Assembly (NCBI GenBank): GCA_020438485.1
Contig: JAGQUM010000012.1
Span: 443 to 39,031, forward strand
DNA from: Thermoleophilia bacterium
Lineage (GTDB): Bacteria > Actinomycetota > Thermoleophilia > Miltoncostaeales > Miltoncostaeaceae
Direction: 5' to 3'
DNA length: 38,589 bases
Shown here: positions 1-38,589 of the stretch, piece by piece
How the letters are laid out: each line of letters opens with the position of its first letter
Position numbering within the stretch: the stretch's first letter is position 1
Position numbers and translations under genes: made by a program
The notes under the pieces: model-generated
Told to the model about the DNA's origin: nothing
Database searches by the model: none
Seen by the model: only the letters and a program-made list of their open reading frames with translations

Positions 1-428
1 CCGTCGACGAACAGGGCGCTGCCGATGCCGGTGCCGAGGGTCAGGAGGAGCACCGTCCCGTCGTGCCCCCGGCCGGCGCCGTGGCGCATCTCGGCCAGGC
101 CGGCAACGTCCGCGTCGTTGGCCACCAGACACGGGCGGCCGGTCGCCCCCGAGAACAGCGCGGCCGTGTCGGTGCCGATCCACGCCTTGTCGATGTTCGC
201 GGCCGTTCGGGCCGTGCCGCCGGAGACGACGCACGGCATGCCGACGCCGACGGTGCCCTCGCCCGCGACGCGCGCCACGAGCTGCGCCGCCACCTCGGCC
301 ATGCTCTGGGGCGCCCGGTCGGCGGGGGTCGGGATGCGCACGCGCTCGGTGACGAGCTTGCCGGCGGCGGTGTCGACGAGCGCCGCCTTCATGCCGCTGC
401 CGCCGATGTCGAGGCCCATGCGGATCAT
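1..428 (-). CDS. ppgK: Polyphosphate glucokinase-type ROK kinase, C-terminus cut by window edge
   Basis: This is the N-terminal 142 residues of a ROK-family sugar kinase; the rest lies beyond the left edge. The protein opens MIRMGLDIGGSGMKAALVD, the phosphate-binding loop of ROK kinases. Further on come ANDADVAGLAE, containing the expected catalytic Asp, and TLGTGIGSALFVDG. The IGGSG and GTGIGSA forms are typical of actinobacterial polyphosphate/ATP-glucose phosphotransferases, which make glucose 6-phosphate in the cytosol. I chose the ATG at 428 over the in-frame ATG at 419 because an AGGGGGAG ribosome binding site lies 4 nt upstream of it. It follows the MerR gene by 33 bp on the same strand and may be cotranscribed with it. 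Donor preference (polyphosphate versus ATP) cannot be proven from this fragment. Confidence 0.85.
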   Translation of the reverse strand, partial: MIRMGLDIGGSGMKAALVDTAAGKLVTERVRIPTPADRAPQSMAEVAAQLVARVAGEGTVGVGMPCVVSGGTARTAANIDKAWIGTDTAALFSGATGRPCLVANDADVAGLAEMRHGAGRGHDGTVLLLTLGTGIGSALFVD

Positions 429-461
429 CGATCTCCCCCTGCGTGTCGAGGCGGGGACAGC

Positions 462-1169
462 CTACGCCACGATGCGACGCAGCTCGGCGATCAGCGCGAG
501 GTGGCGGATGTGGGACACGATGGCGGCGAGCCCCTCCATCGACTCAAGCGCCTCCCTGCGGCGCTCGGGGTTGCGCGAGCGCAGGCCCGACGACAGCAAC
601 TGCTCCAAGAGCGCCGCCTCGCGCTCGGCCGCCGTGCGGAACATGCGCATGTGGCGCGGCTCGACGCCGTACGAGGCCAGCTCCACCGCCGTCTGCACCA
701 GTTCGCGCTGCGTCTCGTCCAGGCCGCCGTCCGCGTCGATGAGACCGTACTCGCCCAGCTGGCGCATCAGGTCCGCGGCGGCGCCCGTGGCCTCCATCAC
801 CTCGCCGGCGGTGAATCGCCGGGTAGGGGCGGGTTCCGTCAGCTGCGCCCGCTTCATCTTCTTGGCCTGCTCGGCGACGCTGAAGGACCCCGACTGCGAC
901 GTCTCGAGCTCCTGCCGGATCACCCGCAGCGGCAGGAACTCGTCGCGCTGGAGTCGCAGTATGGTGCGCAGCCGCTCCACGTCGCGGGGCGAGTACAGGC
1001 GGTAGCCACCGGGGGTGCGCTTCGGGTTGATGAGCTTCTGGTCCTCGAGGTACCGAAGCTTCGAGATCGAGATGCTCGGGAAGTCCTCCTTCAGCGACGC
1101 GCAGACCGCGCCGATGGTGAGGATCTTCTCGTCATCGGACGGCTCGTGTGCGAGGGAGGCGAGTGTCAT
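462..1169 (-). CDS. MerR-family transcriptional regulator, FtsR / Rv1828 type
   Basis: A 235-residue DNA-binding regulator. An N-terminal MerR winged helix-turn-helix spans about residues 16-85, with the signature SKLRYLEDQKLINPKRTPGG followed by YRLYSPRDVERL. The rest is a long helical C-terminal part with no cysteine pattern for metal sensing. The HTH resembles the actinobacterial group that includes Corynebacterium FtsR and Mycobacterium Rv1828, which also sits directly after an FHA-domain gene. The start overlaps the FHA stop by 4 bases (ATGA at 1166-1169), so the two are probably translationally coupled. By analogy it may control cell-division genes; nothing in this sequence shows its targets. 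Confidence 0.85.
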   Translation of the reverse strand: MTLASLAHEPSDDEKILTIGAVCASLKEDFPSISISKLRYLEDQKLINPKRTPGGYRLYSPRDVERLRTILRLQRDEFLPLRVIRQELETSQSGSFSVAEQAKKMKRAQLTEPAPTRRFTAGEVMEATGAAADLMRQLGEYGLIDADGGLDETQRELVQTAVELASYGVEPRHMRMFRTAAEREAALLEQLLSSGLRSRNPERRREALESMEGLAAIVSHIRHLALIAELRRIVA

Positions 1170-1630
1170 CCAGAGAAGTAGGTGAGACGGAACTTTCCGA
1201 TGTGAAGCTCGTCGCCGTTCTCGAGGAGTTCACCCCCATCGATGCGGCGTCTGTTGACGTAGGTTCCGTTCAGGCTCCCAAGATCCTTCAAGACCACGCG
1301 TCCCCCGCGGCGTTCGACCCGCGCGTGCTCGCGCGACACGGTGACGTCGTCGAGGAACACGTCGCTCGACGGCGAGCGCCCGATGGACACCTCCCCCTCG
1401 GGGATGGCGAACACGGTGCCCGACGGCCCGCCCGACAGGACGGCCAACGTCGGGCCCTGCGGCACCGCCGTGCGCCACTCGGACGCGGGGAAGCCGCCCG
1501 GCAGCGGCATGGGGCCCGTCGCGTCCGGGCCACCCTCGGCGCGCAGCAGCGCGCCGCACTCGCTGCAGAAGCGGTGCGCATCGCTCTGGCGTGCCCCGCA
1601 CGTGGGACAGGCGATGAGGCCGGACGACAT
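1166..1630 (-). CDS. Zinc-ribbon plus FHA-domain protein
   Basis: 154 residues. A short zinc ribbon has Cys8, Cys11, Cys22 and Cys25 (CPTC and CSEC pairs). After a Gly/Pro-rich linker, an FHA domain fills residues 70-154. The phosphothreonine-binding residues are present: GRSPSSD with Arg85, SREH at 99-102, and GSLNGTYVN with Asn121. FHA domains bind phosphothreonine on partners of Ser/Thr kinases. Position just before an FtsR-type MerR gene matches GarA/OdhI of mycobacteria and corynebacteria. However, those proteins carry an N-terminal ETT phosphorylation motif where this one has the zinc ribbon, so control of central metabolism should not be assumed. The ATG at 1630 has a GGAAGG site upstream; the gene starts 15 bp after the RsiG-like gene. 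Confidence 0.88.
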   Translation of the reverse strand: MSSGLIACPTCGARQSDAHRFCSECGALLRAEGGPDATGPMPLPGGFPASEWRTAVPQGPTLAVLSGGPSGTVFAIPEGEVSIGRSPSSDVFLDDVTVSREHARVERRGGRVVLKDLGSLNGTYVNRRRIDGGELLENGDELHIGKFRLTYFSG

Positions 1631-1645
1631 GGGCGGGTGGCCTTC

Positions 1646-1909
1646 CTAGGCGTCCTGGTCGAGACGCATCGAGTCACCGACGCGGCCGGCGAGGATGCGG
1701 GCAAGGGCGTCGACGTCAACCACCGACAGCGTGCCGTCGTCCTTGGCGGACAGGCGCCGGACAAGCTCCTGCTTGAGGATGTCCATGCGGCCGTGCAGAA
1801 GGCGGCGCTGCATCGACACCTCGCGCTCGGCGTCCTTCAGGTCCTCGATCATCTGCTTGAGCTGATCGTCGGAAAGCCCGGAGAGGTCGGGAAGGGGTTC
1901 AAGCTCCAT
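1646..1909 (-). CDS. Short RsiG-like protein, possible c-di-GMP-binding anti-sigma factor
   Basis: 87 residues, predicted almost entirely helical. A central helix carries E28-x3-S32-x2-R35-x3-H39-x3-D43. RsiG, the Streptomyces anti-sigma factor for WhiG, uses the motif E(X)3S(X)2R(X)3Q(X)3D to bind c-di-GMP and has it twice in one chain. Short relatives in Rubrobacter and Thermoleophilia carry it once and work as homodimers. This protein fits the short class except for His39 in place of Gln. The neighbouring sequence SDDQLKQMIEDLKDAE and LHGRMDILKQELVRRL also resembles the family. The ATG at 1909 has GGAG 6-7 nt upstream. No WhiG-type sigma gene lies in the window. The assignment is by motif recognition only; function is inferred. 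Confidence 0.68.
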   Translation of the reverse strand: MELEPLPDLSGLSDDQLKQMIEDLKDAEREVSMQRRLLHGRMDILKQELVRRLSAKDDGTLSVVDVDALARILAGRVGDSMRLDQDA

Positions 1910-1969
1910 ACGGGCTCCTTGTGAGTCCAGCGATGCACGGGGTTCCGCGGCGTGGCGCGGGACCGGTAC

Positions 1970-1975
1970 AGCATA
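1970..1975 (-). promoter_or_regulatory. Candidate -10 box for the rsiG-like/FHA/MerR operon
   Basis: TATGCT on the minus strand, about 60 nt before the RsiG-like start and just after the phosphatidyltransferase stop. No convincing -35 hexamer lies 17 bp upstream, so read-through from the upstream gene is an alternative. Confidence 0.35.
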
Positions 1976-1994
1976 GAACAGTGGGCGAAATCGC

Positions 1995-2555
1995 TCATCC
2001 CGCGCGGCGGCGGGACGACCGCCACGCCCGCGACGCTGTCACCGCGTAGTGGCCGAACGCGACCAGCGAGAGGCCCACGGCGACCCAGAACAGCCCGTCG
2101 ATCCAGTCGGCCGTCGACACGAGCGCGAGCGCCGTGGCCGCCATCACGAGGGCCGAGCTGGACTTGCCGAGGAAGTCCACGCGCAGGTCCAGGCCGGAAC
2201 GGGCCAACGCCACCACCGCCAGCATCGTGATCGCGTCGCGCCCGAGGATCACCAGCGGTCCCGCCGCAGGGAAGCGGTCCAGCAGGATGAGCCCGATCAG
2301 GCCCACGGCCACCAGCATCCGGTCGGCGAACGGGTCGGCGACGCGGCCGAACGCCGTCTCCGCGTGCCAGCGCCGGGCCAGGTACCCGTCCAGCAGGTCG
2401 GTCAGTCCGACGGCGGCGAACAGCCACGCCGACGCCGGATCGGTGGGGCCGTCGGCCCGCCACAGCATGAGGGCAAGCAGCGGCAGGGCCGCCAAGCGCC
2501 CCACCGTGAGGGCGTTGGGCACCCAAGCCAGCGGGTGACTGCGTGTCTGCGTCAT
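1995..2555 (-). CDS. CDP-alcohol phosphatidyltransferase (PgsA / cardiolipin synthase type)
   Basis: A 186-residue integral membrane enzyme that transfers a phosphatidyl group from CDP-diacylglycerol to an alcohol. The full family motif is present: Asp53, Asp56-Gly57, Ala60-Arg61, Gly70, Asp74 and Asp78. Several hydrophobic helices follow. The likely product is phosphatidylglycerophosphate or cardiolipin; the acceptor alcohol cannot be read from the motif. The open frame runs further upstream through the tRNA gene, so I start at the ATG at 2555 (MTQTRSHPLAWVPNALTVGRL), which gives the normal family N-terminus and lies 17 nt past the tRNA. There is no clear ribosome binding site. In mycobacteria a pgsA-like gene also lies near the FHA/MerR pair. 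Confidence 0.85.
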   Translation of the reverse strand: MTQTRSHPLAWVPNALTVGRLAALPLLALMLWRADGPTDPASAWLFAAVGLTDLLDGYLARRWHAETAFGRVADPFADRMLVAVGLIGLILLDRFPAAGPLVILGRDAITMLAVVALARSGLDLRVDFLGKSSSALVMAATALALVSTADWIDGLFWVAVGLSLVAFGHYAVTASRAWRSSRRRAG

Positions 2556-2572
2556 GCCGTCACGTAAGAAGA

Positions 2573-2646
2573 TCGGGGCGAGAGGATTTGAACCTCCGAC
2601 CGCCCGGCCCCCAGCCGGGTGCGCTACCAGACTGCGCCACGCCCCG
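2573..2646 (-). tRNA. tRNA-Pro, anticodon GGG
   Basis: A complete 74-nt cloverleaf reads on the minus strand. The acceptor arms are CGGGGCG and CGCCCCG with discriminator A. The D arm is GCGCAGTCTGGTAGCGC. The anticodon stem CCGGC/GCCGG encloses the loop CTGGGGG, and the T arm has GGTTCAAAT. Loop positions 34-36 read GGG, which decodes CCC. CCA is not encoded. The gene lies between ispG and the phosphatidyltransferase; no integrase or repeated attachment site is visible next to it. Confidence 0.95.
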
Positions 2647-2697
2647 TCGATCGACCGACACGGTACCACACGGGCCCCGCCGCACGGGCCCCGGCGG

Positions 2698-3924
2698 CTA
2701 CGCCCGCGTCGCCGCCGGGAAGCGGTCCTCGACGTACCGCTCCACCAACGCGATGAACTCGTCGGCCAGGCCCGCGCCCTCGAGCGTCGTCGCCTTCTCG
2801 CCGTCGATGTACACGGGGGCGCGCGGCGACTCGCCGGTGCCGGGCAGGCTGATGCCGATGTCGGCCGCGCGGCTCTCCCCCGGCCCGTTGACGATGCAGC
2901 CCATGACGGCCACCTTCAGGTCGGCCACGCCGGGCCGCTCCCGCTTCCACACGGCCATGCGGGCCTCGAGGTGCCCCTCGATGCGCTGCGCCAGCTCCTG
3001 GAAGAACGTGCTGGTGGTGCGCCCGCAGCCCGGGCAGGCCGTGACGTCCGGCCGGAAGCTGCGCAGCCCCAGCGCCTGGAGGACGTCCAGGCAGACGCGC
3101 ACCTCCTGCGCGCGGTCCGCCCCGGGCTCGGGGGTGAGGCTCGCGCGGATCGTGTCGCCGATGCCCGCCTCCAGCAGGATCGACAGGGCCGCCGTGGTGG
3201 CCACGATGCCCTTCGTGCCCATGCCGGCCTCCGTCAGGCCCAGGTGCAGCGGATGGTCGCAGCGGTCGGCCAGGGCCCGGTACACGGCCACCATGTCGGG
3301 AAGGCGGCTGACCTTGCACGACACGATGATGGCGTCGCCCGGCAGGCCCAGCTCCTCGGCCGCCTCCGCGGACGTCAGCGCGCTTCGCACCAGGGCCTCC
3401 CGCAGCACGTCCTGGGCCGACACCGGGGCCGCTGCACGGGCGTTGGCCTCCATCAGCCCATCCAGCAGCTCGGGATCCAGCGAGCCGGCGTTGACGCCGA
3501 TGCGCACGGGCTTTCCGTGGTCGATGGCGGCCTGCACGATCGACGCGAAGTTGGCGTCGTGGCGGGCGCCGCGGCCGACGTTTCCGGGGTTGATGCGGTA
3601 CTTGTCGAGCGCCTCGGCGGCGTCCGGGAACTCGGCCAGCAGCGTGTGCCCGTTGTAGTGGAAGTCGCCCACGAGCGGCACGGCAACGCCGTGCTCGTCG
3701 CGCAGCCGGTCGCGGATCTCGGCCACCCGCGCGGCCGCGGCGCGGTTGTTGACCGTGATGCGCACGATCTCGGACCCCGCCTCGGCCAGGCGGGCCACCT
3801 GCGCGGCGGTGGCGGCCGCGTCGGCGGTGTCGGTGTTCGTCATGGACTGCACGACGACGGGGGCGCCTCCCCCGACCGTGACGTCCCCCACCCGGCATGC
3901 GCGCGTCGCGCGGCGCTCGCTCAC
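2698..3924 (-). CDS. ispG: 4-hydroxy-3-methylbut-2-enyl diphosphate synthase (IspG/GcpE)
   Basis: 408 residues, the usual length of the short bacterial form. The enzyme converts MEcPP to HMBPP in the methylerythritol phosphate pathway, using a [4Fe-4S] cluster. Cluster ligands are visible as Cys297 and Cys300 in CPGCG and Cys343 in GCIVNGPGE; Glu350 in the last motif is the fourth ligand. The TIM-barrel N-terminal part has [20 protein letters not shown] and RINPGN. The start is GTG at 3924, overlapping the rseP stop by 4 bases (GTGA), so it is the last gene of a dxr-rseP-ispG operon. Confidence 0.97.
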
Positions 3925-5003
3925 GGCATCAACGTACCGTTCGCGATGCGGAAGATGTCGTTCTGGATCAGGACGACGGCGAGCAGCGTGATGGCCACCA
4001 TGCCCACCACGGACGCGGTCTCGAACGCCCGGCGCGGCAGTGGAGAGCCGCGCACCTTCTCGATGAGCGCGAACAGGATGTGCCCGCCGTCCAGCGGCGG
4101 GATGGGAAGCAGGTTGAACAGCGCCAGCGCCAGGCTCAGGAGGCCGATGAAGTTCAGGACCGTGGCGAACCCACGGTCGGCGACCTCGTTGTACGCGGCG
4201 CCCGCGCCCACGACGCTGTTGACCTGGTCGATGTCGGGCCGGGTGAACTGGCGACCGAGGATCTTCCCGGTCTCCCGCGTTACGAACCAGGTGTAGCGGC
4301 CCGAGTCCGCCAGGCCCTCCGCGGGGCCCGAGCGAACCGTGGGGCCGTCCTCGATGGTGAACATGAACCCGAGGCGCCCGATGGGCTTACCGGTCTCGGG
4401 GTCCTTCGCGGTCTGCAGCCTGACGCTGCGCGTCACCGTGTCGGAGCCGTGGCGGTACGCGATGCGCGTGACCTGGCCCGGGCGCGCCGCCAGCAGCTCG
4501 CGCACCCGCTCCGGATCGGTGGTCGACACGCCGTCGACGGCGACGATCCGGTCGCCCTCCGCGAGCCCGATCGACGCCGCGGGCGAGCCGTCCGTGACCC
4601 GGTGCACCTCGGTCGTCAGGTGCTGCGAGCGCGGCGTGCCGACCCAGAACATGGCGGCGAACGCCAGGAACGCCACGACGATGTTGACGCCGGGCCCGGC
4701 GGCGATGGTGGCGACGCGCTTCCACGTTTTCGCGGCGTGGTACGTGCGATGCCGTACATCGTCGGGCACCTCCTCGTCGCGCGTCATGCCGCTGATCTTC
4801 ACGTAGCCGCCCAGGGGCAGCCAGCCGATGGCGTACTCGGTCTCGCCGCGGCGGAACGACCGGACCGGCTTGCCGAAGAAGATGGAGAACCGCTCCACGC
4901 GCATGCCGCACTTCTTGGCCACCCACATGTGGCCCCACTCGTGCACCAGCACGAGCCCCATGAGGATGAGAACGAACTGGACGAGGTTCCACGCGAGGCT
5001 CAC
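3921..5003 (-). CDS. rseP: Site-2 intramembrane metalloprotease RseP
   Basis: 360 residues. The zinc-binding HEWGH (His21, Glu22, His25) sits in the first membrane helix. A PDZ domain follows (around [20 protein letters not shown]), and a C-terminal helix pair carries [11 protein letters not shown] with the third zinc ligand Asp. This family cuts membrane-embedded substrates such as anti-sigma factors or signal peptides; no anti-sigma substrate is encoded nearby. The GTG start at 5003 ([10 protein letters not shown]) overlaps the dxr stop by 4 bases. The open frame extends far upstream in the dxr shadow, but only this start places HExxH near the N-terminus as in the family. Placement between dxr and ispG is conserved in many actinobacteria. 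Confidence 0.95.
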
Positions 5004-6109
5004 GCCCGCACCCCCCCGGCCGGGGCGGCGGCCCGTTCGCGGCCCGCGGCGTCCGCGGCCATGACGGCCTCGAGTTCGTCGCCGGGCCCGTCGGGCACGT
5101 CCTCCAGGGCCCGCTCCACGACGTCCGCGATGTCGAGGAAGCCGATGTCGCCCGCGAGGAAGCGCGCGACGGCCACCTCGTTCGCCGCGTTCAGGACGGC
5201 GGGAGCGAGGCCCCCGGCGCGGCCGGCGGCGACGGCCAGGTCCAGGCAGCGGAACGCGGCGGTGTCGGGCGCCTCGAACGTGAGCCCCATCCCCACGAGC
5301 TCCACGGGATCGCGGGGCGGCGGGGGTGCCGGGTGGCGCAACGCGTAGCCGATGGGCACGCGCATGTCGGGCGGGCCCATGTGGGCCAGCACGGAGCCGT
5401 CCACCAGGCGCACCAGGCCGTGAACCGTGGACTGCGGGTGCACGACCACCTCGATGTCGTCGTAGGCGGCGCCGAACAGGTGGTGGGCCTCGATGACCTC
5501 CAGGCCCTTGTTCATCAGCGTTGCCGAGTCGATGGTGATCTTCGCGCCCATGTCCCACGTCGGATGCCGCAGCGCGTCCGCGGGGCCGACGCCGGACAGC
5601 GACGCCCGGTCGCGCCCTCGGAACGGGCCGCCCGACGCGGTCAGCACGATGCGCCGGACCGTGGCCGCGTCGCGCCCCTCGAGCAGTTGGAACAGAGCAG
5701 AATGCTCGGAGTCGACCGGCACGAGGCCCGCGCCCGTGCGTGCCCGCACGCGGGAGACGACCTCTCCCCCGGCCACAAGGGTCTCCTTGTTGGCCAGCGC
5801 CACCCGGACGCCCCGCTCGAGGGCCGCGACGGTGGGACGCAGGCCGGCGGATCCGACGATGGCATTCAGGACGACGTCCGGCGCCGTCTCGTCGATGAGG
5901 GTCGCGAGGTCCGGCGTGTGCGGCACGCTGCCGCCGCCGTCGGCCGCGCATGTGTGGCGCACGCCGCGGCGCACCGCCTCGGCGCGCATCTCGGCCGAGC
6001 GGGTGCCGCACGCCAGCCCGGCCAGCTCGAGGTCGTCGCACGCGTCGATCACGTCGAGGGCCTGCACCCCGATGGATCCGGTGCAGCCGAGGATGAGTAC
6101 GCGGGTCAC
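5000..6109 (-). CDS. dxr: 1-deoxy-D-xylulose 5-phosphate reductoisomerase
   Basis: 369 residues. It catalyses the first committed step of the MEP pathway, NADPH-dependent conversion of DXP to MEP. The N-terminal Rossmann motif is GCTGSIGVQALDVI. NKETLVAGG, the metal-binding VDSEHSALFQ and SGGPFRG follow, and a C-terminal helical part ends with a short Ala-rich tail. The GTG start at 6109 has no ribosome binding site but lies 8 nt after a TACAAT -10 box, so the message is probably leaderless. First gene of dxr-rseP-ispG, joined by 4-base overlaps. Confidence 0.97.
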   Translation of the reverse strand: MTRVLILGCTGSIGVQALDVIDACDDLELAGLACGTRSAEMRAEAVRRGVRHTCAADGGGSVPHTPDLATLIDETAPDVVLNAIVGSAGLRPTVAALERGVRVALANKETLVAGGEVVSRVRARTGAGLVPVDSEHSALFQLLEGRDAATVRRIVLTASGGPFRGRDRASLSGVGPADALRHPTWDMGAKITIDSATLMNKGLEVIEAHHLFGAAYDDIEVVVHPQSTVHGLVRLVDGSVLAHMGPPDMRVPIGYALRHPAPPPPRDPVELVGMGLTFEAPDTAAFRCLDLAVAAGRAGGLAPAVLNAANEVAVARFLAGDIGFLDIADVVERALEDVPDGPGDELEAVMAADAAGRERAAAPAGGVRA

Positions 6110-6117
6110 GACGGCCG

Positions 6118-6123
6118 ATTGTA
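6118..6123 (-). promoter_or_regulatory. -10 box for a leaderless dxr-rseP-ispG transcript
   Basis: TACAAT on the minus strand, with 8 nt between it and the GTG of dxr. Transcription would begin at or one base before the start codon. No TTGACA-like -35 is evident 17 bp upstream. Confidence 0.55.
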
Positions 6124-6166
6124 GCCCGCCCGTGAGGCGGCGCCCGGCGGCCCGGTCGCCCGCGCC

Positions 6167-6910
6167 TCAGGCGTTGGCGAGGTCCAGGCCCACCATGACG
6201 ACGACGTTCACGGTGCCCGGACCGATCTGGGTCTCGTCGAAGCCGTCGAGGCGCAGCACGCGCTTGATCTTGAGCTCCTTGGCCACCGCGCACGCCGCGT
6301 TCCTGTCGGAGGCCTTCACGAACATCACGACGGACTTCGCCAGGTCCGTGCGCCCGTCGGGCGAGTCGGTGATGGACCCCTGGCTGTAGCCGGCGCTCTG
6401 CAGCTTGGGCCACGTGCGCTGCAGCGCCGCGCCCGTGACGCCGCTGGCGTTGAAGAGCGTGACGGTGGCGTCGGCGGGGTTGGCGAGGGCCGTCGCGGCG
6501 GCGCACGGGTTCGCCGTGGGGGCCGCGGCCGTGGTGGCGCCCGTCGTCCCCGTGGGGGTGGCGACGGCATCGGTGGTGGGCGTGGTGCCGCCGGACGAGT
6601 CACCGCGCAGCAGGAACCACCAGGCCCCGAACGCCACCAGCGCGACGACGGCGAGGGCCGCGATGGCGGTGGCCGCCCGGCGGCCCGTGTCGCCCGCCCT
6701 GCCGCCCGCGCCGCTGGACGTCGTCATGCGTTTCTGCAGCTGGGCCAGGCGCTCGAGCGGCGCCGAGGTCCCCGCGACGCCCATGTCGCCCAGGCGCTGC
6801 TCGAGGCGGCGAATCTGCCTGCCCTGGCGGAACGCCTGGATACCCAGGCCGACGGCGACGATGGCCGCGAACGCCGCCAGCGAGGGCGTGAGAAGGTCGA
6901 CGAGATCCAC
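6167..6910 (-). CDS. Membrane protein with C-terminal LytR_C domain
   Basis: 247 residues. A first hydrophobic segment lies at about 7-28, then a basic coiled-coil-like region at 29-63 (RQIRRLEQRL, LERLAQLQKRM), a second hydrophobic segment at 80-101, a Thr/Ala/Pro-rich linker, and a LytR_C-type domain at about 148-242 (VTLFNASGVTGAALQRTW). In LytR-CpsA-Psr proteins this domain follows the ligase domain that attaches polymers to peptidoglycan. Here the ligase domain is absent, so this is not a complete LCP enzyme. By topology the coiled coil would be cytoplasmic and LytR_C extracellular. The start is GTG at 6910, 9 nt after a TAGCCT box. The role is unknown; a cell-wall binding or scaffold role is a guess. 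Confidence 0.75.
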   Translation of the reverse strand: MDLVDLLTPSLAAFAAIVAVGLGIQAFRQGRQIRRLEQRLGDMGVAGTSAPLERLAQLQKRMTTSSGAGGRAGDTGRRAATAIAALAVVALVAFGAWWFLLRGDSSGGTTPTTDAVATPTGTTGATTAAAPTANPCAAATALANPADATVTLFNASGVTGAALQRTWPKLQSAGYSQGSITDSPDGRTDLAKSVVMFVKASDRNAACAVAKELKIKRVLRLDGFDETQIGPGTVNVVVMVGLDLANA

Positions 6911-6919
6911 GGGCGGCCG

Positions 6920-6925
6920 AGGCTA
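6920..6925 (-). promoter_or_regulatory. -10 box for the LytR_C-domain gene
   Basis: TAGCCT on the minus strand, 9 nt before the GTG start, predicting a leader of only 2-3 nt. The same hexamer in the same arrangement precedes ubiB. Confidence 0.45.
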
Positions 6926-6957
6926 CCAGGCGCGACGGTCGCCGCGCTCGCCGTCCG

Positions 6958-9180
6958 TCACTGGGGCGTGACGCGGTAGGCGTCGAACACCGATTCCACC
7001 TGCCGCAACGTCTGGATGACGTTCTTGAGCGCCTCGGCGTCGCCCACGTCGATGACGAACGTGTCGCGCACCAGCTGGTTCTCCATGTGGATCTGGGCCG
7101 ACACGATGTTGACGCCGCACTCGCCGAACGCCCGGGAAAGGTCCTCGAGCAGGCGCGGCCGGTCCCACGCCTCCACCGCGAGCTCCACCCGGAAGCTGTG
7201 CGTGTTGGACCCGCTCCAGTGGACCGGCGTGAACCGCTCGGGGTTCTTCTGCAGTGCCCCGGCGTTGGGGCAGTCGCCCCGGTGGATCGTGATGCCCCGC
7301 CCCAGCGAGATGTAGCCCACGATGGGGTCGCCCGGCACGGGCTTGCAGCACTTGGCCATCCGCACCAGCACGTCGCGCAGCCCGTCGACCTCGATGCCCA
7401 TCTCGGTCGACGGCTGGGCGCTGACGGCGCGCATGCCCCGCGACGTGGACGGCGTCTCGCGGTCGTCCGCCACCGCCTCGCCCTGCTTGAGGCGCTGCAT
7501 GATGCGGTTGACCACCATCTGCGCGGACGTCTTGCCCGTACCCACCGAGATGTAGAAGGCATCGGCCTTGGGGAACCCCAGCTCCCGGATGACCTCAAGG
7601 AGCAGCGGGGAGCCCGCGACCCGCTGGCTGGGCAGGCCCGCCTTGCGCAGCTGCTCCTGCACCAGGTCGCGACCGTGGTGCTCGGCATCCTCGCGCTGCT
7701 GGCTGCGGAAGAACGCCCGGATCTTCGAGCGGGCCTTCGTGGACGTCACCAGGGTCAGCCAGTCGCGGCTGGGGCCGCGCGGCTTGGACGACGTGAGGAT
7801 CTCGACGAAGTCGCCGGAGTTCAGCGTGTAGGTCAGCGGCACGATGCGCCCGTTGACCTTGGCGCCCACGCAGCGGTGGCCGACGTCGGTGTGCACGTCG
7901 TACGCGAAGTCGATGGGCGTCGCGCCGGCGGGCAGGTTGCGCAGGTCGCCGCGCGGCGTGAACACGAAGACCTCGTCGCCGTGCAGGTCGTGGCGCAGGT
8001 CCTCGAGGAACTCGCCCGGGTCGGACGCGTCGCGCTGCAGGTCGACGATGCGGCCCAGCCAGCCCATCTCCTCGCCCGGGGCCGCCGCCGCGCCCTTGTA
8101 CAGCCAGTGGGCCGCGACGCCGTACTCGGCCGTCTGGTGCATGGCGTGCGTGCGGATCTGGATCTCCAGCGGGCTGCCCCCGGGCCCCACCACCGTGGTG
8201 TGGATGCTCTGGTACTTGTTGGCCTTCGGGACCGCGATGTAGTCCTTGAAGCGCCCCGGCATGGGCTTCCACAGCGCGTGGATGATGCCGACCGCCCCGT
8301 AGCAGTCCTTCACCGAGTCCACGAGGACGCGCATGGCCGTGAGGTCGTAGATCTCGTTGAACTCGATGCCCTTGCGGATCATCTTCTCGTAGATCGAGTA
8401 GAAGTGCTTCGCGCGGCCCGTGATGTGCGCGTCGATACCGGCGGCGTCCAACTCCTGCCGGACCGTGGCCCCCGCGTCGGCCACGTACGCCTCGCGGTCG
8501 GCGCGGCGCTGGTTGACCATCTGCTGGATCTCGGAGTAGCGCCGCGGGTGCAGAGCCGAGAACGCGAGGTCCTCCAGTTCCCACTTGACGGAGTGGATAC
8601 CGAGGCGGTGGGCCAGGGGCGCGTAGATGTCGAGGGTCTCGCGCGCGATCTTGATCTGCTTCAGCTTGGCCATGTAGGCCAGCGTCCGCATGTTGTGCAG
8701 GCGGTCGGCGAGTTTGACGATGAGCACGCGGATGTCGCTGGCCATCGACACGATCAGCTTGCGGTAGTTCTCGGCCTGCGCCTCCTCCTTGCTCTCGAAC
8801 TGGATCTTCGAGAGCTTCGTGACGCCGTCGACGATCTGCGCGACGGTGTCGCCGAACTCGTCCTTCACGTCGGCCAGCGTCGCGGCCGTGTCCTCGACGG
8901 TGTCGTGCAGCAGTGCGGCGATCACCGACACGTCGTCCATCCCGAGCCCCGCAACGATGCGTGCGCAGCTCAGCGGGTGCTCGATGAACGGCTCGCCCGA
9001 CTTGCGGACCTGCTCGCGGTGGTGGTCCTCGGCGAACAGGTAGGCGCGGTACACGGCGTCGAGGTCCACGTCGGAGCCCGGATGCTTCTGATGTACCTCG
9101 TCCAGCAGTTCGGCGACGGGCCCGGTGGCCTCGCCGGCCACGGCCTTGGCGCGGGTGGGTGTGGTGGGTTCGGTGCTCAT
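6958..9180 (-). CDS. rel: Bifunctional (p)ppGpp synthetase/hydrolase (Rel)
   Basis: 740 residues with the standard long-RSH order. The N-terminal hydrolase domain has His68 and the HD pair 92-93 in LLHDTVEDT. The synthetase domain has YDLTAMRVLVDS, GRFKDYIAVPKANKYQSIHT and EIQIRTHAMHQTAEYG. TGS (DVHTDVGHRCVGAKVNG), the CC region (MAKCCKPVPGDPIVGYI) and a C-terminal ACT domain follow. It makes and degrades the stringent-response alarmone in the cytosol. With both catalytic sites intact it should be bifunctional. The ATG at 9180 follows an AGGGGGA site. The gene starts 15 bp after recJ; a TACCCT box overlaps the recJ stop (9198-9203) and could give rel its own promoter. Confidence 0.96.
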   Translation of the reverse strand: MSTEPTTPTRAKAVAGEATGPVAELLDEVHQKHPGSDVDLDAVYRAYLFAEDHHREQVRKSGEPFIEHPLSCARIVAGLGMDDVSVIAALLHDTVEDTAATLADVKDEFGDTVAQIVDGVTKLSKIQFESKEEAQAENYRKLIVSMASDIRVLIVKLADRLHNMRTLAYMAKLKQIKIARETLDIYAPLAHRLGIHSVKWELEDLAFSALHPRRYSEIQQMVNQRRADREAYVADAGATVRQELDAAGIDAHITGRAKHFYSIYEKMIRKGIEFNEIYDLTAMRVLVDSVKDCYGAVGIIHALWKPMPGRFKDYIAVPKANKYQSIHTTVVGPGGSPLEIQIRTHAMHQTAEYGVAAHWLYKGAAAAPGEEMGWLGRIVDLQRDASDPGEFLEDLRHDLHGDEVFVFTPRGDLRNLPAGATPIDFAYDVHTDVGHRCVGAKVNGRIVPLTYTLNSGDFVEILTSSKPRGPSRDWLTLVTSTKARSKIRAFFRSQQREDAEHHGRDLVQEQLRKAGLPSQRVAGSPLLLEVIRELGFPKADAFYISVGTGKTSAQMVVNRIMQRLKQGEAVADDRETPSTSRGMRAVSAQPSTEMGIEVDGLRDVLVRMAKCCKPVPGDPIVGYISLGRGITIHRGDCPNAGALQKNPERFTPVHWSGSNTHSFRVELAVEAWDRPRLLEDLSRAFGECGVNIVSAQIHMENQLVRDTFVIDVGDAEALKNVIQTLRQVESVFDAYRVTPQ

Positions 9181-9195
9181 GGCGGTCTCGTCCCC

Positions 9196-11829
9196 CTAGG
9201 GTATCGCGCCCGCCCCTCGCCGCGGCGAGGGCCCCGGGGCCATGATCGCGCCCTCGTCCTCGGCCCACAGGTCGATGGTGTGGTGCACGTCCAGCAGGCG
9301 CCGGGCGTCCGACAGGCGCGCGGCGGCACGCGCGGCCGGGGCCGTGGCGTCCAGGCGGCCGGTGGGGGCGCGATCCGCGTGCACGCGCAGCGCCTGCGGG
9401 CCGAGCTCCACCATGCCGATCGCGGCCAGCGCGGCCAGCGCGTCGGCGACCGCGAGCGGGTCGCGCAGCATGCCGCCGCGACCCAGCAGCGTCGCCTCCA
9501 GCTCGGCGTCCCAGACGTGCACCGACCGCCCGCGCAGCGCGCGCCACAGGGTGCCCGCGACGCCGCGCACGTCGGCCCGTGCCTCGGCGACGGCGAGAGC
9601 GAACGCGGCCTCCGGGTCGCCCCACACCAGGTGCACGTGGCGGCCGGCGGCCAGGCGCACCAGCTGGGCGGCCTGGGCGCCGCCCGCGGGCGGGTCCAGC
9701 ACCACCAGGTGCATCCCGTCGGGCACGACTCCGTCGGCGAGCGCGCCATGCTCGGCCACCAGGACGCCCGCCCGCAGGGCGGCGGAGGCCCGCCGGGCGC
9801 CCGCCGGCCCGGGCGCGCAGCGAGCCCCCCACAGGGCATGGGTCTCCGCGCCCACGCGCGAGGGGTGCAACAGGTCGTCGAGGACCACGCGGCGCCGGGG
9901 CACGTCGGCCACGAGCACGGCCACGCCGCGGTCGGCGCCCGCCAGCGCCACCACCCGGGGCAGGCCCGCGTCGAGGCCCCGCAGGTCGGTCACGGAGCGC
10001 GGCGGCGCGAACGACCCGTCCGGGGCGACCGGGTGCGGGGCGCCGCCCGCCAGGGCCCACCGGCGCACGTCGTCCACGGCACGCCGCGCGGTGCACGACA
10101 GGTCGCACCGGCGGTCGCACGAGTCGGCGGCGCACGCGGCGCCGCGGGGTTCCAGTCGCTCGATGACGACCTTCGTACCGGTGAGGTCGCGGTACGTGTC
10201 GACGCCCAGCGACACCTGCGCGTCGAACCGCTCGCCGGGGCCGATGTGCGACGCGCGGTGGCCCTGGCTGAAGGCCACGGCCCGCGTGTGTGCCCCGCCC
10301 AGCACCAGGCGGGTGGCCAGGTGCCTGCCCTGCCCCACGGTGTGGGGAGCCTCTGCGGAGCACGCGGGCAGCACCAGACGCACCGCGGGGTTCCCACGCC
10401 CGAACGGAGCGAGTGCCTGCAGCGCCTCGGCTGCGCCCAGGTCGAGGTCGCGGACGCCCACGACGGCGTCGACGGGGCGCACGCGGGCCCGCTCGATGAC
10501 GCCGCGGATTCCCGCCGCCGCGTCGCGCAGGCCCGCCGCGAAGGCCGCCACGTCGCCCGCGGCCAGCGACAGGCCTACGGCCCCGGCGTGCCCGCCCCAG
10601 CGCGACAGCGGGTCGGCGGCCCGCGCCACGAGGTCGTGCAGGTCGACGCCGGGCAGGCTGCGCCCCGAGCCCTTGGCGCCGTCACCGTCGCGCGTGATGA
10701 CGATGGCCGGCCGCTCGAACCGGTCCACCAGGCGCGACGCGACGATGCCGACGACGCCCTCGTGCCAGCCGTCGCCCACGGCGATGATGGCGTCGGCGTC
10801 GCGGATCTCGGGCGGCGACGCCTCGATCTGCGCGATGGCCTCGTCGGTGATGGCCCGCTCGATGTCGCGGCGCTCCACATTGAGGGCCCACAGGCGCTCG
10901 GCCAGCGGGGCCGCGGCATCGGCGTCGTCGGCCAGCACCAGGTCGAGGGCCTCGTTCGCCGACGTCAGTCGCCCCGCCGCGTTGATGCTGGGGGCCAGCG
11001 AGAACCCCAGGTGGCGGGCGTCGAGCGTGCGGTGGTCGATGCCCGCGGCGCGGCAGAGCGCCAGGATGCCGGGGCGCGGGTGGGCCCGCATGGCCGCCAG
11101 CCCCCGGGCCACGAGCCGCCGGTTCTGTCCCACCAGGGGCACCGCGTCGGCGACCGTGGCCAGGGCCACGAGGTCGGCGTAGCCGTGCGGGTCGACCGCG
11201 AGTTGCCCGGCGGGCACCCGGTCGGCCATCGCGCGGACGACGGCGTAGACCACGCCGACGGCGGCCGGGGCGTCGTCGGCCGGGGGGCCCAGCGCGGGGT
11301 TGACAAGGATGCCGGGCGGGCGCAGCCCGGCGGCGAGGTGGTGGTCGAGGACGATCACGTCCATGCCCCGGGCGTGGGCCCGTTCGAGCGGCTCCACGGC
11401 CGTCGTGCCGCAGTCGACGCACACCAGCACGTTGGTGCCGTCGTCGGCCAGCGCGTCGACGGTGCCGGCGTGGATGCCGTAGCCGTCGGTGAAGCGCAAG
11501 GGCAGGAACGTGACGACGTCGCCGCCGCGGGCCCGCAGGTAGCCGGCGAGCGTGGCAGTGGAGCAGACCCCGTCGCAGTCGTAGTCGCCGTGCACCGCCA
11601 CGCGCTCGCCGCGCTCGAGGGCGCGCGTGAGCCGGGCGGCGGCGTCGGCCACGCCGTCCAGCCCGGTGGGCGGGTCCAGCGGGCCGTCGGACGCCAGGAA
11701 CTCGCGGGCAGCGCCGGGATCGCACAGCCCGCGACGCACCAGCGTCCACGCCATCACCTCGGGGCAGCCGAGCGCGTCGCGCACGGCGATGACGTCGTCG
11801 AAACTCACCCGTGCGGCCCGCCAGCCCAT
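9196..11829 (-). CDS. recJ: Single-stranded-DNA exonuclease RecJ, long form with Cys cluster
   Basis: 877 residues, longer than the roughly 570 of E. coli RecJ. The DHH phosphoesterase core is complete: HGDYDCDG with Asp82, Asp84 and Asp86, CVDCG with Asp139, and DHH at 162-164. The DHHA1 part contains GRSLPGVDLHDL and GGHAGAVGLSL. The OB-like region that follows contains Cys566, Cys571, Cys575 and Cys579 (CAADSCDRRCDLSC), which could bind zinc or an iron-sulphur cluster. The last 280 residues resemble in outline the RecJ_C extension of Firmicutes (VVLDPPAGGAQAAQLVRLAA). RecJ acts 5'-to-3' in recombination and mismatch repair. I chose ATG 11829 over GTG 11841 because the latter overlaps the GGAGG site. 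Confidence 0.9.
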   Translation of the reverse strand: MGWRAARVSFDDVIAVRDALGCPEVMAWTLVRRGLCDPGAAREFLASDGPLDPPTGLDGVADAAARLTRALERGERVAVHGDYDCDGVCSTATLAGYLRARGGDVVTFLPLRFTDGYGIHAGTVDALADDGTNVLVCVDCGTTAVEPLERAHARGMDVIVLDHHLAAGLRPPGILVNPALGPPADDAPAAVGVVYAVVRAMADRVPAGQLAVDPHGYADLVALATVADAVPLVGQNRRLVARGLAAMRAHPRPGILALCRAAGIDHRTLDARHLGFSLAPSINAAGRLTSANEALDLVLADDADAAAPLAERLWALNVERRDIERAITDEAIAQIEASPPEIRDADAIIAVGDGWHEGVVGIVASRLVDRFERPAIVITRDGDGAKGSGRSLPGVDLHDLVARAADPLSRWGGHAGAVGLSLAAGDVAAFAAGLRDAAAGIRGVIERARVRPVDAVVGVRDLDLGAAEALQALAPFGRGNPAVRLVLPACSAEAPHTVGQGRHLATRLVLGGAHTRAVAFSQGHRASHIGPGERFDAQVSLGVDTYRDLTGTKVVIERLEPRGAACAADSCDRRCDLSCTARRAVDDVRRWALAGGAPHPVAPDGSFAPPRSVTDLRGLDAGLPRVVALAGADRGVAVLVADVPRRRVVLDDLLHPSRVGAETHALWGARCAPGPAGARRASAALRAGVLVAEHGALADGVVPDGMHLVVLDPPAGGAQAAQLVRLAAGRHVHLVWGDPEAAFALAVAEARADVRGVAGTLWRALRGRSVHVWDAELEATLLGRGGMLRDPLAVADALAALAAIGMVELGPQALRVHADRAPTGRLDATAPAARAAARLSDARRLLDVHHTIDLWAEDEGAIMAPGPSPRRGAGAIP

Positions 11830-11881
11830 GCTCGTCCTCACCTCCCCGCCAGCCGCATACGGGGCCGACCCGGCGCCGCGG

Positions 11882-13516
11882 TCACCAGCGCCGCGAGCGC
11901 AGCACGCCGGCGGCGACCCAGCCGGCCAGCACGGACGCCGCCACGAACGGCGGCCCCGAGGCCAGCGCCAGCCCCGCGACGTGAGGGCCCCCGTCGGCGA
12001 GTGTGGCGATCATCGCGGACGACACGAACAGCGCGGCGCTGATCACGGACAGGGCGACGCGGTTGACGCTGGCCTGGCCCGTGTGCGCGGCGTCCGCCAG
12101 CCCCGGGACGTGCACGTGGCCCTCCAGCGTGCCCGTCGTGAGGCCCTCCAGCACCTCCGCCACCTGGTACGGGTACTGGCGCACGGTCGCCGCGAGGCGC
12201 TCCACGTCGGCCTCCACGGCCATCGCGAGGCGGTCGGGCCGGTAGCGGCCCATCAGGATGCGCGCGGCGTACGGCCGCGCCAGGGCGAACACGTCGAAGT
12301 CCGGCGACAGCTGCAGCGCGACACCCGACAGCGTGGCGAGCGTCTTGTCGAGCAGCATCCAGTGGCTGGGCAGCGTGACGTCGAGTGAGTAGATGGTGGC
12401 GAAGATCTCACCCACCAGGGCGCGGGCGTCCATCTCGCCCATCGTCTGGCCGCCGTGGCGGCGCAGCACCACATCGAGCTGGTCGACCAGGTCCCGCTCG
12501 CGGCTGCGCGGGTACCGCACGCCCAGGGCCCGCAGCCGGCGCGGCAGCGCCTCGACGTTGTTGTCGAGCACATCCACCAGGAGGCGGACGGCGGCCTCGC
12601 GGTCGCGGGCCGTGAGGTCGCCCACCATCCCGAAGTCGATGAGGCCGATGCGGTCGGCCTCCTGCACGATGATGTTGGCCGGGTGGGGGTCCGCGTGGAA
12701 CGTGCCGTGCGCGAACACCATCTCCATCCACGTCTCGGTGACGCGCGACGCCAGCACACGCCGGTCATCGGGGCTCCACGCGTCGACGTCGAGCTTGTTG
12801 AGCGGCGTCCCCGGCAGGTACTCCATCACCAGCACCCGGCGCGTCGTGAACTCCCAGAACACGGCCGGGACGCGCACGTGCGGGTCGCCGGCGAATCTCT
12901 CGCGGAAGTGCTCGACGGTGCGCGCCTCGATGCCGTAGTCGAGCTCGCGCCGCAGGCTGTGGTCGAACTCGCCCACCAGGCCCGCGAGGTCGACGAACTG
13001 CAGGCGCCGCACCCGCTGCTTCAGGACGGCCGCCAGCTGGTACATCAGGGCCACGTCGGCCTGGACGGTGCGCTCGGCGTCCGGCCTCTGGACCTTGACG
13101 ACCACGTCGGTGCCGTCGACCAGCCGGGCCCGGTGCGCCTGCCCGATGGACGCCGCGGCCAGCGGCTCGTCCACGAACTCGGCGAACGCGTCGCCGACGG
13201 GCCGGCCCAGCTCTTCCTCCAGCACGCGGTGAACGTCGTCCAGCGGGATGGGACGCGCGTCGTCTTGCAGGCGCCGCAGCTCCGCCACCACGTCGGGGGG
13301 CAGCAGGTCAGGCCGCGTCGACAGCAGCTGCCCGAACTTCACGAACGTCGGGCCCAGCTCGTCGAGCATCGCCCGCAGGCGGGGCCCGCGCGTGCGCGCG
13401 TCGTCGGGGCCGGGACCCGGCGCACTGCGGCGGAACGCCCAGCCGAAGCCGTGGCGGGCCGCGACGTGCCCGATCTCGGCGATGCGGTTGAGCTGCTGCC
13501 TGCGCCCGCTGATCAC
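11882..13516 (-). CDS. UbiB/AarF (ABC1) family atypical kinase
   Basis: 544 residues. The family hallmarks are TFVKFGQLLSTRPDLLPPDV (the KxGQ motif), the Ala-rich loop AAASIGQAHRARL, the VVVKVQRP lysine, FHADPHPANI (catalytic loop) and LIDFGMVGDL (metal-binding DFG). Two hydrophobic helices close the C-terminus, as in membrane-associated members. UbiB proteins are ATPases that support quinone or other isoprenoid-lipid biosynthesis; the client here is unknown. GTG at 13516 is the only plausible start. It has no ribosome binding site but follows a TAGCCT box by 7 nt, implying leaderless translation. It is separated from recJ by 52 bp and from the first paralogue gene by 35 bp. Confidence 0.92.
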   Translation of the reverse strand: MISGRRQQLNRIAEIGHVAARHGFGWAFRRSAPGPGPDDARTRGPRLRAMLDELGPTFVKFGQLLSTRPDLLPPDVVAELRRLQDDARPIPLDDVHRVLEEELGRPVGDAFAEFVDEPLAAASIGQAHRARLVDGTDVVVKVQRPDAERTVQADVALMYQLAAVLKQRVRRLQFVDLAGLVGEFDHSLRRELDYGIEARTVEHFRERFAGDPHVRVPAVFWEFTTRRVLVMEYLPGTPLNKLDVDAWSPDDRRVLASRVTETWMEMVFAHGTFHADPHPANIIVQEADRIGLIDFGMVGDLTARDREAAVRLLVDVLDNNVEALPRRLRALGVRYPRSRERDLVDQLDVVLRRHGGQTMGEMDARALVGEIFATIYSLDVTLPSHWMLLDKTLATLSGVALQLSPDFDVFALARPYAARILMGRYRPDRLAMAVEADVERLAATVRQYPYQVAEVLEGLTTGTLEGHVHVPGLADAAHTGQASVNRVALSVISAALFVSSAMIATLADGGPHVAGLALASGPPFVAASVLAGWVAAGVLRSRRW

Positions 13517-13523
13517 GCGGACG

Positions 13524-13529
13524 AGGCTA
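13524..13529 (-). promoter_or_regulatory. -10 box for leaderless ubiB
   Basis: TAGCCT on the minus strand with 7 nt to the GTG of the UbiB-family gene, identical in sequence to the box before the LytR_C gene. Confidence 0.5.
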
Positions 13530-13551
13530 GCAGCGCGCGGCGCCGGGCCCG

Positions 13552-14259
13552 CTACGCGTCGTTGATACGGAAGCGGCCGCTGGCGGAGTAGGCGCCCGCC
13601 GCGTCGCACACGATGCGCACCGAGAAGCCCTCGGTCGTGGGCGCGAAGCCGGGCACGAGCACCACGCCCACCGCGTGCGGGTCGCAGTTCTCGGTGCGGT
13701 CCACGTCGATCACGATCGTGCCCGCGGGCGATCCGTCGCCGCCGGCGCACCAGTCGTGAGGCGCCGACGTCAGCGAGCGGGGGAACCTGACCCGGGCGAT
13801 AACGACCTGGCGGGCCCCGTCAGCCGCGCCGGAAACGGCGAACGACCCGTGGACGGTGGACACGGCACCGGCGGCGGCGTCGCCGGGCACGACCCACTCC
13901 GGCGCGGGCGGCGACGCCTGCGTCGCGCGTGCGGGCGCCTCCAGCGTGGCGACGGCGGCGTCCCCGTGCGCGGGGGTCAGCTCCGCGGCGGGCTCGCGAA
14001 GCGCGGCGTTGAGCTGGTCGAGAACGGCCCGGGCCTCGGCCAGCACGTCCGCACCGGCGAGTCGCGTGTCCGCGGCCCGTGTGGTGACCGGGGCGGCGGG
14101 CTCCGCCGGCCCGGCCCCCTGCACGGGCGGGGTGACGGGGACGGCGGGCTTCGCGGGCGCGGGTCGCGCCGAGCGCTCCAGGGCGTTCAGCCGCGCGAGC
14201 ATCCGCACGATCAGCGCGACGGCGCCGATGAACAGCAGGAGGTTGCGGAACGTCTTCAT
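13552..14259 (-). CDS. Membrane-anchored paralogue 1 with C-terminal GFAP-motif domain, unknown function
   Basis: 235 residues; I do not recognise the family. A single N-terminal hydrophobic helix (residues 6-21) is followed by arginines, which by the positive-inside rule puts the rest in the cytoplasm. A Pro/Ala-rich linker runs to about 136. Residues 137-235 form a predicted beta-rich domain (GSFAVSGAA ... VIDVDRTENC ... GFAPTTEGFS at 204-213 ... ASGRFRI). The next two genes upstream have the same architecture and motif. This copy has three cysteines in the domain (171, 192, 218). The ATG at 14259 matches the paralogues, whose helix starts at the N-terminus; ATG 14301 is also possible. Neither has a good ribosome binding site. 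Confidence 0.72.
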   Translation of the reverse strand: MKTFRNLLLFIGAVALIVRMLARLNALERSARPAPAKPAVPVTPPVQGAGPAEPAAPVTTRAADTRLAGADVLAEARAVLDQLNAALREPAAELTPAHGDAAVATLEAPARATQASPPAPEWVVPGDAAAGAVSTVHGSFAVSGAADGARQVVIARVRFPRSLTSAPHDWCAGGDGSPAGTIVIDVDRTENCDPHAVGVVLVPGFAPTTEGFSVRIVCDAAGAYSASGRFRINDA

Positions 14260-14323
14260 GTCGCGTCCGGTCCGAGATCGCGGTTCGGTCCGCGTGTCCA
14301 TCGGCGCCGCGCGTGCGTTCTTG

Positions 14324-14329
14324 AGTGTA
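14324..14329 (-). promoter_or_regulatory. Candidate -10 box for paralogue 1
   Basis: TACACT on the minus strand, just past the large hairpin that follows paralogue 2. A start about 7 nt downstream would allow either candidate ATG of paralogue 1. Confidence 0.4.
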
Positions 14330-14333
14330 ACGG

Positions 14334-14373
14334 CGCCGGGCCCGCCCCCCGGGTGTGGTTGGCGGGCCCGGCG
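14334..14373 (-). terminator. Large hairpin after paralogue 2
   Basis: A perfect 13-bp GC-rich stem (14334-14346 with 14361-14373) encloses a 14-nt loop, starting 7 nt past the stop of paralogue 2. There is no T tract. Position and strength suggest a terminator separating paralogue 2 from paralogue 1. Confidence 0.6.
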
Positions 14374-14380
14374 GCGGGCG

Positions 14381-16279
14381 CTACGGGACGATCCAGAACG
14401 TGCCGCTGGCCGCGAACGGGCCCTTGGCACGCGACGCCAGACGCAGCGTGAACGCCTCGGTGCTGGGCGCGAAGCCCGGCTCCACCATCACGGTGAGGTC
14501 CTCCGGAGCACAGTTCATCGTGGCCTCGACGCCGAGGACGATGCTGCCCGACACCGCCGCGCCCTCGCCCTTGCGGGTCCAGGAAACGGGGGCGTCGCCG
14601 GCCAGCGGGGCGCGGAGGGTGATCTGGGCGAGGGACTCGTGCCCCGCCTCGAGGGCCATGCCGCCCACGGCGAACCGGCCCGTGAGGGCCTCGTCGGACG
14701 GAAGGGTGGCCGGGGGCGCCACGTCGGGTGCCGCGGCCGCCGGCACGGCGACGGGCGCGGACTCCTTGAACGCGGCGGGCTCGGCGTACGCGACGGGCGC
14801 TGCGCCGACCGGCTCGGCAGCGGCGGCCTCGACCGACGCGGACGCGCGGGCGCTGATCTCGTCGAACACCGACGCCGTGGCCGGGGCGGGCTGCCACGTG
14901 GACCACCCGGCGTCGTGATCTTCCGCCTCGGCGGGCTCCGCGACCGGGGCGACCGCCGAGGGGGCCTGCTCGGCCACGGGAGTCTGCTCGGCGACGGGAG
15001 TCCGCTCGGCGACGGGGGTCTCGGCGGCCGGGGCCGCGAAGTCCCACACCGGGGCCTCCACCACCGGAGCCTGCTCAACCACCGGAGCCTGCTCAACCAC
15101 CGGAGCCTGCTCAACCACCGGAGCCTGCTCGACCACCGGAGCCTGCTCAGCCACGGGAGCCTGCTCGGCCACGCGGGCCTCGGCGACCGGCGCCGCGAAG
15201 TCCCACACCGGGGCCTCCACCACCGGAGCCGGCTCGGCCGCGGGGACCTCGGCGACCGGGGCCGCGAAGTCCCACACCGGGGCCTCCTGGACCACCGGAG
15301 CCTGCTCGGCTACGGGGGCCTCGGCGACCGGCGCGGCGAAGTCCCACACCGGGGCCTCCTCCACCACCGGAGCCTGCTCGACCACCGGAGCCTGCTCAGC
15401 CACGGGAGCCTGCTCGGCCGCGGGGGCCTCGGCGACCGGCGCCGCGAAGTCCCACACGGGAGCCTCGTCCACCACCGGAGCCTGCTCGGCCACCGGAGCC
15501 TGCTCGACCACCGGAGCCTCGGGGGTCTCGCTCGCGGCCCACTCGGCCTCGGCGGCGACGGCCTCAAACGGGGCGGTCACGTCGGCGCCGGCCTCGGCGC
15601 CGCCGAGCCAGGCTTCCTGCGCCGGGTCCGCAGCCCACTCCTCGGCCGCAGGGGCGGCGGGAGCCTCGGACATCCACTCGCCGGGGACGTCGCCGGGAGC
15701 CTCGCCGGCATGCTGATCGGCGACGTGGGCGCTCGCGCCGCCCCACGCCTCGTCCATGTCACCGGGAAGGGGCCAGCCGGGCTCGGTGATGACGGAGCCG
15801 TCGTCCCAGGCGTCGGCGGGGGCGTCCCACGCGTCGGCGGCGGTGGCGGCAGCGGTCTCGGCCGTCGCCAGCTCCGGCTCGCCCGGCTGCGTGCCCATCA
15901 TCTCGGCCCGCATCGCGTCCCAGTCCGGCTCGCCCTCCTGCGCCTGCCCGGCGAACGCGAACTGGTCCGCGGCCTGTGCGGGTGCGGCGGCGGGGGCGCC
16001 CGTCGGGGCCTCCAGCGGCATCGGGGCGGGAGGAGCCGGGGGCGTCGCGTTGGCCTTGCCGCGGCGGCGGCCACGCCAGCGCCCCTCGCCGCGGTCGCGA
16101 CCGGCCTTCGGGACCTTCGCGGCCTTCAGCTTCGGGACCTTGGCGGCCCTGGGCGCCTTCGGGGCCTTGGCGGCCTTCGGCGCGCCTGCGCCCTCGGCCT
16201 GGCGGCGGCGCATGACCAGCAGCAGGGCCACGCACCCGAGCGCCGCGATCAGCAGGACAATGTTGAAGCCGTTCAGCAT
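14381..16279 (-). CDS. Membrane-anchored paralogue 2 with repeat-rich linker and C-terminal GFAP-motif domain
   Basis: 632 residues, family not recognised. An N-terminal hydrophobic helix (6-23) is followed by a strongly basic Lys/Arg/Pro/Ala stretch (about 24-75), then an acidic Ala/Pro/Glu linker of some 450 residues. The linker includes tandem PVVEQA-type hexapeptides and five copies of PVWDFAAP. Residues 533-632 are the conserved domain (GRFAVGGMA ... VEATMNC ... [10 protein letters not shown] at 602-611 ... ASGTFWIVP). The charge pattern predicts a cytoplasmic body tethered to the membrane. ATG 16279 has a good GGAGGA site 8 nt upstream, with a 7-bp hairpin (16299-16318) just before that. 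The linker is about four to five times as long as in the paralogues. Function unknown; a scaffold is a reasonable guess. Confidence 0.78.
15038..15457. repeat. Five dispersed copies of a 12-bp unit encoding VWDF
   Basis: The 12-mer gaagtcccacac recurs at 15038, 15197, 15266, 15338 and 15446 on the plus strand, within longer near-identical blocks. Read on the minus strand it encodes VWDF inside [11 protein letters not shown]. Spacings of 159, 69, 72 and 108 bp are all multiples of three, so the reading frame is kept. Confidence 0.9.
15069..15176. repeat. Six tandem 18-bp repeats inside paralogue 2
   Basis: Six contiguous 18-bp units begin at 15069, 15087, 15105, 15123, 15141 and 15159. The first three are identical (gcctgctcaaccaccgga) and the rest differ at one or a few bases. 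Each encodes a hexapeptide such as PVVEQA or PVAEQA on the minus strand. Near-identity at the DNA level suggests recent slippage expansion. Confidence 0.92.
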
Positions 16280-16298
16280 TGCGGATGTCCTCCGTCAG

Positions 16299-16318
16299 CA
16301 CCGCCATCCCTGGCGGTG
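16299..16318 (-). promoter_or_regulatory. Leader hairpin upstream of paralogue 2
   Basis: A 7-bp stem (caccgcc with ggcggtg) and 6-nt loop end 5 nt before the GGAGGA ribosome binding site. It could affect mRNA stability or translation; no known riboswitch class is recognised. Confidence 0.35.
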
Positions 16319-16395
16319 GGCCGGCCCCGGAGCCCAGGGCCGTTCCGTAAGTTGGGGTTGTTCAGCGGCGTCCGGGCACGGGCCCGCACCTTGGT

Positions 16396-16413
16396 GATCG
16401 GCAGCAGCCGATC
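16396..16413 (-). terminator. Hairpin immediately after paralogue 3
   Basis: A 7-bp stem (gatcggc with gccgatc) with a 4-nt loop begins 2 nt past the TAA of paralogue 3. There is no T tract, so this is a possible weak terminator. Confidence 0.45.
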
Positions 16414-16415
16414 GG

Positions 16416-17225
16416 TTAGTGAGCCTCCGGGTGGCGGACCACGAAACGCCCGCGGGCCACGAAGCGCCCGGGGCCCGCCGCGGCGGCCACGAGCGTCATG
16501 CCCTCGACGCACGGGGCGAACCCGCCGTCGCTCATGACGGCCACGCCGCCCTCGGGGAGGTTCTCGGACGCCTCGACGATCAGCGTCACGTCGCCGCCGG
16601 CGGGGGCCTCGTCCAGGCGGTGAGCGAACAGCACGCGCCCGAACGCCAGGTCGCCGGCCGCGCTGGCCATGCCCGAGACGAAGAAGTCACCATCGCTGAC
16701 GTGGGCGGCGGGCGCGGCGGCCTCCGGCTCGGAACCGAACGTCTCGATGTCCCCGATGCCGGGGCCGGCGGCCACGAACGCATCCCACTCGTTGACGACC
16801 GAGGCCGCCACGGCCTCGGGCCGGGCGGCCGCGGGCGCGCCCACCGGGGCGTCGTACTCGTTCAGGGAGGGGGCGTCGTCCGCCGGGCCCCCGGGTTCGT
16901 GAGCCGCGGGGCCGCCGGCCCACACGGCGAGCGGCATGTCGGGGATGGTGTGCGTGGGCGTGGCGACGGGCTCGAGCGCGGCCCTCCACCCCTCCCGGAT
17001 CTCCTCCACGGCGGGCTCGGTGGACTCCGCCTCGACGCCGGCGGAGTCGGGCCGTGCCACGTACGGCCGCTGCGGGGTCAGCGTCGCGGCGGTCTCGGCG
17101 CTCGCCACGGCCAGGGTGTCGGACGCGTCGCGGCGCTCGGCCTCCTGCGTCGCGGCGTCGATGCGGCCCTTCAGGTACGCCGCCGCCACCAGCACACCCG
17201 CCACCAACACACGGCCGTTCACCAC
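16416..17225 (-). CDS. Membrane-anchored paralogue 3 with C-terminal GFAP-motif domain, unknown function
   Basis: 269 residues with the same plan as its two neighbours. An N-terminal hydrophobic segment (MVNGRVLVAGVLVAAAYLKG) is followed by a charged stretch, an acidic Pro/Ala/Asp linker and a domain at 178-269 (FFVSGMA ... LIVEASEN ... GFAPCVEGMT at 235-244 ... ARGRFVV). It lacks the Trp/Cys insertion of paralogue 1. Two adjacent GTG codons (17225, 17222) can start it; a GGAGG site lies 4 nt before the first. A hairpin (17257-17273, stem ggggac/gtcccc) lies in the leader. It is the first of the three genes after secDF in transcription order. Confidence 0.74.
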   Translation of the reverse strand: MVNGRVLVAGVLVAAAYLKGRIDAATQEAERRDASDTLAVASAETAATLTPQRPYVARPDSAGVEAESTEPAVEEIREGWRAALEPVATPTHTIPDMPLAVWAGGPAAHEPGGPADDAPSLNEYDAPVGAPAAARPEAVAASVVNEWDAFVAAGPGIGDIETFGSEPEAAAPAAHVSDGDFFVSGMASAAGDLAFGRVLFAHRLDEAPAGGDVTLIVEASENLPEGGVAVMSDGGFAPCVEGMTLVAAAAGPGRFVARGRFVVRHPEAH

Positions 17226-17301
17226 GGGGCCTCCGTCGTCGCGCGCCCGCCCGGCTGGGGACGCATGGTCCCCCTATCGGGCGCCGGCCCCCGGCCTTGA
17301 G

Positions 17302-17323
17302 CGCGCGTCGGTAAAGACGCGCG
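17302..17323 (-). terminator. Hairpin after secDF
   Basis: A perfect 8-bp stem (cgcgcgtc with gacgcgcg) around a 6-nt loop starts 5 nt past the secDF stop. No T tract follows, but its position fits termination between secDF and the paralogue cluster. Confidence 0.55.
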
Positions 17324-17328
17324 GCGGG

Positions 17329-20235
17329 TCACGTGCGGCGGCGGCGCTCCTGGATCCTACGGTGGCGGCGCTGACGGTCGCCGGTGGGGCGGTGGCTGCC
17401 CGGCGCCCGCTTGCCGGTCGCCGGGTCCTCGCCGTCCGGCGCGGGATCGGCCTGCGCAGGGTCGTCGCCGGCCGGCGCGGGATCTGCCTCCCGCCCGCGG
17501 GTGGACGACGAGGCGGTGGCGTCCCCCACGTCGGCGTCTTCACCGGCATCCTCATCCTCGAGCCCCTCGGCCAGCTCGCGCGCCGGGGCCATCTCGGCCA
17601 GTCCCGACCCCAGCGCCGGGGCGGCGCCGCCCCGGGAGTCGAGCGCGCGCTCGGCACGCGCCAGCACGTCGACGTCGACCACGTCCGCGTCGATCGTCGA
17701 CACCGCCGCGCGCCGCTTTGCCTTGGCCTGCAGCTTCTTGTCCGCGGGCTCGCGCTCCTTCCAGAACGACGCGAGCGGGGCCGCGATGATGATGGACGAC
17801 ACGCCGCCCGCCAGGATGCCCACCAGGAGGGCCAGTGAGAAGTCCTTGAGCTGGTCCCCACCGAAGAAGTACAGCGCCAGCACCGGCACGAGCGTCGTCA
17901 GCGACGTGATGAGCGACCGGGTGAACGTCTCGTTGACCGAGCGGTTCACGACGTCGCGGTAGCGCGACCCGCGCATCAGCGGCACGTTCTCGCGGATGCG
18001 GTCGAAGACGATCACGACGTCGTACAGCGAGTACCCGAGGATGGTCAGCATGGCGGCGACCGTGGCGCTGGTCACCTCGTGTCCCAGCACCGAGTAGATG
18101 CCGACCGACAGCAGCACGTCGTGCACCACGGACAGCATCGCGGGGACCGCCAACTTGTACTCGAAGCGCAGAACCAGGTAGAGCGCCACGATGATGAAGC
18201 TGAGGACGATCGCCTGGATGGCGTTGTTGATGATCTGGCGCCCGAACGTGGGTCCCACGTCGTCGCGCGTGAGGATCGTCAGGCCGAGCTGGTCGCGCAG
18301 GCCCGCGATGACGGCGTCGCCCGTCTCGGGGCTCAGCGGCTCGGTGCGGATCTGGTAGCCCTGCACGGCGCGGCCGTCGATGGTCTGCGTGGTGCCCTGC
18401 ACCCGCGCATCGGTGACGCCCGCGTCGGACATCACGTTGCGCACCTGCTGCTCGCTGACGGGCTTGGTGTACGACGTGGTGATGCTCGTGCCGCTCTCGA
18501 AGTCGAGGCCCATGTTGAGCCCCTTGACGCCGAGCCAGCCCAGTCCGAACAGCATCGGGATGATGGTGATGGCGGCCCACCAGCGCCAGTGCCCCACCCA
18601 GTCGAAGCTGGGGACGCGCCCCTCGCGCAGACCCGTGTAGCGGTCCTCCCGCAGGAACTTCGAGTTCGCCATCACACCGAAGATCGCCCGGGTGGCGACG
18701 ACGGCAGTGAACAGCGACAGCAGCACGCCGACGGCCAAGGTGAACGCGAATCCGCGGGGCCCGCCGGTGGCGAACAGGAACACGATCAGGGCCGTGGCGA
18801 GCGTCACGACGTTGGCGTCGATGATCGCCGCGATGCCCTTCTTGTAGCCCGCCGCCATGGCCGCGGCGGCGCTCTTGCCCTTGCGGCCCTCCTCGCGGAC
18901 GCGCTCGAAGATGATGACGTTGGCGTCGGCGGCGACGCCGATGGTCAAAATGACACCGGCGATGCCCGGCAGCGTCAGCGTGATGGGCACCAGCACGACG
19001 GCGGCGTAGTACAGCGCGCCGTAGATCAGCAGGGCCAGGGCCGCGACGAGGCCCAGCACGCGGTAGTACGCGATGAGGAACGCCATCACCAGCGCGAGGC
19101 CCACGATGCCCGCGATGACGCCCTGGCGCAGGGACTGCTCGCCGATGGTGGCGTCGACCTGCTTCAGGCTCACCGGCACCAGCCGGATGGGGATGGCGCC
19201 GGAGTTGAGCTGATCGGCCAGCGTGCGGGCCGAGTCGGACGTGAAGTTGCCCATGATGCGGGCGGCGCCGCCGTCGATGCCGAACGGCAGTTCGTTGTAG
19301 TCGATCGTGGGGTTGGAGATCATCTCGCCGTCCAGGACGACGGCGAAGCTCTGCAGTTGCTGCGCGGCCGCGCCGCGCGAGGCGAGCGTCGCGGTGATGT
19401 CCTTGAACTTGTCGCCGCCCGCGTCCGTGAAGTCCATGGTCACGATGGGCTCGCCGCTTCCCCCCTGGCCGACGTCCCGCACGGACGAGGCCCGCGAGAT
19501 GTCGTTGCCGGTGAGACCCGGGTTGTCCTGGAACACGTAGTACTGCGTGGTCTTGGCCCCGTCCGGGCGGCTCTGCAGCACCGGCGTGATCTCGCGCACG
19601 ACGATCAGGCCGCGGGGAACCGACTTGATGGTGATGTCCCTGGGCCTCACGCCCGCGTCACGCACCGCCTTCAGCAACTCCGTGCGCGCCTCGGCCGCCT
19701 TGCCGGGCTCGACCACGACCGGGTCGATGGGCTGGTTCGTGGACCTGTCCATCACGGGCCGCTTCGTGGCCGTGACGAACGCGTACAGGCGCTCGGCGCC
19801 CTTGCCGGGGTCGTTGACGGGCAGGCCCTCCGCCCGGGTGACCGTCGCCCAGAGGTTCCGCGAGGGCGCCCCCTCGACGCTGTCCTGGAAGTCGTAGAAC
19901 GCGAGTTGTGCCGGCCGGATGAGGTTCTTCACCACGTCCTGGGCGTTCTCCTCGCCCGGCAGCGCCACCACGATCTGGTTCGTGCCCTGCGTCTGGATCT
20001 CCGGCTCGGACACGCCGAAGCGGTCGACGCGGTTGCGGATCACCTCGACGGCGCGCGACAGCGAGTCCTGGTTGACCGCCGCCTCGGAGGTGGGCCGGCC
20101 CTCGAGGATCACCTCGACGCCGCCCTGCAGGTCGAGGCCGAGGACTGCGGGCTTCAGCGCGATGGCGACCAGCGACGCGAGGGTCAGGCCGATCACCATC
20201 AGCAGCATCAGGAACGAGCGGCGCGCCTGGCTCAT
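17329..20235 (-). CDS. secDF: Fused protein-export membrane protein SecDF
   Basis: 968 residues joining SecD (about 1-530) and SecF (about 540-825). SecDF uses the proton gradient to help pull preproteins through SecYEG. SecD motifs are LGLDLQGG after the first helix, the large periplasmic region and TIGVAADANVIIFERVREE. SecF motifs are MGLDFESGTS, YDVVIVFDRIREN and NETFTRSLITSLTTLVPVLA. Both halves look intact. After SecF comes a tail of about 140 residues (825-968): first Lys/Arg-rich, then acidic and Ala/Asp/Pro-rich, ending in an Arg/His-rich stretch. This tail is not part of the usual family. ATG 20235 lies 4 nt after the yajC stop. Confidence 0.96.
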   Translation of the reverse strand: MSQARRSFLMLLMVIGLTLASLVAIALKPAVLGLDLQGGVEVILEGRPTSEAAVNQDSLSRAVEVIRNRVDRFGVSEPEIQTQGTNQIVVALPGEENAQDVVKNLIRPAQLAFYDFQDSVEGAPSRNLWATVTRAEGLPVNDPGKGAERLYAFVTATKRPVMDRSTNQPIDPVVVEPGKAAEARTELLKAVRDAGVRPRDITIKSVPRGLIVVREITPVLQSRPDGAKTTQYYVFQDNPGLTGNDISRASSVRDVGQGGSGEPIVTMDFTDAGGDKFKDITATLASRGAAAQQLQSFAVVLDGEMISNPTIDYNELPFGIDGGAARIMGNFTSDSARTLADQLNSGAIPIRLVPVSLKQVDATIGEQSLRQGVIAGIVGLALVMAFLIAYYRVLGLVAALALLIYGALYYAAVVLVPITLTLPGIAGVILTIGVAADANVIIFERVREEGRKGKSAAAAMAAGYKKGIAAIIDANVVTLATALIVFLFATGGPRGFAFTLAVGVLLSLFTAVVATRAIFGVMANSKFLREDRYTGLREGRVPSFDWVGHWRWWAAITIIPMLFGLGWLGVKGLNMGLDFESGTSITTSYTKPVSEQQVRNVMSDAGVTDARVQGTTQTIDGRAVQGYQIRTEPLSPETGDAVIAGLRDQLGLTILTRDDVGPTFGRQIINNAIQAIVLSFIIVALYLVLRFEYKLAVPAMLSVVHDVLLSVGIYSVLGHEVTSATVAAMLTILGYSLYDVVIVFDRIRENVPLMRGSRYRDVVNRSVNETFTRSLITSLTTLVPVLALYFFGGDQLKDFSLALLVGILAGGVSSIIIAAPLASFWKEREPADKKLQAKAKRRAAVSTIDADVVDVDVLARAERALDSRGGAAPALGSGLAEMAPARELAEGLEDEDAGEDADVGDATASSSTRGREADPAPAGDDPAQADPAPDGEDPATGKRAPGSHRPTGDRQRRHRRIQERRRRT

Positions 20236-20239
20236 GCGG

Positions 20240-20560
20240 CTACTCCGGGGCGCCGTCGGCGGCGGGAGGGGCCCCTGCGGCCTCGTCCGCCGTGGCGGCG
20301 GGCGTCACGATCCGCCCGACCGACGCACGGGAAACCCGGATGTCGGTGTCTTCGGAGATCTCGAGGAGCAGCGTGTCGCCGTCCTCGACCTCCGTGATGG
20401 TGCCGTAGATACCCCCGAGCGTCACCACCTCGTCGCCCGGCTTCAGGTGCGAGACCATCTCCTTGTGCTGCTTGGCAAGGCGCCGCTGCGGGACCGTCAT
20501 CACGAACATCAGCAGTCCGGCGACGGCCAGAAACAGCAGCAGGCCGAGTCCATTGTCCAC
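20240..20560 (-). CDS. yajC: Sec translocon accessory protein YajC
   Basis: 106 residues, the normal family size. One N-terminal membrane helix (LGLLLFLAVAGLLMFVMTVPQRR) is followed by the small soluble YajC domain with MVSHLKPGDEVVTLGGIYG and an acidic Ala/Pro tail. YajC forms a membrane subcomplex with SecDF, which is the next gene. The open frame extends upstream, but the GTG at 20560 gives the correct length and has GGAAGG 9 nt before it. A TAAGGT box at 20599-20604 may be the -10 of the yajC-secDF operon, back-to-back with the promoter of the divergent PAP2 gene. Confidence 0.93.
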   Translation of the reverse strand: MDNGLGLLLFLAVAGLLMFVMTVPQRRLAKQHKEMVSHLKPGDEVVTLGGIYGTITEVEDGDTLLLEISEDTDIRVSRASVGRIVTPAATADEAAGAPPAADGAPE

Positions 20561-20680
20561 GCGCGGGCACCTTCCGTCGGGGCGGGCGAATCCGGCGGAC
20601 CTTAGCAGGCGGGGCAGGATGCCCTTCGCCACGCGGATCCGCCCGCACCGCCGCGGCCGCGCGCCGGCCGTCCGCGCTGG

Positions 20681-20686
20681 TACCGT
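20681..20686 (+). promoter_or_regulatory. -10 box for the leaderless PAP2-GT4-FKBP operon
   Basis: TACCGT with 7 nt to the ATG of the PAP2-like gene, and no ribosome binding site between them. It faces away from the yajC promoter in the 133-bp divergent spacer. Confidence 0.5.
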
Positions 20687-20693
20687 CCCGCGG

Positions 20694-21473
20694 ATGTCCG
20701 CCGCCGTGCCCACCCCCGCCGATGGCCTCTGGGCCCGCTGGCGCGGCTGGTGGGAGGTGCTGCTGTTCGCCGCCCTCACCGTCGTCTACGAGGTGGCCCG
20801 CTGGGCGGTGCGGCCCCAGGGCGACGACGCCGTCGCACGCGCCCACGACCACGCGGCAGTCATCGTCGACGCCGAGAAGGCGATCGGCCTGGCCGTCGAG
20901 GGAGACGTGCAGAGGCTCACCCACGACCTGCCTGGCGGCGAGTGGTTCACGACGCAGTGGTACTCGTACGCCCACACGCCCGGGTTCATCCTGTTCTTCG
21001 CGGCCGTGTGGTGGCTGCGCAGGCGCTGGTTTCCGTTCGTGCGCAACGCGTTCTGGATCGGCCACGCCATCGCGGTGCTGGTGTTCTGGGTCTTCCCCAT
21101 GGCTCCGCCGCGGTTCGCGGACCCGGGCCTGAAGGACCCCACGAACGAGGCGCTCAGGGCGGGCGGTGCACTGGATTGGTTCCAGCAGTTCCGCAACGAG
21201 TACGCGGCCATGCCGTCGCTGCACATGGGGTACACGTTCTTCTTCGCGCTCATTCTGTGGTGGCTGCTGCGCGGCCACCGCTGGCGCTGGGTGGTGTGGC
21301 TGTGGCCCGCGACGCTGGTGTGGGTGACGATGGCCACCGCCAACCACTTCTGGCTGGACGGCGTGGGCGGGGCCGCCGTGATGGCGACGGCCCTCGCCAT
21401 CGCCGCGGCGCTCCTGCCCCGCGCCATGCCCCGCACGTGGGCCTACCGCACCCCAACCGAGGACGCGTCGTGA
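20694..21473 (+). CDS. PAP2_3-type membrane phosphatase/inositolphosphotransferase
   Basis: 259 residues with about six hydrophobic segments. The catalytic pair of the Aur1/Ipt1-like PAP2 branch is visible: AAMPSLHMGY and, near the end, TANHFWLDGVGG, with His and Asp in the usual places. WVFPMAPPRF between helices also fits this branch. Such enzymes hydrolyse or transfer phosphate head groups on membrane lipids. The next gene is a glycosyltransferase overlapping by 4 bases (GTGA), so the pair probably works on one envelope lipid. Substrate unknown. ATG 20694 is chosen because it lies 7 nt after a TACCGT box and gives a normal N-terminus. Confidence 0.8.
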   Translation: MSAAVPTPADGLWARWRGWWEVLLFAALTVVYEVARWAVRPQGDDAVARAHDHAAVIVDAEKAIGLAVEGDVQRLTHDLPGGEWFTTQWYSYAHTPGFILFFAAVWWLRRRWFPFVRNAFWIGHAIAVLVFWVFPMAPPRFADPGLKDPTNEALRAGGALDWFQQFRNEYAAMPSLHMGYTFFFALILWWLLRGHRWRWVVWLWPATLVWVTMATANHFWLDGVGGAAVMATALAIAAALLPRAMPRTWAYRTPTEDAS

Positions 21474-22708
21474 GCTCCCCCCTGCGCATCGCGATGGTCA
21501 CCGAGTACGCGTACCCCGTGCTGGGGGGCATCAGCGAGCACGTGCACTTCCTGTCGGCCGAGCTGGCCGCCCGGGGCCACGACGTGCGCGTGATCACGAG
21601 CCGGGCGCCGGAGCCCACCCGCGAGACGGCCGCGCGCGCCGATGCCCTGGCCGAGCGGGACTTCGGCTACCGCACCGTCCGCATCGGCACGAGCCTTCCC
21701 ATCCCCATCAACGGGTCCATCGCCCGCATGACCGTCGACGCCCGCCCGCTGCGGGCCACGCGGCGCGCCATCGGCGACGCCGACGTGGTGCATGCGCAGG
21801 GCCTCGTGGGACCGCTACTGCCGCTGGCCGCCGCCCAGGTGTCGCGCGCGCCCTGCACTGTGGCGACGTTCCATACGTACGTCGAGGGCAGCAAGTTCCT
21901 GTACTGGGCGTGGAAGCTGCCCATGAACCACTGGCTGTCCAAGTTCGACCGGCGCATCGCCGTGTCGCAGGTCTGCGTCGACTCGCTCGTGGGCTTCTTC
22001 CCGGGCCACTACGACGTGATCCCCAACGGAATCGACTGTACGACGTTCACCCCCCTGGAGTCCGAGGCCGACCGCGACCCCGGCCCGCCGCGCATACTGT
22101 TCGTGGGTCGATTCGACCCCCGCAACGGCCTCGCCACGCTGCTGGACGCGGCGCGCATCCTGGCCGACCAGGGACGCGACTTCCGTGTCCAGATCGTGGG
22201 CGACGGCCCGCTGCGGCCCGTGTACGAGCGGCAAGCGCGGCGCCTGGGCGTGTGGGATCGGCTGGAGTGGCTGGGGTTGCTGAAGGATGAGCGCCCCGAG
22301 CTGTACCGCCAGGCGACGGTGCTGGCGGCTCCGTGCACGCTGGCGTCGTTCGGCGTGGTGCTGCTGGAGGCGTTCGCCAGCGGCACGCCCGTCGTGGCGG
22401 CCGATAACGTCGGCTTCCGGCAGGTGATGCGCGACGGCGCCCCGGGGCGGTTCGTGGAGCCCTCGTCGGCCGATGCGCTGGCGGCCGGCCTGGGCGAGGT
22501 GCTGGACGACCCGGCGATGCGCGCCGACTGGTCGGCCCGCGGCCGCCGGGTGGCACTGGAACGCTACGCGTGGCCCACGGTGGCGTCGCGCATCGAGGAT
22601 CTCTACCGTGAGGTGCTGGACGGCCGGACGGCATCGGCCCCGCCCGGTGCCCCCACCAACGGCGCCCGGCCCGGCCGGGCGGACGCCCCCACAAGGAGCC
22701 AGACATGA
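21470..22708 (+). CDS. GT4-family glycosyltransferase (PimA/PimB-like)
   Basis: 412 residues, GT-B fold. The N-terminal domain has GGISEHVHFLSAELAARGHD (acceptor and glycine-rich loop). The C-terminal nucleotide-sugar domain has VIPNGID, ILFVGRFDPRNGL and LLEAFASGTPVVAADNVGF. Members transfer mannose or glucose to phosphatidylinositol, diacylglycerol or similar acceptors. In the usual E-x7-E motif the first Glu is Ala here (ASFGVVLLE), while the second Glu is kept. The start is GTG 21470, overlapping the PAP2 stop; the end overlaps the FKBP start (ATGA at 22705-22708). The Pro/Ala/Arg-rich C-terminal 30 residues look disordered. Sugar donor and acceptor cannot be assigned. Confidence 0.87.
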   Translation: MSSPLRIAMVTEYAYPVLGGISEHVHFLSAELAARGHDVRVITSRAPEPTRETAARADALAERDFGYRTVRIGTSLPIPINGSIARMTVDARPLRATRRAIGDADVVHAQGLVGPLLPLAAAQVSRAPCTVATFHTYVEGSKFLYWAWKLPMNHWLSKFDRRIAVSQVCVDSLVGFFPGHYDVIPNGIDCTTFTPLESEADRDPGPPRILFVGRFDPRNGLATLLDAARILADQGRDFRVQIVGDGPLRPVYERQARRLGVWDRLEWLGLLKDERPELYRQATVLAAPCTLASFGVVLLEAFASGTPVVAADNVGFRQVMRDGAPGRFVEPSSADALAAGLGEVLDDPAMRADWSARGRRVALERYAWPTVASRIEDLYREVLDGRTASAPPGAPTNGARPGRADAPTRSQT

Positions 22709-23082
22709 GCGAGAAGTCCAAGCCCGAGATCGTCATCCCCGAGGGCGATCCGCCCACCGAGCTGGTGATCGAGGACATCGTCGAGGGCGACGGGGCGGTG
22801 GCGACCGCAGGCTGCCGGCCCACGATGCACTACTCCGGGGTGGCCTGGTCGACCGGCAAGGAGTTCGACTCGTCGTGGAACCGGGGGGAGCCGTTCAGCG
22901 GCTTCGCGCTCGGCCGCGGCATGGTCATCAAGGGCTGGGACCAGGGCGTCGAGGGCATGAAGGTCGGCGGCCGCCGCAAGCTCACCATCCCGCCGCACCT
23001 GGGCTACGGCATGAGGGGCGCGCCGGGCGCCATCAAGCCCAACGAGACGCTCGTGTTCGTGGTGGACCTGATCGACGTGTAG
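22705..23082 (+). CDS. FKBP-type peptidyl-prolyl cis-trans isomerase
   Basis: 125 residues, one FKBP domain with no signal peptide, so cytosolic. Recognisable blocks are MHYSGVAWSTGKEFDSSW, FALGRGMVIKGWDQGVEGMK, GGRRKLTIPPHLGYG and NETLVFVVDLIDV, which contain the Asp, Phe, Ile and Trp of the active-site pocket. It catalyses proline isomerisation during folding. An AAGGAG ribosome binding site lies 6 nt before ATG 22705. Translation is coupled to the glycosyltransferase by ATGA, although the functions seem unrelated. Confidence 0.95.
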   Translation: MSEKSKPEIVIPEGDPPTELVIEDIVEGDGAVATAGCRPTMHYSGVAWSTGKEFDSSWNRGEPFSGFALGRGMVIKGWDQGVEGMKVGGRRKLTIPPHLGYGMRGAPGAIKPNETLVFVVDLIDV

Positions 23083-23130
23083 GCGCCGGGTGGCGGGGCC
23101 CGGGCGGCGGCGCCCGGGGGGCGGGGTCTC

Positions 23131-23136
23131 TATGCT
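23131..23136 (+). promoter_or_regulatory. -10 box for leaderless ychF
   Basis: TATGCT with 8 nt to the GTG of ychF and no ribosome binding site. A GC-rich inverted repeat (23082-23088 with 23108-23114) upstream may end the preceding operon. Confidence 0.5.
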
Positions 23137-23144
23137 CCCCGCCC

Positions 23145-24230
23145 GTGGCCCTCACCATCGGCATCGTCGGCCTGCCCAACGTGGGCAAGTCCACGCTCTT
23201 CAACGCACTGACCCGCAACGACGTGCTCGCCGCGAACTACCCGTTCGCCACCATCGAGCCGAACGTCGGCGTGGTCCCCCTCCCCGACCCGCGCCTGGGG
23301 CGCCTGGCCGAGGTGTTCGGCAGCGAGCGCATCCTGCCCGCGACGGTGTCGTTCGTCGACATCGCGGGCATCGTGCGCGGCGCGTCCGAGGGCGAGGGCC
23401 TGGGAAACAAGTTCCTCGCCAACATCCGCGAGGCCGACGCCATCTGCCAGGTCATTCGGGCGTTCAACGACGACAACGTGGTGCACGTCGACGGCAAGGT
23501 GTCGCCCCGTGACGACATCGAGACCATCAACACCGAGCTGATCCTGGCCGACCTGCAGACGATGGAGAGGGCCATACCGCGCCTGGAGAAGGAGGCGCGC
23601 ACCAACAAGGAGAACCAGCCGGCCCTCGACAACGCCCGCGCCGTGAACGCGGTGCTGGAGCGCGGCGACACGGTGTTCCACGCCGCCGAGGCCGACGGCC
23701 TGGACATGGGTTTGGCGAAGGACCTGCAGCTGCTGACGACGAAGCCGTTCATCTACGTGTTCAACGTGGACGAGGACGAGCTGGCCGACGACGCACTCAA
23801 GGACGAGTTGCGCGCCCTGGTCGCCCCCGCCGAGGCCATCTTCCTGGACGCCAAGCTGGAGATGGAGATCACCGAGCTGGACGCCGCCGACGCCGCCGAC
23901 CTGCTGGACGCCGCGGGTATCACCGAGCCCGGCTTGGACCAGCTGGCCCGCGTCGGTTTCGACACGCTCGGCCTGCAGACGTACCTCACGGCCGGCCCGA
24001 AGGAGTCGCGCGCGTGGACGATCGGCAAGGGCTGGACCGCCCCGATGGCCGCGGGCGTCATCCACACCGACTTCCAGCGGGGCTTCATCAAGGCCGAGGT
24101 CGTGTCGTTCGCGGACCTCGACGACGCTGGCTCCATGGCCGAGGCGAAGGCCCGCGGCCGGGTGCGCATGGAGGGCAAGGACTATGTGATGCGCGACGGC
24201 GACGTGGTGGAGTTCCGCTTCAACGTGTGA
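23145..24230 (+). CDS. ychF: Ribosome-binding ATPase YchF
   Basis: 361 residues, the usual length. Obg-type P-loop protein: Walker A GLPNVGKST (9-17), switch region NYPFATIEPNVGVV, FVDIAGIVRGASEGEGLGNKFLANIREADAI, and a C-terminal TGS domain (AGVIHTDFQRGFIKAEV, KGKDYV-like YVMRDGDVVEFRFNV). YchF prefers ATP and binds ribosomes, with roles in translation and stress. The open frame runs through the upstream genes, but GTG 23145 (MALTIGIVGLPNVGKST) gives the family start. The ATG at 23132 is out of frame. Confidence 0.97.
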   Translation: MALTIGIVGLPNVGKSTLFNALTRNDVLAANYPFATIEPNVGVVPLPDPRLGRLAEVFGSERILPATVSFVDIAGIVRGASEGEGLGNKFLANIREADAICQVIRAFNDDNVVHVDGKVSPRDDIETINTELILADLQTMERAIPRLEKEARTNKENQPALDNARAVNAVLERGDTVFHAAEADGLDMGLAKDLQLLTTKPFIYVFNVDEDELADDALKDELRALVAPAEAIFLDAKLEMEITELDAADAADLLDAAGITEPGLDQLARVGFDTLGLQTYLTAGPKESRAWTIGKGWTAPMAAGVIHTDFQRGFIKAEVVSFADLDDAGSMAEAKARGRVRMEGKDYVMRDGDVVEFRFNV

Positions 24231-24240
24231 GGAGAGCGAC

Positions 24241-24265
24241 CGCGGGGTGTACGGCCTGCCCCGCG
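24241..24265 (+). terminator. Hairpin after ychF
   Basis: A 7-bp stem (cgcgggg with ccccgcg) with an 11-nt loop begins 10 nt past the ychF stop. It lies in the convergent spacer before the LOG-family gene, and there is no T tract. The rest of that 214-bp spacer shows no gene. Confidence 0.42.
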
Positions 24266-24444
24266 CCGGAGTACGCCACCCCGGACTCCCCGGACGCGTG
24301 CACCGGCAATCGCGACCGTGCGGCCGTGTACAGCGATTGATACCGCCGCGTCGGCGACGTCCCGTCGGCGGTCACGATCCGCACACACGACCACCCCGCG
24401 GGACCAGGGCGCAGGACGCCCCCCGGCGCCCCGCACACCGCGCG

Positions 24445-25635
24445 TCACGCCGGCGAGAACGCCGCGATGATCTCCACGGCCTCGTCCGGGTCGTCGGTGA
24501 CGTGGACACGCTCGGCGAAGCCCCCGTCCGACGCCAGCTTGGCCAGCAGCGGGGCCGCCGGATACCCGTCGCCGCCGGCGTCTGTCCAATACCGCGACCC
24601 CAGCAGCACCATGGGGCTTCGCACGCCGTACACGGCGTAGAAGTTCTGGCACGCGTCCTGGAAGACCTCCTGGACGGTCCCCGCCCGGCCCGGCGCGAAG
24701 ATCACGCCGTGCGTCGCGATGGCCAGCAGGCCCTCCTCGCGAAGGCTGTTCTCGAAGTACTTCGCGATGTGGCTGGCGAACATGTTGGGCGGCTCATGGC
24801 CGTAGAACCACGTGGGCACCCCCAGGCTGACGCCCGCCCCCTCCGCGCGTGGATGCCGCCCGCGGACGGACCACGCGGCGTCCGCCCACCCGGGGTCGCG
24901 GAACGTGGGCGCCGCGGCGAGACCCGCGAGGGCGTCGTCGAGCACCGGGTCGGGGTACGCGGACGCCCACGCCCCCAGGTTGGCCGCCTCCATCAGGCCG
25001 GGGCCGCCGCCGGTCGCCACCAGCAGGCCGCGGGCGGCAAGGGCGCGGGCGGCCTCGGCGACCGCGCGGAACTCCGGCGCGTCGCGGGGCGTGTCGTGCC
25101 CACCCATGAAGGCCACAACGCCGGGTCCGGCGGGCGGCTGGAACGACGCCAGGAACGCGTGCAGCGCGTCGCTGATGGAGCCGTCGTGAAGCCGCCGCGC
25201 CAGCGTCACCTCCACGCCCACGGGCACCCGCTGCGGAGGCGTGGCGGGGTGTCCCTCCGCGTCCACCCGCATGTAGGACGTGTATACGCGCCAGTCCCGC
25301 GTGGCGCGGTATCCCGCGGGCCCGCCCGGCGAGAAGCCCTCGTACAGCTCGTCCACGGTGTAGAGGTCCGAGCGGAACGCGTCGACGCCGGCGCCCGGGA
25401 TGCGCGGCATCACGAGGGCCTGGGTGACCGCGGCGATGTCGGCCATCATCGGGCCAAGGCGGCAACCCAGGAAGACGCACGCCTCGGACGGGTCGCGGGG
25501 CTGCGGCCGGTCGGACAGCTCGGCGTCGAACGGCCGCAGGTCGAGGTCGAGGAACACGACGCCGCGGCACGGGGCCCGGAGGGCCCGCCACGCGGGGAAC
25601 GTCTCGGGCGCGACGGTGGTGCGGGGGAACACCAC
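24445..25635 (-). CDS. Long LOG-family nucleotide-binding protein
   Basis: 396 residues. The second half is the LOG (lysine decarboxylase-like) Rossmann domain: VVAFMGGHDTP, ATGGGPGLMEAANLGA and PGRAGTVQEVFQDA, the last a variant of the PGGxGTxxE signature with Arg for the second Gly. LOG enzymes release cytokinin-type bases from nucleoside monophosphates, but many bacterial members have other or unknown roles. The first 150 or so residues (GVVFLDLDLRPFDAELSDRP, CVFLGCRLGPMMADI) are not in short LOG proteins and may be a second, degenerate Rossmann half. Two adjacent GTG codons (25635, 25632) can start it; no ribosome binding site is seen. Confidence 0.78.
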   Translation of the reverse strand: MVFPRTTVAPETFPAWRALRAPCRGVVFLDLDLRPFDAELSDRPQPRDPSEACVFLGCRLGPMMADIAAVTQALVMPRIPGAGVDAFRSDLYTVDELYEGFSPGGPAGYRATRDWRVYTSYMRVDAEGHPATPPQRVPVGVEVTLARRLHDGSISDALHAFLASFQPPAGPGVVAFMGGHDTPRDAPEFRAVAEAARALAARGLLVATGGGPGLMEAANLGAWASAYPDPVLDDALAGLAAAPTFRDPGWADAAWSVRGRHPRAEGAGVSLGVPTWFYGHEPPNMFASHIAKYFENSLREEGLLAIATHGVIFAPGRAGTVQEVFQDACQNFYAVYGVRSPMVLLGSRYWTDAGGDGYPAAPLLAKLASDGGFAERVHVTDDPDEAVEIIAAFSPA

Positions 25636-26039
25636 GCAAGTATGCCGCGCCCGGTACCGATGGGCGTGAGCGCGGGGCGGCGGGCTCGACCCGGAACCGC
25701 CGCCCCTCTCACGCGCGGGCGACTGCGCTCAGGTCGCCCGGCGGGTCAGGCGGCTGGCGCACCTGCTGCGCGACCCGCCCGTGAGCCTTCGCACCCTCAG
25801 CGTTTCGTCGCGGGGAGCCTTGATGATCGTCGCGCTCCCCGGTGCCCTCGTCAGCTGCATGCGCGTCCTCCCTTGGAGCCTGCCGTTGCCATGGGGGGAA
25901 CGGTACGACGCACCCGCGGGGGCCGGTACGGATGCGGTACACGGGATTCGCCGCCTCGTTCTCGTGCCCGCCGCACAACACGTGCGCGGGACGGCGGAAT
26001 CTGGCAAGGTCGCGGCGGACACGACGGTCGGGGGGACGG
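25636..26039. other. 404-bp spacer between the LOG gene and the lipoprotein gene
   Basis: The spacer separates two divergent genes. Its only coding signal is the 43-codon ORF listed separately, with a TACCGT box (25900-25905, minus strand) and a strong ribosome binding site. I see no RNA gene or known riboswitch. Confidence 0.5.
25729..25860 (-). CDS. Candidate 43-residue basic protein
   Basis: A short ORF (MQLTRAPGSATIIKAPRDET ... ending SRLTRRAT) in the 404-bp spacer upstream of the LOG gene. In its favour: GGGAGGA 5 nt before the ATG is among the best ribosome binding sites in the window, and TACCGT lies about 40 nt upstream. It is basic, with an Arg-rich C-terminal half, and shows no domain I recognise. 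Against it: in such GC-rich DNA short frames are common, and its codon bias cannot be judged over 43 codons. It ends 93 bp before the LOG start. Confidence 0.33.
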   Translation of the reverse strand: MQLTRAPGSATIIKAPRDETLRVRRLTGGSRSRCASRLTRRAT

Positions 26040-26642
26040 GTGGCGATCAGGATCAGGCGCGCGATCGCGGGCGCATGCGCGGCGGCCGGCCTCGTCGCGG
26101 CGGCGGGATGCGGGGGCGGCGACGACGGCGCAACGTCAACGGCCTCCGGCCCCGCCCCGGGCACGGCGACGTCGGCGCAGACCCCCACCGCGGCGACGGC
26201 CGCGCCCGGAGTCCGGATCGCGGACCCCACCGGCGACACCTCGGCCCCGGACGTCGACATCACGGGCGGGACCGTCGCCCGCAACGGCGGGGACGTGGTG
26301 GTGACCATCCGGTTGGCCTCGCCCGCGCTGACGGGCCCCGACGCGCCGGACGTCGCGTACAGCGCCGTCATCCAGAACAAGAAGGACTCGTGGCTGGCGG
26401 CCGCCCAGATCACCGGCGGCGATGCGCGGTACCGGCTGATGCCACAGGACGGCGCGCCGGGCAGCGACATCACGGGCTCGGTCAACGGCCGCGACGTCAC
26501 GCTCGTGGTCCCCACGGCGTCCCTCGGCGGGGACGGCCCGCTGGGCGTGTCGCTGTACGCCCAGAACGGCGCGGACGATCCGTCCACCGACGTGGCCCCC
26601 GACGACGGCTGGCCCGGCCCGCACCGGGTGAACGTGCCCTAG
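26040..26642 (+). CDS. Putative secreted lipoprotein
   Basis: 200 residues. The N-terminus (MAIRIRRAIAGACAAAGLVA) is a signal peptide with charged n-region and hydrophobic core. LVAAAGC gives a candidate lipidation site at Cys24, although Ala at -3 is less usual than Leu. A Ser/Thr/Ala/Pro linker follows, then a beta-rich domain (VRIADPTGDTSAPDVDITGG ... GDVVVTIRLA ... VTLVVPTASL). The DPTGD-x3-PDVDI opening recalls DOMON-like or glucodextranase C-terminal modules, but I cannot assign it. GTG 26040 follows a GGGGGGAC stretch. The stop overlaps the convergent TetR stop in the palindrome ctag (26639-26642). Confidence 0.7.
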   Translation: MAIRIRRAIAGACAAAGLVAAAGCGGGDDGATSTASGPAPGTATSAQTPTAATAAPGVRIADPTGDTSAPDVDITGGTVARNGGDVVVTIRLASPALTGPDAPDVAYSAVIQNKKDSWLAAAQITGGDARYRLMPQDGAPGSDITGSVNGRDVTLVVPTASLGGDGPLGVSLYAQNGADDPSTDVAPDDGWPGPHRVNVP

Positions 26643-27166
26643 CGGGCCAGGCCCGCCAGCAGCGTGGCGATTCCCAGGTCCACCGCGGCACCGCCGTCGT
26701 CGGGGCCGGACGCCGCGAGGCCCAGGACCAGCGCCAGGAACGCCGCCAGCGTGGCGTCCACGCGGTCGGGCGGCACGTGGGCCTGCGCGACGGCCGCGCG
26801 GGCCGCGTCGCGCAGAGCGGTGAGGTGGGGGCCGTGGCCGCCTCGCTGCAGCAGGCGCGCCGCCAGCACGGGGTGGCCGCGCGTGGCGCCCCACGCGTGG
26901 CGACCCAGGGCGTCCAGGCGCACACGCCAGCCCGCGTCGCCGCCCACCGGCGGGTCGGCCAGCAGCGCGTCGGTGACCATGTCGAGCAGCGCGTCCTTGT
27001 CGGCCACGTGGCTGTAGAGGGCGTTGGGCGCCACCCCCAGGCGGTGCGCCACGGCGCGCATGGACAGCGCCTCCACCCCGCCCTCGGCCACCAGCGCCGT
27101 CGCGGCGTCGACCACCCGCCCGGCGTCGAGGCCCGCGGGCGTTCCGGGGCTGCGGCGGCGGGCCAT
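26639..27166 (-). CDS. TetR-family transcriptional regulator
   Basis: 175 residues. The N-terminal HTH covers about residues 12-58, with ALSMRAVAHRLGVAPNALYSHVADKDALLD matching the TetR recognition region (split here as ALSMRAVAHRLGVAP and NALYSHVADKDALLD). The C-terminal part resembles the tetracycline-repressor type ligand domain (TetR_C). I use the ATG at 27166 (MARRRSPGTPAGL). A 13-bp perfect palindrome sits 6-18 bp upstream and covers the likely GAGG ribosome binding site, which suggests autorepression. Adjacent genes are a convergent lipoprotein and an aldo/keto reductase upstream; the latter is a possible target. Ligand unknown. Confidence 0.88.
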   Translation of the reverse strand: MARRRSPGTPAGLDAGRVVDAATALVAEGGVEALSMRAVAHRLGVAPNALYSHVADKDALLDMVTDALLADPPVGGDAGWRVRLDALGRHAWGATRGHPVLAARLLQRGGHGPHLTALRDAARAAVAQAHVPPDRVDATLAAFLALVLGLAASGPDDGGAAVDLGIATLLAGLAR

Positions 27167-27171
27167 CAGAA

Positions 27172-27184
27172 TGTACCTCGTACA
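27172..27184. promoter_or_regulatory. Palindromic candidate operator of the TetR regulator
   Basis: TGTAC-CTC-GTACA, perfect 5-bp arms with a 3-bp centre, just before the TetR start codon. It overlaps the GAGG ribosome binding site on the minus strand, so binding would block transcription passing through it. Confidence 0.55.
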
Positions 27185-27226
27185 GTCATGGGGGCAAGTG
27201 TAGCCCGCGCGGGGCCCGGGGTCGAG

Positions 27227-27247
27227 GCCCCGCCCCGACGGCGGGGC
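27227..27247 (-). terminator. GC-rich hairpin between the reductase and TetR genes
   Basis: Perfect 8-bp arms (gccccgcc with ggcggggc) with a 5-nt loop. It lies about 205 nt past the reductase stop and 60 nt before TetR; there is no T tract. The remaining spacer shows no gene. Confidence 0.35.
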
Positions 27248-27316
27248 TTGCGGTGCTCCTCGCGCGGGCACTCGCGGTGGACGCGATGCGTCGGGACCGC
27301 GCGCCCGCCCGCGTGA

Positions 27317-28644
<1,328 letters not shown>

Positions 28645-29670
28645 CTACACCGGGAACAGGGCGGGGTGGCCCTCGGGGGGGTCGATGCCCAGGTGGCGGT
28701 ACGCCCGGGGCGTCGCGACCCGGCCGCGGGGGGTGCGCACCAGCAGGCCCTCCTGCAGCAGGTACGGTTCGTACACGTCCTCGACGGTGTCCGGGGCCTC
28801 GCCGATGGCGTCCGCGACGGTGCCGAGTCCCACGGGGCGCCCGTCGAACGTGACCGCCAGGCAGCGCAGGATGCGCCGGTCGATCTCCTCCAGGCCGATG
28901 GCGTCGACCTCGAGCAGGTCGAGCGCGTTCATGGCCACCGCGTGGCTGATGAGGTCGTGGCCCTCCACCTGGGCGACGTCGCGCACGCGGCGAAGCAGCC
29001 GGTTGACGATGCGCGGCGTGCCGCGGGCGCGGGACGCGATGGCCGCGGCGCCCCGCTCGTCGACACGCATGCCCAGCAGGCCGCCCGAGCGCTGCACGAT
29101 GCGGGCCAGGTCGGCCTGGCCGTAGTAGTCGAGGCGCTGGACCACGCCGAACCGCCCCAGCAGGGGCGAGCTCAGCAGGCCCGTGCGCGTCGTGGCACCC
29201 ACGAGGGTGAACGGGGGCAGGTCCAGGCGCAGCGTGCGGGCGGCGGGCCCCTGGCCCAGGACCACGTCGATCTCGTAGTCCTCCATGGCCGGGTAGAGCA
29301 CCTCCTCCACGGCCCGCCCCAGGCGGTGGATCTCGTCGACGAACAGCACATCCCGCGGCTCGAGCGCCGTCAGCACGGCGGCCAGGTCGCCCTTGCGCTC
29401 GAGCACCGGGCCGCTGGTGGGGTGGAACCCGACCCCCATCTCGTTGGCCACGATGCGCGCCAACGACGTCTTGCCGAGACCCGGCGGCCCGGCGAGCAGG
29501 ACGTGGTCCAGGGCCTCCTGCCTGCCCCTGGCGGCCTCGAGGAAGATGCCGAGCTGGCGACGGGCGGTCTCCTGGCCGATGAAGCCGTCCAGCGATGTGG
29601 GCCGAAGGGCCCGGTCGACGTCCTGCTCGCCCGGCTCCAGGCCCGGATCGGTGACGCGGTCGTCGCTCAC
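28645..29670 (-). CDS. ruvB: Holliday junction branch migration ATPase RuvB
   Basis: 341 residues. AAA+ motor: Walker [12 protein letters not shown], Walker [11 protein letters not shown], sensor 1 [20 protein letters not shown], arginine-finger region and C-terminal winged helix ([21 protein letters not shown]). With RuvA it drives branch migration. The N-terminal region has the typical [15 protein letters not shown] 29670 overlaps the ruvA stop by 4 bases. Confidence 0.98.
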
Positions 29671-30281
29671 GGCTTCCTCAGGGCCGCCAGGCCGTGGCGC
29701 ACCAGGGCCGCGGCGTCGAGGTCACCGGGCGCGTCGCGCAGCGCGTACGCGGCCTCGTCGGGCGTGAAGCCCAGCGCCACGAGCCCCTCGCGGGCGTCGG
29801 CGACCGCGCCGATGCCCCCTCCCCCGGCCCGGGCGGCGACCGGCACCCGGCCGGCGGGCGACGCGGCGGTGGCGAACGCGCCCACCCGGTCACGCAGCTC
29901 CACGACCAGGCGCTCGGCGGTGCGCTTGCCCACGCCCGGGGCGCGCTGCAGGTGGCCGGCGTCGCCCGTGGCGATGGCGTGGCGCAGCGCCTCGGGGCTG
30001 TCGAGCCCGCACAGCGCCAGCGCCGAGCGCGGGCCGACCCCGCTGACGCCGATGAACGCCGCGAACAGCTCGCGCTCGGCGGGCGTGGCGAAGCCGTAGA
30101 GGTCCAGCGCGTCCTCGCGAACGGCCAGGTGGGTCTGCAGCGACACGGCCTCACCCGCGTGCGGCAGCGCCGCGAGGGTCTGCGCGGAGACCGCGATTCC
30201 CAGGCCCACGCCGCCCACCTGCACGACCACCGAGCCGTCGTGGTCGACGTGCGCCAGCAGCCCGCTGACGGATCGGATCAC
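29667..30281 (-). CDS. ruvA: Holliday junction DNA-binding protein RuvA
   Basis: 204 residues. Domain I is an OB fold ([12 protein letters not shown]), domain II carries helix-hairpin-helix motifs ([35 protein letters not shown]), and domain III after a Gly/Ala-rich linker contacts RuvB ([18 protein letters not shown]). It holds the junction in the open square form. GTG 30281 fits the family's MIxxxxG start, with a GGGGG stretch upstream. It is 37 bp after ruvC and overlaps ruvB. Confidence 0.97.
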
Positions 30282-30318
30282 GGGCAAACCCCCGGGCGAA
30301 CACACATTCGCCCGGAAT

Positions 30319-30807
30319 CTATCCCGAGCGGCGGACGGCCCCCGCGAACGCCTGCGTGGACAGATGACAGATGGCGATGGCGATGGCGTCGGCCGCGTGG
30401 TCGCTGCGGGCGGTGACGCCCGTGAGGCGCGCCACCATGACCCGTACCTGGTCCTTGTCGGCGCGGCCGGAGCCGGTAACCGCCTGCTTCACCGTGTTCG
30501 GCGAGTACTCGGTGACCGGCACGCCGTGGCACGCCAGCGCGACCTGCGCGGCACCGCGGGCCTCCCCCATGCCCATGGCCGCGGTGCCGGTCTTGTGGAT
30601 GTACCAGCTCTCGATGGCGGCGCCGTCGCACGGGTGCTGCATCAGCACCTCCACCAGGCGGTCGTGGATCTCGCGCAGGCGCAGCGGATGCGGTGTGGAG
30701 GTGGTGGTGCGGATGACGCCCCATGCCTCCACGCGGGGCCGCCCGGGCGCCCCGCCCACCACGGCGTAGCCGGTGGACGCGAGCCCCGGGTCGACCCCGA
30801 GGATCAT
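30319..30807 (-). CDS. ruvC: Crossover junction endodeoxyribonuclease RuvC
   Basis: 162 residues. The four acidic/basic catalytic positions are intact: Asp6 (GVDPGLASTGYA), Glu66 (AIESWYIHK), and His137 and Asp140 (RSDHAADA), matching E. coli D7, E66, H138, D141. It resolves Holliday junctions delivered by RuvAB. ATG 30807 overlaps the yebC stop (ATGA), with GGAGG 10 nt upstream. No SOS-type operator is seen before the gene, since it lies inside an operon. Confidence 0.97.
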   Translation of the reverse strand: MILGVDPGLASTGYAVVGGAPGRPRVEAWGVIRTTTSTPHPLRLREIHDRLVEVLMQHPCDGAAIESWYIHKTGTAAMGMGEARGAAQVALACHGVPVTEYSPNTVKQAVTGSGRADKDQVRVMVARLTGVTARSDHAADAIAIAICHLSTQAFAGAVRRSG

Positions 30808-31553
30808 CCGGCGACCGCCTCCAGCATCTCCTCGGAGATGTCGAAGTTGGCGTACACGTCCTGGACGTCGTCGTTGTCCTCGAGCGCGTCGATCAGCTTC
30901 AGCAGGCGCCGGGCGTCGCCCTCGTCGGGCGCCACGGTGTTCTGGGCGATCATCGTGAGGTCGGCCGACGTCAGCGCGAAGCCGGCGGCCTCCACCGACT
31001 GGCGCACGGCCGTGAAGTCGGCCGGCTCCGTGGTGATCTGCCACGCGTCGCCGTCGAGCTGCACGTCGTCGGCGCCACCCTCGAGCGCGGCCTCCATGAT
31101 GGCGTCCTCGTCCGCACCCTCGGCGTCGACGGTGATGACGCCCTTGCGCTCGAACTGCCACGCCACCGTGCCCGACGTCGACAGCGACCCGCCGTGCTTC
31201 GTGAAGATGTGGCGGACGTCGGCGGCGGTGCGGTTCTTGTTGTCGGTGAGGATGTTGAGCAGCACCGCCACGCCGCCGGGGCCGTAGCCCTCGTACACGA
31301 TCTGCTCGTACGACTCCCCCTCGCCGGAGCCCGCGCCGCGCTGGATGGCACGATCGATGTTGTCCTTGGGCATCGAGTTGTCGCGCGCCTTCTGGATGGC
31401 GGCGGCCAGCGACGCGTTGGCGTCCGGGTCGGCCCCGCCCTCCTTGGCCGCCACGATGATGGCCCGCGAAAGCTTGGAGAAGAGCTGGCCGCGCTTCGCG
31501 TCGGCGGCGCCCTTCTTACGCTTGATGGTCGCCCATTTGCTGTGGCCAGACAC
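30804..31553 (-). CDS. yebC: YebC/TACO1-family protein
   Basis: 249 residues, full length. The family opening SGHSKWATIKRKKGAADAKR and the blocks NIDRAIQRG, YEGYGPGGVAVLL and KHGGSLSTSGTVAWQF are present. Members bind DNA or ribosomes; recent work links them to relief of ribosome stalling, older work to transcription. GTG 31553 has a strong GGGAGG site 5-7 nt upstream. It lies between pdxT and ruvC, an arrangement conserved in actinobacteria. Confidence 0.96.
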   Translation of the reverse strand: MSGHSKWATIKRKKGAADAKRGQLFSKLSRAIIVAAKEGGADPDANASLAAAIQKARDNSMPKDNIDRAIQRGAGSGEGESYEQIVYEGYGPGGVAVLLNILTDNKNRTAADVRHIFTKHGGSLSTSGTVAWQFERKGVITVDAEGADEDAIMEAALEGGADDVQLDGDAWQITTEPADFTAVRQSVEAAGFALTSADLTMIAQNTVAPDEGDARRLLKLIDALEDNDDVQDVYANFDISEEMLEAVAG

Positions 31554-31576
31554 GGCGTCCCTCCCCCCTGGTCCCC

Positions 31577-32200
31577 TTACGCGTGTGTGCCGGGATGATA
31601 GGCACGGGCGCGGCCGACGATCCAGGCGTGAAGGCGCCGGTCTCCCGTGAGCTCGGGATGATAGGCCGTCCCCACGATGTCGCCGCGGCGCACGGCGACG
31701 ATGTCGCCGCGGCAGCGGGCAACCACGTCCACGCCGTCGCCGACGTGAGTGATACGCGGCGCGCGGATGAACACGCCGTCGGGCTCCGGGTCGCCGTCCC
31801 AGCCGGGCGCGTACTCCAGCGGAGCCTCGAACGAGGCCACCTGGCGGCCGTAGCCGTTGCGCTCGACCGTCACGTCGAGCCCCCCGACGATGGGCTCCTC
31901 GCCGCCGGCGATGTGGTCGGCCAGCGCGATCAGCCCGGCGCACGTTCCGAGGGCAGGCAGCCCGTCGCGCACCCGGCGCGCCAGCGCCGCCAGCAGGTCC
32001 TCGCCGGCGGCCAGGCGGATCGTCGTGCTCTCTCCCCCCGGGATGACGACAGCCTGGACGGCGTCCAATTCGACGACGGAACCGACCCGGCGGGGATCCC
32101 CCCCGACGGCCCGCACCGCGTCGACGTGCTCGGACACGGCGCCGTGCACGGCCAGCACTCCCACCAGGGGGGGCGCCGCGCCCCGCGAGCGGTCCGTCAC
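31577..32200 (-). CDS. pdxT: Pyridoxal 5'-phosphate synthase glutaminase subunit PdxT
   Basis: 207 residues. Class I glutaminase: Cys87 (GTCAGLI), His181 and Glu183 ([11 protein letters not shown]) form the triad, and [12 protein letters not shown] gives the oxyanion region. It supplies ammonia to PdxS. The start GTG 32200 overlaps the pdxS stop (GTGA), adding about 11 residues before the usual [13 protein letters not shown] start; no better internal start is present. yebC begins 23 bp before its stop in map order and follows it in transcription. Confidence 0.96.
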
Positions 32201-33099
32201 CCGCCCCGCGTGTGCAGCAGCTGCGCCGGGGTGAGCTCGTCCATCTCGATGCCGACCATGGCCTCGCCGAGGCCCGCCGACACGCGCGCGACGGCGTCCG
32301 CGTCGGTGAAGTGGCGCGTGGCCTCCACGATGGCGCGCGCCCGGGCCGCGGGGTCGCCGCTCTTGAAGATGCCGGAGCCCACGAACACGCCCTCGGCGCC
32401 GAGCTGCATCATCAGCGCGGCGTCGGCCGGCGTGGCGATGCCGCCCGCGGTGAACAGCACCACGGGAAGGCGCCCCTCGCGGGCGACCTGGGCGACCAGC
32501 TCGTAGGGGGCCCGCAGTTCCTTGGCGGCGGCGTACAACTCCTCGGGGGCCAGCGTGCCCAGGCGGCGGATGCCCCCCAGGATGCTGCGCATGTGGCGCA
32601 CGGCCTCCACCACGTTGCCGGTGCCCGCCTCGCCCTTCGAGCGGATCATGGCCGCCCCCTCGGTGATGCGCCGCAGCGCCTCGCCCAGGTCGGTGGCACC
32701 GCAGACGAAGGGGACGGTGAAGCCGTGCTTGTCGACGTGATTGGCCTCGTCGGCGGGTGTCAGCACCTCGGACTCGTCGATGTAGTCGATCTCCAGCGAC
32801 TGCAGGACCTGGGCCTCGACGAAGTGGCCGATGCGGCACTTGGCCATGACGGGGATGGTGACGGCGTCCTGGATGCCGCGGATCATCTCGGGGTCGCTCA
32901 TGCGGGCCACGCCGCCGTCGCGCCGGATGTCGGCCGGGATCCTCTCGAGGGCCATCACGGCGCACGCCCCGGCGTCCTCCGCGATCTTCGCCTGCGCGGG
33001 CGTGGTGACGTCCATGATGACGCCGCCCTTCAGCATCTGCGCCAGCCCCGCCTTCACGCGGGGGGTGCCGACCTGCCCGTTCCCGTTACCGTCCGCCAC
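32197..33099 (-). CDS. pdxS: Pyridoxal 5'-phosphate synthase subunit PdxS
   Basis: 300 residues, TIM barrel. It makes PLP from ribose 5-phosphate, glyceraldehyde 3-phosphate and ammonia. Family blocks: [83 protein letters not shown] and [16 protein letters not shown] use GTG 33099, which has GGGAG 5 nt upstream; the ATG at 33135 would add 12 residues and lies inside the -10 region. Confidence 0.97.
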
Positions 33100-33133
33100 T
33101 GTCGCTCCCGGATCGCCTCGCCTGCATCCGGGC

Positions 33134-33139
33134 ATAGTA
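33134..33139 (-). promoter_or_regulatory. -10 box for pdxS-pdxT-yebC-ruvCAB
   Basis: TACTAT on the minus strand about 35 nt before the pdxS GTG, leaving a leader of roughly 27 nt with a ribosome binding site. The -35 region is not obvious. Confidence 0.45.
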
Positions 33140-33178
33140 GCCGCGCCGGGCCGCCACCGGCCCGGGGGTGGGGACGGC

Positions 33179-34036
33179 TCAGGCCGACATCGAGGCCAGC
33201 GGCTCGGCGCCGTTGACCGCGGGCGGGGATGCTGGCGCGCCCTGACGACGAAGCGTCGCGTCGAGCGTGCCGCACAACGCCTGTGCCACGGCCACCATGG
33301 CGACCAGGCTGGGCGCGCCGCCGCGGGCGTCGGCGGGCACCACGCGGGCCAGCGGCAGGCCGGCCATGGGCGACAGGCTGGAGTCGGTCAGCACGATCAC
33401 GGGCACGCCGGCGTCGTCGCCCGCCCGCACCGCGGCCTGCGCCACGCGCGGCTCGCGCCCGATGCCCACGGCGACCACGGCCGAGGTGGGGCCGATGCCG
33501 GCCAGCCACGTGCGGTCGGCGGGCTCCAGCGACGACACGCACGCCACGGGCACGTCGAGCTGGGTCAGGCGCTCGGCGACGAGACAGACGATGGGCCGGG
33601 CGGGGCCGTCGCCGGCCACGATGACGGGGCTGCGTCCCATGAGGGCCTGTGCGAGGGGGGCCAGGCCACGGCGGCCCAACCGGTCGGCGGCGGCGTCCAG
33701 CGAGTGGCGCTCGGCCGCCAGCTGAGCTCGCAGCGCGTCGGCGCCGCCGAACACGCCCACGTTGCCGTCGGGCGAGCCGGTGGGGAGCCATGGGCGCTGG
33801 GCGCGCCGCACGAGCTGCTGGAGGTCGGGGTAGCCGCCGTAGCCGAGGGCCTGGGCGAAGCGGACGACGGTGGCGGGGCTGCAGTGCGCCGCGCGCGCCA
33901 CCTCGTGGGCCGACATGACGGGCAGGTCGGCGAGGTGGTCGGCCACGTACCGGGCCAGCGCCTGCTGCGCCGGGCTGAACGTGGGATAGTCGCGGCGCAG
34001 GCGGTCCCGGAGGGAGTGGATCTCGGTGGCGGTCAC
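33179..34036 (-). CDS. RpiR/MurR-family transcriptional regulator
   Basis: 285 residues. The N-terminal HTH_6 domain (about 1-80) has [35 protein letters not shown] and [17 protein letters not shown] domain at about 125-255 ([43 protein letters not shown]) normally senses phosphosugars. It lies next to pdxS, whose substrates are sugar phosphates, so control of that operon is conceivable but unproven. GTG 34036 has no ribosome binding site. A 17-bp palindrome lies 58-74 bp upstream. Confidence 0.9.
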
Positions 34037-34093
34037 GCTTGGGAGGTTCGCCGCCCGCCGCGACTCCCCTACTTGCCCGCGGTGATTCGTCGA

Positions 34094-34110
34094 GTGACGT
34101 GCGACGTCAC
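34094..34110. promoter_or_regulatory. Perfect 17-bp palindrome between ligD and rpiR
   Basis: GTGACGT-GCG-ACGTCAC, 7-bp arms around a 3-bp centre. It may be the operator of the RpiR regulator. A hairpin terminator for ligD is the alternative, since it starts 37 nt past the ligD stop, but a 3-nt loop and the absence of a T tract make that less likely. Confidence 0.5.
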
Positions 34111-34146
34111 CGGCGGGGAGCCCACCGGGGTGTCACGCGCCGGCGC

Positions 34147-36510
34147 TCACCGCCCGGCGGCCCGCACATCCTGCAGGTCGTCCAGCACGGGGGCGAACAG
34201 GTCGCCGCGTTCCAGGAGGCGGGCGGCCACCGCGGACGACGTGAACGCCACGGGGTCGAGCCCCGGGCGCACCTCGTCCCAGTCGAGCGGCGTCGACACG
34301 GGCGCCCCGGGGCGCGGGCGCAGTGAGTACACGCTGGCGATGCTGCGCCCGCGGCCGTTCTGGTTGGCGTCCATGAGGATGCGCCCGCCCCTGCCCTTCT
34401 TCGGCATGCTCGTGGTGATGAGGTCCTTGCGCGTGGCCGCCAGGTGCTCGGCGACGGCCTGCGCGACGCCACGCGTGAGGTCGTAACCGGTGCCCGGCAC
34501 GACGGGCACGAACACATGGATGCCCTTGCTGCCGGACGTCTTCGGGTATCCCCGCAGGCCGATGCCCGCCAGGGCCTCGCGCACCAGCAGGGCGGCCTCG
34601 ACCACCGCGTCGAACGGCATCCCCTCGGGCGGGTCGACGTCGAACAAGACGTGGGTGGCGTCGTCCGGGGAATCGGCCCGGCTCTGCCACGGGTTCATGT
34701 CGATGCAGCCCAGGTTCGCCACCCAGGCGAGGGCCAGCGGGTCGTCGACCATCAGGTAGCGGTTGGTGGCGCGCGACCCGGCGCCGCGGCCCAGCTCGAC
34801 GGTGGGGATCCAGTCCGGGGTGTTGTCCGGGGCGTTGTGCTGGAAGAACGACGGCCTGTCGATGCCGTTCGGAAAGCGTTTCAGGATCATCGGCCGGCCC
34901 GCCAGGTGGGGTACCAGCCACGGCGCAACCGCCAGGTAGTGATCGATGAGGTCGCCCTTCGTGACGCCGTCGGCGGGCCAGTAGACCTTGCCCAGGTTGG
35001 TGAGGCGGATGCGCCGGCCGCCGTCGGTGAGCACGCGGTCGGCGTCGCCCGGCGACGGCAGGGGTGCGGCGGTGGCCGTCGCTTCGGCGGATGCCCCGGC
35101 GGCAGGCGCATCGTCGCCGCCCGCGTCCGGTGCCTCCGCGAGGCCGTGGAACACGGGGGCGCGCATACGCCCGTCCGGCGTCATCTCGCCGTACGACACC
35201 GTCACCCACTGGACCGGTTCGGTGAAGTGCACCGGCGACGTCACGCCGTCGACGCGGTCGAACGGGCTCTCGTCACGCTCGCGCCCGCGCAGCAGAGTCG
35301 CCAGGCGCCGCACCGTGGCGTCGTCCATACCCGACCCCACCGCGCCCGTGAACCTCAGCACCCCGCCAGGGCCCGGGCGCCCCACCAGCACGGACCCCAG
35401 CGTGTCGCGGCGCGCACCGGACCCCTGCGTCCACCCACCGATGAGGACGGTGTCCTCCAGGCGGGTCTTGACCTTGAGCCAATCCGGCGACCGCGCACCG
35501 GGCCGGTACGGGCTGCCGCGGCGCTTTGCGACGATCCCCTCGACGCCGAGGGCGCGGATGTGCTCGAACAGCGCGGTGCCCTTCCCGGCGACATGGTCCG
35601 GCGCCCGGGCCGTTTCCGGGTGGTCGGGGCTGACGACGGCCGCGAGCAGCGCCCGCCGTTCCTCCACGGGCCGGTCCGTCACCCACTGGCCGTCGATGTA
35701 CAGCACGTCGAAGCACACGAGCGTGGCGGCGCCGTCGTGGTTCTGGATGCGCGAGAACCGGGCGCGGCCATCGTCGTCGAACAGGCACAGCTCGGCGTCG
35801 AGGACGGCCTCCTGCGCCAGCACGGCGCGCCGCATGCGGGCCAGTTCCGGGTAGTCGGCCGTGACGTCCCTGCCGCTGCGCGAGCGCAGCTCCACCCCGT
35901 CGCCCGTGACGAGCGCGAGGGCCCGGTAGCCGTCCCACTTGACCTCGAACAGCCAGTCGTCACCGTCGAACGGGGCGTCGCGCAGCGTCGCCAGCATCGG
36001 CCGCAGGGCGCGGAACGCGGGGGTCGGGTCCGGAACGCCCTCGCCGGCCGCCTTCGCGCGGAAGAGCAGCCACTGCTCCCTGCCACCGCCCTCCCCGGTG
36101 CGCACCATGTGGTACTCGCCGTCGAGGATCGAGCCGCGGAGCCGCACCTTGATGTCCCGGTCGGTCCACGCGACAACGTCGAACGTGCCCCGATCCCACA
36201 CCGTCATGCGGCCCGCGCCGTACTGGCCCTCGGGGATCTCGCCGTGGAAGTCGAGGTACTCAAGCGGGTGGTCCTCGGTGCGGACGGCCAGCCGCCTGGG
36301 GCCGCGGCGCAGCGGCACCCCCTTTGGCACGGCCCACGACGCCAGCGTCCCGTCGTGCTCGAGGCGGAGGTCGAAATGGAGGGCGGTCGCATCGTGGCGC
36401 TGGACGACGAAGCGCGGGGCCCCCTCATCGGGCGACCCCGCGCCGAACGGCTCGGGTGTCGCCGCCGGGTCCCGGCGGCGACGGTATTCGTCGAGTGGAT
36501 CCGCGCTCAT
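34147..36510 (-). CDS. ligD: Multifunctional DNA ligase D (PE-LIG-POL order)
   Basis: 787 residues with three domains. The 3'-phosphoesterase (about 30-150) has VQRHDATALHFDLRLE and HGEIPEGQYGAG. The ATP-dependent ligase (about 165-460) has EVKWDGYRAL with catalytic Lys191, and GIVAKRRGSPY, DWLKVKT. An Ala/Pro-rich linker leads to the primase/polymerase (about 490-787) with VLFDVDPPEG (Asp624, Asp626) and KTSGSKGIHVFVP. LigD repairs double-strand breaks together with Ku; no Ku gene is in the window. The domain order is that of Pseudomonas, not the POL-PE-LIG of Mycobacterium. ATG 36510 begins 18 nt after the transglycosylase stop, with GATACT 8 nt before it, a possible leaderless start. Confidence 0.95.
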   Translation of the reverse strand: MSADPLDEYRRRRDPAATPEPFGAGSPDEGAPRFVVQRHDATALHFDLRLEHDGTLASWAVPKGVPLRRGPRRLAVRTEDHPLEYLDFHGEIPEGQYGAGRMTVWDRGTFDVVAWTDRDIKVRLRGSILDGEYHMVRTGEGGGREQWLLFRAKAAGEGVPDPTPAFRALRPMLATLRDAPFDGDDWLFEVKWDGYRALALVTGDGVELRSRSGRDVTADYPELARMRRAVLAQEAVLDAELCLFDDDGRARFSRIQNHDGAATLVCFDVLYIDGQWVTDRPVEERRALLAAVVSPDHPETARAPDHVAGKGTALFEHIRALGVEGIVAKRRGSPYRPGARSPDWLKVKTRLEDTVLIGGWTQGSGARRDTLGSVLVGRPGPGGVLRFTGAVGSGMDDATVRRLATLLRGRERDESPFDRVDGVTSPVHFTEPVQWVTVSYGEMTPDGRMRAPVFHGLAEAPDAGGDDAPAAGASAEATATAAPLPSPGDADRVLTDGGRRIRLTNLGKVYWPADGVTKGDLIDHYLAVAPWLVPHLAGRPMILKRFPNGIDRPSFFQHNAPDNTPDWIPTVELGRGAGSRATNRYLMVDDPLALAWVANLGCIDMNPWQSRADSPDDATHVLFDVDPPEGMPFDAVVEAALLVREALAGIGLRGYPKTSGSKGIHVFVPVVPGTGYDLTRGVAQAVAEHLAATRKDLITTSMPKKGRGGRILMDANQNGRGRSIASVYSLRPRPGAPVSTPLDWDEVRPGLDPVAFTSSAVAARLLERGDLFAPVLDDLQDVRAAGR

Positions 36511-36528
36511 CGCACGGGAGTATCGCGA

Positions 36529-37833
36529 TCAGACCTTGCCGTAGTGCCCCATGACGGACGCGACGTACGCCTTGGTGTCCTCGTACATGCCACGCTCGCG
36601 CAGGCGGTTGTAGCCCTGGTAGTAGCCGGCGGCCGACAGGCGGGAGCTGCCCGTCCGCCGGTGCAGCCACGCCAGGTACGCCACGCCGCCGTCGATGTTG
36701 TCGCGCAGGCTGTACGGGTTGAGCGTGCGCCCCACGAGCAGCGGGCCAACCCACTGGGCCGTCTCGGGCATCAGTTGCATCGCGCCGATGGCGCCGACGT
36801 TGCTGCGCACGTTGTGGTTGAAGCCGCTCTCCTGGAACGCGATGGCGCGGGCGAGCGACGGGTCGACGCCGTAGCGGGCGGCGGCCGAGTTGATCATCGC
36901 CACGACCTCCGAGGACGACACCGTGCGCGGGCCGATGTAGGTGCTGCCGGTGGCCGACGAGCCGGTGGCTCCCGGCACCTTCAGCGCCGCTCCCTGGACG
37001 ACCAGGTTGGGGTCGGAGATGCCGTTGAGCGACTGGATGCGGGCGACGGTGGTGCCGTACCGTGCCGCGATGGAGCCCAGGGTCTCGCCCGAGGCCACCC
37101 TGTGGACGCCGGCGGACGACGACGGGGACGCCACGGGCACGGCGACGGACGCCACCGTGGCGGTGGTGGAGCGCGAGGACGGCACGGACAGGCGGGAGCC
37201 AATGGTGAGCAGGTCGGGGTTGCGGATGCCGTTCGCGGAGATGAGCGCCCCGATCGGGACCGTGTAGCGGCGGGCGATGGAACCCAGCGTCTCCCCGCTG
37301 CGCACCGTGTGGTACGCCGTCGCGGGCGTGCCCGTCACGACCACCGCCGACACCGTCCGCACGCCGGTCGTGCGACCGGGGATGCTCAGGCGCGTGCCGC
37401 TGCGGACCGCGTTGGGGTTGGCGATGCCGTTGGCCAACGCCAGGTTCGACGCCGAGGTGCCGAAGCGCCGGGCGATCGAGTTGAGCGTGTCGCCCGACAC
37501 CACCGTGTAGTTCATCGCCACGGCGCCGGACTGCGGATCGAAGCGGGGCTCGGTCACGTCCGGCAACGCCGGCACGATGAGGATCTGCCCGGCTCGGATC
37601 TGGCCGGCGTTGACCAGCGCGTTGCGCGCCGTCAGGTCCGCCACCGTGGTGCCAAAGCGGTTGGCGATGCTGTAGAGCGTGTCGCCGGGCCGCACCGTGT
37701 ACAGGCCGGTCCCGGTCGCCCCGCCGGTCTGACCGGCCGCCGCACCGCTCGTGCTCTGGGCGCCGGCATCTACGCCGACGCCGTAGGAAGCGAGCGCGGC
37801 GAGCACCGCCGCACCCGTCGCCAGGGAACGCAA
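36529..37833 (-). CDS. Secreted lytic transglycosylase with four LysM domains
   Basis: 434 residues. A signal peptide (MRSLATGAAVLAALASYGVG) precedes LysM repeats at about 44-88, 108-152, 174-218 and 243-287, which bind peptidoglycan glycans. A C-terminal SLT/goose-lysozyme-like domain spans about 306-434, with catalytic Glu335 in AFQESGFNHN and the MQLMPETA motif. It should cleave peptidoglycan outside the membrane during growth. I choose TTG 37833 because GGAGG lies exactly 6 nt upstream and the signal peptide then starts at residue 1; GTG 37872 would add 13 charged residues. A promoter-like pair lies about 90-118 nt upstream. Confidence 0.93.
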   Translation of the reverse strand: MRSLATGAAVLAALASYGVGVDAGAQSTSGAAAGQTGGATGTGLYTVRPGDTLYSIANRFGTTVADLTARNALVNAGQIRAGQILIVPALPDVTEPRFDPQSGAVAMNYTVVSGDTLNSIARRFGTSASNLALANGIANPNAVRSGTRLSIPGRTTGVRTVSAVVVTGTPATAYHTVRSGETLGSIARRYTVPIGALISANGIRNPDLLTIGSRLSVPSSRSTTATVASVAVPVASPSSSAGVHRVASGETLGSIAARYGTTVARIQSLNGISDPNLVVQGAALKVPGATGSSATGSTYIGPRTVSSSEVVAMINSAAARYGVDPSLARAIAFQESGFNHNVRSNVGAIGAMQLMPETAQWVGPLLVGRTLNPYSLRDNIDGGVAYLAWLHRRTGSSRLSAAGYYQGYNRLRERGMYEDTKAYVASVMGHYGKV

Positions 37834-37922
37834 AGACGACCTCCGCCCAGTTCGGTCGCATCGAAGTGACACCGCCCGGCGAGGCCTTGGATCCCGCCGC
37901 CTTCCACCGTTCGGCCATCTGG

Positions 37923-37951
37923 AGGGTAAGCGCACGCCGGAGGAACGACAA
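37923..37951 (-). promoter_or_regulatory. Promoter of the LysM-transglycosylase gene
   Basis: On the minus strand TTGTCG (37946-37951) and TACCCT (37923-37928) are separated by exactly 17 bp. A start near 37916 would give an 80-90 nt leader. I looked for a c-di-AMP riboswitch in this leader, as such genes often have one, and found no match to its conserved core. Confidence 0.5.
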
Positions 37952-38089
37952 CCTGCTCAGCCATCTTGAGTTGGACCCGGGGAGTTCATCCGAACGCAGT
38001 AGGTCCGCCGCCCGGGGTCGGCTCGCGGTCCGAGTGCACGTCCCGACGCCTGGGGAGGCGGCGTCGCCCCACGATCGTCGACGGGTACG

Positions 38090-38113
38090 GCGCCGCGCCG
38101 CTCGGCGCGGCGC
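38090..38113 (-). terminator. Hairpin after the ThyX-like gene
   Basis: Perfect 11-bp arms (gcgccgcgccg with cggcgcggcgc) separated by 2 nt, starting 14 nt past the stop. There is no T tract, which is common for high-GC actinobacterial terminators. Confidence 0.5.
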
Positions 38114-38127
38114 GCCTCAGGCGACCC

Positions 38128-38589
38128 TCAGGTGAGGGCGCGCCGGCGCTCGTCGGCCCGGCGCTCGGCCTCGAGGCGCTCGAGCTCGGCCTCGTCGCTG
38201 TGGTCGACGAAGGACATCATCTCGGCGATGGCCCGGTGGCCGGCCTGCTCGGCGATCAGCCGGTGCATCTGCTGGGCGACGGCCCGGTAGCCGGGGTGGC
38301 CCTGTGGCACGGAGCGCAGCTCGAGCACGTGCATGGCCGAGCGGGCGTTGAGCTGCATGGCGAAGCGCAACCGGTAGGCCAACGACACGGCGTACCCGGC
38401 CTGTCGGGGGAAGTCCTCGGCGAGCGTGTCGTGCAGATCGGCGGAGCGTTCCATGGCCGCATCGAACGTGGCGCCGAGGCCGGCCTCGTCCACGGCGGCG
38501 GGCCGCACGTACCCGTGACGCGGGGTCAGCGGCTGCCACTCCACGGTGAGCAGCCGGTGCCGCTGCAGGTCCCGGAACGCCCCGTAGTC
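38128..38589 (-). CDS. ThyX-like protein, N-terminus cut by window edge
   Basis: The last 153 residues of a protein related to flavin-dependent thymidylate synthase. The fragment opens YGAFRDLQRHRLLTVEWQPL, containing the RHR of ThyX, and later has LRFAMQLNARSAMHVLELRS, which matches the ThyX region that binds nucleotide and flavin. In canonical ThyX, RHR is followed after seven residues by Ser and the context reads RHRxxSxNExS; here that position is Pro. Actinobacteria often carry such divergent, sometimes two-domain homologues, so thymidylate synthesis is not certain. The C-terminal 35 residues are highly charged and probably helical. The frame is open to the right edge at 38589; an internal GTG at 38544 is not a likely start. 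Confidence 0.72.
   Translation of the reverse strand, partial: DYGAFRDLQRHRLLTVEWQPLTPRHGYVRPAAVDEAGLGATFDAAMERSADLHDTLAEDFPRQAGYAVSLAYRLRFAMQLNARSAMHVLELRSVPQGHPGYRAVAQQMHRLIAEQAGHRAIAEMMSFVDHSDEAELERLEAERRADERRRALT

Follow-up and report, generated by a model that had tools for sequence, protein, structure and literature searches.

The FtsZ anchor of Escherichia coli, ZipA, is composed of an N-out helix, a basic stretch, a Pro-rich linker and a C-terminal cytoplasmic domain. Two further systems resemble parts of the locus described below: the foot of the R-pyocin fibre has been described as a trimeric, discoidin-like lectin domain (PMC6363177), and the C-terminal region of RNase E is disordered and carries short binding motifs (PMC11964227). 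The window considered here, that is, the whole stretch of 38,589 nucleotides of a Thermoleophilia bacterium that was analysed (from an assembly of 2.58 Mb, 95% complete), contains three neighbouring genes, TP1, TP2 and TP3, on whose products nothing was found in the literature on Miltoncostaea, on phasin with UbiB, or on bacterial H-type lectins. These proteins form a real and unnamed protein family, in which a known fold, as predicted, occupies an unusual place within an unusual architecture.

Results

The three genes of the window

The TP genes lie between a gene that we take to be secDF and a ubiB-like gene, downstream of which come recJ and then relA (Table 1). A sequence-only reading made earlier had given the places and sizes of these three minus-strand genes exactly (235, 632 and 269 codons), and also their common plan: an N-terminal hydrophobic stretch, a Pro/Ala/acidic linker and a C-terminal domain of about 95 residues. 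The N-terminal helix that it attributed to each protein, however, is strong in TP2 and present in TP1, but short and weak in TP3 and missing from several TP3 orthologues (19-residue Kyte-Doolittle maxima of 2.79, 1.97 and 1.46 for TP2, TP1 and TP3, respectively). The ribosome sites are good, with GGAGG before the GTG of TP3 and GGAGGA before the ATG of TP2, and DNA tandem repeats run within the TP2 linker at approximately 14960-15520. The hairpins and -10 box from which separate transcription had been proposed were not borne out: a scan of positions 13400-17500 gave neither a sigma-70-like promoter nor a T-tailed terminator, a negative that weighs little in a GC-rich actinobacterium, and separate transcription units for the TP genes were discarded. 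Divergent from yajC-secDF, the plus strand carries a gene that looks by eye like a PAP2-type membrane phosphatase (20463-21473) and another that looks like a glycosyltransferase (about 21477-22708).

Table 1. Features of the TP locus (window positions) and of the collagen-stalked relatives (locus positions)
Feature	Position	Strand	Evidence
ubiB-like ABC1 kinase, downstream neighbour	11882..13516	-	PF03109, E 3.7e-73
TP1, 235 aa: N-terminal hydrophobic helix, short linker, C-terminal domain	13552..14259	-	
TP1 C-terminal domain, predicted H-type-lectin-like, residues 136-235	13555..13854	-	profile A2, E 6.8e-34
TP2, 632 aa: transmembrane anchor, basic stretch, long acidic Pro/Ala linker with Trp motifs, C-terminal domain	14381..16279	-	
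TP2 C-terminal domain, predicted H-type-lectin-like, residues 535-632	14384..14677	-	model, mean pLDDT 96.4
TP2 low-complexity linker, residues 81-534, net charge -77	14678..16039	-	
TP2 linker motif PGWPLPGD, codons	15759..15781	-	DNA pattern search
TP2 transmembrane helix, residues 5-23	16211..16267	-	hydropathy and charge
TP3, 269 aa, GTG start: short hydrophobic N-terminus, acidic linker, C-terminal domain	16416..17225	-	
TP3 C-terminal domain, residues 178-269, shorter, without the Trp-containing insertion	16419..16694	-	profile, E 2.3e-29
secDF (presumed), SecD and SecF fused in one gene, upstream neighbour	17329..20235	-	locus kept in relatives
Collagen-stalked-type relatives	L086:1866-2492, L089:1227-1907, L090:7086-7757, L092:7013-7660		

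Homology and history of the duplications

The C-terminal domains of TP1, TP2 and TP3 align over the motifs that the sequence-only reading had listed, with 22 invariant columns and identities to TP1 of 38% and 33%. When the genome was searched with TP1, TP2 was matched at E 1.4e-13 and TP3 only at 0.016; a profile built from TP2-type domains only matched all 15 other domains, the TP3 of the window among them (E 4.5e-16). Paralogy of the three is firm because of the TP1-TP2 match together with the recovery of TP3 domains by the TP2-type profile. In the domain tree, the TP3-type and TP2-type domains are split with moderate support (82-85), with one exception, a gene of genus g10 that stands in the TP3 position but branches off basally on the TP2 side; from this split it follows that the duplication into TP2 and TP3 predates the genera of the family. 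TP1 is found only in the genus of the window (G000, G001), where it forms a fully supported clade inside the TP2 type, and on these sequences it is a later copy of that type, arisen within one genus. Tandem duplication, as first proposed, thus holds for the paralogues, but it took place in two steps separated by the divergence of the genera.

The C-terminal domain: family and fold

No characterised sequence family was matched by the domain in Pfam, NCBIfam, PHROG or the PDB, whether with the three proteins or with 34 domains as queries. TP1 and TP3 met no Pfam family at E <= 10, and TP2 gave matches in its low-complexity linker only, where those to Cementoin and to PHROG families, falling in repeats, were rejected as low complexity. 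None of the 34 domains matched H_lectin (PF09458) at E <= 1; this family is absent from the window genome at E <= 1e-5, and among 246 genomes of the phylum it was met in only two, both distant. A phage origin was likewise rejected, since a tblastn search of 50,697 phage records with the TP2 domain returned a sole match, at E 9.

The AlphaFold2 model of the TP2 domain, made from 34 family sequences (mean pLDDT 96.4), is nearly all beta, a beta-sandwich. Its top matches in the PDB (Foldseek) are H-type lectins, with probabilities of 0.89-0.96 and E-values of at least 0.01, the closest solved structure being Helix pomatia agglutinin (probability 0.96, E 0.011, TM 0.48); the R1 pyocin fibre is also among the closest (probability 0.85), with discoidin II lower in the list. 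The closest viral models are of proteins annotated as H-type lectin domain or tail fibre; the highest probability among them is 1.00 and the highest TM 0.67, at 1.6 A. As no structural match reached E <= 0.001 with this model, what is claimed is a fold and not a family: the TP domain is predicted to have an H-type-lectin-like beta-sandwich. The earlier statement that no known domain is present therefore stands with regard to sequence families, but not with regard to the fold, which is recognisable in the model.

Topology

Among TP2-type proteins whose start is intact, ten were examined, the TP2 of the window included. All have a strong helix, scoring 2.1-3.1 on the Kyte-Doolittle scale over 19 residues; the charge is zero or negative ahead of the helix and +2 to +5 behind it. 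In the TP2 of the window there is no charge before the helix, a net +17 in residues 23-80, and then the strongly negative linker. This charge pattern predicts an N-out/C-in protein. In the sister species G001, TP3 (L037:6903-7250) starts 75 bases after secDF and has only 116 codons, approximately the domain alone, without helix and linker; the TP3 proteins of genera g2 and g6 have no hydrophobic segment either. Given the predicted orientation of TP2 and the lack of a membrane segment in TP3 of three lineages, the TP domains probably face the cytoplasm. Of the membrane-tethered, cytoplasm-facing modules proposed from the sequence, the cytoplasmic side and the tie of TP2 to the membrane are thus upheld by prediction, but the tether is not general, as some TP3 orthologues have no anchor.

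Linkers and tryptophan motifs

Across genera, the TP2 linkers are too divergent to be aligned by eye, and PGWP is nevertheless present in 13 of the 13 tested, compared with 0.7-5.8% for each when shuffled. The usual form of the site is [IV]TxPGWPxPG[DE], followed by another Trp. Searched as a DNA pattern, PGWPxPG[DE] was recovered from the TP2 gene in each of seven genomes that carry TP genes, and two genomes that lack them have no such site. In the window genome the TP2 gene is the sole site of the PGWPLPGD pattern; a second PGWPxPG[DE] site outside the TP2 gene, at G025:C1:1346788-1346810, may be due to chance. A further repeated Trp motif differs from genus to genus: VWDFAAP five times in the TP2 linker of the window, WxPPA in g12, PGIGGWNAEP in g6 and DDWW in g2, all in TP2, and [LV]xEW repeats in the linkers of TP3. 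Aromatic motifs conserved within a fast-evolving acidic linker are, to judge by these sequences, as would be expected of short binding motifs.

Distribution and locus

A profile search across actinobacterial genomes placed the TP domain in one family only, with orthologues in 18 genomes, all of them Miltoncostaeaceae (Thermoleophilia); none was found in other families of the class at E <= 1e-5 (399 genomes of the class), nor in the rest of the phylum at E <= 1e-3 (396 sampled genomes). When genome contigs were scanned with the three window domains, no relative was confirmed; a second scan, with twelve TP2-type domains, yielded nine, all actinobacterial, Thermoleophilia and Miltoncostaeaceae included. 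Weak class-wide matches to an epimerase-like protein in G213 and to a frame of 3,074 residues in G183 were dismissed as chance.

Where the contig permits, the order of genes is secDF, (phasin-like), TP3 type, TP2 type, ubiB, recJ, relA. A single TP gene is present in G002, G003 and G008, and TP genes are absent from g5, g9 and g11, genera that a species tree of SecDF, RecJ and RelA, whose deepest nodes within the family are unresolved, makes sisters of TP-bearing genera; these absences are accordingly losses. The phasin-like gene has about 115-125 codons (for example, G010:C95:2333-2671 and G012:C1:1473117-1473455), and one copy matches PF05597 at E 3.5e-5, below the cut-off of Pfam. It stands between secDF and TP3 in g2, g4, g10 and g12, fills the secDF-ubiB or secDF-recJ gap in g5 (L104) and g9 (L105, L107, L108), where vestigial TP genes had been considered and were rejected in its favour, occurs near secDF in other families too (e.g., G038, G039, G041, G051), and is missing from the locus of the window. 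Thus, the TP pair either entered an older secDF-phasin-ubiB-recJ-relA array or originated within it. The phasin-like protein is possibly an old partner of ubiB. In G011, G018 and G008 (L106, L107, L055) ubiB was not found between secDF and recJ, so it comes and goes there.

Exported relatives in other Thermoleophilia

In other families, the domain profile gave weak full-length matches, with E-values of 1e-4 to 1e-2 per genome. Most of these proteins are 210-230 residues long; they begin with a signal-anchor-like N-terminus, often contain collagen-like repeats, and end in the domain. Aligned by hhalign, the TP and exported domains agree over 110 columns (probability 96.7, P 4.4e-10), a significance that is inflated and truly lower, since these relatives had been picked by the same profile. 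The model of the exported domain, made from five sequences (pLDDT 92.5), has the strand order of the TP domain, and its top matches are the H-type lectins SLL-2, Helix pomatia agglutinin and discoidin II. An invariant Cys pair is present in the exported domains and absent from the TP domains; TP proteins have no collagen match in Pfam, and their N-terminal charge pattern is opposite to the export type. Both forms coexist in G002 and G020 of the family of the window. Judged by their sequences, the collagen-stalked relatives are probably exported, and they may constitute a new family of surface proteins in actinobacteria, whose C-terminal domain has no Pfam family.

Discussion

The best explanation, to which we give nearly an even chance, is that TP proteins form a cytoplasmic scaffold at the inner face of the membrane, in which the heads oligomerise and the motifs of the linkers recruit partners. 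Taking homology, gene order, the linker motif and the anchorless TP3 as its observed ground, and the predicted fold and topology as the layer above, the model would add oligomerisation, recruitment and the scaffold role in the following way: (i) TP2 would be the anchor, with a single N-out/C-in helix, a membrane-proximal basic stretch, an acidic, disordered and motif-rich tether, and a beta-sandwich head; (ii) TP3 would be its co-conserved partner, weakly anchored or not at all, and held by TP2 through its own head, while TP1 would be a younger, short-tethered copy of the TP2 type; (iii) the lectin-like heads could associate with each other, by analogy with the known relatives of the fold, which are trimers; (iv) the Trp motifs would recruit one or more client proteins; and (v) this multivalency, of head association plus motif recruitment, would concentrate clients at the membrane. 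The first candidate client, from its position, would be the UbiB-like protein, whose gene most often lies immediately downstream. Counting against the scaffold are structural matches short of Foldseek significance and a topology predicted from hydropathy and charge; moreover, the Trp- and Pro-rich linkers could be mere spacers, and the TP genes are missing from several genera, hence their role is dispensable or replaceable. A bolder form, in which lectin-fold oligomers on Trp-motif tethers would have TP2 and TP3 co-assemble in the cytoplasm into a membrane-bound, client-gathering cluster or condensate, a lineage-specific membrane organiser, is considered doubtful.

Other functions could be imagined for the same proteins. 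In most genomes whose locus is complete, TP2 (or TP1) lies directly upstream of ubiB, and in several genera the locus also holds the phasin-like gene; this would suit a lipid or quinone system with the ubiB-like kinase and the phasin-like protein, in which the TP proteins might, for instance, serve UbiB as a docking platform. We regard it as unlikely, because g5, g9 and other families have ubiB but no TP genes, in G008 a TP gene is present at a locus where ubiB was not found, and the whole argument is one of gene neighbourhood. The predicted fold of H-type lectins and the predicted membrane location of TP2 could also indicate a carbohydrate binder of the cytoplasmic face, whose lectin-like domain would hold a sugar-bearing ligand, for instance a nucleotide sugar or an envelope precursor linked to lipid, ahead of its flipping across the membrane; this seems rather improbable, as PF09458 is not matched, the fold may have a structural role in many proteins, phage tail tips among them, and the cluster holds no envelope-sugar gene.

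If the TP domain lay outside the cell, with the Pro/Ala linker spanning the wall, it would resemble its closest sequence relatives, which are probably exported, with their signal-anchor-like N-terminus, collagen repeats and conserved Cys pair; it is very improbable, however, that TP proteins are surface proteins of this kind, when the TP2 orthologues have the opposite charge pattern, the TP3 of G001, g2 and g6 have neither signal nor membrane segment, and the TP domains are devoid of the Cys pair. The sequence-only reading had suggested a link to export, in which the TP proteins would be accessories of the SecDF-YajC machinery, as in the window, and likewise in some genera, secDF is immediately followed by their genes. 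A survey of the neighbourhood found the TP genes at a fixed locus, but secDF is conserved without them in g5, g9, g11 and the rest of the class, a phasin-like gene comes between secDF and TP3 in several genera, and the secDF-recJ-relA order, with ubiB in its slot, is older than the TP genes; their entry into, or origin within, an older array therefore argues against a special tie to SecDF, the suggestion that we find the least credible of all.

If the scaffold were confirmed, an H-type-lectin-like fold, known from extracellular binders and phage tail tips, would be serving an intracellular role in a bacterium, and this little-studied family would provide a simple membrane scaffold with a defined motif, PGWPxPG. 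The presence of TP genes and their clean losses at a fixed locus leave their function open to comparison among close relatives. The interest is mainly for specialists in the organisation of the bacterial cell.

With respect to the known systems, ZipA has the same architecture as TP2, by prediction from hydropathy and charge, but its FtsZ-binding domain is unrelated to the TP head in sequence and in fold: the ZipA C-terminal domain has no Pfam match in the TP proteins, and no ZipA structure is among the best 50 PDB matches, so the likeness is one of working plan only. The TP2 linker likewise recalls the C-terminal region of RNase E, disordered and with short motifs (PMC11964227); the TP head is unrelated there too. 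The exported relatives of Table 1 share with TP the homologous C-terminal domain, its strand order and the top structural matches; they differ in the export-type N-terminus, the collagen-like stalk of some, the Cys pair, and a location away from the secDF locus. With the H-type lectins (Helix pomatia agglutinin, discoidin I/II, SLL-2; PF09458) the TP domain has in common the predicted beta-sandwich, although no sequence match exists, Foldseek gives E 0.01 at best with TM of about 0.5, and the TP domain is, by prediction, cytoplasmic, unlike those lectins. Finally, the foot of R-type pyocins and phage tail proteins resemble TP both in fold and in carrying the domain C-terminally, on the tip of a long stalk (PMC6363177); those tips are extracellular, trimeric and receptor-binding, whereas the TP stalk is a low-complexity linker that is probably intracellular.

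Follow-up and report, generated by a model that had tools for sequence, protein, structure and literature searches.

The window, that is, the whole analyzed stretch of 38,589 nucleotides on contig JAGQUM010000012.1 of a Thermoleophilia bacterium from the family Miltoncostaeaceae, encodes three proteins with the same C-terminal domain (C-domain), denoted here paralogues 1, 2, and 3 (Table 1). Paralogue 2, the focus of this analysis, consists of an N-terminal membrane helix, a basic segment, an acidic Ala/Pro linker of about 500 residues, and a C-terminal beta-sandwich of about 100 residues. Large plus-strand open reading frames over the same interval were set aside as antisense shadows, given the orthologues and the conserved gene order of the minus-strand gene. 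The true start of paralogue 3 is probably the internal ATG at MKTFRN. A third copy of the C-domain is limited to two members of the source genus, which suggests that paralogue 3 arose by duplication at the level of the genus.

Table 1. Features of the paralogue locus, in coordinates of the window
Feature	Position	Strand	Basis
Paralogue 3 ORF, 292 aa from GTG, same C-domain	13552..14430	minus	
Paralogue 2 gene, 632 aa	14381..16279	minus	ORF, synteny, orthologues, full-length AlphaFold model
C-terminal domain of paralogue 2, H-type-lectin-like beta sandwich (predicted)	14384..14695	minus	AlphaFold, fold comparisons
Repeat array, five ten-residue WDF blocks with PV[VA]EQA spacers	14960..15520	minus	Sequence, TRF, block alignment
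In-frame WDF copies (residues 276, 312, 336, 359, 412)	15454-15446, 15346-15338, 15274-15266, 15205-15197, 15046-15038	minus	
Six contiguous 18-bp units	15157 to 15050	minus	Direct sequence reading
PGWPxPG-type linker motif, 11 residues	15758..15790	minus	PGWPxPG in 12/15 linkers
EPDWDAMR linker motif, predicted short helix (residues 120-127)	15908..15931	minus	PDW[DE]xMR in 5/15 linkers; model
Paralogue 2 N-terminal membrane helix (about residues 4-26)	16202..16270	minus	AlphaFold helix 4-30; hydropathy 2.79
Paralogue 1 gene, 269 aa, same C-domain; linker motifs LNEYDAP, VNEWDAF	16416..17225	minus	

No charged residues precede the membrane helix of paralogue 2, RRR and a Lys/Arg-rich stretch directly follow it, and the net charge is +16 over residues 25-78 and -75 over residues 79-526. 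Under the positive-inside rule, this charge pattern suggests that the linker and the C-domain are probably located on the cytoplasmic side. In the full-length AlphaFold model, the helix and the C-terminal domain are confidently predicted, and the linker between them has low confidence. Most of the linker, including the WDF array, to which no structure is assigned, has a pLDDT of about 40-50, supporting the disorder that the preliminary description had proposed for this region; within the otherwise disordered linker, the block pLDDT of the EPDWDAMR stretch reaches 82.

The C-domain, modelled alone with 20 sequences, is formed by strands throughout (pLDDT 95.9, pTM 0.86). Foldseek returned no rows at E <=0.001 in PDB or BFVD (best E values 0.038 and 0.0056, respectively); the best matches among the predicted viral proteins of BFVD include several tail-fibre proteins and two entries annotated as H-type lectin domain. 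A second structural aligner, for which Z under 8 may reflect merely a common arrangement, placed the C-domains of discoidin II/I at the top (Z 7.9 to 7.4, 82 residues, rmsd 2.5-2.8), followed by Helix agglutinins (6.4) and then by pyocin or tailspike tips. The profile of the H-type lectin family (PF09458) had no matches in the source genome at E<=10, and the 21 C-domain sequences had none in Pfam. Searches against Pfam and NCBIfam identified no credible domain in the three paralogues or their relatives, no sequence match was found in PDB, and the C-domain had no phage or plasmid match. We regard the predicted fold as H-type-lectin-like and do not assign the domain to that family because the PF09458 model finds nothing and Z is below 8. 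H-type lectins are six-stranded antiparallel beta-sandwiches that form trimers and bind GalNAc; judging from the modelled fold, the C-domain may trimerise as well. The likeness to H-type lectins and to phage or pyocin tail-fibre tips is confined to this small beta sandwich: unlike them, the C-domain lacks a sequence match to PF09458 and is carried on a membrane anchor with a linker that is probably cytoplasmic.

Several profile matches were set aside. The Cementoin repeat (PF10511) scored 53.1 bits against a cut-off of 27, likely due to low-complexity composition; this repeat requires Lys for transglutaminase cross-linking, and residues 251-455 of paralogue 2 contain none. LED_rpt and Loki-CTERM matches were similarly discarded as low complexity or membrane helix.

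The C-domain was detected in 18 of the 299 genomes of the class Thermoleophilia, all 18 in Miltoncostaeaceae, and in 5 of the 396 genomes of a phylum sample, again all from this family. A separate search matched 17 of 61 relatives. Its only out-of-family match (G048) covers just the low-complexity N-terminal part, contains an internal stop, is absent from the phylum sample result, and was rejected. Among the genomes searched, the paralogue family is restricted to Miltoncostaeaceae. In the portion of the literature available to us, we found no account of this family, and the word 'Miltoncostaea' occurred in no title or abstract found.

The gene neighbourhood is conserved. The paralogue 2 domain is followed downstream by ubiB in all nine loci and then by recJ in eight of these (L073 ends inside ubiB); upstream, paralogue 1 and then secDF are found in six of the nine, the other three (L067, L073, and L074) ending short of secDF, with paralogue 1 still included in L073. 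The window keeps the order secDF-paralogue-ubiB-recJ, with relA beyond recJ. The gap between SecDF and RecJ is 4.2 kb in G012 and 5.0 kb in G025, both with the paralogue cassette; it is 2.1 kb in G009 and 0.8 kb in G018, family members without the C-domain, and 68 bp in G011, where no paralogue relative was found. SecD and SecF in the window are encoded as a single 968-aa fusion ORF (17329-20235), whose long, low-complexity C-terminal tail contains a 36-bp tandem repeat (17419-17489).

The most conspicuous feature of the paralogue 2 linker is its repeat array. Six contiguous 18-bp repeats, three of them identical, and five in-frame blocks encoding PVWDFAAP had been described, and both observations are borne out by direct reading. 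All five blocks share one ten-residue sequence, followed by V in four cases and by A in the last; the three 18-bp units that are identical at the DNA level start at 15121, 15103, and 15085, and the translated unit series ends with PVVEAP. TRF delineated 6.2 copies of the 18-bp unit with 94% match (15056-15166) and reported periods of 18, 36, 54, 72, 108, and 159 bp over the array region, so that short-unit slippage and duplication of larger segments probably both shaped the array. The suggestion of recent slippage fits the 18-bp units and does not extend to all of the WDF blocks, whose sequences carry synonymous differences and which additionally recur at periods of 72, 108, and 159 bp. The V-x-[DE]-F-A pattern occurs five times in this linker, compared to a shuffle mean of 0.06 and a maximum of 1 in 1000 shuffles, and a search of the 2.58-Mb assembly for the WDFAAP codon pattern located it five times, always inside the array (reversed-pattern control, 0). 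The longest exact repeat within the array is 57 bp, which ordinary reads can span; nevertheless, the copy number in this draft assembly is provisional, and array copy numbers may have been collapsed in the relatives, all of which are likewise known from assemblies and in many cases from MAGs. None of the genomes searched came from a second strain of the source species.

Conservation was assessed in 15 paralogue 2 linkers, leaving aside that of G006, which is divided between two contigs, that of G013, which is truncated by a contig end, and that of G008, which was not extracted; in four of the 15 (G015, G020, G016, and G002), the piece read contains no membrane helix. The 785-aa paralogue 2 ORF of G015 starts without the helix and seems out of frame there (L068:3964-4200), possibly an assembly frameshift; the related copy in G006 has a normal membrane helix. 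The proposal that Trp-Asp-Phe is a binding element is weakened by this comparison: WDF is present in only one of the 15 linkers, the other 14 retaining the linker without it, so that it is not a conserved motif. More widely spread are PGWPxPG and PDW[DE]xMR, both located outside the array. In G004 (L069:4391-5557), PGWPxPG lies inside an 81-bp tandem duplication (96% match) and is present in three copies, AEPAWPEPG, SQPAWPEPG, and SQPGWPAPG.

A different picture emerges within the source genus. The pattern V-x-[DE]-FA is found in two of the 15 linkers, both from this genus, and in none of the other 13. The window protein contains five such blocks (residues 275, 311, 335, 358, and 411), and so does the same-genus relative G001 (locus L066; residues 284, 306, 340, 368, and 422), where four read PVQEFA and one AVQEFA (shuffle mean 0.09); the spacings are 36, 24, 23, and 53 residues compared to 22, 34, 28, and 54. 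This correspondence suggests one ancestral PV-x-[D/E]-F-A array common to both members of the genus, with the Trp apparently particular to the source species. Convergence could also account for it, since Ala, Pro, Glu, and Val abound in both linkers and a larger EFAPAP repeat encloses the G001 blocks. Of the features expected of a short-linear-motif array, as the repeats had been interpreted, the presence of several copies in a disordered region is observed, and conservation of the motif across orthologues is not; the interpretation is supported for a motif repeated within the genus, with modest evidence of a constrained core, and is weakened for Trp-Asp-Phe specifically, the blocks of G001 reading PVQEFA.

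The blocks themselves carry a modest sign of constraint on the array core. Alignment of the ten-codon core of the five copies revealed four changes, all of them synonymous, and the eight codons of the right flank contain five protein-level and two synonymous changes; the left flank, where two copies are shifted, was excluded from this count. With few changes and related, non-independent copies, the chance of an all-synonymous outcome in the core is 0.0034 under equal mutation, and the contrast between core and right flank gives a one-sided Fisher p=0.045. The blocks were collected by WDF alone, so that the identity of these three residues is built in, and that of EAPV and AAP is not.

Tandem arrays are common in this family. 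TRF detected them in 10 of 14 paralogue 2 genes (G016, truncated by the end of its contig, was excluded), with units and residues that vary by genus: EFAPAP in G001, from the source genus, and, in other genera, GIGGWNAEPVAEEAP (G015), EPEYVSQ (G019), EYAPEA (G022), and PVAYEEPAPYQE (G025); none was detected in G007, G020, G023, or G002. Such a distribution is compatible with a serious rival to docking, neutral minisatellite turnover, whereby the linker would need just length, disorder, and negative charge, and GC-rich codon repeats would grow and shrink, carrying whatever peptides were caught in them (WDF, EFAP, YEEP, GGWNAEP). Together with the restriction of WDF to a single linker, the genus-dependent arrays make this a possibility that has to be entertained, one that we consider somewhat less probable than docking; a synonymous-only core beside a changing flank and the equal number of corresponding blocks in G001 weigh against it.

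Aromatic patterns in the linkers of the paralogues bear on this rival from both sides. WDF itself is indeed absent from the other two paralogues, as had been claimed, but NEYDAP and NEWDAF in paralogue 1 belong to a recurrent pattern. In 12 paralogue 1 linkers (that of G001 is only 24 residues long; G013, G020, G003, and G008 were not counted), [LVIMF][ASNP]E[WY] occurs 27 times compared to a shuffle mean of 0.44 and a maximum of 5 in 2000, a count to be read with the provisos that the pattern was picked after inspecting the sequences and that some copies come from close relatives (G019/G022 and G015/G006) and are not all independent. It is present in seven of these linkers, including two copies in the window, and appears to be a better-supported aromatic motif than WDF; in paralogue 2 linkers it is not enriched (2 versus 1.7 expected). 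The latter linkers contain 16 WW pairs compared to 6.4 expected, a number that, in 2000 shuffles, was reached by the maximum alone. Tandem duplication explains this excess poorly because the pairs sit in differing contexts within one gene. Both the WW pairs and the repeated appearance of aromatic motifs among paralogue 1 linkers weigh against purely neutral turnover; the absence of even spacing of the aromatics and the lack of an aromatic excess in the array (5.3% versus 5.7% in the rest of the linker, counted against a motif reading) favour it. Across the 15 paralogue 2 linkers, even spacing is unsupported relative to shuffles, with a mean z of -0.29 for all aromatics and +0.99 for Trp only. 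Acidic residues beside Trp are not clearly enriched (z 1.6), and Pro at +2 to +4 from Trp reaches z 2.7.

Selection could also act on composition rather than on sequence, with aromatic residues serving as stickers for weak self-association or clustering of the acidic disordered chain at the membrane. Every one of the 15 linkers has aromatic residues (Trp, Phe, or Tyr), with a density of 3.8 to 8.3 per 100 residues, and the dominant aromatic changes between genera, with array units using W, F, or Y, as this proposal would have it. Sticker models usually predict evenly spaced aromatics, however, and with no such spacing in the linkers we consider this explanation unlikely. That the aromatic motifs bind the H-type-lectin-like domains of their own or neighbouring paralogues strikes us as quite improbable, considering that the array stays at a pLDDT of about 40-50 in the single-chain full-length model, although the paralogues encoded together, two or three in number, share this domain and several carry aromatic motifs in their linkers.

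The interpretation that we tentatively favour, while giving it somewhat less than an even chance, is that the array is a lineage-specific, concertedly evolving set of weak docking motifs rather than a fixed WDF code. Short PV-x-[D/E]-F-A motifs, here PVWDFAAP, would line the disordered acidic linker of a membrane-anchored protein, and the copies would turn over together by unequal exchange or conversion, as suggested by the presence of Trp-Asp in all five copies here and Gln-Glu in all five of the same-genus relative, with the acidic-Phe-Ala core retained and the spacer hexads (PVxEQA) free to expand. Such an array would most likely serve to dock a partner near the membrane through multiple low-affinity contacts. 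We infer the binding, the partner, and the shared ancestry of the two arrays. In favour of docking, we count the five blocks in each genus member, the synonymous-only core, the low pLDDT of the linker, the aromatic arrays of paralogue 1, and the WW excess in paralogue 2 linkers; against it, the presence of WDF in one linker of 15, the better conservation of PGWPxPG outside the array, the lack of even spacing and of aromatic excess, the weak enrichment of acidic residues beside Trp, and the absence of modelled structure in the array, for which no partner was found.

A Trp-Asp-Phe tripeptide that serves a protein interaction is known from yeast Kic1, where a single-copy WDF at residues 357-359 (site D) is bound by MO25/Hym1 and needed for the interaction (PMC3804511). 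The Kic1 site is eukaryotic and present in one copy rather than in an internal array, and no relation to paralogue 2 is implied.

The array of paralogue 2 also resembles a general class, the intragenic tandem repeats of disordered bacterial proteins, in being an in-frame minisatellite that encodes a low-complexity linker; it differs in that a same-genus relative has a counterpart with an equal number of blocks and in that the changes in its core are synonymous only. If the blocks bind, the two genus members, whose five-copy arrays differ at the same positions in all copies, would allow the evolution of multivalent linear motifs in bacteria to be examined in a natural setting. More speculatively, and with little confidence, the docking motifs can be placed in a membrane-bound heteromeric scaffold of paralogues 1-3, confined to Miltoncostaeaceae and encoded beside secDF, in which the lectin-like domains would trimerise and the linker arrays (LxEW-like in paralogue 1, PV-x-[D/E]-F-A in paralogue 2) would dock a shared partner or each other, the motifs being rewritten by genus. 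Regardless, the analysis draws attention to an uncharacterised protein family in the interval from secDF to ubiB-recJ, whose C-domain escapes recognition by standard family libraries.

Some additional variation among the paralogues was observed. Paralogue 1 of the same-genus relative (L066:4117-4464) is just 116 aa long and, unlike its counterparts, retains the C-domain without the membrane helix and linker. In two other genomes (L072:3171-4421 and L073:1-906), paralogue 1 contains a degenerate unit of about 30 residues, centred on RRxRxRDxFDxAALAEWxTxPxWG and repeated several times, for which Pfam yielded no match. Finally, a motif resembling VF[DEA]x(H)I, recognized by eye only, recurs across the paralogue linkers as SVFDEIS, SVFDAHI, DVFERHI, and DVFAQHI, with sites in the window (14381-16279, about residues 471-475), L066:6392-7315, L071:2870-3760, and L073:938-2833.
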